Source: a virus
Length of the DNA: 50,794 bases
IMG/VR virus record: IMGVR_UViG_3300032236_001430
Location: 1 to 50,794 of that record
Reading direction: 5' to 3' (one strand)
Part shown: one piece after another, positions 1 through 50,794 of the stretch
How positions within the stretch are numbered: position 1 is the first letter of the stretch
Layout: each line of letters begins with the position of its first letter
Program-made: the position numbers and the translations under genes
Notes under the pieces: model-generated
Seen by the model: only the letters and a program-made list of their open reading frames with translations
What the model was told of the DNA's origin: nothing
Databases searched by the model: none

Positions 1-815
1 ACTCCACTACCCCAGTTAAATGCAATGTTGGGTACGGTAGTGGTAAGAATAGGTGTTGGGTTAGAAATAGAAGGAGCAGCACCATTTGTAGCACGGTAAA
101 CAGTTGCTGTAACACCATTGGTCGTAGTAGTTATAGTTCCATTATTTTGCAAATCTGTTACTGCATTTGTTAGATTATTTTGTGCTATTTGAACATTACT
201 TGTAGCAGTGCCAAGATTAGAATTTTCTGTGTAAAACCCAGACTCTGTTGTTTTTTGATTATCTTTAAGATCTGGTAACTTTGCAACCTCAGATGTTAAA
301 GTGGTTTGAGCATTATTGGTAGTAACAGTTGCCGTGTCTACAATGGATTGTGCTTGTGCTACGATCACCGTTTGGGTGTCAACGGCAGCAATTGCAGTTT
401 GTGCAACTTGTGTTGCGACAGTAGCAGAATCAATAGTTTGCTGTGCAATTTGAATTTTATTTGAGGCATCAGCAACTGCTGAAGCAATAGGTTCTTGAGT
501 AGTAGCAATTGTGATTGCAGTCGCAGTGTCCGTATTAGGCACATTTGTTTGAATTGCTAATATAATGGCATTTCCATCATTTTGTCCAGTAGACTGAAGG
601 TTTGAAACAGCAGAATCTATTTTAGTTTGAATAGTCTGAACTGTAACCGTAGAGGTATCCGTAATAGATGCGCTAGAAAGATCAATTGTCAATGAAGTAG
701 TTTGGCCTACAGAAGTATCATCAGCATGGGCGGATTTGCCAGAGAACACCATTAATAAAGTGATTATAGCACTGGAAACTAATACTTTTGTAAGAAAGTT
801 TAACTTATAAGACAA
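1..815 (-). CDS. Secreted Thr/Gln/Ala-rich protein, partial
   Basis: An open frame of 271 codons runs from a TTG at 815 to the window edge without a stop, so the C-terminus is missing. The TTG follows AGGAG (823-827) at a spacing of 7. The N-terminus is a classic Sec signal: a short basic start, a hydrophobic core at about residues 11-25, and an AHA|DD cleavage site after residue 31. The mature part is a long Thr/Gln/Ala/Asn-rich run of irregular repeats with coiled-coil or beta-fibre character, ending in a region with Pro and aromatic residues (near 'NIAFNWGS'). No family was recognised. It is divergent from the glycosyltransferase gene at 902. Export suggests a role at the host surface, but this is inference. 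Confidence 0.75.
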   Translation of the reverse strand, partial: MSYKLNFLTKVLVSSAIITLLMVFSGKSAHADDTSVGQTTSLTIDLSSASITDTSTVTVQTIQTKIDSAVSNLQSTGQNDGNAIILAIQTNVPNTDTATAITIATTQEPIASAVADASNKIQIAQQTIDSATVATQVAQTAIAAVDTQTVIVAQAQSIVDTATVTTNNAQTTLTSEVAKLPDLKDNQKTTESGFYTENSNLGTATSNVQIAQNNLTNAVTDLQNNGTITTTTNGVTATVYRATNGAAPSISNPTPILTTTVPNIAFNWGSG

Positions 816-850
816 CTCTTTTCTCCTAGTGGCTTAAGTAAGCCAAGTTA

Positions 851-856
851 ATTATA
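851..856 (-). promoter_or_regulatory. -10 element for the secreted-protein gene
   Basis: On the minus strand TGA-TATAAT lies 36 nt upstream of the TTG start at 815, an extended -10. I see no good -35. It shares the divergent intergenic region with the plus-strand promoter at 866-895. Confidence 0.45.
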
Positions 857-865
857 TCATTTAAG

Positions 866-895
866 TTGACATTAACATACCAAGCGTGAGATAAT
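866..895 (+). promoter_or_regulatory. Sigma70-type promoter giving a leaderless mRNA
   Basis: TTGACA (866-871), an 18-nt spacer and GATAAT (890-895). The ATG at 902 lies 6 nt after the -10 hexamer, where transcription should begin, and there is no Shine-Dalgarno sequence. This decides the start at 902 over the ATG at 896. Confidence 0.7.
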
Positions 896-901
896 ATGTG
901 T

Positions 902-1936
902 ATGGCTAAAATACTTGTTTCTATAATTTCATATAAAGAACGTGATCTACGTGGAACAGTATTAGATTGTTATAACAAAGCAGTTAACAAAGATGATTTG
1001 TATTTTTCTATAGTAGAAGAACATTTCAATGGTGGTCACTGTGATTTAAGCGAAATCCCCGCAAATCAAATAAGATATGAAAAGTATGATTTATCTGAGT
1101 TTAGAGGAATTTTATGGGCAAGAAACAGAACTGTAGAAATTGATGTTGAATACGATTATATACTTTATATCTGCGGACACACTAGGTTTGCCTACGAATG
1201 GGATAAATATACCTTTCAAGAATATGCAAAGGCTGTAGAGGCTTCAGATACTGGTAAAGCCGTACTTACATTTTGTCCAGCGGATTACCAATACAATGAC
1301 GATTGGACCACTAGAACAGAGCATCCCACTATAGTAACAACAAAAAATTATTTTCATCCAAACATAACTAATGCCACATTTCCTCAAGAACCCACAGAGG
1401 TATATGATTTTGTTCCTGGTGCATGGTTTCCACATGGATTCCATCCAGAAGAAGGAAAGGTTTCACAAGGATATTGGATTCATTTTACATGGTGTTTTGC
1501 TGATAAAAATTTTGTTAAAGAAGTCCCGCTTGATCCAGAAATTAACTTTAATTGCGAAGAGCCATATATCTCTGTGCAATCATGGTGTCGTGGGTGGAGA
1601 TCATATGCAACTCCATATTTACTTGGATATCATCACAGGGATAAAAAGTATCCTGGATTTGATAAACTTATATTTGATGAAGATCGCCCATGGGTGGATA
1701 GAAATAAAGAAAAGTATTGGCAACAATCTGATGCTTCAATGATAAAATTAAATTTACTTTTATCTGGAAGATTAGAAGGAAAATATGGAAATATAACTCA
1801 CGAACAAGTTCTTGATTTTTGCAAAGCAAGTGGCATGAATCCTAGGTTTACAAAATATGATCCAAATTATCATTTAATTAAAGAAGGATATCAAAACTTT
1901 GCTAATAGAAGACACGAACCCCCACTAGATAGGTAG
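902..1936 (+). CDS. GT60-like polypeptide GlcNAc-transferase (PF11397-type), copy 1
   Basis: A 344-aa protein with the layout of the PF11397/GT60 family, which transfers GlcNAc from UDP-GlcNAc to hydroxyproline (Skp1) or Ser/Thr of polypeptides. Visible blocks: N-terminal 'KILVSIISYKERDL' (3-16), 'RYEKYDLSEFRGILWARN' (58-75), 'YICGHTRF' (89-96), 'EVPLDP' (207-212), 'CEEPYISVQSWCRGW' (218-232) and YHH (243-245). The usual D-x-H metal site appears as C-G-H (91-93), which is odd. The start at 902 is set by the leaderless promoter and matches the N-terminus of the paralogue at 43835. Cytoplasmic; the acceptor is unknown, with a tail protein or host glycoconjugate possible. Confidence 0.8.
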   Translation: MAKILVSIISYKERDLRGTVLDCYNKAVNKDDLYFSIVEEHFNGGHCDLSEIPANQIRYEKYDLSEFRGILWARNRTVEIDVEYDYILYICGHTRFAYEWDKYTFQEYAKAVEASDTGKAVLTFCPADYQYNDDWTTRTEHPTIVTTKNYFHPNITNATFPQEPTEVYDFVPGAWFPHGFHPEEGKVSQGYWIHFTWCFADKNFVKEVPLDPEINFNCEEPYISVQSWCRGWRSYATPYLLGYHHRDKKYPGFDKLIFDEDRPWVDRNKEKYWQQSDASMIKLNLLLSGRLEGKYGNITHEQVLDFCKASGMNPRFTKYDPNYHLIKEGYQNFANRRHEPPLDR

Positions 1937-1940
1937 TCTA

Positions 1941-2180
1941 TTGATAACTAAAGTACAGCACAAAACAAAAATATTACCTTTAAGATGGTTTGCTAATTTT
2001 TGTAATCACATAGGAACACCACATTTAGTTGCAATGTTTAGGTTGCAAGATTATGGAATAACTGACGGGTTACGATGGAAACTTCACGGATTAGTCTGGA
2101 AATATACTTATTTTGTATATAATAAATGGGGAACAACCTATCTTGTTACTGATTGGGAATTAAATAAAGATGACATTTGA
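1941..2180 (+). CDS. Hypothetical protein, 79 aa
   Basis: Begins with TTG at 1941, four bases after AGGTAG (1931-1936), which also contains the stop of the preceding gene. The product is basic and aromatic-rich (many Trp, Tyr, His) without membrane segment or recognisable motif. Its 3' end overlaps the next small gene. Translational coupling to the glycosyltransferase gene is likely. No function can be assigned. Confidence 0.6.
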   Translation: MITKVQHKTKILPLRWFANFCNHIGTPHLVAMFRLQDYGITDGLRWKLHGLVWKYTYFVYNKWGTTYLVTDWELNKDDI

Positions 2181-2337
2181 TGATTATATTAAGCGTATTA
2201 TGGAAGAAAACAAAGAATTACTTGAGGCCTTGGGATCAGATTTTGATGAAGAAGGTATTCCATATTGGGAGAAATGGGGTAAGCCAGTTGACAGTTACCG
2301 TCCAGATAAGATAGAATCAAATAATGACAACAATTAA
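2170..2337 (+). CDS. Hypothetical acidic protein, 55 aa
   Basis: ATG at 2170 overlaps the end of the previous gene by 11 nt, and the stop overlaps the start of thyX by 14 nt. The product begins 'MTFDDYIKRIMEENKELL' and is acidic and probably helical at the N-terminus, ending in a polar tail. It has no known motif. Its position immediately before thyX in an overlapping chain supports expression. Confidence 0.6.
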   Translation: MTFDDYIKRIMEENKELLEALGSDFDEEGIPYWEKWGKPVDSYRPDKIESNNDNN

Positions 2338-3010
2338 TGTATTAGATAAAGGCTACGTTCGGCTGGTGGATACACTAGGTTCCGACCTTTCGGTTGTAAA
2401 TGCAGCCCGTGTCAGTTACGACAAGGAATCTGAAGAGTTTACAGATAAAGATGTTAAACTAATTAATTTTTTAATTAGAGAAGGTCATACTTCTCCCTTA
2501 AGACATGCTGCCCTGACCTTTGAGGTTTATGCTCCATTGATGGTTGCAAGGCAGTGGTGGAAGTATGCTGTAGCCTCATCACACATTGATGATCAAAACG
2601 GGTGGAATGAATCATCCCGTCGCTATATTACAGAATCAGAAGAATTCTATGTTCCAAAACAAACTGAATGGCGATCTAAACCAGAAAACAGTAAACAAGG
2701 TTCTGGGGCACCAATTCTTAATGGCGGTCAGTTTACAATAGATTTAGATAACTATGTTAAACTTGGGCAAGAACTTTACGAAAGAGCATTGCAAAGCAAC
2801 ATTGCACCCGAACTTGCTAGACTGTTTTTGCCTGCTTACGGAATGTATGTAAGATGGCGGTGGACTGTAAGTCTACAAGGAGCAATTACTTTCCTAGAAC
2901 AAAGATTACCTCATGACGCACAGGTGGAGATCCAAGAATATGCCAAGGCTGTTCAAGAACTAACTAATCAATCATTTCCTAAAGTTATGAGTGCTGTAAA
3001 TGAACAGTGA
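2324..3010 (+). CDS. thyX: FAD-dependent thymidylate synthase ThyX
   Basis: A 228-aa flavin-dependent thymidylate synthase, which methylates dUMP to dTMP using methylene-tetrahydrofolate, FAD and NADPH. The ThyX signature (RHR-x7-8-S family) is present in an expanded form from R76-QWW to 'NGWNESSRRY' (92-101). 'REGHTSPLRHA' (52-62) is the conserved segment before it, and 'LARLFLP..Y' lies further C-terminal. The loop between the two halves of the motif is longer than in textbook ThyX, a variant I associate with phages. Length is normal for the family. With the dUTPase at 3750 and the class II reductase at 22241 it forms a dTTP supply set. Confidence 0.93.
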   Translation: MTTINVLDKGYVRLVDTLGSDLSVVNAARVSYDKESEEFTDKDVKLINFLIREGHTSPLRHAALTFEVYAPLMVARQWWKYAVASSHIDDQNGWNESSRRYITESEEFYVPKQTEWRSKPENSKQGSGAPILNGGQFTIDLDNYVKLGQELYERALQSNIAPELARLFLPAYGMYVRWRWTVSLQGAITFLEQRLPHDAQVEIQEYAKAVQELTNQSFPKVMSAVNEQ

Positions 3011-3036
3011 ATCTGAGTTTGATCTAGAATACCCTA

Positions 3037-3066
3037 TTGACAAGACACAGCATTAAATGATAGAAT
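3037..3066 (+). promoter_or_regulatory. Sigma70-type promoter giving a leaderless mRNA
   Basis: TTGACA (3037-3042), an 18-nt spacer and TAGAAT (3061-3066) stand 5 nt before the ATG at 3072. No Shine-Dalgarno is present, so translation probably starts at the mRNA 5' end. Confidence 0.65.
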
Positions 3067-3071
3067 AGAGT

Positions 3072-3221
3072 ATGAATCAGCAAGAAGACCCTATGGACTG
3101 GGATGATATACGTGCTCTTGAATCCTCCCGTCGTATTGAACTACTAACGAAAGCGATTGTTGAACGATGCAAACAAGACGTAGAGAACAAATACGGAAAC
3201 AAAAAAAGACATCGCCAGTAA
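3072..3221 (+). CDS. Hypothetical helical protein, 49 aa
   Basis: ATG at 3072 directly follows a good -10 element (leaderless start). The product 'MNQQEDPMDWDDIRALESSR..' is charged and probably one amphipathic helix with a basic C-terminus (GNKKRHRQ). No known motif. It opens the run of microprotein genes that leads to dut. Confidence 0.6.
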   Translation: MNQQEDPMDWDDIRALESSRRIELLTKAIVERCKQDVENKYGNKKRHRQ

Positions 3222-3244
3222 CTACAAATCCACGCATTAAGATC

Positions 3245-3385
3245 ATGACATATAACTTCTTTGAAGAAGAATGGTCAGGTAATTGCGGGGCGTGTGGCAA
3301 AGACTTTTATGCTCCAAGTAAATCAGAATATCTGATGCAATACACAAGACATACTAAATCTATTAATTGTTTAGGTGGTTACTAA
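3245..3385 (+). CDS. Zinc-finger-like microprotein, 46 aa
   Basis: I chose ATG 3245 because the sequence before it reads as a low-complexity out-of-frame overlap with the previous gene. The product contains 'CGACGKDF' (C-x2-C) and a later H-x-K-x3-C, consistent with a single Zn site. The stop overlaps the next ATG (TAATG). Possibly DNA- or protein-binding; function unknown. Confidence 0.6.
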   Translation: MTYNFFEEEWSGNCGACGKDFYAPSKSEYLMQYTRHTKSINCLGGY

Positions 3386-3516
3386 TGGGTTACGACACAA
3401 GAGATAAAGGGTTCCTACAAGGAATTGTGTGGTACAGAATTGTTCTTGGAATTTGGGGCACTGGAGTAATTGCAATGATTGCTACTGCAATTTGGGCGAT
3501 AGCGACTAAGAAATGA
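3385..3516 (+). CDS. Single-pass membrane microprotein, 43 aa
   Basis: ATG at 3385 overlaps the upstream stop (TAATG). After a charged N-terminus (MGYDTRDKG) comes one hydrophobic segment, about residues 13-40, rich in Ile, Val, Trp and Ala, and a short basic end (TKK). A small inner-membrane protein is predicted. Function unknown. Confidence 0.6.
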   Translation: MGYDTRDKGFLQGIVWYRIVLGIWGTGVIAMIATAIWAIATKK

Positions 3517-3656
3517 GCGGGACTTATAATAGATGCCCATATTGCAAAAGCCTTAGAAAGCGTTATATGCCTTTGGGTGATAAAAAAGTATGTATAGAAT
3601 GTTATGAAGAATTTGCAGCAAGTGCTTGGATAAAGGAGCAAAAAGAAAATGTCTAG
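3513..3656 (+). CDS. Zinc-ribbon microprotein, 47 aa
   Basis: ATG 3513 overlaps the previous stop (ATGA) and the stop is TAG. The product has C-P-Y-C near residue 8 and C-I-E-C near 27, a rubredoxin-like knuckle pair, followed by a charged helix. The next gene starts inside its 3' end. Role unknown; a nucleic-acid or protein adaptor is plausible. Confidence 0.62.
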   Translation: MSGTYNRCPYCKSLRKRYMPLGDKKVCIECYEEFAASAWIKEQKENV

Positions 3657-3753
3657 AATAGTAATATGTCCCAAGTGTAAACGAGAAATTGAAGTAAGGT
3701 CGGGATTTGCACATCATACTTTATCTAATCATATATTAAAGGAGCACAAATGA
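3649..3753 (+). CDS. C2H2-like zinc-finger microprotein, 34 aa
   Basis: ATG 3649 lies within the end of the previous gene and the stop overlaps the ATG of dut (ATGA). The sequence 'CPKCKREIEVR' followed by H-H-x4-N-H and E-H gives a C-x2-C...H...H spacing like a single classical finger. Very short, but its place in a chain of overlapping genes supports it. Confidence 0.55.
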   Translation: MSRIVICPKCKREIEVRSGFAHHTLSNHILKEHK

Positions 3754-4187
3754 ATCATGTAGAAATTAATATAAAACGCTTAGATGTAAATGTAAAAGAA
3801 CCTACGTATGCAAGGTCGGGCGATGCAGGTGCGGATCTATCTTCAAATGAAGATGTATTTACCTTAGCAAAGGGTGAGATTAAGGCTGTATCAACTGGAG
3901 TGTTTTTGGCTATTCCAGAGGGCTATGTGGGGTTAGTACACCCTAGGTCAGGTTTGGCCCTTAACTCGGGGATTACAGTCCTTAACGCACCAGGAACGGT
4001 TGATTCTGGGTATCGGGGGGAGATCAAGGTAATACTTATTAATCACGGAGAGGATAAGGTAATCTTCAAGGGAGATAAGATTGCACAATTAGTTATTCAA
4101 AAGGTAGAACAGGCTAAATTTATTGAAGTTGCAGAATTAGATGTAACAGAAAGAAATGCAAATGGATTTGGCAGTACGGGGGCATAA
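3750..4187 (+). CDS. dut: dUTPase (deoxyuridine 5'-triphosphate nucleotidohydrolase)
   Basis: A 145-aa trimeric dUTPase that hydrolyses dUTP to dUMP and PPi, keeping uracil out of DNA and feeding ThyX. All five motifs are visible: I 'DAGADL' (25-30), II 'PRSGLA' (65-70), III 'PGTVDSGYRGEIKV' (81-94), IV 'KGDKIAQLVI' (107-116) and V 'NANGFGSTG' (136-144), the last with Asn-Gly in place of the more usual Gly-Gly. Length is typical. ATG 3750 overlaps the previous stop. Confidence 0.95.
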   Translation: MNHVEINIKRLDVNVKEPTYARSGDAGADLSSNEDVFTLAKGEIKAVSTGVFLAIPEGYVGLVHPRSGLALNSGITVLNAPGTVDSGYRGEIKVILINHGEDKVIFKGDKIAQLVIQKVEQAKFIEVAELDVTERNANGFGSTGA

Positions 4188-4312
4188 TGAGCGAAAAACA
4201 GGAAAACAATATTATTAATTTCCCGCAGGAAAAAGTTACAGATGAAGAGTTTAATATCTTCATGAACGCATTATTAGGACCATATAGAGGTGGAGGATAT
4301 AACCCAGAATGA
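4187..4312 (+). CDS. Hypothetical protein, 41 aa
   Basis: TAATG coupling to dut at the 5' end and ATGA coupling to the oxygenase gene at the 3' end. The product is acidic and polar ('MSEKQENNIINFPQEKV..'), ending in a Gly/Pro-rich tail (GPYRGGGYNPE). No motif recognised. Confidence 0.55.
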   Translation: MSEKQENNIINFPQEKVTDEEFNIFMNALLGPYRGGGYNPE

Positions 4313-4884
4313 AAGTTAAAGAACCAATTATTATTAAGAATTTGTTAAGTGAAGAGGATTTGGCAACTGTTCATAAGCAGATTGCTGAAGTTTATTCAAG
4401 AAATGGGCAGACTTGGGATCCCCACTCACAACGCAATATCATGTTTGATTATGATATGCCAATCTTAAATGAACTTACTAACAAACTTATGCCAATTGCA
4501 ATTGAATATTTTGAAGACCCAGAGATGCTTCCAACTTATTCTTTGTACTCAGAGTACACACTAGAGACTTCAAATCTACATAAGCATAAAGATTTAAATG
4601 CATGTACATACACTATTGATTTATGTTTAAAGCAGGATAAGCCTTGGGGTTTATGGATTGAAGGCAAAGAATATATTCTGCAGGAAAATGAGGCTATCCT
4701 ATTTTGGGGAGAAGATCAACTTCATTGGCGTGAAGACTTGACAGAGGTTAATAATGTTGCTATGATGTTCTTTCACTACGCAAACAAGAATCATTGGAAC
4801 TTTACCATGGGTCCAGATTATGTAAGAGTAATCAGAGGACAGATAAGTCTAGAGGACTGGAAGAAAGAAAACGGTATGGAATGA
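4309..4884 (+). CDS. 2OG-Fe(II) oxygenase, prolyl-4-hydroxylase-like
   Basis: 191 aa with the layout of the P4H-like 2-oxoglutarate/Fe(II) oxygenases. The HxD iron ligands are H93-K-D95 in 'HKHKD'. The distal His is H139 in 'GEDQLHWRED', preceded by the usual 'NEAILFWG' strand. The 2OG-binding Arg/Lys of the last strand is not obvious ('NNVAMMFFHY'), so cofactor binding needs a model. Such enzymes hydroxylate Pro or Lys side chains, among other substrates. The genome also encodes collagen-like and Pro-repeat tail proteins and two GT60-like transferases, so protein hydroxylation is an attractive but unproven role. ATGA overlaps both neighbours. Confidence 0.75.
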   Translation: MKVKEPIIIKNLLSEEDLATVHKQIAEVYSRNGQTWDPHSQRNIMFDYDMPILNELTNKLMPIAIEYFEDPEMLPTYSLYSEYTLETSNLHKHKDLNACTYTIDLCLKQDKPWGLWIEGKEYILQENEAILFWGEDQLHWREDLTEVNNVAMMFFHYANKNHWNFTMGPDYVRVIRGQISLEDWKKENGME

Positions 4885-5057
4885 AAAAGAATAACGTAAA
4901 GGTATCTCAAAGAGGGTTAAAACGAGATGCGAAGAATAAGGCAAGAAAGAAGCGATCAGAAGCCTTAAAAAAGTTTAATGATTTAGCATATAGAGTTAAA
5001 TATATGCAGGCATTGCAAGCGCAAATGAGCGAAAAACAGGAAGAGAAAGCAGAATAA
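4881..5057 (+). CDS. Basic hypothetical protein, 58 aa
   Basis: Start chosen at ATG 4881, which overlaps the stop of the oxygenase gene (ATGA). The product is strongly basic in its first half (KNNVKVSQRGLKRDAKNKARKKRS) and acidic and helical at the end. Nucleic-acid binding is possible. The last codons overlap the next gene by one base. Confidence 0.6.
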   Translation: MKKNNVKVSQRGLKRDAKNKARKKRSEALKKFNDLAYRVKYMQALQAQMSEKQEEKAE

Positions 5058-5305
5058 TGGCTATTTTTGTATCAGTTAAAATTAATGAATTTCCTGTAAA
5101 GGATTTTAGAATTGGCAGTATGCAGTGGCCCAAAGAACCTGATGATGTAGATGAATTCTTTGTCCAAACTTTGGTTGACGGAGAATGGGGCGAGGCAATT
5201 GGATATATGCATAGATATGGGGACGGGTTTGGAGTATGCGTTCAAAAAGCCCTTGATACCGTATTGAAAGATAAACTTATTACAAACGAGGGTCATGCCT
5301 GGTAA
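5057..5305 (+). CDS. Hypothetical protein, 82 aa
   Basis: TAATG coupling at both ends. The product begins with a beta-like stretch (MAIFVSVKINEFPVKDF) and has no cysteine cluster or membrane segment. It does not resemble a family I can name. Confidence 0.6.
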   Translation: MAIFVSVKINEFPVKDFRIGSMQWPKEPDDVDEFFVQTLVDGEWGEAIGYMHRYGDGFGVCVQKALDTVLKDKLITNEGHAW

Positions 5306-5502
5306 TGTCTGGTTATATAAGGTCAAATAACCCTTATATCGCAGAGATGATGCGACAGGCTGCTGAAAGAAAGAATAAAGAAAATCATGTATGCCATAGA
5401 TGTCGCAATAACTTCAAAGGTGAGGTATACTGGGTATGTGAAAAGAACAGTGCAAAACTCTTACATGTTTGTAAAGTATGCGCTGTAAAATATGAAAGGT
5501 AA
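5305..5502 (+). CDS. Zinc-ribbon protein, 65 aa
   Basis: The second half carries two CxxC knuckles, 'CHRCRNNF' (about 30-37) and 'CKVCAVKY' (about 56-63), with an intervening Cys, as in a zinc ribbon. The N-terminal half is a polar helix. It overlaps the previous stop by one base. Likely a small nucleic-acid- or protein-binding adaptor. Confidence 0.65.
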   Translation: MSGYIRSNNPYIAEMMRQAAERKNKENHVCHRCRNNFKGEVYWVCEKNSAKLLHVCKVCAVKYER

Positions 5503-5505
5503 ATT

Positions 5506-5691
5506 ATGTTTGTATTTGCATTAGCAAGCGTTGGTTCATGGATTGGTTTTGGCTATTGTCTTGGAACTAATAATTTGGCGGGAAAGATTGCATTTCCCAT
5601 TATTGCATTTGTTGTATCCATAGTAGGAGAAGCAGCAAAGTTAATAGAGCCTGTAAAATTACAGCGGTATGATTGGGGAGATGACGAATAA
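5506..5691 (+). CDS. Membrane microprotein, 61 aa
   Basis: Two hydrophobic stretches (about residues 2-20 and 27-45) separated by a short polar loop, then a charged cytoplasmic-type tail ending 'YDWGDDE'. Predicted two-pass membrane protein of unknown role. TAATG coupling to the next gene. Confidence 0.6.
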   Translation: MFVFALASVGSWIGFGYCLGTNNLAGKIAFPIIAFVVSIVGEAAKLIEPVKLQRYDWGDDE

Positions 5692-6044
5692 TGGACACAG
5701 CAGTATTAAGATTTGATGATTTTGGTCATAGATGGCGTTGGCAAGTTACAGTAAAAACTTGGCAGGTTCAAGGTCATTGCACTACATTTCAAGAAGCAAG
5801 AGATGTTGGTGTAAGCGTAATCAGACAAAGATGGTCTGGAGATTATACCTGTTACATTAATGACAGAAATTATGTTGATCTTTCAGAGGCGGAACTACAT
5901 AGAATTGTCAATAGATTGCCTGAAACAGTTGTAGATATGCCAGATGTACCATTAATTAATAAATCAGAAGAAGATTACGACTTTATTGAAGATGAGGAAT
6001 ATCTATCAAATGGCTATACAAAAGGGGCGGGAACTTTAGAATGA
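5691..6044 (+). CDS. Hypothetical protein, 117 aa
   Basis: N-terminal half is Trp- and beta-rich (FDDFGHRWRWQVTVKTWQ); the C-terminal half is acidic. No family recognised. The stop overlaps the following ATG (ATGA), keeping it in the same operon. Confidence 0.6.
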   Translation: MDTAVLRFDDFGHRWRWQVTVKTWQVQGHCTTFQEARDVGVSVIRQRWSGDYTCYINDRNYVDLSEAELHRIVNRLPETVVDMPDVPLINKSEEDYDFIEDEEYLSNGYTKGAGTLE

Positions 6045-6316
6045 CACTAGTAGCAATAGGAATATATACTTTTATTATCGTACTAACAGTACATAGATAT
6101 GAGGCTGCAATCAAGCAGTATAAGGAATCTATTGAAGACTATAAGAGAGCCTTGAATCTAGCAAAGCATCATTCCAATGCAGAGCATTACACATATCTGC
6201 AATTAGAGAATAAAAAGTTAAAGGGTGATATTGCTCAACTTAAGGCGGGAAACTCAGAGATCCAATACGAATCTAGTATATATAAGAGTAATACATGGAA
6301 TGATGGTAAATACTAG
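6041..6316 (+). CDS. Membrane-anchored coiled-coil protein, 91 aa
   Basis: Residues 2-17 form an N-terminal hydrophobic anchor (TLVAIGIYTFIIVLTV). It is followed by a long charged helix with heptad character (YEAAIKQYKESIEDYKRAL.., LENKKLKGDIAQLK). This resembles the topology of phage spanins and small membrane scaffolds, but there is no lipobox partner nearby, so the role is open. Confidence 0.6.
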   Translation: MTLVAIGIYTFIIVLTVHRYEAAIKQYKESIEDYKRALNLAKHHSNAEHYTYLQLENKKLKGDIAQLKAGNSEIQYESSIYKSNTWNDGKY

Positions 6317-6330
6317 ATCATTACAGAGTT

Positions 6331-6438
6331 ATGAGTGAAAAGGAATATATGACAGATAAAGAATGCAAGCACAAATGGGTCTTAGTGGCTCAATCAATGC
6401 AATGCGAATACTGTAATCTTAAATATGAAGTAAAATAA
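6331..6438 (+). CDS. Zinc-binding microprotein, 35 aa
   Basis: ATG 6331 to TAA 6438. The product contains 'ECKHKW' and 'CEYCNLKYE', that is C-x-H plus C-x2-C, a minimal zinc-site pattern common in phage microproteins. It closes the plus-strand operon; downstream is the AT-rich non-coding region. Confidence 0.55.
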   Translation: MSEKEYMTDKECKHKWVLVAQSMQCEYCNLKYEVK

Positions 6439-6568
6439 GTGCTAACGCACCCGTCCCAAATTGATCTACATCTCTAGATATGGATCATTTTGTGGTGTAA
6501 AGTGGAGTATTGTGGTGAATTATGGTGAATAAATACAGTTATTAATAATTATTTTACATATCATTATA

Positions 6569-6584
6569 TGTTTCACGTGAAACC
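6569..6584. promoter_or_regulatory. parS-like ParB-binding palindrome
   Basis: TGTTTCACGTGAAACC matches the universal bacterial chromosomal parS consensus (TGTTTCACGTGAAACA) at 15 of 16 positions and contains the perfect 14-bp palindrome at 6570-6583. No parA or parB is visible in this window, so binding by host ParB or by a phage ParB encoded elsewhere are both possible. Confidence 0.75.
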
Positions 6585-6611
6585 ATGTTATTGAGCATAA
6601 CATAACGCCCA

Positions 6612-6921
6612 TCGTAATGTCAAATCTACACATACACGTTATATTTAGACAAATGACCATATATATGTCTAAAATATACGTGATTTTTGTCATATTTTGA
6701 CCTATTTCTTGTACATTTTACATGATTTTGTTTATTTTTTATACAGAAATGTATGTTTTTGTACAGATTTTATGTGAAAAACAAATCACTATGAAAAATA
6801 TCACATGTTCGTAATGTCTCAATATTTTATTATATGCTATACATTGTCCTATTGTAATTTATCCAGGTAAAAATGGGATCTATCGTAATGTCCAGCGAAA
6901 TTCCCGCCCTATCGTAATGTC
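6612..6921 (+). repeat. Iterated TCGTAATGTC, four direct copies
   Basis: Exact TCGTAATGTC occurs at 6612-6621, 6809-6818, 6883-6892 and 6912-6921, all on the plus strand. Related forms (CCGTAATGCCCGTAATGTC at 8986 and CCCGTTATGTC at 12616) occur in other intergenic regions. This looks like a protein-binding iteron or operator. Confidence 0.6.
6635..6682. repeat. Imperfect inverted repeat, 17-nt arms
   Basis: Arms at 6635-6651 and 6666-6682 (CACGT...TTTAGACA against TGTCTAAA...ACGTG) flank a 14-nt AT-rich loop, 50 bp from the parS-like site. It could extrude as a cruciform or bind a dimeric protein. Confidence 0.5.
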
Positions 6922-6985
6922 TAAAATTTTGATACGCTTCGGCTTCGGCAAAATGTATATGTATTTGATGTTTGATTATTTGTGC

Positions 6986-7019
6986 AAAGAAAAACCCCCG
7001 TGCTCTCCAACACGGGGGT
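6986..7019 (-). terminator. Rho-independent terminator
   Basis: Minus-strand stem ACCCCCGTG / CACGGGGGT (9 bp, loop of 8) followed by a run of T (TTTTTCTTT). It also stops read-through from the leftward operon ending at 7073. Confidence 0.85.
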
Positions 7020-7065
7020 GAGGTTTATAGACTTGGCAGATGCCTGAACGCCTTACCTCTTCTCT
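6986..7065 (-). ncRNA. Candidate small RNA of about 80 nt
   Basis: On the minus strand a perfect TTGACA-N18-TATAAT promoter (7072-7101) is followed within 80 bases by a strong rho-independent terminator (6986-7019). No start codon for a useful ORF lies between them, so the unit would give a free structured RNA. The boundaries are predicted from promoter spacing. No similarity to a known RNA family was recognised. Confidence 0.5.
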
Positions 7066-7071
7066 CTATCT

Positions 7072-7101
7072 ATTATACTGCCATGTATTCGTTTGTGTCA
7101 A
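7072..7101 (-). promoter_or_regulatory. Consensus sigma70 promoter inside the 3' end of a gene
   Basis: Minus-strand TTGACA (7096-7101), an 18-nt spacer and TATAAT (7072-7077), overlapping the last codons and stop of the gene 7073-7369. It points only at the terminator at 6986-7019, implying a small-RNA unit. Confidence 0.6.
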
Positions 7102-7369
7102 GGGGGGTGTTGTCATAGATATCTAAAAGACCCAACTCCTCTAGATGTTCTGCCAACTCTTTACACAATTTATACGTAGGCAATAGGTCCATTCGGACAT
7201 ATGATTTATCAGCCATGATTTTTATATAACTGATAAAATACTTTAACATTTCTTCTTGCATGTGCAACGGGGCCTTTGAAAGTAATAGGCCCAACACTGC
7301 AGGTGATGTTTGATAATTGCTAAAACCCGTAAGCATTTGCTTATGAATCTTGTCTTCATGCTGCGCCAT
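7073..7369 (-). CDS. Hypothetical protein, 98 aa
   Basis: ATG 7369 is preceded by GGGAGAGGAG, a good ribosome site. The product is a mostly helical polar protein ('MAQHEDKIHKQML...'), including a Leu/Met-rich segment but no clear transmembrane helix. It has its own promoter (7392-7421) in the 3' end of the upstream gene. No family recognised. Confidence 0.7.
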   Translation of the reverse strand: MAQHEDKIHKQMLTGFSNYQTSPAVLGLLLSKAPLHMQEEMLKYFISYIKIMADKSYVRMDLLPTYKLCKELAEHLEELGLLDIYDNTPLDTNEYMAV

Positions 7370-7391
7370 ATGTACTCCTCTCCCTAGTGGA

Positions 7392-7421
7392 ATTCTATCA
7401 TGAGGGCTTACTCTTCGTCAA
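7392..7421 (-). promoter_or_regulatory. Sigma70-type promoter
   Basis: Minus-strand TTGACG (7416-7421), an 18-nt spacer and TAGAAT (7392-7397), 23 nt before ATG 7369. The -35 lies in the last codons of the gene 7408-7530. Confidence 0.55.
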
Positions 7422-7530
7422 GCCCCGCATCTGTAATTAACTTAGTGATGATTGCTCGTGCCATTTCTTCATGCCCTTGGTCCAGGAATGATTTGGCTAG
7501 TGCTAAAGATATAGTTGTTTTTTCATCCAT
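7408..7530 (-). CDS. Hypothetical protein, 40 aa
   Basis: ATG 7530 follows a perfect AGGAGG at a spacing of about 6. The product ('MDEKTTISLALAKSFLDQGH..') is one amphipathic helix pair ending in an acidic tail. The start overlaps the 3' end of the upstream gene. Unknown role. Confidence 0.65.
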   Translation of the reverse strand: MDEKTTISLALAKSFLDQGHEEMARAIITKLITDAGLDEE

Positions 7531-7750
7531 TAGATGCCTCCTGGTCACAAACACAAACCAGGCTATCACAGTCTTCACAAAGTTCTGTTACATCTGTAAC
7601 TTCCATGGTATCCCAGTCAACTGCATATGAATCCAGATCATGATCAAGGTCTTCTGTAAATACTAGGTCCTCTGCAGCATCTTCATCTTCAGCCTCTATA
7701 TCAATAACGTAGTACGTGGTCCGCTGTGCACTTACTTGGTACCTAGGCAT
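7523..7750 (-). CDS. Acidic protein with C-terminal Cys cluster, 75 aa
   Basis: Start taken at ATG 7750 (MPRYQVSAQ), which overlaps the end of the upstream gene and follows GGGAGAAC; the upstream ATG at 7783 lies inside the neighbour. Residues 1-20 are beta-like, the middle is very acidic, and the end has C-E-D-C and C-V-C, a possible metal site. No family recognised. Confidence 0.65.
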   Translation of the reverse strand: MPRYQVSAQRTTYYVIDIEAEDEDAAEDLVFTEDLDHDLDSYAVDWDTMEVTDVTELCEDCDSLVCVCDQEASNG

Positions 7751-8000
7751 TCTGAAGTTCTCCCTTCGCAAAAGCAATGGCATATGTCAAGGCATATAGT
7801 TCGCTGTAGGTCTCTGTGACACCTTCCCAGTAACGTCGTTCCATGCTGTCCATTGCCTCTTCTGATTCTTCTTCGGCTTCAATTGCATATTCCAACTGCT
7901 GCTCTGCTTCAACCATTAATGTCTTAAGATGTCCGTGCATGATGTCTGCACCGTCCATTCCTAAGATGACCTGCTTCTTGAGATATGGGTCTAGTTCCAT
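7743..8000 (-). CDS. Acidic helical protein, 85 aa
   Basis: ATG 8000 overlaps the stop of the DUF1281-like gene. The product is dominated by Glu/Ala helices (VEAEQQLEYAIEAEEESEEA) and is probably a helical hairpin. No motif recognised. Confidence 0.65.
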   Translation of the reverse strand: MELDPYLKKQVILGMDGADIMHGHLKTLMVEAEQQLEYAIEAEEESEEAMDSMERRYWEGVTETYSELYALTYAIAFAKGELQNA

Positions 8001-8716
8001 TATGCTTCCTGCTTCCTGTATTCGGGGACATTGGTTTCCAAGTATACACTATGGGTCTGACATCCTGCTACTGCATCAAGGTCCGCTTCGCCAAGGTAAT
8101 TACAAGATGAGCAAAGTTCTTCCTCACACTCTTCACAGTATTCTAATGTATCTAAAGCATCACAATCTCTGCATTTGTTATCATACTCTTCTAGGACGGT
8201 TGAGGACCCATTAAGGAACTCTATCTCCCCACCCCAGCCAGTCTCTTCTTCAAAGTCAAGATTAAACTCTAACTCAGGATATTGCTGTGATAGTTTAATT
8301 ATTGCTTCTTGAGGAGAACCCCATGCTGTGTTAAACCTATATGATAAACTAGTTTCATCTTCATCCATAAGTTCTGTTTCGGGATACTCTTCATTGTCGC
8401 TTACACCCACATCCCACTTGGTTCCCCAATTGCGAACGTTCCAGTCATACCAATGATTGGAATCAAAAGTAATAGGTTGTGTAAGGTCATGCTTTGGCTG
8501 TTCGCCAAAGTATGCATCAAGGTCGGTGGGACTGATGATGTTCCAGAAAGCAAATACAGGATTAGAATACTTAGTTAACTTCTTCTCATATTCCATTGTT
8601 TCTGCATTCCATGAATCATGCATCACTTCAAATGGTTGGTTTAATTGTTCTTTGATTTTAGCAATGTCTTGTGCATCGCCATGTATTCCTAGACTGTTAT
8701 ACACCCAATTTGGCAT
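8000..8716 (-). CDS. DUF1281/Api92-like protein with zinc-finger tail
   Basis: 238 aa. The N-terminus 'MPNWVYNSLGIHGDAQDI', the central 'HWYDWNVRNWGTKWDV' (about 87-102) and 'SYRFNTAWGSPQEAI' (about 124-138) match the YubB/DUF1281 ferredoxin-like family found on plasmids and phages. It is fused to a C-terminal Cys-rich segment (CRDCDAL..YCEECEEELCSSC, split by a short loop), a probable two-zinc module. Function of the family is unknown. Middle gene of the leftward operon from 8910. Confidence 0.75.
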   Translation of the reverse strand: MPNWVYNSLGIHGDAQDIAKIKEQLNQPFEVMHDSWNAETMEYEKKLTKYSNPVFAFWNIISPTDLDAYFGEQPKHDLTQPITFDSNHWYDWNVRNWGTKWDVGVSDNEEYPETELMDEDETSLSYRFNTAWGSPQEAIIKLSQQYPELEFNLDFEEETGWGGEIEFLNGSSTVLEEYDNKCRDCDALDTLEYCEECEEELCSSCNYLGEADLDAVAGCQTHSVYLETNVPEYRKQEA

Positions 8717-8718
8717 GA

Positions 8719-8910
8719 TTACTCCAATGTGATTTCGATAAGTGAATAAGTTTCGTTGGATAGATTATCTAAGTCCTCGATAAATAGACCCTTGACATAA
8801 TCCTCAACATCTGTTATATCCTCATCAGGATTTACAAACTCAGGATTTTCTGCTAGGATTTCGTCAATATCATAAGTGACTGAAAAAGTTGCTGTTACTT
8901 TCTTTGACAT
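8719..8910 (-). CDS. Hypothetical acidic beta protein, 63 aa
   Basis: First gene of the operon driven by the conserved promoter motif at 8938-8960. The product starts 'MSKKVTATFSVTYDIDEIL' and has alternating beta-like and acidic segments (DEDITDVEDYVK) resembling the small acidic proteins elsewhere in this block, such as 10520-10975. Unknown role. Confidence 0.7.
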   Translation of the reverse strand: MSKKVTATFSVTYDIDEILAENPEFVNPDEDITDVEDYVKGLFIEDLDNLSNETYSLIEITLE

Positions 8911-8937
8911 AACTTGCCTTTCTTTGTTGGGAATTGT

Positions 8938-8960
8938 ATTCTATCATAAGCCACTGACAT
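8938..8960 (-). promoter_or_regulatory. TGTCAG promoter motif, copy a
   Basis: Minus strand: ATGTCAGTG at the upstream end, TAGAAT as the -10, with exactly 10 nt between TGTCAG and the -10. The hexamer is 28 nt before ATG 8910. One of eleven copies with identical spacing. Confidence 0.75.
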
Positions 8961-8985
8961 TTGTCCAGCGATTCCAGCGAACCGC

Positions 8986-9034
8986 CCGTAATGCCCGTAA
9001 TGTCCGATTTTAAAAATGCTTCGGCTTCGGCAAA
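8986..9034 (+). repeat. Duplicated CGTAATGTC plus GCTTCGGCTTCGGCAAA element
   Basis: CCGTAATGCCCGTAATGTC followed 13 nt later by GCTTCGGCTTCGGCAAA (9018-9034). The same two pieces occur in the same order 14 nt apart at 6913-6952. It lies between the operons 9035-9739 and 8910-7408. Confidence 0.55.
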
Positions 9035-9184
9035 TTAGTCGAAGTAACCTTCTGACCAAAGGCCTTGAAGAAATGAATATGCTTTAGCCAATCCATTTGA
9101 TACAACTTCATTAGTTGTATAATCATGGGCGGTTCCAACAGTGTTAATCATTTCATTTAGATCATCCATTGTATAGCCAAGCAT
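9035..9184 (-). CDS. Hypothetical protein, 49 aa
   Basis: ATG 9184 overlaps the upstream stop (TAATG). The product 'MLGYTMDDLNEMINTVGTAH..' is helical with an aromatic C-terminus (LWSEGYFD). It is last in the operon beginning at 9739. No family recognised. Confidence 0.6.
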   Translation of the reverse strand: MLGYTMDDLNEMINTVGTAHDYTTNEVVSNGLAKAYSFLQGLWSEGYFD

Positions 9185-9333
9185 TACGACACCTCATATT
9201 CATGTAGGAAGTTTAATACATTGTGGATTATGCAATCACAATCCCCACCCATGTTATCCATGAAATCAACGTGTCCAAAGTTGTCTTCATAGATAGTGTT
9301 AATTACTTTATCAAACATTTCTATTGTTGTCAT
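9184..9333 (-). CDS. Hypothetical protein, 49 aa
   Basis: ATG 9333 overlaps the stop of the upstream gene (ATGA). It includes 'GGDCDCIIHN' with a C-x-C pair followed by a His, otherwise acidic and helical. The equal length of its downstream neighbour is probably chance; the sequences are not alike. Confidence 0.6.
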   Translation of the reverse strand: MTTIEMFDKVINTIYEDNFGHVDFMDNMGGDCDCIIHNVLNFLHEYEVS

Positions 9334-9668
9334 GCAAGCACCTCCACAAATTGGGGGATTGAGAATGTCATTTGACCTACTGTGACTGTATAATCAACTA
9401 AGTTAATCTCTTTATACTCATACTCTTCTTCATGAGTTACTTCGCCTAGATAAATTCCATAGCCTGTTTCTGAATCTCGACCATGTTTAGTTAATTGGTC
9501 AATGATAATACGAGTTGCATATGATTTGTCTTTAATACGTGGCATGGCTGCAGAGATAGCAGATTGCATAATTGCGACTGATTCATCTCCGTCCCAATGT
9601 GAATATACGTTTAGATTTTGAGCGGGGTCATTTGATGTGATGATTGTATAATTAGTTCTTGCTCCCAT
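9330..9668 (-). CDS. Hypothetical protein, 112 aa
   Basis: Start chosen at ATG 9668 (MGARTNYTIITSND), which has GGAGGT 8 nt upstream and couples to the preceding peptide gene by TAATG. A longer reading from further upstream would run through that gene's region and is unlikely. The product looks alpha/beta and contains 'VYSHWDGDESVAIMQSAI' near residue 20, reminiscent of small phage proteins of unknown function. Confidence 0.68.
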   Translation of the reverse strand: MGARTNYTIITSNDPAQNLNVYSHWDGDESVAIMQSAISAAMPRIKDKSYATRIIIDQLTKHGRDSETGYGIYLGEVTHEEEYEYKEINLVDYTVTVGQMTFSIPQFVEVLA

Positions 9669-9739
9669 TATGCCATACCTCCGAGTGAAATGATGATTAC
9701 TAAAATGATTACACCTATTACGAATAATGCTGTTGTCAT
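9668..9739 (-). CDS. Membrane peptide, 23 aa
   Basis: ATG 9739 to TAA at 9668-9670. The product is one hydrophobic helix (ALFVIGVIILVIIISLGG). Its ATG lies 6 nt after a TACAAT -10, so the mRNA is leaderless and the peptide is the first cistron. The stop overlaps the next ATG (TAATG), and the next gene's Shine-Dalgarno lies in its last codons, which suggests coupling. Confidence 0.55.
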   Translation of the reverse strand: MTTALFVIGVIILVIIISLGGMA

Positions 9740-9745
9740 TGGTGG

Positions 9746-9775
9746 ATTGTATCCTATCTAATATGCTTTTGTCAA
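9746..9775 (-). promoter_or_regulatory. Sigma70-type promoter giving a leaderless mRNA
   Basis: Minus-strand TTGACA (9770-9775), an 18-nt spacer and TACAAT (9746-9751), 6 nt before ATG 9739. Confidence 0.7.
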
Positions 9776-9784
9776 TTTGGGAAG

Positions 9785-9812
9785 TTGGGGGACTCCCGAA
9801 AGAGTCCCCCAA
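9785..9812 (-). terminator. Strong hairpin, probable terminator
   Basis: An 11-bp perfect stem (TTGGGGGACTC / GAGTCCCCCAA) with a 6-nt loop, directly downstream of the stop at 9818. The U-run is weak on the minus strand, so it may act as an RNA-stability hairpin. Confidence 0.6.
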
Positions 9813-9817
9813 GTCTA

Positions 9818-10234
9818 TTAGAGATAACGAGCGATTTGCTTCATAGTAGAAGCATTAACTGTTTCCTCATCTGTCATACGCAAGATAGAGAGGGCATTGT
9901 TAATTTCCTCTACTGTTTCACGATATGTGTGGTCGTGCATAGTTGTGAAATCACGCTCAGGTTGCTTTGGCATATCCAATTCTGAAACTGTAATATCAAA
10001 GTCAATGTTTAACTGATTATTCCAAGAACGATAGTTTGTGCGAAAGTTCTCAGCCTTTTTGATGTTAGCAACAGCAAAAGCCTGAACTTCCTTTTTCCAC
10101 TTTTCCATAGCCTTTTGGAACTTTGCTTCGTTGCTTGCTTCGTTTTCTTTATCTGTTTTAAGTTGGATTAACTTAGCCTCTAGTGCCTTGATAACCTTTG
10201 GTGTTGCCACCTTAACTGTGATTGCTCTTGACAT
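9818..10234 (-). CDS. Helical hypothetical protein, 138 aa
   Basis: ATG 10234 follows AAAGAAAAGGAAATAAT. Residues 10-70 are a charged, coiled-coil-like helix (KALEAKLIQLKTDKENEASN..), then Trp- and Pro-containing segments and a helical end. It is driven by the motif promoter at 10271 and ends at the hairpin at 9785-9812. No family recognised. Confidence 0.7.
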   Translation of the reverse strand: MSRAITVKVATPKVIKALEAKLIQLKTDKENEASNEAKFQKAMEKWKKEVQAFAVANIKKAENFRTNYRSWNNQLNIDFDITVSELDMPKQPERDFTTMHDHTYRETVEEINNALSILRMTDEETVNASTMKQIARYL

Positions 10235-10270
10235 ATTATTTCCTTTTCTTTGGTTGGGTTGGTATTGCTT

Positions 10271-10293
10271 ATTATAGCAGGGGGGTCTGACAT
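10271..10293 (-). promoter_or_regulatory. TGTCAG promoter motif, copy b
   Basis: ATGTCAGAC with a consensus TATAAT 10 nt after TGTCAG; the hexamer is 37 nt before ATG 10234. Its ATG overlaps the stop of the upstream gene (TAATG). Confidence 0.75.
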
Positions 10294-10520
10294 TAAGCCT
10301 CGTATTTAGGCTGTCCTACCCTTACTTCTTTGTGATTTACAGCACTAAGGATTTTACCCCCAAAGGCTGTAATTATTTTGGCTAACTTATATTCATCAGC
10401 ACAGGTAATTTCTACTTTCATACCTTCAAGCATCTCATATTCGATCCCTGCGGTAAGACATTTGCTCAGCCCGTGAGCCATACGCTCACGGGACGGGACT
10501 TCAATGATTGCTACTGCCAT
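10293..10520 (-). CDS. Hypothetical protein, 75 aa
   Basis: ATG 10520 couples to the upstream stop by one-base overlap. The product begins 'MAVAIIEVPSRERMAHGL' and looks like a small alpha/beta fold. A perfect 9-bp hairpin (10470-10492) lies 28 nt inside the coding sequence, which could affect translation. No family recognised. Confidence 0.65.
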   Translation of the reverse strand: MAVAIIEVPSRERMAHGLSKCLTAGIEYEMLEGMKVEITCADEYKLAKIITAFGGKILSAVNHKEVRVGQPKYEA

Positions 10521-11176
10521 TAGTATTGCTCCTCTACTCGGTCTACATCATAGTCATTAACTGTGATTTCTCCACCATAGGCATCTACTGTAAGATTATT
10601 GCGAACAAGGTCTTCAACATCATATTCGCCTTCACGCATATCAACTTCAATAGTCATATTGACATTGACCCAAGCGGTTACTTCGATTTCCTTAGTTAGT
10701 GGAACATCAAAAATATCAGCAATTTTTTCAAGTGTGTCTTGGTCTTCTGAGTCATGGAATACATCATTTATTAAAGTGCGTAGTTTTGACTCTTTGAGAT
10801 ACCAAGCATTTTGTTGCTCTGTAAGGCTCTTATAGTTACGGCGGGATTGGTCAAGAGAGTATTCAATATCTGTTACTTTATCAGTAGCATAAGATACCTC
10901 GCCATTTTCAATCTTTTTATATGTAACAAGGAGATTAGGGTTATATGTTTCAGCGATTGTAATTGTAGTTTCCATAGTTTGTTCTTCTTTCTGTTGAGTT
11001 GGGTATATTGTAGCATCTAGCACTGACATCAGCGACATATTAACTGGGTCTATTAGACATACTGGGCATAATTCAAGATGAGGTTTTCCCGTTACTTTAA
11101 TTGTCATTTCAATAAGTGAATCACAATTTAAGCATACGTAATCCCATTTGAACCAAGTTTCTTTTACATTTTCCAT
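10520..11176 (-). CDS. Zinc-ribbon protein with in-frame internal gene start, 218 aa
   Basis: The long form starts at ATG 11176, 7 nt after a TATAAT, so it is leaderless. Residues 14-40 form a zinc ribbon (C-L-N-C ... C-P-V-C). An in-frame ATG at 10975 (METTITIAETYN, residue 68) has a purine-rich ribosome site and its own copy of the TGTCAG promoter motif (11007-11029). A 151-aa short form is therefore expected, and may be the main product. The C-terminal part is acidic and beta-rich (EVDMREGEYDVEDLVRNNL). I cannot tell whether the fusion is functional or two genes that happen to share a frame. Confidence 0.65.
   Translation of the reverse strand: MENVKETWFKWDYVCLNCDSLIEMTIKVTGKPHLELCPVCLIDPVNMSLMSVLDATIYPTQQKEEQTMETTITIAETYNPNLLVTYKKIENGEVSYATDKVTDIEYSLDQSRRNYKSLTEQQNAWYLKESKLRTLINDVFHDSEDQDTLEKIADIFDVPLTKEIEVTAWVNVNMTIEVDMREGEYDVEDLVRNNLTVDAYGGEITVNDYDVDRVEEQY
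11007..11029 (-). promoter_or_regulatory. TGTCAG promoter motif, copy c (intragenic)
   Basis: ATGTCAGTG and TACAAT with the standard 10-nt spacing, 32 nt before the internal ATG 10975. It is read as codons M-S-V-L-D-A-T-I by the long form. Confidence 0.7.
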
Positions 11177-11183
11177 AGCGAGT

Positions 11184-11212
11184 ATTATAGCAAGTTACTC
11201 ATGGGTAATCAA
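11184..11212 (-). promoter_or_regulatory. Promoter giving a leaderless mRNA
   Basis: TTGATT (11207-11212), a 17-nt spacer ending TGC, and TATAAT (11184-11189), 7 nt before ATG 11176. No Shine-Dalgarno. Confidence 0.65.
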
Positions 11213-11227
11213 TTTAGACACGCAGAC

Positions 11228-11340
11228 AAATCGGACATTCCAGGCAATTTTCTATGTGTTCATAATCACACCCGTAATACTTGACAAATGAATATTTTTG
11301 CGCCAGCACCCGATACCGCCTTTGTCAACTCGACACGCCG
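11228..11340. repeat. Intergenic module, copy 1
   Basis: Contains AAATCGGACATTCC (11228-11241), a Crp-like TGTGT-N6-TCACA (11255-11270), CCGTAA, TTGACAAA (11281-11288), TTTTTGCGCCAGCAC (11295-11309), an inverted TTTGTCAA and GACACGCCG. The same parts recur near 12639, 13585, 14601 and 15734. Confidence 0.6.
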
Positions 11341-11360
11341 TTAAATTAAAAAAACTTTTG

Positions 11361-11434
11361 CGATTCCAACGGGACTTGAACCCGCAACCTCCACCGTGAC
11401 AGGGTGGCGATCTAACCAATTGATCTATGGAATC
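11361..11434 (-). tRNA. tRNA-Asp (anticodon GTC)
   Basis: A 74-nt cloverleaf on the minus strand. Acceptor stem GATTCCA / TGGAATC, D arm GATC-AATTGGTTA-GATC, anticodon stem CCACC/GGTGG with loop CTGTCAC (anticodon GTC), T arm GCGGG-TTCAAGT-CCCGT, discriminator G; CCA is not encoded. It lies between DUF932 and the module at 11228-11340 and is probably transcribed with DUF932. It is not an amber suppressor. Confidence 0.95.
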
Positions 11435-11441
11435 AGAAAGT

Positions 11442-11463
11442 GTGAGGGGCTTTCGCCCCTCAC
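11442..11463 (-). terminator. Strong GNRA-type hairpin after DUF932
   Basis: A 9-bp stem (GTGAGGGGC / GCCCCTCAC) with a GAAA loop on the minus strand, 8 nt after the DUF932 stop and just before the tRNA. There is no clear U-run in the leftward direction, so partial termination or an RNA-processing boundary is possible. Confidence 0.55.
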
Positions 11464-11470
11464 CTTTATT

Positions 11471-12520
11471 TTATTTTGTAAGAGCAAGAACCTGCTTTAC
11501 AATTTTATTTTTTTCTGCTGTAACAACAGGGTCAAATCCTGCTGCACCTGCCATTAGCGATTCGCCATTTCCTTTTCGGGCTGTGCGATAGTAATCAAGG
11601 CGTTCGGTAAGTGCATTAACAGCACCCCACGCTGTGCCCTTGATATTAGCATTAGTAGGTGAGTTGTGATACAACTCGTCAATAAGCATAACCTTATTTT
11701 CCCACTTCTTGATTGAACCCTTAGCGTCCTTTTCAGGCTTTGGGTAAATTGTGTTGATGAGTTTAGAGAACTGAGCATTGGTAACCTCACGCTCAAATAG
11801 TTCTTTAGCCTGCAACTCAAACTCGTCCATATAGGCGAAAGTCAAGCCAAGAGCCTCTCGGGCTGCTGCAATTTTTCCGTCCACTGTCTGAGTGTGGCGA
11901 ATCTTGAAAGATTGCTTAGCCTTACGCATTGCAAGGTTAAGAGTGTTTTGGCACATTACACGAACAGGTGTAATTGCAGATTGAACCGCAACTGAACCAT
12001 CGTGGCTTGTCCAAACGATAAGATAAAGTTTTGTCTCATCGTTAGCACCATTAGGGTCAAGAACCATAGTGCGAGGAATAGCCATTGAACCATAAACAAC
12101 ACGACCATTCTTTAGAGAACCTGCTGATTCCCAAACTACATCGGGATTTCCATCGTGAATATTATCTGCAAACGCAAACAAATCTTCATTCTGAACTGTC
12201 TTGTAGCGTGAGCCTACAACTGAGAGAACATCTTTTTGTCCTGCTGTAACAGGGTTATCACGAACAACGAGATAATTATCTGAAACAGTAGTGTAGTTAT
12301 CTGCAAGCAAATCTGAAACAGATTCTAGTTGCACATTCCAATTTGCAAGGTTAGCACCTTGTAACATCTGCGCTGTTGTAACTGCCTCATCTTGTGAGAA
12401 CACTTTATTAGCGAAAGAGTGCCAAGCGGGATTGGTACGAAGATTCACTGCAAGAGTTGCAGAGCCATCGTTGATTTCGGATTCGTGAGCCATATTGCCC
12501 ACAGGTGATTGAACTGACAT
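11471..12520 (-). CDS. DUF932 phage/plasmid-like protein
   Basis: A 349-aa protein of the DUF932 (TIGR03299-type) family common on phages and plasmids of Actinobacteria. Recognisable parts are 'AWHSFANKVF' (33-42), the central 'NEDLFAFADNI' and 'VRMCQNTLNLAMRKAKQSFKIRHTQ' split over residues 186-212. The molecular function of the family is not established; it has been suggested to act in DNA metabolism. It has its own TGTCAG promoter, is among the larger genes of the block, and is followed by a hairpin and a tRNA. Confidence 0.88.
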   Translation of the reverse strand: MSVQSPVGNMAHESEINDGSATLAVNLRTNPAWHSFANKVFSQDEAVTTAQMLQGANLANWNVQLESVSDLLADNYTTVSDNYLVVRDNPVTAGQKDVLSVVGSRYKTVQNEDLFAFADNIHDGNPDVVWESAGSLKNGRVVYGSMAIPRTMVLDPNGANDETKLYLIVWTSHDGSVAVQSAITPVRVMCQNTLNLAMRKAKQSFKIRHTQTVDGKIAAAREALGLTFAYMDEFELQAKELFEREVTNAQFSKLINTIYPKPEKDAKGSIKKWENKVMLIDELYHNSPTNANIKGTAWGAVNALTERLDYYRTARKGNGESLMAGAAGFDPVVTAEKNKIVKQVLALTK

Positions 12521-12556
12521 AGGTTTTTCCTTCTTTCTATTGTGTTTGATTATCTG

Positions 12557-12579
12557 AGTATAACATAAGGCACTGACAC
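12557..12579 (-). promoter_or_regulatory. TGTCAG promoter motif, copy d
   Basis: GTGTCAGTG and TATACT, 10-nt spacing; the hexamer is 37 nt before the DUF932 ATG. The only copy whose first base is G. Confidence 0.75.
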
Positions 12580-12615
12580 TTGTCCATCTTGAAACACTAG
12601 TTGAAGATACATTTG

Positions 12616-12740
12616 CCCGTTATGTCCGATTTTAACGATGTGATAAAAATCACGTCCGTAAAGGTGTGTCGTAACTTGACAAACCCAAATTTTTGCGCCA
12701 GCACAGCCTGCCCACTTTGTCAAGTGAACACGCCGTGTTT
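12616..12740. repeat. Intergenic module, copy 2
   Basis: CCCGTTATGTCCGATTTT (12616-12633), Crp-like TGTGATAAAAATCACG (12639-12654), CCGTAAAG, GTGTCGTAACTTGACAAA, TTTTTGCGCCAGCAC (12690-12704), TTTGTCAAG inverted, then ACACGCCG. The CTTGACAAA and TTTGTCAAG arms would close a long hairpin. It fills the non-coding stretch upstream of DUF932. Confidence 0.65.
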
Positions 12741-12759
12741 TGGATCACAACCCAAAATT

Positions 12760-12843
12760 TTATAATTGCATTACGAAATTAATTACTGCTACTAGTCCGC
12801 CAAATATTGCTAAGACTGTTACGTGTGCGAGTACATTAATCAT
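12760..12843 (-). CDS. Membrane peptide, 27 aa
   Basis: ATG 12843 follows GAGGTAA and overlaps the upstream stop by 8 nt. The product 'MINVLAHVTVLAIFGGLV..' is a single hydrophobic helix. Topologically similar to the 23-aa peptide at 9668. Last gene of its operon. Confidence 0.5.
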   Translation of the reverse strand: MINVLAHVTVLAIFGGLVAVINFVMQL

Positions 12844-13132
12844 TTACCTCTTCATCCACGTAGTCATCTTGACACCATGGGTCCAGGTGGTGCGATTCAA
12901 TAATTGACCATGCAGGAGCATATGTCTCGCCACGCCAAGTTACACCTTCAGGTAATTCAATATGACGGTCCATGCTATCTTCCCAATATGCATCAATTGC
13001 ATCCATGCAAGGCTGCACCATTGATAATGGAACGGGCGGATAGTGATTACTACGCAAGTGCATTGCAATTGCAGATTCCATATCTAGGCCAAGGGTACCG
13101 TCTGCTAATTCTGTTGCCATATTAAGACCCAT
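12836..13132 (-). CDS. Conserved-looking hypothetical protein, 98 aa
   Basis: ATG 13132 lies 3 nt beyond the upstream stop. The product begins 'MGLNMATELADGTLGLDM' and contains 'YAPAWSIIESHHLDPW' (71-86), a pattern I recall in many actinophage and actinobacterial hypothetical proteins. It is acidic at the C-terminus. No function known. Confidence 0.7.
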   Translation of the reverse strand: MGLNMATELADGTLGLDMESAIAMHLRSNHYPPVPLSMVQPCMDAIDAYWEDSMDRHIELPEGVTWRGETYAPAWSIIESHHLDPWCQDDYVDEEVND

Positions 13133-13134
13133 TA

Positions 13135-13386
13135 TTAGTTACCTGCCAATTCTAGAAACATCTCGGTCCCACCTGCGTTAATATGGGCCAGTTGAGAGAT
13201 AATATATTCATTGCTAGAATTCTCATCAAGAGACATGCATTCATCAATAGCCTGCTTATTTAAAGTAATGAAAGTGTCACCCATGGTTAGGATTCTAGGA
13301 AGGTAACGGTTAGTCTCTGCAATTTTAGAGACAAATTTCTTTCCTTTATATTCAAACGGAAATTCTACAAATTTAGTGGTTGTCAT
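13135..13386 (-). CDS. Hypothetical protein, 83 aa
   Basis: ATG 13386 overlaps the stop of the upstream 39-aa gene. Its own TGTCAG promoter (13420-13442) lies within that gene. The N-terminus is beta-like (TKFVEFPFEYKGKKFVSKI), the rest helical. No family recognised. Confidence 0.68.
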   Translation of the reverse strand: MTTTKFVEFPFEYKGKKFVSKIAETNRYLPRILTMGDTFITLNKQAIDECMSLDENSSNEYIISQLAHINAGGTEMFLELAGN

Positions 13387-13505
13387 TATTTATTGTCCTT
13401 TTCTTTGTTGGGAGTTGTAATTGTAGCAGAGAGCACTGACATTGCTTGTAGTTGTGAAGCCTTGCGTGTTGCAAGGACATGAGCCTTAAATTCATCTAAG
13501 TTCAT
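13386..13505 (-). CDS. Hypothetical microprotein, 39 aa, carrying an embedded promoter
   Basis: ATG 13505 follows GAAAGGTAAACT. The product starts 'MNLDEFKAHVLATRKASQ'. Its second half is encoded by the next gene's promoter motif and ribosome-binding leader (reading M-S-V-L-S-A-T-I), so the tail sequence may be imposed by DNA function. Driven by the motif at 13536-13558. Confidence 0.55.
   Translation of the reverse strand: MNLDEFKAHVLATRKASQLQAMSVLSATITTPNKEKDNK
13420..13442 (-). promoter_or_regulatory. TGTCAG promoter motif, copy e (intragenic)
   Basis: ATGTCAGTG and TACAAT, 10-nt spacing; the hexamer is 34 nt before ATG 13386. Confidence 0.75.
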
Positions 13506-13535
13506 AGTTTACCTTTCTTGTTGTTCAATATGGGA

Positions 13536-13558
13536 AGTATAGCAGACTGCACTGACAT
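13536..13558 (-). promoter_or_regulatory. TGTCAG promoter motif, copy f
   Basis: ATGTCAGTG and TATACT, 10-nt spacing; the hexamer is 31 nt before ATG 13505. The Crp-like site at 13585-13600 lies just upstream. Confidence 0.75.
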
Positions 13559-13584
13559 TATCAAGTCCTACTTGCCAGTATGCA

Positions 13585-13665
13585 TGTGATAAAAAACACA
13601 TCCGTAAAGCGTGTCGTAACTTGACAAGGTTATCCACAGGTGCTGGCGCACTCGGGTGTGTCGCT
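13585..13665. repeat. Intergenic module, copy 3, with DnaA box
   Basis: Crp-like TGTGATAAAAAACACA (13585-13600), CCGTAAAG, GTGTCGTAACTTGACAA, a consensus DnaA box, then GTGCTGGCGCA (13640-13650) and ACTCGGGTGTGTCG. The last part is the reverse complement of the element at 14624 and 15757. Confidence 0.6.
13630..13638 (+). promoter_or_regulatory. Consensus DnaA box
   Basis: TTATCCACA matches the DnaA box consensus TTATNCACA exactly. I noticed no cluster of further boxes, so an origin here is only a possibility. Confidence 0.4.
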
Positions 13666-13776
13666 TTAATCAAATTTATTTTTATATTTTAATTTACGGG
13701 TGTATTTTTTTTTCGACGGGATCGCAGTCGCAGCATTACTGCGACGCAATTCTTGAATTCGCTTTACTTTTTCCAT
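13666..13776 (-). CDS. Basic microprotein, 36 aa
   Basis: ATG 13776 follows GAAAGGTAAGATA. The product 'MEKVKRIQELRRSNAAT..' followed by a Lys/Arg/Tyr-rich tail is very basic. The 'ELRRSNAA' start resembles short basic proteins I recall from actinobacterial phages. Nucleic-acid binding is likely but unproven. Confidence 0.65.
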   Translation of the reverse strand: MEKVKRIQELRRSNAATAIPSKKKYTRKLKYKNKFD

Positions 13777-13780
13777 TATC

Positions 13781-13990
13781 TTACCTTTCAACAACTCTGC
13801 GACCCTCACGATAAAATATTTTTGTGTAACACTTTCCAGAAGGTGTGAAAAGATTTACAGTAGAGTATTCGTCTGCGAAACCCCAATCAACAAACTTAGC
13901 AAACTCTTTGTGTGCTTGTAGTTCATCTGAATATTGAAATACACCAAACGGCGTTGTATTACTATCATAGGTTACTGTAATTTTATACAT
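13781..13990 (-). CDS. Hypothetical protein, 69 aa
   Basis: ATG 13990 overlaps the upstream stop (TAATG) and has GGAG upstream. The product begins 'MYKITVTYDSNTTPFGVF', beta-rich with an amphipathic helix and a basic end. Its promoter motif (14015-14037) sits in the 3' end of the upstream gene. Confidence 0.65.
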   Translation of the reverse strand: MYKITVTYDSNTTPFGVFQYSDELQAHKEFAKFVDWGFADEYSTVNLFTPSGKCYTKIFYREGRRVVER

Positions 13991-14118
13991 TAGTCATTCT
14001 CCTTTGTTTCCCATATTGTAGCAGTAGGCACTGACATTTTTTGCCAAGTGTTAGACTTAAAATCTTCCCATAATTTATCCATATCATTAAAGATGTCTTT
14101 AAGTGATTTATCTTCCAT
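13990..14118 (-). CDS. Hypothetical microprotein, 42 aa, carrying an embedded promoter
   Basis: ATG 14118 overlaps the upstream stop. The product starts 'MEDKSLKDIFNDMDKLWE' (acidic helix). Its C-terminal 15 codons are the TGTCAG promoter and leader of the next gene, again read as M-S-V-x-x-A-T-I. Confidence 0.55.
   Translation of the reverse strand: MEDKSLKDIFNDMDKLWEDFKSNTWQKMSVPTATIWETKEND
14015..14037 (-). promoter_or_regulatory. TGTCAG promoter motif, copy g (intragenic)
   Basis: ATGTCAGTG and TACAAT, 10-nt spacing; the hexamer is 25 nt before ATG 13990. Confidence 0.75.
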
Positions 14119-14270
14119 TACGCACCCCATATCATTTCTGTAAAATCTTCATCAGCGGGAATACAAGAGCAAGGCTCTACGCTATAATCCTCATCTGAAC
14201 CATAGAATAAAAATCCTGCTCCATTACACTCATCACAAGCGATAGCAATAATATCTTTTAGGTTACCCAT
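14118..14270 (-). CDS. Cys-rich microprotein, 50 aa
   Basis: ATG 14270; the stop overlaps the next ATG (TAATG). It contains 'CDECNGAGF' (a CxxCxGxG knuckle as in DnaJ zinc domains) and 'PCSC', together one probable zinc site, and an acidic C-terminus. Confidence 0.62.
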   Translation of the reverse strand: MGNLKDIIAIACDECNGAGFLFYGSDEDYSVEPCSCIPADEDFTEMIWGA

Positions 14271-14272
14271 TA

Positions 14273-14494
14273 TTACTCACCGACCTTTACTGCGATAGTC
14301 GCATAGAAGTCATTACGGAAAATACCTTTTCCGTCATAGGTAGGGCGGACTTGTACGAGATAAGCCTCTGCTCCGTCATACCATACATCTGAACGCTTTT
14401 CAGCATATTGGATAATTCCATCTAATCCCTTGCGAGATACGGAACGATAATATTTACCCTCTAGGAGGGTTTCGATACTGTATAGATTAGCCAT
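14273..14494 (-). CDS. Hypothetical protein, 73 aa
   Basis: First gene of the operon under the motif promoter at 14530-14552, with AGAAAGAAGG as ribosome site. The product 'MANLYSIETLLEGKYYRSVS..' is a compact alpha/beta-like protein with no named family. Confidence 0.68.
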   Translation of the reverse strand: MANLYSIETLLEGKYYRSVSRKGLDGIIQYAEKRSDVWYDGAEAYLVQVRPTYDGKGIFRNDFYATIAVKVGE

Positions 14495-14529
14495 ATTGAC
14501 TACCTTCTTTCTTTTTTGGTTATGCCGTA

Positions 14530-14552
14530 AGTATAACAGACCCCACTGACAT
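14530..14552 (-). promoter_or_regulatory. TGTCAG promoter motif, copy h
   Basis: ATGTCAGTG and TATACT, 10-nt spacing; the hexamer is 36 nt before ATG 14494. Confidence 0.75.
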
Positions 14553-14600
14553 TATTCTACTTACCCACGAGTAATTTCATATTTTGAGACGCTTAAATCG

Positions 14601-14656
14601 TGTGAGAAAAATCACACCGTACGTAAGCGTGGCGACACGCCCGAGTGCGCCAGCGC
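14601..14656. repeat. Intergenic module, copy 4
   Basis: Perfect Crp-like palindrome TGTGAGAAAAATCACA (14601-14616), then CGTAAGCGTGGCGACACGCC and CGAGTGCGCCAGCGCAAAAA. The last two parts recur almost exactly at 15757. Confidence 0.65.
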
Positions 14657-14689
14657 AAAAATTGCACTTTGTTAAGTGCAACATTTGTT

Positions 14690-14800
14690 TTATTTTATTT
14701 TATCTAAAATCTTTTCTAATTCTTTTAATTGTTCAAGATTAAGATGATCCAATTGAATTGCATTTGCAAAATCTTGTGCGATGCTTGTCATTTCTGTCAT
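14690..14800 (-). CDS. Helical microprotein, 36 aa
   Basis: ATG 14800 overlaps the upstream stop (ATGA). The product is an all-helical peptide (IAQDFANAIQL..LEQLKELEKILDKIK) ending in a Leu-zipper-like segment. Last in the operon from 15546. Confidence 0.55.
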   Translation of the reverse strand: MTEMTSIAQDFANAIQLDHLNLEQLKELEKILDKIK

Positions 14801-14979
14801 ACGTTACTCGTTTCTTTCCAGCAGGCTAGTTCAAATCTATTTGGTGAAAAATTGTTATTGTCTTCAAAAAACATATCGCTAAACTTTTCAATTAGCGTGT
14901 TCATCATTTCACGATCCATATCATTGCGAACACTCGCTAGAATGTCCGCTACTTTTACATAGTCTTTACGGCTCATCAT
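14797..14979 (-). CDS. Small conserved protein (MxRKDY family), 60 aa
   Basis: Two tandem ATGs (14979, 14976) precede 'SRKDYVKVADILASVRND'. It is a clear paralogue of 15864-16046: shared 'RKDYV', 'FxEMF..DN..F...RF' and equal length. I recall this family as widespread in actinobacterial mobile elements and phages, with no known function. Confidence 0.7.
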   Translation of the reverse strand: MMSRKDYVKVADILASVRNDMDREMMNTLIEKFSDMFFEDNNNFSPNRFELACWKETSNV

Positions 14980-15185
14980 TATTTATACAATTCCAATTCT
15001 GTTAGTAGGTAAGCATAGCCTGTTGAATCAGACTTTAAAGATAATTCGCAAGAATCGCATTGCCATTCATAGCGAATTGTTTTTCCTGTTCCCAATGTTG
15101 CAATGCAACGATGGGTCATTTTACGAGAGCATACGGGGCAATAGCAAGAAATCTCTTGACCTAGCCCGCCAATTTTAATTGTCAT
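14979..15185 (-). CDS. Zinc-ribbon protein, 68 aa
   Basis: TAATG coupling at both ends. It has 'CYCPVCSRKM' and 'CDSCELSL' about 25 residues apart with an intervening Cys/His (HRC), a typical zinc ribbon, and a helical C-terminus. Confidence 0.68.
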   Translation of the reverse strand: MTIKIGGLGQEISCYCPVCSRKMTHRCIATLGTGKTIRYEWQCDSCELSLKSDSTGYAYLLTELELYK

Positions 15186-15352
15186 TATTTAACCTCACAA
15201 TTTTTTACATAGTCATTATGGACATCACACCATTCACAACTTTCGTGAACTGTGCGGGGTGCTAGGACAACCTGTCCACATACACATTCATTCATTAAAC
15301 CTCTAGGGTAATCATTAACGGTAGCGAAACCATTTCTATCATACATTGACAT
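15185..15352 (-). CDS. Cys-rich protein, 55 aa
   Basis: Start taken at ATG 15352 (MSMYDRNGFATV), which overlaps the upstream stop (TAATG) as elsewhere in this operon; a start at 15391 would overlap the neighbour by 40 nt. It has C-V-C-G and C-E-W-C, a probable zinc site. Confidence 0.62.
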   Translation of the reverse strand: MSMYDRNGFATVNDYPRGLMNECVCGQVVLAPRTVHESCEWCDVHNDYVKNCEVK

Positions 15353-15546
15353 TATTTGGACACCGTCCATTTCGAATATCGTGTACCGCAATCATCATCA
15401 TAGAATGAGAATGATTCGATATTCTGTTCACATACTTCACAGAAAGTGAAGTAATCAGCAGAATCAAAATCGTGAGCGATTACAGAAATCGCAGATTTAT
15501 TAGGGGTGTGTGTCTTACACACTTCGTTTATTGTTAGTGTAGTCAT
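15352..15546 (-). CDS. Cys-containing protein, 64 aa
   Basis: ATG 15546 was chosen because GAAAGG stands 7 nt upstream; a GTG three codons earlier lies in that site. The C-terminal half 'FCEVCEQNIESFSFYDDDCG' gives CxxC plus a later Cys, followed by RYSKW, resembling other small actinophage proteins. First gene of the operon running to 14690. Confidence 0.65.
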   Translation of the reverse strand: MTTLTINEVCKTHTPNKSAISVIAHDFDSADYFTFCEVCEQNIESFSFYDDDCGTRYSKWTVSK

Positions 15547-15579
15547 TTTGACCACCTTTCTTTATTTTTAACTATCGTT

Positions 15580-15608
15580 AGTTTAACATACTTTATGCTG
15601 AAAATCAA
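15580..15608 (-). promoter_or_regulatory. Promoter for the 15546 operon, proximal
   Basis: TTGATT (15603-15608), a 17-nt spacer ending TGT, and TAAACT (15580-15585), 34 nt before ATG 15546. Confidence 0.5.
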
Positions 15609-15664
15609 GGCGACACGCCGTTGATAACTAACTTTTTTTTATTTATTTAATTTTTGATACTGGA

Positions 15665-15693
15665 AGTATAACAGAAAAAAGTGCTACTGTCTA
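15665..15693 (-). promoter_or_regulatory. Promoter for the 15546 operon, distal
   Basis: TAGACA (15688-15693), a 17-nt spacer ending TGT, and TATACT (15665-15670). It lacks the TGTCAG box of the phage motif. With this copy the 15547-15863 gap holds two promoters, a module, an SOS box and a pseudoknot element. Confidence 0.5.
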
Positions 15694-15733
15694 GTATACT
15701 GGTGAGTAGTCTCAATATATGGAGCGTACTTAA

Positions 15734-15780
15734 TGTGTCCTTAATCACACGTAAAACGACACGCCCGAGTGCGCCAGCGC
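15734..15780. repeat. Intergenic module, copy 5
   Basis: Crp-like TGTGTCCTTAATCACA (15734-15749), then CGTAAAACGACACGCC and CGAGTGCGCCAGCGCAA, almost identical to 14617-14654. Confidence 0.62.
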
Positions 15781-15782
15781 AA

Positions 15783-15798
15783 TCGAACAAATGTTCGA
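15783..15798. promoter_or_regulatory. LexA/SOS box (actinobacterial type)
   Basis: TCGAACAAATGTTCGA is a perfect TCGAAC-N4-GTTCGA palindrome, the LexA operator consensus of Mycobacterium and close to that of Bacillus. It lies about 90 bp upstream of the distal promoter of the 15546 operon and 65 bp below the stop at 15864. Confidence 0.7.
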
Positions 15799-15830
15799 AA
15801 ATAATTATGCACGATCTTGAATAATTATGT

Positions 15831-15860
15831 GGAGCAGTTTTGCAACTTGCTCAGGTTGTT
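15831..15860 (-). ncRNA. Pseudoknot-capable RNA element, copy A
   Basis: On the minus strand CAAC-CTGAGCAA-GTTG with a downstream TGCTC that can pair with the loop GAGCA. It lies just after the stop of 15864-16046. See copies B and C. Confidence 0.5.
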
Positions 15861-15863
15861 TTT

Positions 15864-16046
15864 TTATTCTACATTTATATTTTTAAAACATTCTTCCCAG
15901 AATCTATCTGAGTCAAATCTTTCGTTATCCGCAGAAAACATTTCGATAAAATCATTTACCAAATCTTCTAACACTTCTAATTTAATTTCAGTGGCATAAG
16001 AGTTAATAATTTCTGCTGTTGCTACATAGTCTTTGCGAGTCATCAT
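15864..16046 (-). CDS. Small conserved protein (MxRKDY family), 60 aa
   Basis: Start at the tandem ATGs beginning at 16046 ('MMTRKDYVATAEI'), with AAAAGGAAAAG upstream. A longer in-frame extension (16091) would encode only a Lys-rich run and is not credible. Paralogue of 14797-14979 with the same length and conserved 'EMF.ADNERFDSDRF'. It is flanked by elements A and B. Confidence 0.68.
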   Translation of the reverse strand: MMTRKDYVATAEIINSYATEIKLEVLEDLVNDFIEMFSADNERFDSDRFWEECFKNINVE

Positions 16047-16075
16047 TTTAGTTCTTTTCCTTTTCTTTTTAGTGG

Positions 16076-16105
16076 TGAGCAGTTTTAACACTTGCTCAGG
16101 TGTTC
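16076..16105 (-). ncRNA. Pseudoknot-capable RNA element, copy B
   Basis: Minus strand AACAC-CTGAGCAA-GTGTT, then AAAACTGCTCA, which can pair with TGAGCA in the loop. The first stem differs from copies A and C but stays complementary. It lies between the genes 16160-16330 and 15864-16046. Confidence 0.5.
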
Positions 16106-16159
16106 TAGTTGTATCAACGTGTCCCTAGGCGAGTTGCAAGGGGCAAGGTAACTAGAAAC

Positions 16160-16330
16160 TTACTTGGTAGTCTTTACCATAGCGAAACGCTGTTGACCAT
16201 TTGCTAAGCGCAACTGAACACGAGTCACTTTTGAGTTAATTGGAGAGAAAGAAGCGATACGACCTGTAACGCCTGTCTTGCTTGTTGTGAACAAATCTCC
16301 GATTTGGTATGTGTATCCTTGTAGTGTCAT
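16160..16330 (-). CDS. Hypothetical beta-barrel-like protein, 56 aa, paralogue 1
   Basis: ATG 16330 follows AAAAGAAAAGGAC. The product 'MTLQGYTYQIGDLFTTSKTG' shares 'YQxGDLFTTxKxGVTGxI' with the gene upstream. The size and alternating hydrophobics suggest an SH3-like small barrel. Tandem duplication is clear; the function is not. Confidence 0.62.
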   Translation of the reverse strand: MTLQGYTYQIGDLFTTSKTGVTGRIASFSPINSKVTRVQLRLANGQQRFAMVKTTK

Positions 16331-16368
16331 TTATTTATGTCCTTTTCTTTTTGTTGGGTTTTAGAGAG

Positions 16369-16399
16369 TGAGCCTTTTAACAACTTGCTCAGGTTGTTT
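16369..16399 (-). ncRNA. Pseudoknot-capable RNA element, copy C
   Basis: Minus strand AACAAC-CTGAGCAA-GTTGTT, then AAAAGGCTCA, whose GCTCA can pair with TGAGC in the loop. It lies between the tandem paralogues 16446-16607 and 16160-16330. Confidence 0.5.
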
Positions 16400-16445
16400 C
16401 GCCATTTATTTATAGTGGCTGTACGTTAGCCACTTTTCTAATTGC

Positions 16446-16607
16446 TTAGAAAGTTACTGTGGTGAAGCGTTCCTCGCCATCAACATCAAGAAGCACGAGT
16501 GTGCTATTTGGTGACTTTGGCTCGATTGCCTTGATGACACCTGTTACACCCGACTTCTGTGTGGTGAACAAATCTCCTACTTGGTAAGTCTTATTTGATA
16601 CTGTCAT
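16446..16607 (-). CDS. Hypothetical beta-barrel-like protein, 53 aa, paralogue 2
   Basis: ATG 16607 follows GAAAAGGATAAAAAATAA. The product 'MTVSNKTYQVGDLFTTQKSG' is paralogous to 16160-16330 over its first half; the second halves have diverged. First gene after the TGTCAG promoter at 16648-16670. Confidence 0.62.
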   Translation of the reverse strand: MTVSNKTYQVGDLFTTQKSGVTGVIKAIEPKSPNSTLVLLDVDGEERFTTVTF

Positions 16608-16647
16608 TTATTTTTTATCCTTTTCTTTTGTTGTTGTTATTAGTAGT

Positions 16648-16670
16648 AGTCTACCATAGACCACTGACAT
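16648..16670 (-). promoter_or_regulatory. TGTCAG promoter motif, copy i
   Basis: ATGTCAGTG and TAGACT, 10-nt spacing; the hexamer is 41 nt before ATG 16607. The motif begins immediately after the stop codon of 16671-16808. Confidence 0.72.
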
Positions 16671-16808
16671 TTATTTATGAGATGAGCGGTACTTGTGGGT
16701 ATAGTGTACCTTGTAGCCTGTCCAACTATGACTAGTTGATTTAGCATTGGCTAGGGCGGGTGATGCTAAGGCGATCACTAGTGCTAGTATAGTTATCTTA
16801 GTTTTCAT
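16671..16808 (-). CDS. Secreted His/Ser/Tyr-rich peptide, 45 aa
   Basis: ATG 16808 gives 'MKTKITILALVIALASPALA', an ideal signal peptide with cleavage near ANA|KS (residue 23), and a mature peptide of about 22 residues rich in Ser, His, Tyr and Lys. No Cys. The start overlaps the upstream gene. An exported phage peptide acting on the envelope or outside the cell is likely. Confidence 0.65.
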   Translation of the reverse strand: MKTKITILALVIALASPALANAKSTSHSWTGYKVHYTHKYRSSHK

Positions 16809-16914
16809 CTTGTCCCCAAGTCATTACATCTTTACCCATAGCATATAGCAGGGGGATAGATACTGTCAAGCCAATTAGCATTAGTATGCGTACGATATAG
16901 GTTAGCACTATCAC
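16798..16914 (-). CDS. Membrane microprotein, 38 aa
   Basis: GTG 16914 overlaps the upstream stop (TAGTG) and follows GAGGTG. The product is a hydrophobic helix (YIVRILMLIGLTVSIPLLYA) with a polar tail (GKDVMTWGQDEN). The stop lies inside the next gene's start. Confidence 0.52.
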   Translation of the reverse strand: MIVLTYIVRILMLIGLTVSIPLLYAMGKDVMTWGQDEN

Positions 16915-17063
16915 TAGAGCACCTCATCTACATCAAATGAATCAACGCTAATAAATACTGAATCTAATTCAGAATCATTTTCTGATTCTTCTTCCATTTC
17001 CCAAGTGATAAAATCACGAGGGTCTAGTTCTGACTTGATTTCCCAAGAGTATGTGTATGACAT
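16914..17063 (-). CDS. Acidic protein, 49 aa
   Basis: ATG 17063 follows AAAGAAAGGTGACAACTA. The product 'MSYTYSWEIKSELDPRDF..' continues into a very acidic Ser/Asp/Glu segment; a small DNA-mimic-like composition, but nothing specific. First gene of the 17063-16671 group. Confidence 0.6.
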   Translation of the reverse strand: MSYTYSWEIKSELDPRDFITWEMEEESENDSELDSVFISVDSFDVDEVL

Positions 17064-17185
17064 TAGTTGTCACCTTTCTTTAATTAGCCTAACACCTTGT
17101 TAGTCTATTTCCTTGCCTAGATTATTTGCTCTATTGCTAGAGGCTCACCTAGGATTTTTATTCTTATTTAATTTTGTATAATGGA
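17064..17185 (-). other. Long structured 5' leader
   Basis: About 115 nt separate the motif promoter j from ATG 17063, much more than the 25-50 nt seen at the other copies. The RNA contains CTAACAAGGTGTTAG and a CCTAGG...CTAGG pairing. A cis-acting leader is possible; no known riboswitch was recognised. Confidence 0.35.
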
Positions 17186-17208
17186 ATTATAACAGATAGC
17201 ACTGACAT
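17186..17208 (-). promoter_or_regulatory. TGTCAG promoter motif, copy j
   Basis: ATGTCAGTG and a consensus TATAAT, 10-nt spacing, upstream of the 17063 operon. Confidence 0.75.
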
Positions 17209-17242
17209 TATCAACACGACACGCCGTGTTGCTGAGTGTGAC

Positions 17243-17467
17243 TTATGCCACAAACAGCGAGTGATAACGCTTAGCGATAATAACCGCTTTAGGGTTAAGT
17301 GTAGGTCTACGCTGACCATCTTCCCAAGTAGCAGGATACTTAGCGTTAATACGCTGAGCGATAGTGATAGGCATTAACTTAGGGCGTGGAGCATATCCAC
17401 CTGCCTCTAAGCCAAACTCTTTAGCAATATCTGAACGAATTTCGTTATAGTAGGTAGTGTAGTTCAT
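17243..17467 (-). CDS. Hypothetical protein, 74 aa
   Basis: ATG 17467 follows AAAGAAAGGTGG. The product 'MNYTTYYNEIRSDIAKEFG..' has an N-terminal helix, a Pro-rich middle (GGYAPRPKLMPIT) and a basic end (KAVIIAKRYHSLF). First gene of the leftward block, under motif k. Confidence 0.68.
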   Translation of the reverse strand: MNYTTYYNEIRSDIAKEFGLEAGGYAPRPKLMPITIAQRINAKYPATWEDGQRRPTLNPKAVIIAKRYHSLFVA

Positions 17468-17515
17468 TTTGAACCACCTTTCTTTATTGACACCTTGTCA
17501 ATTTCTTATAGTGTA

Positions 17516-17538
17516 ACTATAACACACCGCTCTGACAT
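17516..17538 (-). promoter_or_regulatory. TGTCAG promoter motif, copy k
   Basis: ATGTCAGAG and TATAGT, 10-nt spacing; the hexamer is 49 nt before ATG 17467. Confidence 0.72.
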
Positions 17539-17550
17539 TTTCAAGTCGAA

Positions 17551-17622
17551 AATCGGACATATCGGACAATATTTGTGTGAGTTGCGCCACATTTTGAGGT
17601 ACAAAACGGACATTTTAGGACA
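17551..17622. repeat. CGGACAT repeats
   Basis: AATCGGACAT, ATCGGACA (17551-17568) and AACGGACATTTTAGGACA (17605-17622) are reverse-complement relatives of the ATGTCCGATTTT seen at 9001 and 12622. They sit between the divergent genes 17467 and 17760. Confidence 0.5.
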
Positions 17623-17716
17623 ATATGGGCGCACTACTTTTTTTTAAAAAGCGTTTTGAAAACGTGTATCATACAAAATAACAACCCATTAACATTTTGA
17701 TCAAAAGTGAAATATA

Positions 17717-17753
17717 TGTGATGCAGATCACATTTAACTTGATATGCTACAAT
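17717..17753 (+). promoter_or_regulatory. Crp-like operator plus extended -10, leaderless start
   Basis: TGTGATGCAGATCACA (17717-17732) is a perfect TGTGA-N6-TCACA. TGC-TACAAT (17748-17753) stands 6 nt before ATG 17760, giving a leaderless mRNA. The operator centre lies at about -35.5, overlapping the -35 region, so repression is as likely as activation. Confidence 0.6.
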
Positions 17754-17759
17754 TAGGAT

Positions 17760-18299
17760 ATGTCATTTATAGAAGAGTTTAATAAAATAAAAAGCGGGGA
17801 CAAGGTAGTCTTGTTCAAGAATGCATTTCCTATAGTACCTACTTGGGAAGAATTTGATTTTCAAAGAAAAAATAATAAGAGACCTGTAAGATGGGATAAT
17901 CCAGATTTAACAGTATCTTTTGAAACTCTTGGATCACCTATTATGAGTGAGTTTGAATCGTTTAAGACATTCAGAGATATACTTGCTGAAATTTGGGGAT
18001 GGCAGTTATGGGATGAGCCTGCATTGATTATGGCTACTAATTTAGAGGCGGTAAGTGGATTAGGTGCTCATTTTGATCCATGTGAGCAGATACACTGGAA
18101 TTGCATTGGAAGTACTCTTTGGAAGATTTATGAGGATGACTATCAAACTGTTACAGAAGAATTTATCTTAGAGCCTGGAGATGTAATATTTTTGCCTACA
18201 GGTAGAATTCATGGAGTTTCGTCAATCACGACTCCACGTGCTGGAATTGCTTTTTCAGTTAGAAGCGAAGAGCACAGAAATAGTCACTGGCAAGGTTAA
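17760..18299 (+). CDS. JmjC/cupin-like 2OG-Fe(II) oxygenase
   Basis: 179 aa with JmjC-like cupin features: iron ligands H104-F-D106 ('GLGAHFDPCEQ'), a candidate 2OG-binding K122 ('STLWKIYE'), the strand 'LEPGDVIFLPTGRIHGV' with distal H151. Relatives hydroxylate protein side chains (Asn, His, Arg) or small molecules. The start is fixed by the leaderless promoter. It is convergent with the gene 18296-18460, overlapping by 4 nt. A second oxygenase besides the P4H-like one at 4309; substrate unknown. Confidence 0.75.
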   Translation: MSFIEEFNKIKSGDKVVLFKNAFPIVPTWEEFDFQRKNNKRPVRWDNPDLTVSFETLGSPIMSEFESFKTFRDILAEIWGWQLWDEPALIMATNLEAVSGLGAHFDPCEQIHWNCIGSTLWKIYEDDYQTVTEEFILEPGDVIFLPTGRIHGVSSITTPRAGIAFSVRSEEHRNSHWQG

Positions 18300-18460
18300 T
18301 CTTTGTTTTTAATGTGATCTACAACATATTTAAATGGTGCTACAGCAATAGAAACTACTTTTTTAGCGACTTCTTCAACTTTTTCTTCAAGTTCAGCAGT
18401 TTTTTGATCTGAATGACGATTGATATTAAGAGGTTGTCTTTTGTTGTGGTGTGGTGTCAT
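18296..18460 (-). CDS. Hypothetical helical protein, 54 aa
   Basis: ATG 18460 lies inside the 3' end of the DHH-like gene in another frame. The product starts 'MTPHHNKRQPLNINRHS', followed by a coiled-coil-like helix (AELEEKVEEVAKKVVSIAV). Tail-to-tail with the oxygenase gene. Confidence 0.55.
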   Translation of the reverse strand: MTPHHNKRQPLNINRHSDQKTAELEEKVEEVAKKVVSIAVAPFKYVVDHIKNKD

Positions 18461-19205
18461 TGTAAGTTACCGAATATTCTCCTGTAAATATCTCAGCATA
18501 AGAGATAACATCATTAATATACCTCTTTAACGTTACTTTGTCAACTAAACCTTTATCATATTTCTTAATTGTCGTCAAAGGCAGTGTTTTTACGTTAAAT
18601 TTTGCAAAAACTTCGTTCATTTGAGTCAAATATTTGTCATCGCCTAGTCTTCTGGAGACAAAACCTTGTTTTTCATCATAAAATTTGCTTACAATGGCAA
18701 TTAATTCGTCAATATCACCTTTTACAACTGATGTAGTGGCGGGATGAGCAATAAGATGAGACCATTTCTCCATATTTTCACGATAATTCTCCATATTCTT
18801 ATAAGTAGAGTCAGAATATGCCATAGAAGCGTGATCAAAATTGGTTGTAGCGATATCTAGAGCATATGCTATTAGATAGCAGGTAGCAAAAGGGTATTTT
18901 TGATTGTATTTAGTAACTTCATTGTAGACATTTGGATTAAAAGAGTTCTCAGACATATTGTCATCAAGTAATCTCTGATGATTTCCAATAGATACTAAAT
19001 CTTTGTGATTCATATCACAATCTAAAAATAGACAATCTTTCATATCAATGCCATCAGCAAGAGTTAAAATATTTTTGTCATATGTTCCAACAACTGTAAT
19101 ATCTTTTTCTCGACTAAGTAGGTATGCAGAGGTAAATCCATCTACATCTGGTGAGATGATAATTTTATTCGAGTAATTAAGAGTCTTCAGAATCGCTTGA
19201 CGCAT
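18426..19205 (-). CDS. DHH-family-like phosphoesterase (putative)
   Basis: 259 aa. 'IIISPDVDGFTSAYLL' (15-30) resembles DHH motif I (D-x-D-G), 'CLFLDCDMNHKDLVSIGNHQ' (58-77) resembles the later Asp and degenerate DHH motif, and 'NPNVY..KYPFATCYLIAYAL' follows. RecJ-type members cleave single-stranded nucleic acids or dinucleotides. The canonical His pair is altered, so catalysis is uncertain. The ATG overlaps the upstream gene. It may function in DNA repair or nucleotide signalling; only the family resemblance is supported. Confidence 0.5.
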   Translation of the reverse strand: MRQAILKTLNYSNKIIISPDVDGFTSAYLLSREKDITVVGTYDKNILTLADGIDMKDCLFLDCDMNHKDLVSIGNHQRLLDDNMSENSFNPNVYNEVTKYNQKYPFATCYLIAYALDIATTNFDHASMAYSDSTYKNMENYRENMEKWSHLIAHPATTSVVKGDIDELIAIVSKFYDEKQGFVSRRLGDDKYLTQMNEVFAKFNVKTLPLTTIKKYDKGLVDKVTLKRYINDVISYAEIFTGEYSVTYNDTTPQQKTTS

Positions 19206-19443
19206 TATTCTCTTCTTCCATTAAATAGGCGGGAGGTGGGCAAAGGACTTGTCCTTCTTGGTGTAATTCTACTAATCCCTTAGCATCAGCACCTAGTTTA
19301 TCACCAATAATAGACAACATATCGTATATACGCATTGTCTGAATAAACATTGATGCTTGTAATTCTCTAGAGTTCTCTAGTAATTCACGAATATCTTGTA
19401 ATATCTTCTTTTCGTTCTCTAGTTCTTCTCCTAAATTACCCAT
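19177..19443 (-). CDS. Coiled-coil hypothetical protein, 88 aa
   Basis: ATG 19443 lies within the end of the upstream gene and follows AGAGAG. Residues 1-50 are a heptad-like charged helix ('MGNLGEELENEKKILQDI..'); the end is Ser/Asp/Glu-rich. No family recognised. Confidence 0.62.
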   Translation of the reverse strand: MGNLGEELENEKKILQDIRELLENSRELQASMFIQTMRIYDMLSIIGDKLGADAKGLVELHQEGQVLCPPPAYLMEEENNASSDSEDS

Positions 19444-19670
19444 GTATGCTCTCTCTTTATCCCTATAATCTCATTAGTAATATGTTCCCACTTGGTGTTT
19501 TCCATTCCCGCCGAATTATTGATGACCAGATCATTATCTTCGTTATTCATGGTGTATAACCAGGGGAGACCATTTCGATCCAAGTCTATCCTACCAACCA
19601 ATGTCTTGTCAACATGGATTGTAATTTCAAAAGTGTCGTCCTTTTCGTCGGACTCAATATATGCTCTCAT
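19431..19670 (-). CDS. Hypothetical protein, 79 aa
   Basis: ATG 19670 is 7 nt after a TATACT -10, so the mRNA is leaderless. The product is beta-rich ('MRAYIESDEKDDTFEITIHV..') with a helical end. It heads the three- to four-gene leftward operon to 18296. Confidence 0.62.
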   Translation of the reverse strand: MRAYIESDEKDDTFEITIHVDKTLVGRIDLDRNGLPWLYTMNNEDNDLVINNSAGMENTKWEHITNEIIGIKREHTWVI

Positions 19671-19677
19671 TTTGCTC

Positions 19678-19683
19678 AGTATA
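19678..19683 (-). promoter_or_regulatory. -10 element giving a leaderless mRNA
   Basis: Minus-strand GTG-TATACT 7 nt before ATG 19670; no Shine-Dalgarno and no clear -35. Confidence 0.5.
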
Positions 19684-19696
19684 CACTAAGTAAAGG

Positions 19697-20173
19697 CTAA
19701 CTGCCCTTAAGTAAAGGGTAATCTTCATCCATCATTTTATTAAAGGCTTCATCACCAATCCAGAAAATATTTTCTAATACTCTCCAGGCTAAATTGATAT
19801 TATTTACCAATGCGTATGATATAGCCCAAGATAGGACTTCACTATCCAGTTTCCGTCCCGCCTCAATGATTTGCATGTATTCGATTCCCTTAACTGTGCG
19901 AGTTGTCATAATTGCCTTTGAATTTGAAGGCTTAAAAGATTCAGGGATATCTTCATTTGTTAAATAATCACACTTAAAAGTCCTACAAGGGTCTACAGGA
20001 CGTTTTTCATATTCTTTGCACCCTTTTCCTAATTCCAAGAAGAAACATGGCTTATTTACCCCGTCAGGGGCGATTCCCATCCAATGACCTCTTATGTCTC
20101 CAGCCAAATAACCCTCACAACATTTTGTACAGTTGTCGCAAGATCTGCCATCTATAATTGGTAATTTATTCAT
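19697..20173 (-). CDS. YkgJ-family CxxCxxCC protein
   Basis: 158 aa. The N-terminal cluster C12-DN-C15-TK-C18-C19 and the later 'CKEYEKRP.DPCRTFKC' define the YkgJ/CxxCxxCC family, thought to bind a zinc or iron-sulfur centre. Family members have been discussed in connection with protein or flagellin modification, but the role is not settled. ATG overlaps the upstream stop. In this genome it could work with the oxygenases. Confidence 0.8.
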   Translation of the reverse strand: MNKLPIIDGRSCDNCTKCCEGYLAGDIRGHWMGIAPDGVNKPCFFLELGKGCKEYEKRPVDPCRTFKCDYLTNEDIPESFKPSNSKAIMTTRTVKGIEYMQIIEAGRKLDSEVLSWAISYALVNNINLAWRVLENIFWIGDEAFNKMMDEDYPLLKGS

Positions 20174-20417
20174 TTTCGGGACTCACTTTTTTCGGCTCAT
20201 TTGCCTCAGCAATTTTTGCCAAGATATGATCATATAAAACTATTCCAGCAGTTATCTTGTAACCACAGGCAAAACAGTTTAATGTTACTTTGTTATTTTC
20301 GTCTTGATGCACCAGTTGAAAAATAGCATCATCGTTCTTATGCATAGGACAGGCGAGAAAATCAACTTTCCCCGCCTGCGCTAATTGTAAATATTCTGAA
20401 AATACTTGGATGTGCAT
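20166..20417 (-). CDS. Zinc-ribbon-like protein, 83 aa
   Basis: TAATG coupling to the lysin-like gene. It has 'CPMHKND' and 'CFACGYK' about 25 residues apart, a C-x2-H / C-x2-C site, with helices on both sides. It resembles the zinc domain of small DNA-binding proteins. Unknown role. Confidence 0.62.
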   Translation of the reverse strand: MHIQVFSEYLQLAQAGKVDFLACPMHKNDDAIFQLVHQDENNKVTLNCFACGYKITAGIVLYDHILAKIAEANEPKKVSPENE

Positions 20418-21106
20418 TACGCTACCGAGATATTCGCCTTAGCAAAAACAGAATTTACATATTGCCGTACTGTAGGGTTTCCAGGAACCCGTAAGTTCCA
20501 AGTAGCCTTGTTGTAGGCACGTGATGGCAATAAATGTGCTGCAACTACTTTTTGCCAGTCGTGGAACCGAGCGTAATTAAATTCAAGTTCTTGAATCATT
20601 CTTTCGTCCTGTACCCATTCTGGAGCAGAGCATGCACTCTTATAGCCCCTGTAATTGTTCCATGTTTCAGGCATGTATTGGTATGCACCACATGCACTAC
20701 TGGAATAAGACTTGCGATAGTATGCGCCAGGACCACCCGTTTCAGTGGATTTAAGTGCATTTGCTAGTCTTGAGATTATTACCCGCTTGTCTACTCTTAC
20801 ATTTTTTATATTTAGCGTTGTGCTATAGGCGGGCATGAGAAATGTATTTCTAGAGCGTAAATCATTGATTAAATAAACAATCCTTGAATTACTTATCTTT
20901 TTATTATATATATAATCAATATTTATAATATCTTTAATATTAACTAAATTATTATATTTATTAATATATAATATATTTTTATTATACACTATCATGTTTT
21001 GCATTTGAGCGTGGGCTTCTTGATTTACACCAAAAAGTAATGTGAGAATGCTCACACATACCATCGTCCAAACTGTTCTTATCCTTATTCTGTTCTCATT
21101 GTTCAT
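20417..21106 (-). CDS. Secreted lytic transglycosylase-like lysin
   Basis: 229 aa. Signal peptide at residues 1-33 (hydrophobic 12-27, cleavage at AHA|QM). C-terminal domain 110-229 is lysozyme/SLT-like: catalytic Glu E122 in 'LKSTETGG', then 'ACGAYQYMPETWNNY' (138-152), the usual GxYQxMPxTW block, and later helices. It would cleave peptidoglycan glycan strands outside the membrane. Between them, residues 36-110 are Asn/Ile/Tyr/Lys-rich and encoded by extremely AT-rich DNA (20780-21000), unlike the rest. ATG 21106 has a perfect AGGAGG. Probably the export-dependent endolysin or an exported wall-remodelling enzyme. Confidence 0.8.
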   Translation of the reverse strand: MNNENRIRIRTVWTMVCVSILTLLFGVNQEAHAQMQNMIVYNKNILYINKYNNLVNIKDIINIDYIYNKKISNSRIVYLINDLRSRNTFLMPAYSTTLNIKNVRVDKRVIISRLANALKSTETGGPGAYYRKSYSSSACGAYQYMPETWNNYRGYKSACSAPEWVQDERMIQELEFNYARFHDWQKVVAAHLLPSRAYNKATWNLRVPGNPTVRQYVNSVFAKANISVA

Positions 21107-21109
21107 TTT

Positions 21110-21157
21110 GAACCTCCTGTGGAAAGAGTAGTAAAATCTAGTTTAGCATGATACAAT
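21110..21157. promoter_or_regulatory. Divergent promoter region
   Basis: Rightward TGA-TACAAT (21152-21157) lies 23 nt before ATG 21181. Leftward TAAACT with a TGC extension and a TTGTTT 17 nt upstream could serve the lysin gene. The two elements overlap, so they may compete. Confidence 0.45.
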
Positions 21158-21180
21158 TAGAAAAACAAGTCAGGAAAACA

Positions 21181-22182
21181 ATGAAAGTCTCATTTACAGG
21201 TGCTCCAGAATACATGGATCGAAATGTTGGCTATGGAGAAGCATCAAATCACGTATGGAATACGTTTACTAAACTGGGAATTGAATGTTTAATTAATTCT
21301 ACAGAAGCAAATATTGGAATAGCATTTTCTCAACCACAAGATTATAAATTTGGTTTAGATCAATTTAAAATTGGTTACACACCTTGGGAATCAACCGAGT
21401 TTTACCCAGGTTGGTCATTAGTCATGAACAAAATTTGTAATGAAGTTTGGACAACATCTGAATGGTGTGCAGAAATTTTTAGAAAGCATACAACAACTCC
21501 CGTTTTTGTATATGAGCATGGCATTAATGATGATTGGATTCCTAAAAAAAGAGTTCGTGACAAATCCCGCCCCTTTAGATTTTTGCATGTTGGAGAACCA
21601 GCATCTCGTAAAGATGCTCAATCAGTTGTAGATGCATTTATTAATGTTTTTGGAGATGATCCAAATTATGAACTAGTTTTAAAATGCAGTAACCTAAACA
21701 CTACTAGAATTTTTGATCCAGTAACTGGGGCAGTCAATGGTTCACCAAATGCTTTTTATAAAAACATTAAAATTATTGAATCATTTTTGACGGTGGAGCA
21801 AATGAACGGTTTATATGACCTTTGTGATGTTTTTGTTTATCCAAGTTGGGGCGAAGGTTTTGGATTTAACCCACTTCAAGCAATGGCTTCAGGAATTCCA
21901 ACAATATGCACAGAAGGTTGGGCAAGTTATGGCAAATATATAACCATGCCCTTAAATTCAAAGTGGTGGGAATCTCCTTGGTCTCAAACACACCCTGGAC
22001 TAATGTTAAAGCCAGATTATAAGCAAATGGAATTTTATATGAAAGATTCTGTTTTAAACTATGATAAATATTCTGAGAAGGCTTATAAAAATGCTTTCTT
22101 AATCCATAAAAATTATAATTGGGAAAAAGTTTCAAAACCCGCCGTTGCTAGGCTTAAAGAAATTCAAAAGCAGTATTTTTAG
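21181..22182 (+). CDS. GT4-family glycosyltransferase
   Basis: 333 aa from ATG 21181, chosen over 21148 because that codon overlaps the -10 element and AGGAAAACA precedes 21181. N-terminal Rossmann half with 'NVGYGEASNHVW' (14-25); C-terminal half with 'PFRFLHVGEPASRKDAQSVVD' near 130-150 and the donor-site block 'YPSWGEGFGFNPLQAMASG' (220-238), in which the second Glu of the E-x7-E motif is Gln. A retaining sugar transferase of the GT-B fold. It could modify host wall, DNA or virion proteins; the neighbours do not decide. Confidence 0.85.
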   Translation: MKVSFTGAPEYMDRNVGYGEASNHVWNTFTKLGIECLINSTEANIGIAFSQPQDYKFGLDQFKIGYTPWESTEFYPGWSLVMNKICNEVWTTSEWCAEIFRKHTTTPVFVYEHGINDDWIPKKRVRDKSRPFRFLHVGEPASRKDAQSVVDAFINVFGDDPNYELVLKCSNLNTTRIFDPVTGAVNGSPNAFYKNIKIIESFLTVEQMNGLYDLCDVFVYPSWGEGFGFNPLQAMASGIPTICTEGWASYGKYITMPLNSKWWESPWSQTHPGLMLKPDYKQMEFYMKDSVLNYDKYSEKAYKNAFLIHKNYNWEKVSKPAVARLKEIQKQYF

Positions 22183-22187
22183 TAAAG

Positions 22188-22204
22188 CAAGTGTGATACA
22201 CTTG
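22188..22204. promoter_or_regulatory. Palindrome overlapping the nrdJ promoter
   Basis: CAAGTGT-GAT-ACACTTG, a perfect 7-bp inverted repeat that contains the extended -10 TGA-TACACT upstream of nrdJ. It differs from the NrdR box. Candidate operator or attenuator hairpin. Confidence 0.45.
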
Positions 22205-22240
22205 GAATCTATCAAATTTTAAGAAAGAGGAAAATAATTA

Positions 22241-24172
22241 ATGTCTAGAGTAATTGAAAACCCATATGAAAATTTCATTGCATTATCTCGATATGCAAGA
22301 TGGCTTGAATCTGAAAATCGCCGTGAAACATGGGGTGAAACTGTAGACCGTTATTTTGATTTTATGTTAAATCAACTTAAAACAAAACACAATTATATTC
22401 CTAACGAAAAAGATGTTGCTGATTTGCGTGATGCAGTATTTAACCGTAATGTAATGCCATCTATGCGTGGTGTTATGACAGCGGGACCTGCATTAGAAAG
22501 AGAAAATGTTTCTGGATATAACTGTGCATTTCTTCCTGTAGATAACGCTAAGTCATTTGATGAAGCAATGTATATTCTTATGTGTGGTACTGGTGTTGGA
22601 TTCTCTGTTGAATATAAGTACATTAATAAACTTCCCGCCCTTCCAGAAACACTTGAGAAATCAAGCAGCGTAGTCATTGTTGGAGATTCAAAAGAAGGCT
22701 GGGCTAAGGCTTATCGTGAACTTCTTTCTCTTTTGTGGGCAGGACAAATTCCTCAGATTGATATTAGCAAAGTTCGTCCATCAGGTGCACGTCTTAAAAC
22801 AATGGGTGGAAGATCATCAGGTCCACAACCACTAGTTAATCTTTTTGATTTTACAATTCAAATATTTAAGGGAGCACTTGGTCGTCAGTTAAAGCCTATT
22901 GAGGCTCATGACATTATGTGTAAGATTGGTGAGGTAGTTGTAGTTGGCGGAGTTCGTCGTTCTGCAATGATTTCACTTTCAAATATTAATGATATTGAAA
23001 TGGCAGCAGCAAAGGCTGGTAATTGGTGGGAAAACAATTCTCAACGTGCTTTGTCTAATAACTCTGTTGCGTATTCACGTAAGCCAGAAATGGCTCAGTT
23101 TATAGCAGAATGGAAATCACTCTATGATTCAAAATCAGGCGAAAGAGGTATCTACAATGTGGCAGCAGCCCAAAAGCAAGCAGCCAAGTATGGTCGTCGT
23201 TCTGAAGAAATTCATTACGGAACAAATCCTTGCTCGGAAATCATTCTCCGTCCTTATCAGTTTTGTAATCTTTCAGAAGTCGTATTACGTGAAGAAGATA
23301 CACCTGAAACTGTTGCAAATAAAGTCCGCCTTGCATCTATCTTAGGAACATGGCAATCAACATTAACTGATTTCAAATATATTCGTAAGATTTGGAAAGA
23401 TAATACAGAAGAAGAGCGTTTGCTTGGAGTTTCCCTTACTGGTCAGTTTGGAAATAAATTCTTTTCTGGACAAGACGGAATGGATCAACTTGCTCAAGTT
23501 CTAGACAGCCTTCGTGAAAATGCTGTTTCTACAAATATTGAAGAAGCAGGGAAAATTGGGATTCCCGCTTCTGCTGCGGTGACTTGCGTAAAGCCATCGG
23601 GTACAGTATCCCAATTGGTCGGGGTGTCTTCAGGAATGCATCCATGGCATTCTGATTATTATATTAGAACTGTTCGTGGAGATAAGAAAGATCCTCTAAC
23701 TCAATTCTTAAAGGATTCAGGAATTCCTGCAGAAGATGATTTTATGAAGCCACAAGATACAACAGTGTTTTCTTTTCCAGTAAAGGCTCCTTCAAATGCC
23801 ATTACTAGAGATAAGTTGACTGCAATTGATCAACTTGAAATTTGGCTAACATACCAACGTCATTGGTGTGAGCATAAGCCATCAATTACGGTTTCTGTAA
23901 AAGAAGATGAGTGGATGGAAGTTGGAGCATGGGTATATAAACATTTTGATGAAGTATCTGGAATTTCATTCCTTCCTTACTCAGATCATACATACGTTCA
24001 GGCTCCATATCAAGAAGTTGACGAGTCTGCTTACAATGATCTAAAGTCAAAGATGCCAGAAAGCATTAACTGGGAAGCACTTTCACTATATGAACTAGAA
24101 GATTCAACAACTGGAAGCCAAGCACTTGCTTGTGTTTCTGGAGAATGTGAAATTGTAGATATTAACGCTTAA
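22241..24172 (+). CDS. nrdJ: Class II (B12-dependent) ribonucleotide reductase
   Basis: 643 aa, monomeric RTPR-like enzyme reducing ribonucleotides through adenosylcobalamin. Thiyl Cys C331 and radical-site residues are in 'NPCSEI' (329-334). The redox pair is C95 ('YNCAFL') and C342 ('FCNLSE'), and the 331-342 spacing of 11 equals that of the Lactobacillus enzyme. The C-terminal shuttle cysteines C631 and C636 are in 'CVSGEC'. 'GVRRSAMISL' (237-246) is the phosphate loop region. It is shorter than the 739-aa Lactobacillus enzyme, and part of the difference lies between C95 and C331. AAAGAGG precedes the ATG. The reaction needs host cobalamin. Confidence 0.93.
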   Translation: MSRVIENPYENFIALSRYARWLESENRRETWGETVDRYFDFMLNQLKTKHNYIPNEKDVADLRDAVFNRNVMPSMRGVMTAGPALERENVSGYNCAFLPVDNAKSFDEAMYILMCGTGVGFSVEYKYINKLPALPETLEKSSSVVIVGDSKEGWAKAYRELLSLLWAGQIPQIDISKVRPSGARLKTMGGRSSGPQPLVNLFDFTIQIFKGALGRQLKPIEAHDIMCKIGEVVVVGGVRRSAMISLSNINDIEMAAAKAGNWWENNSQRALSNNSVAYSRKPEMAQFIAEWKSLYDSKSGERGIYNVAAAQKQAAKYGRRSEEIHYGTNPCSEIILRPYQFCNLSEVVLREEDTPETVANKVRLASILGTWQSTLTDFKYIRKIWKDNTEEERLLGVSLTGQFGNKFFSGQDGMDQLAQVLDSLRENAVSTNIEEAGKIGIPASAAVTCVKPSGTVSQLVGVSSGMHPWHSDYYIRTVRGDKKDPLTQFLKDSGIPAEDDFMKPQDTTVFSFPVKAPSNAITRDKLTAIDQLEIWLTYQRHWCEHKPSITVSVKEDEWMEVGAWVYKHFDEVSGISFLPYSDHTYVQAPYQEVDESAYNDLKSKMPESINWEALSLYELEDSTTGSQALACVSGECEIVDINA

Positions 24173-24177
24173 TCTGA

Positions 24178-24183
24178 TACAAT
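24178..24183 (+). promoter_or_regulatory. Possible -10 just before a terminator
   Basis: TGA-TACAAT follows the nrdJ stop by a few bases and would yield only a 50-60 nt RNA ending at 24244. No convincing -35. Confidence 0.3.
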
Positions 24184-24194
24184 AAGATTACAAC

Positions 24195-24244
24195 ACCCGC
24201 CACGAACGTTGCCTAATAGGAACATCGCACCAGGCGGGTTTCTT
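24195..24244 (+). terminator. Terminator after nrdJ
   Basis: Stem ACCCGCC (24195-24201) / GGCGGGT (24233-24239) and a TTTCTT tail. The 31-nt loop has its own helix (CGA..TCG and GTT-CC/GGAAC), so it is a branched hairpin. Confidence 0.7.
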
Positions 24245-24266
24245 ATGTTTTGTGAGATATAAATGC

Positions 24267-24272
24267 TATAAT
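24267..24272 (+). promoter_or_regulatory. Extended -10 for the tail operon
   Basis: TGC-TATAAT, 36 nt before ATG 24309. Together with 28890, 35236 and 46712 it suggests that late promoters rely on an extended -10 with little -35. Confidence 0.5.
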
Positions 24273-24308
24273 CAATACTGAAATAACAATAACAATTGAG
24301 GTGTAACC

Positions 24309-24659
24309 ATGAACCCAAAAGAAGTGAATTATACTGCTACGCAAGGTGATTCTTTCATTTTACGCATCCTCTATACAGATTCAAATAAGAATCCTATTGA
24401 TTTGACGGGTTACACAGCAAGAATTGAAGTTAGAGATAAGCCAGGCGGGAAGATTGTATGTGCAACTGGTTCTATGGGGGATGGAATTACAATTTCAAAT
24501 CCAACATCAGGATATATTGACGTAAATCTAACACCAGCCAAAACAAAAAAGTTTATGGTTCCAAGAAGTGCTTACCAAATTCAGGTAACTAGTACAAACG
24601 GAACTGTTTCAACTATTGGAAATGGTTGGCTTATTGTAAATCCAGGGGTGATTGATTAA
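24309..24659 (+). CDS. Baseplate/fibre N-terminal-domain-like protein, 116 aa
   Basis: 'TQGDSFILRILYTDSNKNPIDLTGYT' split over residues 10-35, followed by 'RIEVRDKPGG', matches the beta-sandwich domain seen at the N-terminus of phage upper-baseplate and fibre proteins (BppU-like). GAGGTG precedes the ATG and the stop overlaps the next gene (TAATG). First gene of the structural block. Confidence 0.6.
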   Translation: MNPKEVNYTATQGDSFILRILYTDSNKNPIDLTGYTARIEVRDKPGGKIVCATGSMGDGITISNPTSGYIDVNLTPAKTKKFMVPRSAYQIQVTSTNGTVSTIGNGWLIVNPGVID

Positions 24660-25240
24660 TGTCTGACAATATTACTATAGTCAAGCAAGATAATAATGTA
24701 ACTGTTGAACAAACAGTTAATGAAGTTATTTTTTCATCTGTTGGAGCACAAGGACCAAAAGGCACAATTATTATTAAAGGAACTGGAGCACCTTCAACTG
24801 ATGTTGGTGTTATCGGAGACTTTTATATAAACTCTGATACAAAAGAGTTTTATGGCCCAAAGACAGCACAAGGCTGGGGCAATGTAGATTTTCTTATGGG
24901 TGGAAACGCCCTATTAGCAGGTACAACAGTTCCATCTCCAACAATTGGAACAAATGGAGATGTTTATATTAATACAACAACTAACCAGTTGTATAAAAAG
25001 GTTGCAAATAGTTGGGGTGCGGGTCAAGTATTAGTCAATCCAGCAAACTTTTCATATGTATTTGAAAAGCAATCAATGGCTACTACATGGTCAATACCAC
25101 ATAATCTTCACTACCGCCCATCAGTTACGGTAATGGATTATGGCAAAAATAATATCGAATGCGATATAACGCACATAGATGCAGACAATATGGAGTTAGA
25201 CTTCAATAGTGCTGTTTCTGGATATGCGTATTTATCGTAA
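24659..25240 (+). CDS. Tail fibre/adhesin protein, 193 aa
   Basis: A short collagen-like linker 'GAQGPKG' at residue 29 is followed by two 'GxxG(D)xYINxxTxxxY' repeats (about 53-66 and 99-112), typical of phage fibre carbohydrate or linker modules, and a beta-rich C-terminus. Coupled to its upstream neighbour by TAATG. Probably a minor tail fibre. Confidence 0.65.
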   Translation: MSDNITIVKQDNNVTVEQTVNEVIFSSVGAQGPKGTIIIKGTGAPSTDVGVIGDFYINSDTKEFYGPKTAQGWGNVDFLMGGNALLAGTTVPSPTIGTNGDVYINTTTNQLYKKVANSWGAGQVLVNPANFSYVFEKQSMATTWSIPHNLHYRPSVTVMDYGKNNIECDITHIDADNMELDFNSAVSGYAYLS

Positions 25241-25264
25241 ATCAAAAGGGGAGTGTAAACACAC

Positions 25265-28054
25265 ATGGCAAAAACATTTTTAACAAATATTAATCTTAAG
25301 GGTAATGCTTTACTTAATGCAGCATTACACCCAGCATCTTCAGCACCTACGATCAGCACCGCTGGTCAGGTGTACTTTGACACTACAGCACGTAGCAATA
25401 GAGGTGCATTATACGTTTCGGTAGTAACTAACTACCCAACAGTACCAGCAACATACGGCTGGAAAGAAATCAATACTACTGATCTCAGTGTAAATACAGT
25501 TAATGGATTCACTGGTGCAGTAACAATTGCAGGAACTTCAAATCAAGTTGCAGTAACAAGCAGTGCAGGAACAGTAACCCTTTCTCTTCCTTCTGCAGTT
25601 ATTTTGCCAGGATCTCTTGAAGTAACAGGAACAACCACTTTAGATGGAACACTCGCTGTAACTGGTGGAAAAACAACATTAACTGCATCATCAACAACAG
25701 GAGCATCATTAAATATTCCTGCAGGAGTAGCACCAACAACACCAGCAACTGGTGATATTTGGTTAACTGCTTCTGGGCTTACAGCAAGATATGGTGGAAC
25801 ACCAGCAACTCACGTTCTTGTTGACCTTGATAGTTCACAAACATTAACAAATAAAACTTTAACGTCACCAACAATTGCAACTATTCTTAATAGTGGAACA
25901 TTAACTCTTCCAACATCTACAGATACTCTTGTAGGACGTGCCACTACAGATACATTTACCAATAAAACTTTTGATACAGCAGCAACTGGTAATGTATTTA
26001 AGATTAATGGCGTACAGATTTCTACCAATACTGGAAGTGGAGCAAATGTACTTGCTAATAGTCCATCTCTTGTAACACCAACAATCGGTTCTGGTGGATT
26101 TACAATTTCAGGATCTACTTCAGGAGCAATTACTCTTGTTCCACAAAGTGGCGTAGTAAGTGGAACAATTACAATTCCATCTGTTGCTACAACTGACACA
26201 TTTGCATTACTTAATGCATCACAAACATTTACAAATAAAACAATTGATTTTACACCAGCAACTGGAAATACAGCAGCAAATATTCCAAATAGTGCGCTAA
26301 CAAATTCAAAGATTACCGTTGCATCTGGAACTGGAATTTCAGTTAATGGCTCAACATCTAATCAAACAGTAAATCTTGGAGACACAGTAACAATTGCCAA
26401 CACTGGTGTTACAAGTGTAAGTCTTTCTCTTCCAAGTATTTTTAGTGTAACAACTTCAAATGTTACAACAACTGGAACACTTACTGCAGCACTTGCAAAT
26501 CAATCTGTTAATACAGTATTTGCTGGTCCTTCAACTGGAGGTTCTGGAGTACCAGGATTTAGATCACTTGTTGATGCTGATATTCCTAATACGGTTGCAC
26601 GTCTTGCTTCACCAACATTTACTGGAACAGTAACAATCCCAACACTTTCCTTAACAAATGCATTAAGTGTTGCAAATGGCGGTACTGGAGCAACTACTGC
26701 ATCAGGAGCACGTACCAATTTAGGTGCAGCAGAATCTGGTGCTAACTCAAGCATTACAAGTCTTTCAGGATTAACAACAGCACTTTCAATTGGTCAAGGT
26801 GGTACAGGAACATCAACTGCACCTACATCTGGAAAGTTATTAATTGGTAACTCAGGTGGAACATATACAGTTGCTACACTTTCACAAGGTACAACTCAAG
26901 GCGTAACTATTACAAATGGTTCTGGATCAATTACTCTTGATACAGCACAAGATATTCGTACAACTGCAACACCAACATTTGCACAAATTTATGTTGCTGC
27001 AGATCCAACACAAGCATTACAAGTTGCTACAAAGCAATATGTTGATAACTCTGCTGCAGGAATTAATGCTCACGATGCTGTAGAGGCTGCTTCAACCTCA
27101 GACCTTGGCGCAGTATATGCTGCGGGAACAACTGGAGGAGATACAGGTAATGGAGTTGGTGCAACACTTACCGCTTCAGCAAATGGTGTCTTTGTACTTG
27201 ATAACGTAACTGTTGATCAATACGATAGAGTACTTATTAAAAATCAAACTGATGCCAAGCAAAATGGTATTTATGTTGTAACAAATGCTGGTTCTTCTTC
27301 TAGCAAGTGGGTTTTAACACGTGCTACTGATTATGACAACCATGTTGCGGGTCAAGTAAATGCTGGTGACTTAGTATTTGTATATTGCTCAACAGCATCA
27401 GATTATACAACTGCTCCAACTCAACAAGCAACTTCATGGGTAATGAATACTCAAGGAACAGGAACAAAACAAAGTATCATTATTGGAACCGATCCAATTA
27501 ACTTTACCCAGTTCTCTGGTTCTGGAACAATTACTGCTGGCAATGGTATTACCGTTGTTGGTTCAACAATTTCTCTTAATGTTGGAACATCTTCTGATAC
27601 TTCAACTTCAGCAGCAACAAACGCTTCAGGACTTTCTGTTAATAATGGAACTGTTCAATTAAGATTAAAGTCAACAGGTGCTTTATCTACTGATTCAAGT
27701 GGATTAAAGGTAAACACAGGTCCAGGCTTAACGATTTCAAGCAACAACCTTACATTTGCATCTGATACTGTTACTCAAACAGCAACAGGTGTTTCTGGTG
27801 GAACAAGAACTTACGGAGTTCAAAAGTTAACAGCAACAATTACTGGAAATGGGTCTTTAACTAGTTTTGCAATATTGCATAATTTAGCAACAAGAGATGT
27901 TACTGTTAAAATTTATCAATCATCAGCAGCACCAGATACACAATGGGCAGAAGTTGAAGCAGATATTACTCATACAGATACTAATACAGTAACTATTGGG
28001 TTTGCTTCAGCACCAGCAAATGGAATAACATACAACATTGTAATTACTGGATAA
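25265..28054 (+). CDS. Large tail fibre, 929 aa
   Basis: AAAAGGGGAG stands upstream of the ATG. The N-terminus carries 'GQVYFDTTARSN', then repeated 'TLTNKTLTSPTI', 'FTNKTFDT' and 'FTNKTI' units and 'LSVANGGTGATTASGARTNLGA', hallmarks of trimeric beta-helical fibres. Residues 600-760 contain a domain with 'QYDRVLIKNQT' and 'GIYVV', frequent in phage tail proteins. The C-terminal 'FAILHNLATRDVTVKIYQ' resembles the end of the 24659 product. Main host-contact fibre likely. Confidence 0.8.
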   Translation: MAKTFLTNINLKGNALLNAALHPASSAPTISTAGQVYFDTTARSNRGALYVSVVTNYPTVPATYGWKEINTTDLSVNTVNGFTGAVTIAGTSNQVAVTSSAGTVTLSLPSAVILPGSLEVTGTTTLDGTLAVTGGKTTLTASSTTGASLNIPAGVAPTTPATGDIWLTASGLTARYGGTPATHVLVDLDSSQTLTNKTLTSPTIATILNSGTLTLPTSTDTLVGRATTDTFTNKTFDTAATGNVFKINGVQISTNTGSGANVLANSPSLVTPTIGSGGFTISGSTSGAITLVPQSGVVSGTITIPSVATTDTFALLNASQTFTNKTIDFTPATGNTAANIPNSALTNSKITVASGTGISVNGSTSNQTVNLGDTVTIANTGVTSVSLSLPSIFSVTTSNVTTTGTLTAALANQSVNTVFAGPSTGGSGVPGFRSLVDADIPNTVARLASPTFTGTVTIPTLSLTNALSVANGGTGATTASGARTNLGAAESGANSSITSLSGLTTALSIGQGGTGTSTAPTSGKLLIGNSGGTYTVATLSQGTTQGVTITNGSGSITLDTAQDIRTTATPTFAQIYVAADPTQALQVATKQYVDNSAAGINAHDAVEAASTSDLGAVYAAGTTGGDTGNGVGATLTASANGVFVLDNVTVDQYDRVLIKNQTDAKQNGIYVVTNAGSSSSKWVLTRATDYDNHVAGQVNAGDLVFVYCSTASDYTTAPTQQATSWVMNTQGTGTKQSIIIGTDPINFTQFSGSGTITAGNGITVVGSTISLNVGTSSDTSTSAATNASGLSVNNGTVQLRLKSTGALSTDSSGLKVNTGPGLTISSNNLTFASDTVTQTATGVSGGTRTYGVQKLTATITGNGSLTSFAILHNLATRDVTVKIYQSSAAPDTQWAEVEADITHTDTNTVTIGFASAPANGITYNIVITG

Positions 28055-28066
28055 TAGGAGGGTTAA

Positions 28067-28864
28067 TTGGCTAAGTCATACTTAACAGCCTTACAAGTAG
28101 CCCGCCTTGCCACTGATCCTTCAGTTGGTGCAGCAGGTCAAGTATATTTTAATACTACGACTAATAAATTTCGTGGCTATACAACTCTTTGGCAAGACTT
28201 AGGTTCTGGCTCAGGTGGGAGCGGAGGAAACTCTGGACCAATCTTTGTTAACTATGCTGGAGCACAATTAGCAAACAATCAATATTTTGCTGTAGATTCT
28301 AAAAACAATGCACCATTAAATCCCTTAACTGGAGATTTTTGGATTGTTACAGATGATTCTGATAATGTTCCATATTTTGTTGCAACACAAACAACAGCAC
28401 CAGATCCTACACAATATGAATTTTGGGCAGACCCATCAGATTATGGTGGGGATTTAATATATACATCTACATCTACCCCAACAGGTCAATATACAGGTCA
28501 ACTTTGGATTAAGCCAGACGATCTAGGAATTGGTGAAGTAATTGTTCAAGCAACAGCACCAGACCCAACACAATATTATTTATGGGCAGATTCTACAGAT
28601 ACACAGAACTTGGCCCAATATGCACAAATTTACAATACTGTCAATGATTTTCCATCTGCTACAACAAACAATGGATTAATTGTTTCTGAAGCCCAGTTTG
28701 GAAGAGCATACTATGCTTATAACGGAAATTGGATTGGTCTTGCAACTGCATCTGATGCAAACAATCTTTTAAGTATTTCACAAAACCAATTAACATATGC
28801 TCAGTATATTGAGCAACAAGATTTAAATACACAAGCATTATATTGGATAGATTCAGGCTTATAA
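28067..28864 (+). CDS. Tail fibre-like protein, 265 aa
   Basis: TTG start at 28067 follows AGGAGGG. The N-terminus 'MAKSYLTALQVARLATDP..GAAGQVYFNTTTNKFRGY' parallels that of the 25265 fibre. Two near repeats 'QATAPDPTQYYLWAD' / 'QTTAPDPTQYEFWAD' (about 108-122 and 163-177) follow. Structural role at the tail tip is inferred from context. Confidence 0.65.
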   Translation: MAKSYLTALQVARLATDPSVGAAGQVYFNTTTNKFRGYTTLWQDLGSGSGGSGGNSGPIFVNYAGAQLANNQYFAVDSKNNAPLNPLTGDFWIVTDDSDNVPYFVATQTTAPDPTQYEFWADPSDYGGDLIYTSTSTPTGQYTGQLWIKPDDLGIGEVIVQATAPDPTQYYLWADSTDTQNLAQYAQIYNTVNDFPSATTNNGLIVSEAQFGRAYYAYNGNWIGLATASDANNLLSISQNQLTYAQYIEQQDLNTQALYWIDSGL

Positions 28865-28889
28865 AAGTAGGTTTTTAATCTTCAAATGG

Positions 28890-28895
28890 TATAAT
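28890..28895 (+). promoter_or_regulatory. Extended -10 before the collagen-like gene
   Basis: TGG-TATAAT 24 nt before ATG 28919; AAGGGAG is the ribosome site. Confidence 0.4.
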
Positions 28896-28918
28896 TCTTT
28901 AAGGGAGTTGATGTATAT

Positions 28919-29539
28919 ATGTCGCTAAAAAGATGGGATGGCACACAGTGGGTCATCGTTGCAGGTTCCCGACCAGGAGCACAAGGTCCACAAGGTGCAA
29001 CAGGTCCAGCAGGTGCTTCAGCAACAATTTCTATCGGAACAGTTACTGCTCTTGCAGCAGGACAAAATCCATCAGTAACTAATTCAGGAACTGCTTCAGC
29101 AGCAGTATTAAACTTTTCAATTCCAGCAGGAGCAGCAGGTGCTGCAGGTCAGACAGGCGCACAAGGTGTGGCGGGTCAAAGAGGATCTTACAACTATACA
29201 GGAATTGCAAACCCAACATCAAATAATCCAGCATCTAAAAATGGGTTAGATAACTATTTAAATACAACAACTGGAGATTGGTTTCAATATGATTCAAATT
29301 CTTCTTCTTGGGTATTACAAGGTAACATTAAGGGACCACAAGGTACAACTGGTGCAACTGGAGCAACAGGACCAACAGGTCCTTCTGGAAACGCACTAGC
29401 AAATCAAATTTTAGCACAAACAACAGCGTATCAAATTGATGCATTGTTTAATTTAGGAATTTTTTACCCAAAGTATCAAACTACTTTGACACAATCGCAG
29501 TTAACAAGTAAATTTGCAGCAAGCAGTTACTTATTTTAG
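28919..29539 (+). CDS. Collagen-like tail protein, 206 aa
   Basis: Gly-X-Y tracts at residues 20-36 (GAQGPQGATGPAGAS), 71-92 (GAAGAAGQTGAQG..) and 138-160 (KGPQGTTGATGATGPTGPSG). Between them lie a 'NPSVTNSGTASAAVLNFSIP' linker domain and a 'YLNTTTGDWFQYDSNSSSWV' module. Such triple helices form the shafts of phage fibres. Pro in the X and Y positions makes it a conceivable substrate of the P4H-like enzyme at 4309. Its own promoter precedes it. Confidence 0.85.
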   Translation: MSLKRWDGTQWVIVAGSRPGAQGPQGATGPAGASATISIGTVTALAAGQNPSVTNSGTASAAVLNFSIPAGAAGAAGQTGAQGVAGQRGSYNYTGIANPTSNNPASKNGLDNYLNTTTGDWFQYDSNSSSWVLQGNIKGPQGTTGATGATGPTGPSGNALANQILAQTTAYQIDALFNLGIFYPKYQTTLTQSQLTSKFAASSYLF

Positions 29540-29550
29540 GAGAATAAAAC

Positions 29551-32500
29551 ATGGCAAGAAGACAGATTGAAAATGCATACTATGTGTTTACACCAAGCAC
29601 AAATACAATTGTAATTCCAAGGGCTGTTAGACAAGACAGACTTATGTTGATTACCAATACCACTACTGGTAACGTAATCTATAATTTTGCAGATTCTACA
29701 TTAAATGCTTATTCATGGAGCATTACTGGTGCTTCATCAAACACTCCAACTACAACTATTGTTTTAAAGTATAACTGCTCTTCTATGGCATCAACAGATC
29801 AACTTGCCATTATTGTTGATGAACCAGCAGAAACCACTTCATTTACAGAACCATTAATGGATGCTGTTAATAAACTTCGTGTTTCTCCACCACAATCACT
29901 TATGGATACCGACTTTGAATATGGTGTTCAAGGTTCTAAGTGGGAGGCATTAGTTCTTTCATCTAATTACCCATCCTTTTTCTCTAGAGCAACTGGAGGA
30001 AACTCTTTTGATATTTCTTCTATCGTAGGCGACGGTGCATCACCAAGATCTACAATTACAGTTACAGTTTCAACTCCACAATATGCACTTTCAGTAGGAG
30101 ATGTTGTTTCAGTGCAAGAATCTCTTAATCAACTTGCAGAAGGAACATTCCCAGTTTCATCTGTATCTGCAGATGGATATTCATTTACATATGTAGCATC
30201 TGGTATTGTAAGTGGATCAATTAAAGATGGTACTCTAACAACTGTTGCTGGTGGAGGTATTTATGATAATGCTCACATTCCAGGAGGAACAACATCAGCA
30301 GGATTAAATGCTTGGACAGCATTTTCAGATCAAGCAAACCCATCAGTTATTACAGTTACAACACCAACTGCACACGGATTACTTCCAGGTCAACCAATTT
30401 TAATTGGTAACCAAAACGCAGCATGTACAATTTCTGGAAACTGGAGAATTACAAATATTTCTGCTCCAAACCAATTTAAGTTTATAGCAGCATCAACAAT
30501 TTCAAATCCTATTACAACATCAGGAGTTGGACTTTATACCAAGCCTAATGGATATATTGAACACCGTCCATTTGACGGCGGAGTTATTCTTTCAACACAA
30601 GATAACGTTTGTGGAACTCGTGTTATTCGTCAAACACGTCGTTACTTCCGCTATCAATCAGGTAAGTCAATTCAGTTCTCGACTGGAGCAAAGTTTACTC
30701 CTACATTTGATATTGATTCTATTACAGCAGCGGGAGTTCTTCAAGGAAATCAAGTTGTAACAGTTACAACTATTCAAGACCATGGATTACAACCAGGCGC
30801 AAAGGTATTAATTGAAGGCGTTACAACAACTGGATCATACAATCCTTGGAATGGAACATTTACCGTTACTCAAGTAACTGGAATTAACTCTTTCCAATAT
30901 GTAATGAATTTAACTCAAAATCTTGGATCACAAGATCAATATCCAGGCGGTATTGATGTAAAGGCTACAGTAGTATTTTGGACTGGAGCAGCAACACGTT
31001 GCGGTATGTTTACAGACCAAAGCGGATTCTTCTTTGAATATGATGGACAATATATGTATGCAGTTCGTCGTTTCTCAAAGAAAGAACTATTTGGAAAGGT
31101 TGCTGTAACTCAGTATTCAAATACAGTCACAGGTTCTGGAACAAGATTCCGTAAGCAATTAGTTGTTGGACAACAAGTTGTTATTAAAGGTGCAAACTAT
31201 ACTGTTATTGAAATTAACAGCGATACAGTTATGAAGATTTCTCCAGCATACAAGGGAACATCTAACTCAACATCAAGATATGTATTAACTCAAGAAATTC
31301 GTGTCCCACAAACACAGTGGAACGTTGATAAGATGGACGGAACTGGACCATCTGGATACACACTAGATCCTACAAAGATGCAGATGGCATATATTGACTA
31401 TACTTGGTATGGTGCAGGATTTATTCGTTTTGGATTCCGTGCAACAGAAGGAAATATCCTTTATGCACACAAGATGGCTAACAACAATATTAATACAGAA
31501 GCATACATGCGTTCTGGTAACCTTCCAGCCCGCTATGAGGCAATTAACTCACCATTCTTTAACTCAGTGTTAAAGTCAGGCGGTTCAGGAATTGTTGGTT
31601 CTACATTAAACCCATCAGAAATCTTAATGTATGTTTCTACAACACAATATTGGCCTGCACAAGGCTATCTAAGAATTGCAGATGATCAAAATGTTGAACT
31701 TTGCTCGTATACAATTACAGATTACACATATAATTCAACAGCACAGGGATATCCAGTAAATATTAATCGTCGTCAACCAATGACAACATATATTTCTGGT
31801 GTCGCAACATCAATGACTGGAACATCATCATCTGTTTCGTTTATTCCAGATGCTACCATTCAAAATGGTACAGGTACTGCTCAAGTTTCTGTACAAACAA
31901 TTACACAGCAATGTGCTCCAGTTATTTCACACTGGGGTTCATCAGTAATTATGGATGGAAGATTTGATGATGATAAGAACTTTATCTTTACCGCTGGTAT
32001 GCAGAGATTCTTGCAGGTTGCGGGTTCAGGATCTGTAACGGCATCAGTTGCTTCTAAATCAGCAACAGGCGGAGTTGCAACATTAACAACCAATGGTAAC
32101 CACACAGTTCAGGCTGGTTATAATATGACAGTATCTGGTGTTAATACGGTTGCATCAATTGTTTCTAAGGCTATTACATCAACTGTTGCTACTTTAACAA
32201 CATCTGGTGCTCACAACTTGTATCCAGGACAAACAGTAACTATTGCAGGTGTTGATACAACATTTAATGGAACATATACTATTGTTGCAACACCTACAGG
32301 TACAACATTTACTTATAATAAAGCAGCACTTAACGTTGTAACTACAGCATGTAGTGGAACTGTAACTGAATCTACTACATTTAATGGTACATTTAACGTT
32401 ACATCTGTTACTGCAAATACAATTACATATTCAATTTCAAATACTACAACAATTACATCATCAATTGTTACTCCAAATGGAACTGTTATTCAGTCATTTG

Positions 32501-33054
32501 GTACAACAGCAGTACCACGTCCTCTAATTTCAATTAGAATTGCACCTTCAGCAGATAACGGTATTGGACGTAATTATGGTATTCGTGAAATTATTAATAC
32601 CATGCAGTTGCAATTATCATCTATTGGTATCTTGGCATCTGGTACATTCTTGATTCAAGGATTCTTCAATCCCGCTTCATTCCCAACAGGCGTAAATATT
32701 CCTTCAGATTGGGAACTGCAGCGTGTTGGCGGTGGATCTCTTGCACAAGTTATTTATCACGATGGTACAGGAACTTCTGGTGTAACTGTAACCAACCCAG
32801 TAACAACATTTACTGGTGGAGATCAGGCATTTGCATTCTATACCGATAACGGTGGTGGAACTAACTTATCAGCAACCAACTTTGATCTTTCTAAGGTTAG
32901 AGATTTGGGCGGATCAATTCTTTCTGGAAATGGTAATGCTACTGCTCCAGGATTCCCTAATGGTCCAGATATCCTTACAATTGTTGCAACAAACCTTGGT
33001 TTGACAACAGCAAACATTTCAGCCCGTCTTTCATGGACAGAAGCACAAGCATAA
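29551..33054 (+). CDS. Large tail structural protein, 1167 aa
   Basis: GGAGAATAAAAC precedes the ATG. Residues around 274, 410 and 888 carry repeated Ig-like units with the pattern 'HGLxPGQxVxIxG' and 'NGTFxVxxV..FxY'. The middle (500-680) has 'FEYDGQYMYAVRRFSK' and 'YIDYTWYGAGFIRFGFRA', features I recall from large phage tail/baseplate proteins. No protease or hydrolase motif was noticed. Its size and place suggest a central tip or baseplate component. Confidence 0.7.
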   Translation: MARRQIENAYYVFTPSTNTIVIPRAVRQDRLMLITNTTTGNVIYNFADSTLNAYSWSITGASSNTPTTTIVLKYNCSSMASTDQLAIIVDEPAETTSFTEPLMDAVNKLRVSPPQSLMDTDFEYGVQGSKWEALVLSSNYPSFFSRATGGNSFDISSIVGDGASPRSTITVTVSTPQYALSVGDVVSVQESLNQLAEGTFPVSSVSADGYSFTYVASGIVSGSIKDGTLTTVAGGGIYDNAHIPGGTTSAGLNAWTAFSDQANPSVITVTTPTAHGLLPGQPILIGNQNAACTISGNWRITNISAPNQFKFIAASTISNPITTSGVGLYTKPNGYIEHRPFDGGVILSTQDNVCGTRVIRQTRRYFRYQSGKSIQFSTGAKFTPTFDIDSITAAGVLQGNQVVTVTTIQDHGLQPGAKVLIEGVTTTGSYNPWNGTFTVTQVTGINSFQYVMNLTQNLGSQDQYPGGIDVKATVVFWTGAATRCGMFTDQSGFFFEYDGQYMYAVRRFSKKELFGKVAVTQYSNTVTGSGTRFRKQLVVGQQVVIKGANYTVIEINSDTVMKISPAYKGTSNSTSRYVLTQEIRVPQTQWNVDKMDGTGPSGYTLDPTKMQMAYIDYTWYGAGFIRFGFRATEGNILYAHKMANNNINTEAYMRSGNLPARYEAINSPFFNSVLKSGGSGIVGSTLNPSEILMYVSTTQYWPAQGYLRIADDQNVELCSYTITDYTYNSTAQGYPVNINRRQPMTTYISGVATSMTGTSSSVSFIPDATIQNGTGTAQVSVQTITQQCAPVISHWGSSVIMDGRFDDDKNFIFTAGMQRFLQVAGSGSVTASVASKSATGGVATLTTNGNHTVQAGYNMTVSGVNTVASIVSKAITSTVATLTTSGAHNLYPGQTVTIAGVDTTFNGTYTIVATPTGTTFTYNKAALNVVTTACSGTVTESTTFNGTFNVTSVTANTITYSISNTTTITSSIVTPNGTVIQSFGTTAVPRPLISIRIAPSADNGIGRNYGIREIINTMQLQLSSIGILASGTFLIQGFFNPASFPTGVNIPSDWELQRVGGGSLAQVIYHDGTGTSGVTVTNPVTTFTGGDQAFAFYTDNGGGTNLSATNFDLSKVRDLGGSILSGNGNATAPGFPNGPDILTIVATNLGLTTANISARLSWTEAQA

Positions 33055-33065
33055 TAGGAGAATAA

Positions 33066-33737
33066 ATGGCAGACTATACAGCACTTGGAAGTCAAACCGC
33101 AACTATACAAAGCAAAATTGATGCTTTAGCGGGCAGTACTTTAACAGCAACAGATTTACTATACCTTTCTGAGGCGTTAGTATTATTAGGAACTTCTTTA
33201 GGTGTTAACGATGTAGTTGGTGCTACAAATGCAGCAGTTGCCTCATTAAATGTTGCAAAGGGTTCTATTATTTCTGTTGTTAATGGTACGGCAAATGGAT
33301 CTGCAGTAACAAGCCTAACATCTCAATATTCTGTTAATAATACTCTTCTTAACAATTTAATTCCACGTGTTACTTCTTTAGAAGCGTCATCATCTTCTCA
33401 AAATTCTGCAATTGCTACAGCATCTGCTCAAGCAGCAGCAGCATCATATAATGCATGGAAGATTGTTAATACAACTGGATCAACATTAGCAGTTGCAAAA
33501 GATAGAATATTTGTTGTACCAGTAACTGGATTAATTATTACTCTTCCAGCAGGACCAAATTTGGGAGATGAAATTCTTATTGTAGATGCTGCAGGAACTG
33601 CAGGAACAACAAACTTTACTGTCGCTAGAAATGGTTCTTTAATTATGGGAACATCAACAGATTTAATTTTTAACGTAAGTAACAAATCAGTACGTTTGGT
33701 TTATTCTAACGCTACTTATGGATGGAGAATGGTATAA
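33066..33737 (+). CDS. Fibre protein with helical N-terminal adaptor, 223 aa
   Basis: Residues 1-70 ('MADYTALGSQTATIQSKI..LGVNDVVGATNAAV') are paralogous to the 35261 product, suggesting a common attachment domain. The C-terminal half 'DRIFVVPVTGLIITLPAG..GDEILIVDAAGTAG' is the beta module seen at fibre tips. GGAGAATAA upstream. Confidence 0.65.
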   Translation: MADYTALGSQTATIQSKIDALAGSTLTATDLLYLSEALVLLGTSLGVNDVVGATNAAVASLNVAKGSIISVVNGTANGSAVTSLTSQYSVNNTLLNNLIPRVTSLEASSSSQNSAIATASAQAAAASYNAWKIVNTTGSTLAVAKDRIFVVPVTGLIITLPAGPNLGDEILIVDAAGTAGTTNFTVARNGSLIMGTSTDLIFNVSNKSVRLVYSNATYGWRMV

Positions 33738-34835
33738 ATGCCTAATTTAAGTGATTACACAGGACTTCCAGCAAACTCTGGATTAACAACACCAAATTTA
33801 ACTGGTGCAAAAGCAGATGTGATTTATGACACAAATGCTACCAACTATAGTGGTTTTAAATTTAACACCACATCTGGAAGAAACAATCTTGTATTTCAGG
33901 ATACAGTAAATAACTCAACTTGGGAATTTGAAGAAGATGGTGGAGTTTGGACACCAATCAATAGAACAAAAGTAACTTATTATGCAACAGGTGCTGATCA
34001 AACATTTAACGTACCCGCAACCAACTCTTGGGTGTTTGTAAAAGTTTGGGGTGCAGGTGGAGGACCAGGACGTCCAAATGGCTGGTCTTATGGTGCAATG
34101 GGCGGTGGCGGTGGTCACTCAAGAGGATTGGTTCCAGTTACACCAAGTGGTGCTTTAACTGTTAAATGCGGAATTGGTGGGGCAACTGCAATTTATCAAA
34201 CAAATTATGGTGGCGGTGTTGGGGCAGTAAATACCTCAGATACTGGATATTGCGGTCAAGGCGGAGGTTATAGTGGAGTTTTTATTGGCTCTACACCTTA
34301 TTTAATTGCAGGCGGAGGCGGAGGCGGAGGATCAACAAGAGCATGGTCTGACGGAAATATTGGCGGTGCTGGCGGAGGATTAGTTGGTCAAAAAGGTGGT
34401 TCACCATATGACGCAAAGCAACAATATGGTGGTGGTGGAGGAACGCAGTCCGCTGGTGGATATAATGCAACTTCTGGATCTGCACCATATATCGGTACTC
34501 AGTATTTAGGTGGAACTGCGGGCACAAACTCATACGGCGGTGGCGGTGGCGGTGGTTGGTATGGTGGAGGTGGCGGAACCTATTCTGAATCTAACTCTAT
34601 GTGCGGTGGCGGTGGAGGATCTGGATACGTAAACTCTGCAGTAAAATTTGGTGGCACATATAGTGGTTCTTCAAGATTTCCTGGTTATGTAGAAGATAAT
34701 GATTTACCAAAAACAACATATAATTCAAGAAGTACTTGGATTGATAATTATGCTCATGGCGGATTAAATATTCAAAACAACGTAGGTACTGGAACACAAA
34801 TGGGTGGAGACGGAGTTGTAGTAATTTACTACTAA
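33738..34835 (+). CDS. Glycine-rich tail adhesin, 365 aa
   Basis: Residues 1-90 are a fibre-type head. From about 90 onward the protein has dense Gly clusters (GGGGGHSRG, GGGGGGGSTRAW, YGGGGGGGWYGGGGG) with 'WVFVKVWGAGGGPG' at the start, the pattern of ALK/LTK-type glycine-rich domains and of polyglycine-II phage adhesins. It ends 'GVVVIYY'. Probably a receptor-binding tip. It is followed by a chaperone-like gene. Confidence 0.75.
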   Translation: MPNLSDYTGLPANSGLTTPNLTGAKADVIYDTNATNYSGFKFNTTSGRNNLVFQDTVNNSTWEFEEDGGVWTPINRTKVTYYATGADQTFNVPATNSWVFVKVWGAGGGPGRPNGWSYGAMGGGGGHSRGLVPVTPSGALTVKCGIGGATAIYQTNYGGGVGAVNTSDTGYCGQGGGYSGVFIGSTPYLIAGGGGGGGSTRAWSDGNIGGAGGGLVGQKGGSPYDAKQQYGGGGGTQSAGGYNATSGSAPYIGTQYLGGTAGTNSYGGGGGGGWYGGGGGTYSESNSMCGGGGGSGYVNSAVKFGGTYSGSSRFPGYVEDNDLPKTTYNSRSTWIDNYAHGGLNIQNNVGTGTQMGGDGVVVIYY

Positions 34836-34844
34836 GGAGATATT

Positions 34845-35222
34845 ATGTTTTATGTTTATTTTAATAGCAAAGGTGTTCAAGAAGCAGTAATTGAACAAGA
34901 TATTGCACCAGCAGAAGGTTGGGTAGCAGTTGATGGTCATAATGGATCAGACCGCTATAAACTAGTTAATGGTCAACCAGTTGTAATGACACAACAAGAA
35001 GTTGATGATTATCATCATGAATTAACAATGTTCATGGTTGGTGAAAGATTAAGAAAAGAAAGATCAGATGCATTAACAGAATCAGATTGGACACAAATGC
35101 CAGATTCTCCCTTAACAGATGCACAAAAAAAGGCTTGGCAAGATTATCGTCAAAAATTGCGTGATCTTCCAGAAACATTGGGGTCAGACTATCAGTTTGA
35201 ACTTCCAGAAAAACCGCAATAA
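34845..35222 (+). CDS. Fibre-assembly chaperone-like protein, 125 aa
   Basis: The C-terminal part 'RKERSDALTESDWTQMPDSP' followed by 'LTDAQKKAWQDYRQKLRDLP' (about 70-108) is the signature of the phage tail assembly chaperone family PF16778, often encoded after fibres. The N-terminus is a small beta domain with 'DRYKLVNGQPV'. Likely helps fold the glycine-rich adhesin just upstream. Confidence 0.78.
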   Translation: MFYVYFNSKGVQEAVIEQDIAPAEGWVAVDGHNGSDRYKLVNGQPVVMTQQEVDDYHHELTMFMVGERLRKERSDALTESDWTQMPDSPLTDAQKKAWQDYRQKLRDLPETLGSDYQFELPEKPQ

Positions 35223-35235
35223 TAAACATTGTGGT

Positions 35236-35241
35236 ATACTA
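35236..35241 (+). promoter_or_regulatory. Extended -10 before 35261
   Basis: TGG-TATACT, 19 nt before ATG 35261; GAGAGGTGG is the ribosome site. Confidence 0.4.
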
Positions 35242-35260
35242 GACGAGAGGTGGTCAAGAA

Positions 35261-35593
35261 ATGGCAGATTATTCAACACTGGGTACAGAAGTAACCCTAG
35301 TAAAAAGCAAAATTGATGCTTTGCAAAGCACTACACTTGGAGCACAAGATGTAGTATTCCTTGCAAAGGCGTTGGAGGCTCTAGGTAATCTCTTGGGTAT
35401 CAATGATATTCTTGGTGCCACCAATACAGCAATTACAAATGTAACAAATGCAGCATCTGGACAAGTTAACTTAATTAACACTACTGGTGCTACTCAGATC
35501 GCTGCCGTAAATACGGCGGGAACAGCAACAATCGCTGCAGCACAACTTGCTGTAAGTAACTACACATTATACGTGAATATGGGAGTGATTTAA
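35261..35593 (+). CDS. Fibre adaptor protein, 110 aa
   Basis: Residues 1-65 ('MADYSTLGTEVTLVKSKI..LGINDILGATNTAI') are paralogous to the N-terminus of 33066-33737, without its distal module. Helical with Thr/Ala-rich end. It may be an adaptor or decoy for the same attachment site. Confidence 0.6.
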   Translation: MADYSTLGTEVTLVKSKIDALQSTTLGAQDVVFLAKALEALGNLLGINDILGATNTAITNVTNAASGQVNLINTTGATQIAAVNTAGTATIAAAQLAVSNYTLYVNMGVI

Positions 35594-35596
35594 TAA

Positions 35597-35911
35597 ATGG
35601 CAACAGTAAGTTTACCATCAAGATTTTATGCTGGAACACCAACAGGTTCTTTCGCAGCAGTTTACACATGTCCAGCAGGAGAATCTGATGTTATTACATC
35701 GGTAACAATCTCCAATAATACGGACGTAGCACAACAGGCATCAATGACAGTTGCAGGAATTTCTTTCTACAACAACCTTGATTTGGCACCACGTGCCTTA
35801 GTTGTTCTTGATTTTAAGCAGGTTTTAAATGCTGGTGAAGGTATTCAGTTAAAGACTGGAAACACAGGAACTTGCACAGTATTTATTTCTGGCGTTAAGA
35901 TCACATCTTAA
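35597..35911 (+). CDS. Small beta-sandwich virion protein, 104 aa
   Basis: 'VYTCPAGESDVITSVTISNNTD' (24-45) and a strand pattern ending 'TCTVFISGVKITS' suggest an Ig-like decoration or fibre domain. It resembles 40790-41116 in layout. Function inferred from context only. Confidence 0.55.
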   Translation: MATVSLPSRFYAGTPTGSFAAVYTCPAGESDVITSVTISNNTDVAQQASMTVAGISFYNNLDLAPRALVVLDFKQVLNAGEGIQLKTGNTGTCTVFISGVKITS

Positions 35912-35941
35912 TTTAATTTTACAAATTTAAAGGAGTAACAA

Positions 35942-37426
35942 ATGGCTGTAGCAAATAGTACTACACAATTAATGATCCCAGGTTTGGATGCAAGCATTCA
36001 AACTAATCTAAATACAGTTTTAAATAGCAATGCAACAGTTGCTGCTATTCAAACAAATTTAAATAATGCTGGTTCTACTACCAGTTTAAATACAGCAATT
36101 ACTAACGCATCTACAGCCATTGCAACACTTCCTTCAAGAGAACCATACCCTAACTGGGGAATTTGGTCAAATTATGGTAACTCGCCAAGAGGAACTATCT
36201 ATAACAGTGATAATCAAAAGTTATATCAGTTCTATCAAGATACAAACTCAGAAATGTATGCAAACTGGACTGGATATAATTATACAAATAGCAATATTGG
36301 TTCAAATGGTTGGACAAACTATTGGATGGGCGCAACACCATTTTATCAAGCAGATGGCCACTGGTTCCAAAATGTAGCACAAGGCTATGCAAACTATTGT
36401 GGAAAAAATCCTGATGCTGCAGAATCATGGTTCCCATTCTGGGGAGTAATTGTTGGAAAGTCTGGAGTACGTCAAAAGTTTTCTTTATACTCTAACGGAT
36501 CAACATTGGGTGTTGGATATCGTGGAATTTATAACGCTAATGCTGAACAGATTAACCTAAACAACACAACATTTTCAACTTGGTATGGCGGTACTAACTA
36601 TGGTATGGCTGGATACAATGATAGAACAAACACACTTGTTGTTATTGAAGCAAAAGATGGCTCTAACAACTATCGTATGCATGTATGGGTAAATACTTCT
36701 GTATCATTAAACTCTTCAAACTATTTAACTGGAACATTGTATAACTTTGTTTCACAGGCTAAATTAGGCGGGTCAGGCAAGTCTTACAACTATTATGATT
36801 TTGCTTGGAATTTTAACTCATCAGCAAACTATAACGAATCACGTTATCGTATGCGTGTAATTGTAGGAGACAATAACGTAATTGGTCTTTCAAGAATGGT
36901 TCCTTCTAACCAAACACAGTATGCAACATACACATTGTCATCATCAACCTTGACAAACCAGACACAAATTGGTTTAACAACTTCTTATGGAATTGATAAT
37001 GGAAACAAGTACGGAATGCGTCACAACATTACTTGGGATAATCAGTGGGTAGCAGCATATAGCCATTATTACTATTATGGATCTGGAATAAATGTTCACT
37101 TTATTAACACCGCAGATCCAAGAACGTCTTTTGTTGGTCAAAATGGTGATACAAACAATGGTTGCCAGTTAATACCTTATAAGTCAAATAAATTTATTTT
37201 TAACCGTTCTGTTGAAAATACAGACGGAAATATTGGAATGAGATTGTACATAGTTGACCCAGATGGGGCAAGCAGATTTGGAAAGCAGTATAGTAATGCT
37301 TCTATTTCAAATACTGGTACAATTAACCTAACAGCAAGTCAGATGAACGGTACATTTGATACTTATTACACAAGCACAAATTACTGCAGCATTATGCCAG
37401 TACCACATTGGAGGATGGGAATATAA
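35942..37426 (+). CDS. Tail adhesin, 494 aa, paralogue 1
   Basis: A helical N-terminus ('STTQLMIPGLDASIQTNLNTVLNSNATV') leads into a large Trp/Tyr/Asn-rich beta domain. The domain shares long blocks with 38206-39753, for example 'YYWMGATPF..' against 'NYWVSATPFHQSDGSW', 'NTTFSTWYGG', 'YNESRYRMRVI' and 'YGIDNGNKYG'. Likely a receptor-binding protein. It overlaps the next gene by TAATG. Confidence 0.7.
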   Translation: MAVANSTTQLMIPGLDASIQTNLNTVLNSNATVAAIQTNLNNAGSTTSLNTAITNASTAIATLPSREPYPNWGIWSNYGNSPRGTIYNSDNQKLYQFYQDTNSEMYANWTGYNYTNSNIGSNGWTNYWMGATPFYQADGHWFQNVAQGYANYCGKNPDAAESWFPFWGVIVGKSGVRQKFSLYSNGSTLGVGYRGIYNANAEQINLNNTTFSTWYGGTNYGMAGYNDRTNTLVVIEAKDGSNNYRMHVWVNTSVSLNSSNYLTGTLYNFVSQAKLGGSGKSYNYYDFAWNFNSSANYNESRYRMRVIVGDNNVIGLSRMVPSNQTQYATYTLSSSTLTNQTQIGLTTSYGIDNGNKYGMRHNITWDNQWVAAYSHYYYYGSGINVHFINTADPRTSFVGQNGDTNNGCQLIPYKSNKFIFNRSVENTDGNIGMRLYIVDPDGASRFGKQYSNASISNTGTINLTASQMNGTFDTYYTSTNYCSIMPVPHWRMGI

Positions 37427-37749
37427 TGAAAATTAGTTTTTCACAATACGGAGGGGCTTGGATTCACGAAGATGGAGAATATGATCTTCCAGTCGAATCT
37501 ACATTACCTCATAGATTTGAATTAGTAGACGGTAAGGTTGTTGATAAATACAACGGCGTTACTGATGATGAAGTAAAGTTAAAGGATCATGAAGATGCGG
37601 TTAAAGCAGCACTTAATGCTGTTGATCACGAAGATAAGCCAGCACCTTTGACACCACCACCACCGCTAGGATGGGTTGCACCAGAAGACCATGTTAATGG
37701 TGAGAATGTTCCAGTAGCAACACTAAAGAATTTGGTTTGGGAGGCGTAA
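37426..37749 (+). CDS. Small acidic protein following an adhesin, 107 aa
   Basis: ATG 37426 overlaps the adhesin stop; an upstream in-frame GTG was rejected because it lies inside the adhesin gene. The product has 'HRFELVDGKVVDKYNGVTDD' and an acidic helix, like the N-terminal half of the 34845 product, and a Pro-rich tail (PLTPPPPLGWVAPEDH). Probable fibre chaperone or cap. Confidence 0.55.
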   Translation: MKISFSQYGGAWIHEDGEYDLPVESTLPHRFELVDGKVVDKYNGVTDDEVKLKDHEDAVKAALNAVDHEDKPAPLTPPPPLGWVAPEDHVNGENVPVATLKNLVWEA

Positions 37750-37755
37750 ATACAA

Positions 37756-38193
37756 ATGGGTATTACATCAACTCCAGCAAATATCGTTCCAGCACTTTGG
37801 ACTTATACATATTTACAAGCACCAATTAATGGTCAAGGAAATCAGTACTTTAATATTCCTTCTGCCTATACAGCAAAAGGTTCTGTTTCTTCAGGTACAG
37901 TAACTTGCGATCTTTCAACAGCAAATATTTTTTCGGTTACGGCTACAGGAAATATTACACTTGCATTTTCTAACATTGCAGCAACTGCAAACACAGCGCA
38001 GTTCTGGCAGTTGGAAATTAAAGGTGGAGGAGCATATACAATATCTTGGCCCGCAGCAGTTGTATGGGACGGCGGAGGATCTTCAAATACCCCACCAGTA
38101 CTTTCACTTAATACAACAGTATTAAACTTCTACACAAGAAATAATGGAACAACAATTTACGGATCATACGCTTTTTCTGATCTAAATATCTAG
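37756..38193 (+). CDS. Fibre-tip-like beta protein, 145 aa
   Basis: The motifs 'GTVTCDLSTANIFSVTATGNITLAFSNI' (split, residues 42-70) and 'WPAAVVWDGG' match a beta-prism or helix module common in phage fibres. The stop is TAG. It lies between the two paralogous adhesins. Confidence 0.6.
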   Translation: MGITSTPANIVPALWTYTYLQAPINGQGNQYFNIPSAYTAKGSVSSGTVTCDLSTANIFSVTATGNITLAFSNIAATANTAQFWQLEIKGGGAYTISWPAAVVWDGGGSSNTPPVLSLNTTVLNFYTRNNGTTIYGSYAFSDLNI

Positions 38194-38205
38194 GAGATTA
38201 TATAA

Positions 38206-39753
38206 ATGGCAATTAGCACCAGTAGTACACAAATAGCATTACCTGGGTTTGATACAACTCAGCAAACTAATATGAACGTAGCATTAAATTCAAATACTAC
38301 GATGCTAAACCTTTTGACAAGTTCTTTTTCTGCTACAAATTTAACAACTCAAATTACAAATGTTAATGCAGTAACTACTCAAGTAGCAACATTACCTCAA
38401 GTTGAAGCATTGCCAACAATTATGACATTTTCTAATTATCAGAATACACCAGGATACATGTGTTATGATTCTGATTTGCAACCAATTCATGGTGCAGCAT
38501 TATCAACAAATACAGAAATTGCTCAAGGATACACTGGTCAAAATTATACAACAGGTAACTTTGGTTCATCTGGAGTAACAAACTATTGGGTCTCTGCAAC
38601 ACCATTTCATCAATCAGACGGATCATGGCTTGTTAATCTTCCAGGATATGCAGCAGACTACGACATGCCTTATGGTGTTAATCAAGATCAAGTTGCATCA
38701 ATTTATGCTCGTTATGGAGTAGTAGTTGGAAACTACGGAGTTCGCCAAAAGTTCTCACTTTATTTTTCAGATGCTAACGTAGGAATGGCACCAAGAGGTG
38801 CAAATAACCTTAATGATTATGTTAATATTAATAACACAACTTATGCTACATGGTATGGTGGAAATGGTTATGGTCAAATTGGTTATAGTCAAAGAACAAG
38901 AACTCTTGTAGCACTTGAATCAAAGGATTCAGCAAACAATTATCGTTTGCACATTTGGAGAAATACTAATGCTAACAGAGATTTAAATGATTACAACGCA
39001 TCTGTTGGAATTTTGCATGCATTTATGTCTGAAGCAAAAGCAGCAGCAACACCTACATCAACATTTATGACTGCAACAACAGCAGTTGGATACACATATC
39101 AAGATTTTCAATGGCAACAGGCAAATTCACAAAACTACACAGAATCAAGATATCGTGCACGTGTAATTCCTTGTGATAATGGAACAATTGCAATCTACCG
39201 TTGGGTCCCTTCAAATCAGGCTCATATGGCAGTATTTACTGCAACGCCACAAACATTAGGTTCGGCTGGAACATTAAATACATCATTTACAACACAGGCT
39301 CCAACAACAACATATGGAATTGATAACGGAAACCAGTATGGACACCGTTCAATGATGACCTGGAACAATTATTGGATTGCATGCTATGCGCCATATTATT
39401 ATTATGGATGCGGTGTACAAGTTCACTTTATTAATACACAAGACCCAACAAAGTATTTCTTGGGTAACAACAACGACACTTCAAACGGTGGACAGTTGAT
39501 GCCATTTAAGGAAGGTAAGTTTATCTTCAATCAATCAATACAAAATGCAGACGGTAACGTTGGAATGAGATTATGGCATATTGATCTTGATGGTTGGTCA
39601 TCTAATTTAAGATATTATGATGGCTCTGCAATATCATATGGTCAAAACATTTCTTTGACAAACTGGTCCACACTAACATACTCATTTGATACTAGATATA
39701 CATCTACTAACTATCCAACACTAGCAGTATCAAATCACTGGACGAATGGATAG
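38206..39753 (+). CDS. Tail adhesin, 515 aa, paralogue 2
   Basis: Same architecture as 35942-37426: helical start 'STQIALPGFDTTQQTNMNVALNSN', then the Trp/Tyr-rich domain. It is about 20 residues longer. The two copies have diverged over surface-like segments, as expected of receptor-binding proteins under diversifying selection. Followed at once by a chaperone-like gene. Confidence 0.7.
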   Translation: MAISTSSTQIALPGFDTTQQTNMNVALNSNTTMLNLLTSSFSATNLTTQITNVNAVTTQVATLPQVEALPTIMTFSNYQNTPGYMCYDSDLQPIHGAALSTNTEIAQGYTGQNYTTGNFGSSGVTNYWVSATPFHQSDGSWLVNLPGYAADYDMPYGVNQDQVASIYARYGVVVGNYGVRQKFSLYFSDANVGMAPRGANNLNDYVNINNTTYATWYGGNGYGQIGYSQRTRTLVALESKDSANNYRLHIWRNTNANRDLNDYNASVGILHAFMSEAKAAATPTSTFMTATTAVGYTYQDFQWQQANSQNYTESRYRARVIPCDNGTIAIYRWVPSNQAHMAVFTATPQTLGSAGTLNTSFTTQAPTTTYGIDNGNQYGHRSMMTWNNYWIACYAPYYYYGCGVQVHFINTQDPTKYFLGNNNDTSNGGQLMPFKEGKFIFNQSIQNADGNVGMRLWHIDLDGWSSNLRYYDGSAISYGQNISLTNWSTLTYSFDTRYTSTNYPTLAVSNHWTNG

Positions 39754-39756
39754 CCT

Positions 39757-40068
39757 ATGTACTATGCTACTATTAAGGATGCAAAAGTAGATAAATTTGG
39801 TAAACTTGAGGAAATCTTTCCTAATGTTGCCTTTCCGCTATCTGGACCAAATAATGATTTTATTAAAGAAAATGGTCTTGAAGAAGTTATTCAATACCTT
39901 GAGCATGACGAAACAAAGCAACATATTGTATACTGCGACCCTTATATTAAAGATGCAAAAGTTTATTGTGTAGAACTAGTTGATATGACAAAAGAAGAAA
40001 TTGCTGCTCGTAAGGCTGCATTAAAAGATTTTGATAAAATGACTGCGGGGTTCAAAGATGCTAAGTAA
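39757..40068 (+). CDS. Small protein following an adhesin, 103 aa
   Basis: 'MYYATIKDAKVDKFGKLEEIFP' start, then 'VYCVELVDMTKEEIAARKAALK' at the C-terminus, an arrangement (beta domain plus helix before the end) resembling fibre-assembly chaperones. The start is only 3 nt after the adhesin stop. Confidence 0.55.
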   Translation: MYYATIKDAKVDKFGKLEEIFPNVAFPLSGPNNDFIKENGLEEVIQYLEHDETKQHIVYCDPYIKDAKVYCVELVDMTKEEIAARKAALKDFDKMTAGFKDAK

Positions 40069-40777
40069 TCAAAGATCAATATATAAAAGAAATAGATATA
40101 CTCAAGTTGGACTTCAAATTTGGTTATCTGCTGATGCAGTTCAAACAATTACAACAACTGGTGTAAACCTTGTTTCTCAATGGAAAGATAGAACAACAAA
40201 TTTAAGACACTTTACTCAAGCAACAGATGCTAACAAGCCATTGTTTGTTTCAAATGCAATCAATTCTTTACCCGCAATTAGATTTAACGGAACTTCTTCT
40301 TTCTTAAACTTTTCAGATCAAACACTTTCATTCTTAAACTCTTCTTCATTTACAATCTATTATGTTGCAACAAAAACAGCAGGTGCCTCTAACCAATATG
40401 TAATTGGTGGGCAAGGAGCAGGAACCAGAAACAACCTTTCTGCTGGTTATCTTTCAACAAATACCTACAAGGTAGGTTTTGGAGCAGATGATACAAATGC
40501 TGTAGTACCAGTTAAAACTGCGGGAGCACCCGAGTTATACGGCATTACATATAGCAACGTAGATAACTCCCGTGTTATTAGAAGAAATGGCGTTGTAGTG
40601 GGCTTAGGAGCCTCAAATGGGTCACTTACTGGTATGTCTGGTCAAACACTAGGAAGATATTTAACCAACTATGGTCAATTTGACCTGGGCGAACTTCTTG
40701 TGTATAATCGTGTTTTAACAGCATATGAATTACAACAGATTGAGCGTGACCTGTTATCAAAATGGTCAATTACTTAA
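40058..40777 (+). CDS. LamG/concanavalin-like lectin protein, 239 aa
   Basis: 'GLQIWLSADAVQTI' (19-32), 'LPAIRFNGTSSFLNF' (72-86), 'SSSFTIYYVATK' and the ending 'LGELLVYNRVLTAYELQQIERDLLSKW' form the LamG-type sandwich often used for glycan binding at phage tail tips. The start overlaps the previous gene by 11 nt. Confidence 0.72.
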   Translation: MLSNQRSIYKRNRYTQVGLQIWLSADAVQTITTTGVNLVSQWKDRTTNLRHFTQATDANKPLFVSNAINSLPAIRFNGTSSFLNFSDQTLSFLNSSSFTIYYVATKTAGASNQYVIGGQGAGTRNNLSAGYLSTNTYKVGFGADDTNAVVPVKTAGAPELYGITYSNVDNSRVIRRNGVVVGLGASNGSLTGMSGQTLGRYLTNYGQFDLGELLVYNRVLTAYELQQIERDLLSKWSIT

Positions 40778-40789
40778 TAGGAGGAACAC

Positions 40790-41116
40790 GTGGCATATTC
40801 ACCAACCAGATTTGCTGGTCCAACAGCGATACCATCTGTTCCAACTAATTTAGTAACATTTAGTTCTGCAGCAATGGTAAAGCAAATTATTGTTACCAAT
40901 GTTACAAGTGGACTTTTAACTTTTTCAATTTATTTAATTCCAAATGGTGCACAAGTTGGAAACAACTCTAACAAGTTATATGGAGATTATCAAATTCAAG
41001 GAAATACAACTTTAAACTTTAACTTATCATTAGTTTGCGCTTCAGGCGAATCAATTTATGCCGTAGCAAACGTTCCAAATTCCATTAATATGGTTATCAA
41101 TGGCGTAACGGCATAA
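40790..41116 (+). CDS. Small beta-sandwich virion protein, 108 aa
   Basis: GTG start at 40790 after GGAGGAACAC. The product looks like an Ig-like domain ('MVKQIIVTNVTSGLLTFSIY') and resembles 35597-35911 in length and strand order. Decoration or fibre role inferred. Confidence 0.55.
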   Translation: MAYSPTRFAGPTAIPSVPTNLVTFSSAAMVKQIIVTNVTSGLLTFSIYLIPNGAQVGNNSNKLYGDYQIQGNTTLNFNLSLVCASGESIYAVANVPNSINMVINGVTA

Positions 41117-41123
41117 TGATAAC

Positions 41124-43835
41124 ATGGCACAAACTTCATATGTAATTTCTTACCACGCAAATGGTGGAACAGGATCAATGCCAAATCAAATTGGTTCTGC
41201 TGATGCTGGAAGTCAAATACAGTTAAATACAAATCAATTTACAAGAAATAATTATTTTTTTGCGGGATGGTCAACAGATCCATACGCAAACTTTAATCCA
41301 CAAGTAGGTCAATACTTTACCGATGCAGCACTTGTTACTTTAAGTGGTAATAGTGAAATTGGTCTTTATGCAATATGGGTAACGTCAGATTCTCTTCAAC
41401 TTATACATGAATTAAACTTGGGTAATCCATCAACAGATTTAGAGGGTGATGCTGATGTTACTCAAAATTTACCAACATTTAATGCAGCACTTGGTCAAAT
41501 TGCATATTACACAAACCTATATAATACATATATTGCACAGGCAAATTCAGCAACAGATGCAATTACAAAAGCACAATATACAAGTGCAGCATACTATTCT
41601 TTAAAGTCTGCAATTTATACAGATCAAAATATTATTGCATTTAATACAACAAGTGCACAACCAATTGATCCAATGAATACAAGTAACAATATTATTGGGC
41701 AGTTACAAAATGTTCAAACAGCAATTACTACAAGTTTAAGTAGAAAAGCAAATATTAATGTAACTGCAGTTAATCCAGCATCAAATATTTATTTTACTAA
41801 TTCTTCATATCAAACACAAAAGCCAACAGATGTAACTTATTATTTAAATCCAGTTGCTGTTCAAAACTTTGGTTTGCAAGTTCAAGTAAATTGGCTTGCC
41901 ATACCTGGCACAGTATATTATCAAGTTCAAATGGTGGATTCAAAAAATAAATCTTATGTATCAGCAACATTTGGATTGCAAACTAATGTGGTTGCATCAT
42001 ATCCAGGATCAGCATCAATTACAGTAACAGCATTTGGAGCGGGCGGATCAGTTATTGCTTCTCAAGCAACAACAATAAATGTAGTTGGCCCATTAAAGAC
42101 AATACCTAATTTGGTTGGGTTGTCATATTCATCAGCATATGGAACACTTAACTCTATTGGTTTATCAGTAACAACATCTACAACTACCTCAACTGATACA
42201 AAATATCAATCATATAATACAAATGGTGGATATGTATTTTCTCAAGATCCCGTACCTGGTCAATATTATGGTCTTAACTCGGTTTCTCTTTCTTTAATTA
42301 TTTATGCACAACAAACAACAACTGTTCCAAATATTGTTGGTTTAACAGTGTCAAATGCACAGGTAGCATTAGCAAACGCAAGCCTTACCTTGGGTGCTGG
42401 AACTATAGTTACAACAACCAATCAATCTATTGATAATCAAGTTATTACTCAGTCAGTACCATCTGGAACAAACGTTGTTGGCGGATCAGCAATTAATTAT
42501 TCTTATTATGTATATCAAGCAGCATCTGTATCTCCAGTAGGCGTTGCTCCAGTAGGAGTTTCTCCTGTTGGCGTATCCCCTGTTGGCGTATCTCCTGTTG
42601 GTGTATCACCAGTTGGTGTGTCTCCAGTAGGTGTTTCACCCGTTGGCGTGTCTCCTGCACCCTCAACTACACCATATGTTGCGTTAGGATATACTGATAC
42701 TGGTAATGAAATTCAATTACAGTGGAGTAATGCTGGTCAAGCACCAATTACTGCAACTAGTTTTTATGGAACCCTAGCAGGATATGTAGATACAGTTTCT
42801 GCTGGCCCTACAGGAGGAACAGCATTTTTACACTCACCTTATGGAGTAAGTGGAACAATTGGTGTTATAGTTCAAACAGATTATGGCGTTGCAACAAGTA
42901 ATCTTGTTTCTTATACAAATTATCATGGATCTCCTCCAGGCGGTGGCGGAGTTACCCCAGTTGGTGTATCACCAGTTGGTGTATCACCAGTTGGTGTGTC
43001 GCCAGTAGGTGTTTCGCCTGTGGGCGTGTCCCCAGTTGGCGTCTCACCAGTATTCCCAGTAAGTACTTTCCCAGGTGGCGTTCCAGTATCACCAGTTGGC
43101 GTGTCTCCAGTAGGTGTTTCGCCCGTAGGTGTTTCACCAGTGGGCGTTTCTCCCGTATTTCCAGTAAGTACTTTCCCAGGTAGCGTTCCAGTATCACCAG
43201 TGGGAGTATCTCCAGTGGGTGTTATTCCAGTAGGGGGTGTTGTTCCAGTATTTCCTGTAGGTGGTGTATCACCAGTTGGTGTTTCTCCAGTTGGCGTTAT
43301 CCCAGTCGGAGGTGTCTCTCCAGTTGGTGTTGTGCCAGTTGGCGGTGGTGGAGGATGTCTTGTTTATGACACTAAGGTTTCACTAGCAAATGGTGATTTT
43401 ATAAATATTCAAGATTTAACAGTTGGTCAAAAAGTTAAATCTGCCGTAATTCCTAATTATCCAAATGGTGAAAATATAGTTCTTTGGTATCCAGCCAGTG
43501 CTTGGTCATTAGATGAGCCATTCAATACAACTATTGAAGAAACTACAGTAACAAATGTAAGACACATTGTTGAAGACCATTATTATTTAATTAATGATAG
43601 AATTAAAGTAACAAAAGAGCACTTTATTTTTGCAGGTGTTGATAAGGTTTGGCAATTTGTTCAAGCAAAAGATATAAAAGTTGGAAACTTTATTTTTGGA
43701 CTAGATAATGAACAAGAAGAAATAGTTTCTGTAGAAAAATTTAATAAAATGGTTATGGTGGTAGATATTGACGTGGAACCTAATGATTTATTCTATGCAG
43801 AAAATATAGTTGTGCACAACGCTAAGGCAATTTAA
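41124..43835 (+). CDS. SPVGV-repeat, PASTA and Hint-domain tail protein, 903 aa
   Basis: Modules in order: an InlB/Flg_new-type beta-grasp repeat (3-55), a helical region (90-200), a beta domain (225-320), two PASTA domains (about 325-465), eight xPVGV pentapeptides (470-509), a beta domain (510-605), a longer Pro-Val-Gly tract of more than a dozen xPVGx units (611-740), and a Hint domain (745-899). The Hint domain has N-terminal C745, block-B T-x-x-H ('VTKEH') and a C-terminal HN ('IVVHN'), followed only by A-K-A-I. With no Cys/Ser/Thr after HN it cannot splice but could cleave or transfer itself. PASTA domains may bind cell wall. The stop overlaps the GT60-like gene (TAATG). Confidence 0.88.
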
Positions 43836-44845
43836 TGGAAAAAATATTAATAACTTTATTATCATACAGAGAAAGAGATCTTTTAATTACCGTGCAAACA
43901 GCATGGGAAAACGCAAAACATCCAGAAAGATTAATTTTTTCTATTGTTTCAGAGCAATCATCGGATGATTTACATCCAGATTTAAGTTTTATACCAGAAG
44001 ATCAGTTAATTTATAGAAAATATGATCTTTCGGAATATCGTGGCGTTATGTGGTCTAGAAATAAAACCCTTGACGTAGACATTGAATATGACTATTTTCT
44101 TCAAACTTGTGGCGGACACGTTTTGTTTGCTGAAGATTGGGATTCAAATGTAATTGATGGATATAAGCGTTCTATTAAAGCAGCAGGAACAGAAAAAGTT
44201 GTATTTGTACTTTGTGGAGTTTTATTTGAATATGATGATGATGGAAACATTATATTTGAGCAGAACCACCCATGGAAAATGGTAAATAGATATCATAAAA
44301 CACTTAATAAGGGTTATGTTCCAGGATATGGTTTTCCACATTCTCAGCCTTTTGAGGATAAAGAGCCTAAAGAAGCAGTTTACTATCAAGGAAGTTGGGT
44401 TTTTTCAACACCACAATATGTTAAAGAAGTTCCAATTGATCCAGATATGAGTTATCATGGAGAAGAAATTTATTTAACTGTTCAATCATGGTGTAGAGGA
44501 TGGAAATTTTATTCTTGCGACATTCCCTTATATGCACATAATTCTGAAAAAAAATATGCAAGAGAAGAAAAAAGTAGAATTATTACCCATAGACCATGGG
44601 CAGATAATCATAAAGAAAAATTTTGGCAACAATCAAAAGAATCAATGATTAAATTAAATCTTTTATTATCTGGTAATTTGGGTGGAATTTATGGCGGGAT
44701 TACAAGAGAGCAAGTTCTTGAATATTGCGAGTTCAGTGGTCTAGATCCAATTTTTACCATATACAACCCTAATCATGATAAAATAGATTTATATCAACAC
44801 GGAAAAAACATTAAAGAAGACCCACCAGTAAATGTGGATTTTTAA
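43835..44845 (+). CDS. GT60-like polypeptide GlcNAc-transferase, copy 2
   Basis: 336 aa, clear paralogue of 902-1936: 'KILITLLSYRERDL' (3-16), 'RKYDLSEYRGVMWSRNKTLD' (61-80), 'EVPIDPDMSYHGEEIYLTVQ', 'SWCRGW' and a long shared C-terminus ('WQQSKESMIKLNLLLSGNLGG'). The metal-site region is TCGGH (91-95) instead of DxH. The ATG overlaps the stop of the SPVGV/Hint gene, so both should be made together. Glycosylation of the Ser/Thr/Pro-rich repeats of that protein is the natural hypothesis. Regulation follows the late tail operon. Confidence 0.82.
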   Translation: MEKILITLLSYRERDLLITVQTAWENAKHPERLIFSIVSEQSSDDLHPDLSFIPEDQLIYRKYDLSEYRGVMWSRNKTLDVDIEYDYFLQTCGGHVLFAEDWDSNVIDGYKRSIKAAGTEKVVFVLCGVLFEYDDDGNIIFEQNHPWKMVNRYHKTLNKGYVPGYGFPHSQPFEDKEPKEAVYYQGSWVFSTPQYVKEVPIDPDMSYHGEEIYLTVQSWCRGWKFYSCDIPLYAHNSEKKYAREEKSRIITHRPWADNHKEKFWQQSKESMIKLNLLLSGNLGGIYGGITREQVLEYCEFSGLDPIFTIYNPNHDKIDLYQHGKNIKEDPPVNVDF

Positions 44846-44857
44846 TATGGAGGGCTA

Positions 44858-46663
44858 ATGTCTTATAAGAATAGAGTGCTATCGGATAGGCCCCTAGGTT
44901 ATTGGAGGCTTAGAAGTTATGGAATTTGGGATGAAACATTAACCAATAATGGATCTGTAATAGGTGGATCAGCACCGCTATTTACAGATGTTCTTTCTAT
45001 AACATCAAATTCTTTTTCGGATACAGAAATTAGCGGTTGCTACATGACAACCTCATCCGCTTTTAGCATCAACAATAATTATAATTTTTTTACAAAAGGT
45101 TTTGAAAATTCAACTTTTGGTATAGAATTTTGGTTAAAGTTAGAGTCAAATCCAGCAACAAAAACAACAATTTTTTCAGCATTAAATCAATCTGGTACAT
45201 CAATTGCTTCAATTTATGTACAGGCAGATAGCATTTATTTTGATCTTGGCACGGGAGTTACAAAAAAGCAAGTAATTACTTGGTCTAATCCAGTTCATGT
45301 ATTTGCTTCTTATAAAGAAAAAACTATAGAGATTTTTGTTAATGGACTTTCTGATGAGTCTATTAAACTTAATAATACTTTTGCTTTTATTGCAACATCA
45401 GGGAGTTTTCAAGTAGGACCAGCATCAACCAGTTCAACCTATATCCTTAATGATCTTGCTTTTTATTCAAAAAAACTATCTTTAAATGAAATAAGATCTC
45501 ATATGGTATGGGCAAATAGAGATAGCGATCCAGATTCCTATGTAAGCCAAGGAAGTGCTTATGGCTTCACGTTAGCAAATAAAAACTCTATGTTTGCCTA
45601 CAGAGAAATTTTTGGAACAAAAGATGCTTACGATAAAGGTTATTATAATAATCTTATTTCAGATGGCTCAGGTCTTACATTTACTAAAACTACATCTTCA
45701 CAAGTTGGATATGGTGAGTGGACATACAATCTTCCAATTAATGAATATGTTGGTTTTGTTGGATCAGACATAAGTTGGAGCACGGGTTCTCCAGAAGGAT
45801 CTGTTACTAATTCAAAGTACATCAATGTTCTTGCCTCTTATGACAATGGATTAACATATCAACAAGTTTTTAATAATCAAGTTGTTCCTCAATTTTTAAC
45901 GACTGCCTCTTCTCTCGCATCTGCAAACCTTATGGTTAAAGTGCAAATTTACTCTCCAGATACGTCGTTAACAAATCAACCAAGAATAGATAACTTATCT
46001 ATAGGTGTTTATAAAAATCTAGATATAATTTCAGATACTGGAAATTTTGTTATTTCTCAAACTGGAACTGGTACTTATAATATACAAAAAGATAAAAAAA
46101 GTATTCTTGCAAGATCTAAAAACTTTGGCATTGTATTTAAAAGCCAAGAAAATGGCGGTTCACCAGGAAAGGCTATAATTTCTTCAACCGTAAATCAATA
46201 CCAATCTCTAGAGTTTTGGTTTAGATATAACTCAATATCTGGCTCTTCAGCCATATGTAATGGTGTTTATATAGATGGAACTACAAAAATGGTAAAAAGC
46301 AATTTGCCATCAGGAGGAAAGGTGTACATTAATGGTGTAGATTGTACTTCAGGTACAAAAGTATTGGATACCAGACATACATATCACATCATGGTGGTTT
46401 GGCCTTCTGCTCAAAACTCACCCATTTATTTAAATTATAATAGTACTTATTCTCCTCTTGACTCAATATTTGGGTATGTAAATATCTATCCAAATCAACT
46501 TTCAAGTACACAAGTTCAAACAAGATACCTATCTTATTTGTGTATTAATTCGGCATATGTTTATGATGGATCTACTTCGCTGGGTTCACTTTTGGAATAT
46601 GCAGGTACATCTTCTCAAATAAATGGCGGGCAACCGATCATTTCTGTTGAAAGAGTAATGTAA
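44858..46663 (+). CDS. Tail protein with LamG-like domains, 601 aa
   Basis: GGAGG precedes the ATG. 'SDRPLGYWRLRSYG' (9-22) and 'FGIEFWLKLES' (about 88-98), 'IEIFVNGLSDESIKL' and 'LNDLAFYSKKLSLNEIRSH' define a first LamG-like sandwich. A second one appears C-terminal ('QSLEFWFRYNSISG', 'KVYINGVDC', 'QVQTRYLSY'). Between them is a fibre-like beta region. Probably a glycan-binding tail component. Confidence 0.7.
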   Translation: MSYKNRVLSDRPLGYWRLRSYGIWDETLTNNGSVIGGSAPLFTDVLSITSNSFSDTEISGCYMTTSSAFSINNNYNFFTKGFENSTFGIEFWLKLESNPATKTTIFSALNQSGTSIASIYVQADSIYFDLGTGVTKKQVITWSNPVHVFASYKEKTIEIFVNGLSDESIKLNNTFAFIATSGSFQVGPASTSSTYILNDLAFYSKKLSLNEIRSHMVWANRDSDPDSYVSQGSAYGFTLANKNSMFAYREIFGTKDAYDKGYYNNLISDGSGLTFTKTTSSQVGYGEWTYNLPINEYVGFVGSDISWSTGSPEGSVTNSKYINVLASYDNGLTYQQVFNNQVVPQFLTTASSLASANLMVKVQIYSPDTSLTNQPRIDNLSIGVYKNLDIISDTGNFVISQTGTGTYNIQKDKKSILARSKNFGIVFKSQENGGSPGKAIISSTVNQYQSLEFWFRYNSISGSSAICNGVYIDGTTKMVKSNLPSGGKVYINGVDCTSGTKVLDTRHTYHIMVVWPSAQNSPIYLNYNSTYSPLDSIFGYVNIYPNQLSSTQVQTRYLSYLCINSAYVYDGSTSLGSLLEYAGTSSQINGGQPIISVERVM

Positions 46664-46711
46664 AATAGCATTGCTGTGTACATTTTTTAGGCTTTAACTA
46701 GTAGAAATGGT

Positions 46712-46717
46712 ATTATA
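46712..46717 (+). promoter_or_regulatory. -10 element for the capsid operon, leaderless start
   Basis: TGG-TATTAT (the hexamer occupying about 46711-46716) followed by 6 nt and ATG 46723, with no ribosome site. It starts the portal/capsid transcription unit. Confidence 0.45.
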
Positions 46718-46722
46718 ACGAT

Positions 46723-47061
46723 ATGGGAAAAATGAAGATTACTCCAATTGATGAAGTTAATTGGGGCATGTATATGTGGCAGATGCCAGACGAAACTCTT
46801 GTTATGGATGAGGAAGGTGCTTATTTAAGCATTCCATCTATGAAGGGTGATATTTCTCAAATCAAGAAGTTAAAAGATGCTGCAAAGCATTATGGGCTTG
46901 AAGAAGGTAAGCCATTATTTTTTGCTGGTCACCGACCAGTTACAGATGAAGAACTTGCAGAGCAAAGATCAAGAGCATCATTAGGGCTAGTGCCAGATCC
47001 ACAAGATCTACCAGCAATGATGGAATATGTTAAGGAAATGAAGGAGACTGGAATTGCCTAA
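46723..47061 (+). CDS. Hypothetical protein upstream of portal, 112 aa
   Basis: The leaderless-type start is followed by 'MGKMKITPIDEVNWGMYMWQ'; the middle carries 'YLSIPSMKGDISQIKKLKDA' and the end is helical. The position directly before the portal gene, with an overlap, suggests a packaging or capsid-assembly accessory. No family recognised. Confidence 0.62.
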   Translation: MGKMKITPIDEVNWGMYMWQMPDETLVMDEEGAYLSIPSMKGDISQIKKLKDAAKHYGLEEGKPLFFAGHRPVTDEELAEQRSRASLGLVPDPQDLPAMMEYVKEMKETGIA

Positions 47062-48634
47062 TGTAACGATTATGGATGATGAAGACGACAACCAAGTACA
47101 GGTTATGTCTAATGTAGATTTTGGTATGAATGGGTCTGTATCAGATTCTTTTGAAGACCCCTTTAGCAAATCTTGGGATGAAATTAAAAAGATGGAAGGT
47201 CTTAACCCAAACCTACGTCGTCAAGCGGGAAGACTAGAAAAAGCCTTTACAGGTGAAGGTGATGCAAAGTCTAAGAAACTTGACCCACTTGATCTTACAG
47301 GATACTCATTATTCCAGATTGTTCAGCCTCCATACAACATGCTTTATCTTTCACAGTTATATGATGTATCTCCATACCACCACTCAGCAGTTAATGCTAA
47401 GGTTGCAAACGTAATCGGACTTGGATATAAGTTTGAAGAAACATTTAAGGTAACTCAAAAAGTTCAAGCAGTTATTGATAATCCAAAGAGCCTAGATAAA
47501 CTTCGCACCAAGATTGAAGCAGCAAAAGTAGAGTTAAGAGATTATCTTGAATCAATGAATTCAGATGATTCTTTCCTTGAAACAATGAAAAAAGTTTATA
47601 CAGACCTAGAGTCTACAGGAAATGCTTATCTTGAAGTTGGTAGAACATCAGCGGGCAAAATTGGCTATATTGGACATATTCCTACAACCACTATGCGTAT
47701 CCGTCGTCACCGTGATGGGTTTGTTCAAGTTGTTTATAACCGCTACACATTCTTTAGAAATTTTGGAGACACAGAAACTCCTGATCAAATTGGAACAGAT
47801 CCACAACCAAACGAAGTAATTCACTTTAAAAAGTTTACTCCATCAAACACATATTATGGCGTTCCAGACATTTTGTCTGCAAAGAATGCAGTTGCAGGCG
47901 ATGAATTTGCACAACGTTTTAACTTAGATTACTTTGAAAATAAGGCTGTACCTCGCTATATTATTACTGTTAAAGGTGCAAAGTTAACTGCTGATTCAGA
48001 ACGCAAACTTCTTGAATTCTTCCAGACAGGACTTAAAGGACGTAACCATAGAACTTTGTATATCCCTCTTCCTTCAGACGGGGAAAACGGGCGTGTAGAG
48101 TTTAATATGGCCCCTGTAGAGGCAGGCATTCAAGATTCTTCATTCCACCAGTATTCAGTAGAGAATAGAGATCGTATCCTTATTGCTCACCGTGTTCCAA
48201 TTTCTAAAATTGGTATGCCTGCAGACGTATCATTGGCTAACGCTAAAGATGCGGACAAGACATTTAAAGAGCAGGTATGTCGTCCAATGCAAGAGGAATT
48301 AGAGCACAAATTAAACTTTATTGTTAAAGAATTTACCGATGCTTTCGTGATTAGATTTAATGAACTTGCACTTACAGATGAAGAAACTCAATCAAGAATT
48401 GATGCCTCATATTTGGTTAACAAGGTCATTCTTCCAAATGAAGTTCGTGCTCAAAAGGGCTTGGCCCCAATTGAGGGTGGGGATGTTCCACTTGAACTTA
48501 AGCCACAGGATGCATCTGAAAAGATAACCGATGGAAAGGGTACAAGAAGTCGGGATCAAGAAAGAACAGTAAACACTTCAGACAAGAGTGGGACTGCCAG
48601 AAATGCACAAGGAGAAGGAAGAAAACAACAATAA
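47054..48634 (+). CDS. Phage portal protein, 526 aa
   Basis: TTG start at 47054 after AAGGAG at a spacing of 7. The typical portal order is visible: 'YDVSPYHHSAVNAKVANVIG' (about 104-123), 'LESTGNAYLEVGR' (about 187-199), 'EVIHFKKFTPSNTYYGVPDI' (about 257-276) and 'FENKAVPRYIITVKG' (about 300-314), then 'HRVPISKIG'. The dodecameric portal is the DNA-entry channel and tail attachment site. The C-terminal 60 residues are polar. Terminase genes are not in the window. Confidence 0.9.
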   Translation: MPNVTIMDDEDDNQVQVMSNVDFGMNGSVSDSFEDPFSKSWDEIKKMEGLNPNLRRQAGRLEKAFTGEGDAKSKKLDPLDLTGYSLFQIVQPPYNMLYLSQLYDVSPYHHSAVNAKVANVIGLGYKFEETFKVTQKVQAVIDNPKSLDKLRTKIEAAKVELRDYLESMNSDDSFLETMKKVYTDLESTGNAYLEVGRTSAGKIGYIGHIPTTTMRIRRHRDGFVQVVYNRYTFFRNFGDTETPDQIGTDPQPNEVIHFKKFTPSNTYYGVPDILSAKNAVAGDEFAQRFNLDYFENKAVPRYIITVKGAKLTADSERKLLEFFQTGLKGRNHRTLYIPLPSDGENGRVEFNMAPVEAGIQDSSFHQYSVENRDRILIAHRVPISKIGMPADVSLANAKDADKTFKEQVCRPMQEELEHKLNFIVKEFTDAFVIRFNELALTDEETQSRIDASYLVNKVILPNEVRAQKGLAPIEGGDVPLELKPQDASEKITDGKGTRSRDQERTVNTSDKSGTARNAQGEGRKQQ

Positions 48635-48687
48635 AATTAACTGTAAATTATGAGTTAATCATAAATGTTGGTATTATTTAACTACAT

Positions 48688-50067
48688 ATGGAACTACAAA
48701 AAACGTATTGGCAAAACAGCGAGTCATCAATGGCATTGTCATTTCCTATTACCAAGGTAAACAAGGAAAAGAGAACAGTGTCAGGCTTTGCATCTCTTGA
48801 CAACATTGACCATCATGGAGATGTTGTTACTGCTGAAGCAAGCAAGAGAGCGTTTGAAAACTTTAGAGGCAACATTCGTGAAATGCATGGCCCATCTGCT
48901 GTAGGTAAGATGTTATCATTTAAAGAAGATTCTTTCTTTGATCCAAAAACAAATAAAAAGTACAATGGCGTTTATGTAACCGCATATATTTCAAAGGGTG
49001 CCCCAGATGCCTGGGAAAAATGTTTGGACGGGACTTACGGAGGATTCTCAATTGGTGGGAATATCAATAATGCAAAGATGGAAAAGTCAGAAGACGGTTC
49101 TGGAAAAGAATATCGTGTTATCCACAACTATGATCTTCATGAACTATCACTAGTAGACTCGCCTGCAAATCCATTAGCAAATATTTTTTCTATTCAAAAG
49201 ATGGCAGAAGGAATCATTACCGAAAATGTTTTTTGGTGCAAGACTGATGAAGTTGCATCAACTGCAACAACAACTGAAAAAAGTTGTGTAATTTGTGATG
49301 CACCTATGCAAAATGTTGGATGGGTTGAGCAAGCAGATATTGAAAAGTTTGAATCAATTGAAAAAGTTCTTGATTCTTATTTTCAAAAAGATGATGCTCC
49401 TACATCAGCACATGAAGCAACAGAGACTGCTGCTCCTGGAAATGTAATTAATAGCACATCAGCAATTAATCTTTATCCAGATCAAAATAAAGAAAAAAAG
49501 GTTTCGCCTATTGACATCAGTAGTGCGATTAAAAAGCATGAAGGAGGTAATGAAATGACAGAAGAAACAAACACAGAAGTAACAGAGGTTACTGAAGTTG
49601 AGGCTCCAGTTGCAGATGCTCCAGCAGCAGAAGCAGTAGTTGCTGTTGATGAAACAGCAGTTGCGGGAGGAGAAGCAATCGAAAAGGCTGTTGCTATTTC
49701 AGAGGTTGAGGATACACTTGATTTCACAAAGATGGTAACTGACCTTAAGGCCTTCTTCACTGAGTCAATCGAAAAGAATTTATCAACAAGCAATGCTTCG
49801 GTTAGCGAAATTGCAAAGATGGTCGAGGAAACTACTTTGTCAGTTACAAAGGCTATTTCAGAATTATCTGAAAAGTATGAGGCACTAAATAAGACAGTTA
49901 CAGATATGTACGGAAAGATTGAATACGTAGACAACCGTATCAACAATTTCGAATCTGCTACTGCAGTTAAGAAGTCCAGTGATCTTAACGGATCAATGGA
50001 GGAAACAAAGATACAAAAAAGTATATGGCAAGGACACTTCCTCGGTGTACAAAGTCTTACAAAATAA
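48688..50067 (+). CDS. Prohead protease with C-terminal scaffold region, 459 aa
   Basis: HK97/XkdF-like serine protease at residues 15-170: catalytic H67 ('REMHGPSAVG'), S121 ('YGGFSIGG') and an acidic partner in 'LHELSLVDSPANPLA' (150-164). A linker with C-V-I-C (about 205) follows, and then from residue 290 an acidic Ala/Glu/Val segment and a coiled coil (WVEQ..; 'ISELSEKYEALNKTV') typical of scaffolds. An internal ATG (49555) with an ideal ribosome site suggests a separately made scaffold. The 5' start at 48688 lacks a ribosome site and lies 10 nt after a TATTAT. Confidence 0.85.
   Translation: MELQKTYWQNSESSMALSFPITKVNKEKRTVSGFASLDNIDHHGDVVTAEASKRAFENFRGNIREMHGPSAVGKMLSFKEDSFFDPKTNKKYNGVYVTAYISKGAPDAWEKCLDGTYGGFSIGGNINNAKMEKSEDGSGKEYRVIHNYDLHELSLVDSPANPLANIFSIQKMAEGIITENVFWCKTDEVASTATTTEKSCVICDAPMQNVGWVEQADIEKFESIEKVLDSYFQKDDAPTSAHEATETAAPGNVINSTSAINLYPDQNKEKKVSPIDISSAIKKHEGGNEMTEETNTEVTEVTEVEAPVADAPAAEAVVAVDETAVAGGEAIEKAVAISEVEDTLDFTKMVTDLKAFFTESIEKNLSTSNASVSEIAKMVEETTLSVTKAISELSEKYEALNKTVTDMYGKIEYVDNRINNFESATAVKKSSDLNGSMEETKIQKSIWQGHFLGVQSLTK
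49555..50067 (+). CDS. Nested scaffolding protein, 170 aa
   Basis: ATG 49555 (codon 290 of the protease gene, same frame) follows AAGGAGGT (49541-49548) at ideal spacing, a better ribosome site than the full-length gene has. The product is acidic ('MTEETNTEVTEVTEVEAPV..') and ends in a long coiled coil. This repeats the protease/scaffold nesting of lambda C/Nu3. Confidence 0.7.
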   Translation: MTEETNTEVTEVTEVEAPVADAPAAEAVVAVDETAVAGGEAIEKAVAISEVEDTLDFTKMVTDLKAFFTESIEKNLSTSNASVSEIAKMVEETTLSVTKAISELSEKYEALNKTVTDMYGKIEYVDNRINNFESATAVKKSSDLNGSMEETKIQKSIWQGHFLGVQSLTK

Positions 50068-50098
50068 TCTATAAAAAAATAAGGTGGTGAAATAATAA

Positions 50099-50794
50099 AT
50101 GAGTAATGAACTTCTACAAAAAGTAATTGATACAACTAATCTCGGTGCTAATGGTGCTGTAAACGCTTCTGGCGATTCAGCAGCCCTCTCAGGTGTAGGT
50201 CTCCTATATCCAGATCAGGCTAACCGTTTCCTAGATTACATGTGGGATGCAACAATCCTCGCAAAGGCTGCTCGTACAATCCGTATGCGTTCAAACACAA
50301 CCGAAATTGATCGTGTTGCAGTTGGACAACGTATTATGACAGTCGCACAGGAAGATAATCCACGTGACTATGTAAATGCAGGCGGATCACAATTCGCAAC
50401 TGCTGCTGCTACATTTAACAAGGTTTCTCTAACAACACGCAAGTTGCGTCTTGATTGGGAACTTTCATCTGAGTCTCTCGAAGACAACGTTGAGGGTCCA
50501 GACCTAGAGGATCACATTGCACGTCTTATGGCTACCCAGGCTGGTAACGATATCGAGGATGTTCTCATCAACGGTACAGGAACTGGTTCAGGATTGCTAT
50601 CTGCGTTCAAGGGATTCCGTCAACTCGCATTAGACAACGCACACGTTGTTGATGCACAAGGAGTGGGACTTGACAAGGCTGTTTTCAACCTTGCAATCAA
50701 GACCATGCCACGTTAGTATAAGCAACGCCGTTATCTAGTTCGCTTCTTCACAGGATCGTACTTGACACAGGATTACCTATACAACCTAACTGCT
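50099..50794 (+). CDS. HK97-type major capsid protein, interrupted by in-frame TAG, partial
   Basis: ATG 50099 after AAGGTGGTG. 205 codons read as an HK97-fold capsid protein: N-terminal arm 'ALSGVGLLYPDQANRFLDYM', 'TIRMRSNTTEIDRVAVGQRI' and 'LRLDWELSSESLEDNVEGPD', then 'AGNDIEDVLINGTG'. At 50714-50716 the frame meets TAG, yet the next 26 codons in the same frame ('YKQRRYLVRFFTGSYLTQDY..') continue as normal capsid sequence to the window end. AAG-to-TAG or CAG-to-TAG substitution, a sequencing error, or readthrough could explain this. The codon choice here looks more GC-rich than in the tail genes. Confidence 0.85.

Follow-up and report, generated by a model that had tools for sequence, protein, structure and literature searches.

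Many viral proteins end in a run of glycines, a Hint domain that opens with cysteine and closes with His-Asn (HN), and a further 1-22 residues, and a lysine is present in nearly every one of these short tails. The near-universal tail lysine is the new observation, and the pattern suggests that the domain may make a covalent bond to lysine. One protein of this class is encoded in the window, i.e. the whole virus record of 50,794 bases, which may itself be incomplete. From its sequence and a structure model it is read here, with a confidence slightly above even, as a modular phage tail-region protein whose C-terminal, type-A BIL-like Hint domain would act as a self-removing or sealing cap during fibre assembly.

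Protein architecture and genomic context

The reading frame of the preliminary description was confirmed, and the protein and its neighbour consist of the following parts:

41124-43835, + strand: whole gene, 903-residue tail-type protein (open reading frame; architecture also in contig L009)
41139-41282, + strand: Listeria-Bacteroides repeat domain (Flg_new), residues 6-53 (Pfam, 1.6e-6)
42099-42500, + strand: two PASTA domains, residues ~326-380 and 398-459 (Pfam, 8.8e-14, two stretches)
42531-42653, + strand: SPVGV tract 1, residues 470-510 (repeat pattern)
42954-43340, + strand: SPVGV tract 2 with FPVSTFPG inserts, residues 611-739 (repeat pattern; also in contig L010)
43341-43355, + strand: GGGGG abutting the Hint cysteine, residues 740-744 (sequence)
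43356-43820, + strand: type-A BIL-like Hint domain, C745 to N899 (profiles, alignment, structure model)
43611-43622, + strand: block B TxxH, T830-H833 (alignments A1-A3)
43815-43820, + strand: terminal His-Asn, residues 898-899 (invariant in alignments A1, A2 and A3)
43821-43832, + strand: C-terminal tail AKAI, with Lys901 as predicted acceptor amine (tails of relatives; class statistics)
43835-44845, + strand: GlcNAc-type glycosyltransferase, PF11397 (Pfam, 3.8e-20; phrog_24687, 1.3e-23)

This layout bears out what had been described from the letters of the sequence: PASTA domains with two Pro-Val-Gly tracts, a shaft and glycines ahead of the Hint domain, a complete set of Hint residues (C745, T830xxH833 and H898-N899, with the four-residue tail AKAI after them) and no splicing nucleophile, the +1 position being Ala900 and the stop coming four residues past HN. 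The pattern (PVGVS)x3 has 11 matches in the protein versus 0 in 100 shuffles. There are 21 exact SPVGV units encoded by 19 distinct nucleotide versions, and thus it is the peptide that has been kept, not the DNA. A domain-like stretch (residues ~511-603) lies between the two tracts.

How is this arrangement distributed? Viral relatives were sought by a DNA pattern for the pentapeptide, which gave two informative contigs. L009 has the same PASTA-SPVGV-Hint architecture, with 48% identity over residues 102-903, and its Hint gene is followed by a glycosyltransferase gene of the same family as that in the window and then by a portal gene. The protein of L010/L007 has SPVGV and Hint alone in common with the window protein (64% identity over residues 626-903), and its N-terminal part differs. 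As it is found on two N-termini, the SPVGV-Hint unit behaves as a module. The repeat also exists without the cap: the protein of L008 (3-1073) has SPVGV repeats and is Cys-rich at its end, yet it has no Hint. When IMG/VR was scanned with a single protein, either the Hint or the N-terminal half, no relative was confirmed. The PVGVS pattern in genome contigs gave no usable relative and no Hint in any match; these matches had an off-frame or low-complexity look (e.g. L016, antisense to a repeat protein) and were rejected. A megablast search of phage records with this region returned a ribonucleotide reductase segment only.

The gene is one of a series of tail-type genes, which belong to tail fibre, fibre assembly and virion structural protein families. 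Directly after this series come the genes for the portal and the head maturation protease and a major-head-like gene. The Hint gene overlaps with its stop the start of the glycosyltransferase gene. PF11397 GlcNAc-type glycosyltransferases adjoin SPVGV-shaft genes both in the window (43835-44845; 896-1936) and in L009 (4772-5791), and 2OG-Fe(II) oxygenases do so in L010 (6959-7576, 8692-9234) and L008 (1671-2300). These enzyme families include hydroxyproline-glycosylating and proline-hydroxylating members, and the Pro/Ser-rich SPVGV shaft may therefore be modified by its neighbours.

The Hint domain

In the whole-protein Pfam scan the Hint match was weak and below threshold (E 0.04). The profile search proposed in the preliminary description was more productive with the isolated domain (the last 166 residues), which matches phrog_38766 (1.2e-18; annotated 'virion structural protein'), TIGR01445 (1.9e-4) and Pfam Hint (6.3e-4). 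Few columns are invariant across phage proteins that share 26-34% identity, and Cys1, TxxH and HN belong to these few; in a 21-row alignment neither the block B His nor HN varies. The residue at +1 after HN is Ala in the window protein and Ile in the L009/L011 relative.

The domain was modelled with AlphaFold (AF2) from the 21-sequence alignment (A3). A predicted structure that lacked the Hint fold had been named as a ground for dismissing the assignment; the fold was predicted (pLDDT 91.4, pTM 0.86). By Foldseek, Tetrahymena BUBL1 BIL2 (6Y75, 6TMM; E 3e-10) ranks first in the PDB, next come inteins, a Clostridium thermocellum BIL (2lwy) and Hedgehog, and the best matches are Hint-superfamily proteins only. 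In BFVD, the closest viral models belong to NCTB-type proteins and to proteins of uncultured phages, including one with a PASTA annotation; we infer from their protein lengths that the A0A1C3NF- entries are NCTB proteins.

Occurrence and variants of viral Hint caps

A first set of proteins was collected from IMG/VR with the pattern GGGGGC[LFIVM]xxGTx[VI]. Among the matches listed, 25 of the 31 clusters of C-terminal Hints end 1-14 residues past HN. A second set came from an independent search by the C-terminal motif alone, with the glycine before the cysteine left unselected; C-terminal Hints again predominate, and glycine is at -1 in most of them all the same. A few class members have F, T, S, L or Q at this position. 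The cap is found on unrelated shafts, i.e. SPVGV, collagen GXY, PPVYSN, SPPAFF, PTATP and TIN. Short-period shafts before the Hint cysteine (SPPAFF, PPVYSN, ARTPFTYN, SPTPSPTAAP and TIN) were noted in L074, L049, L101, L107, L175 and L188.

In a minority of proteins the Hint lies near the N-terminus or in mid-protein with poly-Gly on both sides (GGGGG-C ... HN-GGGGKGGGG), and a tail-tip-like protein follows. By eye, the hosts of such internal Hints are gpJ-like in L055, L056, L059 and L106 and gpI-like in L039, L046, L054, L072 and L131. L045, L057, L062, L077, L147 and their relatives have C-terminal Hints with an Asn near the end, the preceding His having been lost (..ILNAR, ..IINAS, ..LNR). 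In class Hints without HN the tail lysine is mostly absent, though very few residues make up the ends of these proteins.

By sequence, the nearest cultured relatives are jumbo-phage proteins with a C-terminal Hint, most of them built on collagen-like shafts; such Hints are annotated 'tail protein, contains intein domain'. They include, with phrog_38766 as their family, proteins of Phage NCTB (BN7874_136 and _132), Erwinia phages Yoloswag (HOR66_gp102), Alexandra and Y3, Dickeya phage AD1 and Yersinia phage fHe-Yen9-02 (fHeYen902_333c). In eight further jumbo phages the peptide at the end again contains lysine (for example TDIVAKAEKK and TDMTAQAEKT). Phage NCTB also has a 154-residue stand-alone Hint-like protein ending HN-KVD (BN7874_135; L002, 9492-9953), which adjoins a Hint-bearing tail protein and is without the usual N-terminal Gly-Cys context.

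The window protein does not stand alone: L009 has its whole architecture, L010 its SPVGV-Hint module, and poly-Gly-C-Hint-HN ends are found on many viral proteins. The preliminary description named no described phage fibre with this combination. That is correct in part only, considering L009, the PASTA-annotated phage protein in BFVD and the jumbo-phage C-terminal Hints. A literature search that covered few subscription journals gave no paper in which phage Hints at the C-terminus are linked to Lys tails, and none that treats the class.

The lysine in the tail

Among the matches listed, lysine is present in 88 of the 90 distinct tails after HN, although these vary freely in sequence and in length (1-22 residues). 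At 70% identity, and again among the matches listed, 47 of 49 clusters have it versus 16.9 expected (P ~5e-21), the expectation coming from C-termini matched in length and taken from 885 further proteins on these contigs, with long open reading frames rather than curated genes as the control gene calls. Arginine occurs in 9 clusters, below the 17 expected, and residues other than lysine are not enriched. Clustering at 50% identity gives lysine in 30 of 32 (10.5 expected), and with 76 Cys+1 inteins as the reference, which show no such enrichment, 31 of 33 clusters have it against 7.4 expected, both counts being among the matches listed. The regularity emerged from the first set; the second, independently selected one served as its test, and there 15 of 16 clusters carry lysine, clusters in neither case being phylogenetically independent. 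In the second set 17 are listed, but L173 and L175 cover one protein end, L173 as a fragment, and the two are counted as one.

There are two exceptions. L135 (VNTLNAN) belongs to a family without the terminal His-Asn and was picked up through a chance HN, and L199 is also without glycine at -1. In the tails of the window protein (AKAI), L010 (AKAI) and L011 (IKQL), lysine is the sole residue in common. A fixed penultimate lysine was considered; it is found in 20 of 32 cases in the first set (among the matches listed) but in 3 of 17 clusters of the second, and the claim is therefore restricted to a lysine somewhere in the tail. An origin from Shine-Dalgarno sequences or codon choice was likewise discarded, as such motifs are rare (10 of 51 tails) and the codons are mixed (AAA 46, AAG 17).

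Why is lysine conserved, and arginine not? Given that the spacing varies, amine chemistry appears the simplest reason. A role in docking, in protection of the C-terminus or in stability could also conserve a lysine.

Proposed mechanism and alternatives

Judging from the conserved residues and the fold, C745 would turn the Gly744-Cys745 peptide bond into a thioester. Either hydrolysis or an attacking lysine amine would resolve this thioester and so detach the Hint from the shaft. The simplest attacker would be Lys901, either of the protein's own four-residue tail or of the tail of a neighbouring subunit, and an isopeptide-linked end would result; N899 would then cyclise and free the Hint. The domain would in this way be a self-removing cap in fibre assembly, and it may in addition close off the end of the shaft or crosslink it. 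The analysis shows the predicted fold, the conserved catalytic residues, glycine at -1 and the near-universal tail lysine, and from these we infer the chemistry, its order and its role in assembly. That the Hint cap is active is most likely on sequence and model, and autoprocessing of some kind is likely; attachment of the glycine end to another molecule is a real possibility, by analogy with the isopeptide bonds reported for BIL2 (PMC8616854). Autoprocessing through a glycine thioester linked to assembly is the favoured chemistry, with the tail lysine as a plausible acceptor.

The bolder proposal extends to the class: viral C-terminal Hints might move the poly-Gly end of the shaft onto the side chain of a tail lysine, in cis or between subunits, to give isopeptide-linked or crosslinked fibre ends with no other enzyme or ATP. 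We put its chance somewhat below even. A counterpoint is that with the lysine of its own tail as acceptor, the product would carry a short peptide alone, which would be of doubtful use.

The phage Hints combine the parts needed for either outcome, cleavage or a lysine bond. Cleavage by itself would make the Hint a self-removing folding or trimerisation chaperone whose glycine thioester is hydrolysed with no lysine bond formed, in a role like that of Peptidase_S74 tips, the Lys tail helping Asn cyclisation or shielding the C-terminus. This is rather unlikely on balance, yet the Hint does sit C-terminally on shaft proteins, and type-A BILs yield mostly cleavage products (PMC4031507). It leaves unexplained, however, why the tail has lysine and not arginine and why its distance from HN varies. 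The Pfam scan of the whole protein gave no match to the Peptidase_S74 intramolecular chaperone. Another alternative would retain the Hint as a stable tip, where the thioester captures an amine of the host surface in a covalent adhesion like that of thioester-domain adhesins. The C-terminal position behind the shaft, the thioester chemistry and the glycine donor would suit such a tip, but the tail lysine would have no explanation and an exposed intein-type thioester is expected to hydrolyse, which makes the idea improbable. Least probable is a splicing element in decay after loss of its C-extein. Sub-threshold Pfam scores and the missing +1 nucleophile are what such a relic would show, but no positions are better conserved among very distant phages than the catalytic residues, the arrangement is widespread and the tail lysine is clearly constrained.

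Hints that end phage structural proteins have been annotated 'intein domain' and otherwise ignored. With a lysine in nearly every tail and the other tail residues free, they become a defined class with a specific question: does a Gly-Lys isopeptide form? If so, viruses would have an ATP-free, one-protein means to cap or crosslink fibres, and small self-ligating domains, each fused to a repetitive shaft, would exist in nature in large number. If no such bond is made, the strong sequence constraint on the tail still needs another explanation.

Comparison with known systems

The window Hint was initially likened to bacterial intein-like or hedgehog-type autoprocessing. The first likeness holds and the second does not. 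Hedgehog Hog domains share the Hint fold and Cys1, but they end without Asn and have a sterol-recognition region downstream of the Hint; in the window protein HN is present and the chain ends at AKAI, so a Hog domain was rejected. Type-B BILs, defined by a missing intein-like block G (HN), were set aside because HN is there, and an ordinary splicing intein because of Ala at +1 and a stop four residues on, with no functional C-extein. The Hint of polymorphic toxins, a presumed releasing peptidase (PMC3482391), likewise stands behind a repetitive stalk; a toxin domain follows it there, whereas only four residues follow here.

Type-A BIL domains were reportedly treated by Amitai in 2003 and Dassa in 2004. 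They are reviewed in PMC4031507 and PMC7765530; they form a thioester at Cys1 and are cleaved by Asn (PMC4031507). The Hint fold of the model, Cys1 (C745), TxxH (T830-H833), H898-N899 and a +1 residue that is no nucleophile (Ala900) fit this type, and variable host proteins are a further likeness. In contrast to type-A BILs, the viral Hint stands at the extreme C-terminus of a repetitive shaft behind poly-Gly, with a Lys-bearing tail of 1-22 residues in place of a C-extein.

BIL2 from the BUBL1 locus of Tetrahymena reportedly links its N-flank to the epsilon-amine of a lysine by an isopeptide bond (PMC8616854). It is the best structural match (6Y75, 6TMM) and has a nucleophilic lysine on its C-side; GGGGG-C745 and Lys901 are the corresponding elements of the BUBL-type, isopeptide-forming arrangement here. 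BIL2 is set between two ubiquitin-like domains, unlike the phage Hint, which lies between a shaft and a tiny tail.

The C-terminal Hint proteins of jumbo phages differ from the window protein in their shafts, which are not SPVGV/PASTA, and in a Hint identity of 26-34%. They share with it the whole plan: a repetitive, often collagen-like structural protein, a C-terminal Hint, and HN with a short Lys tail.
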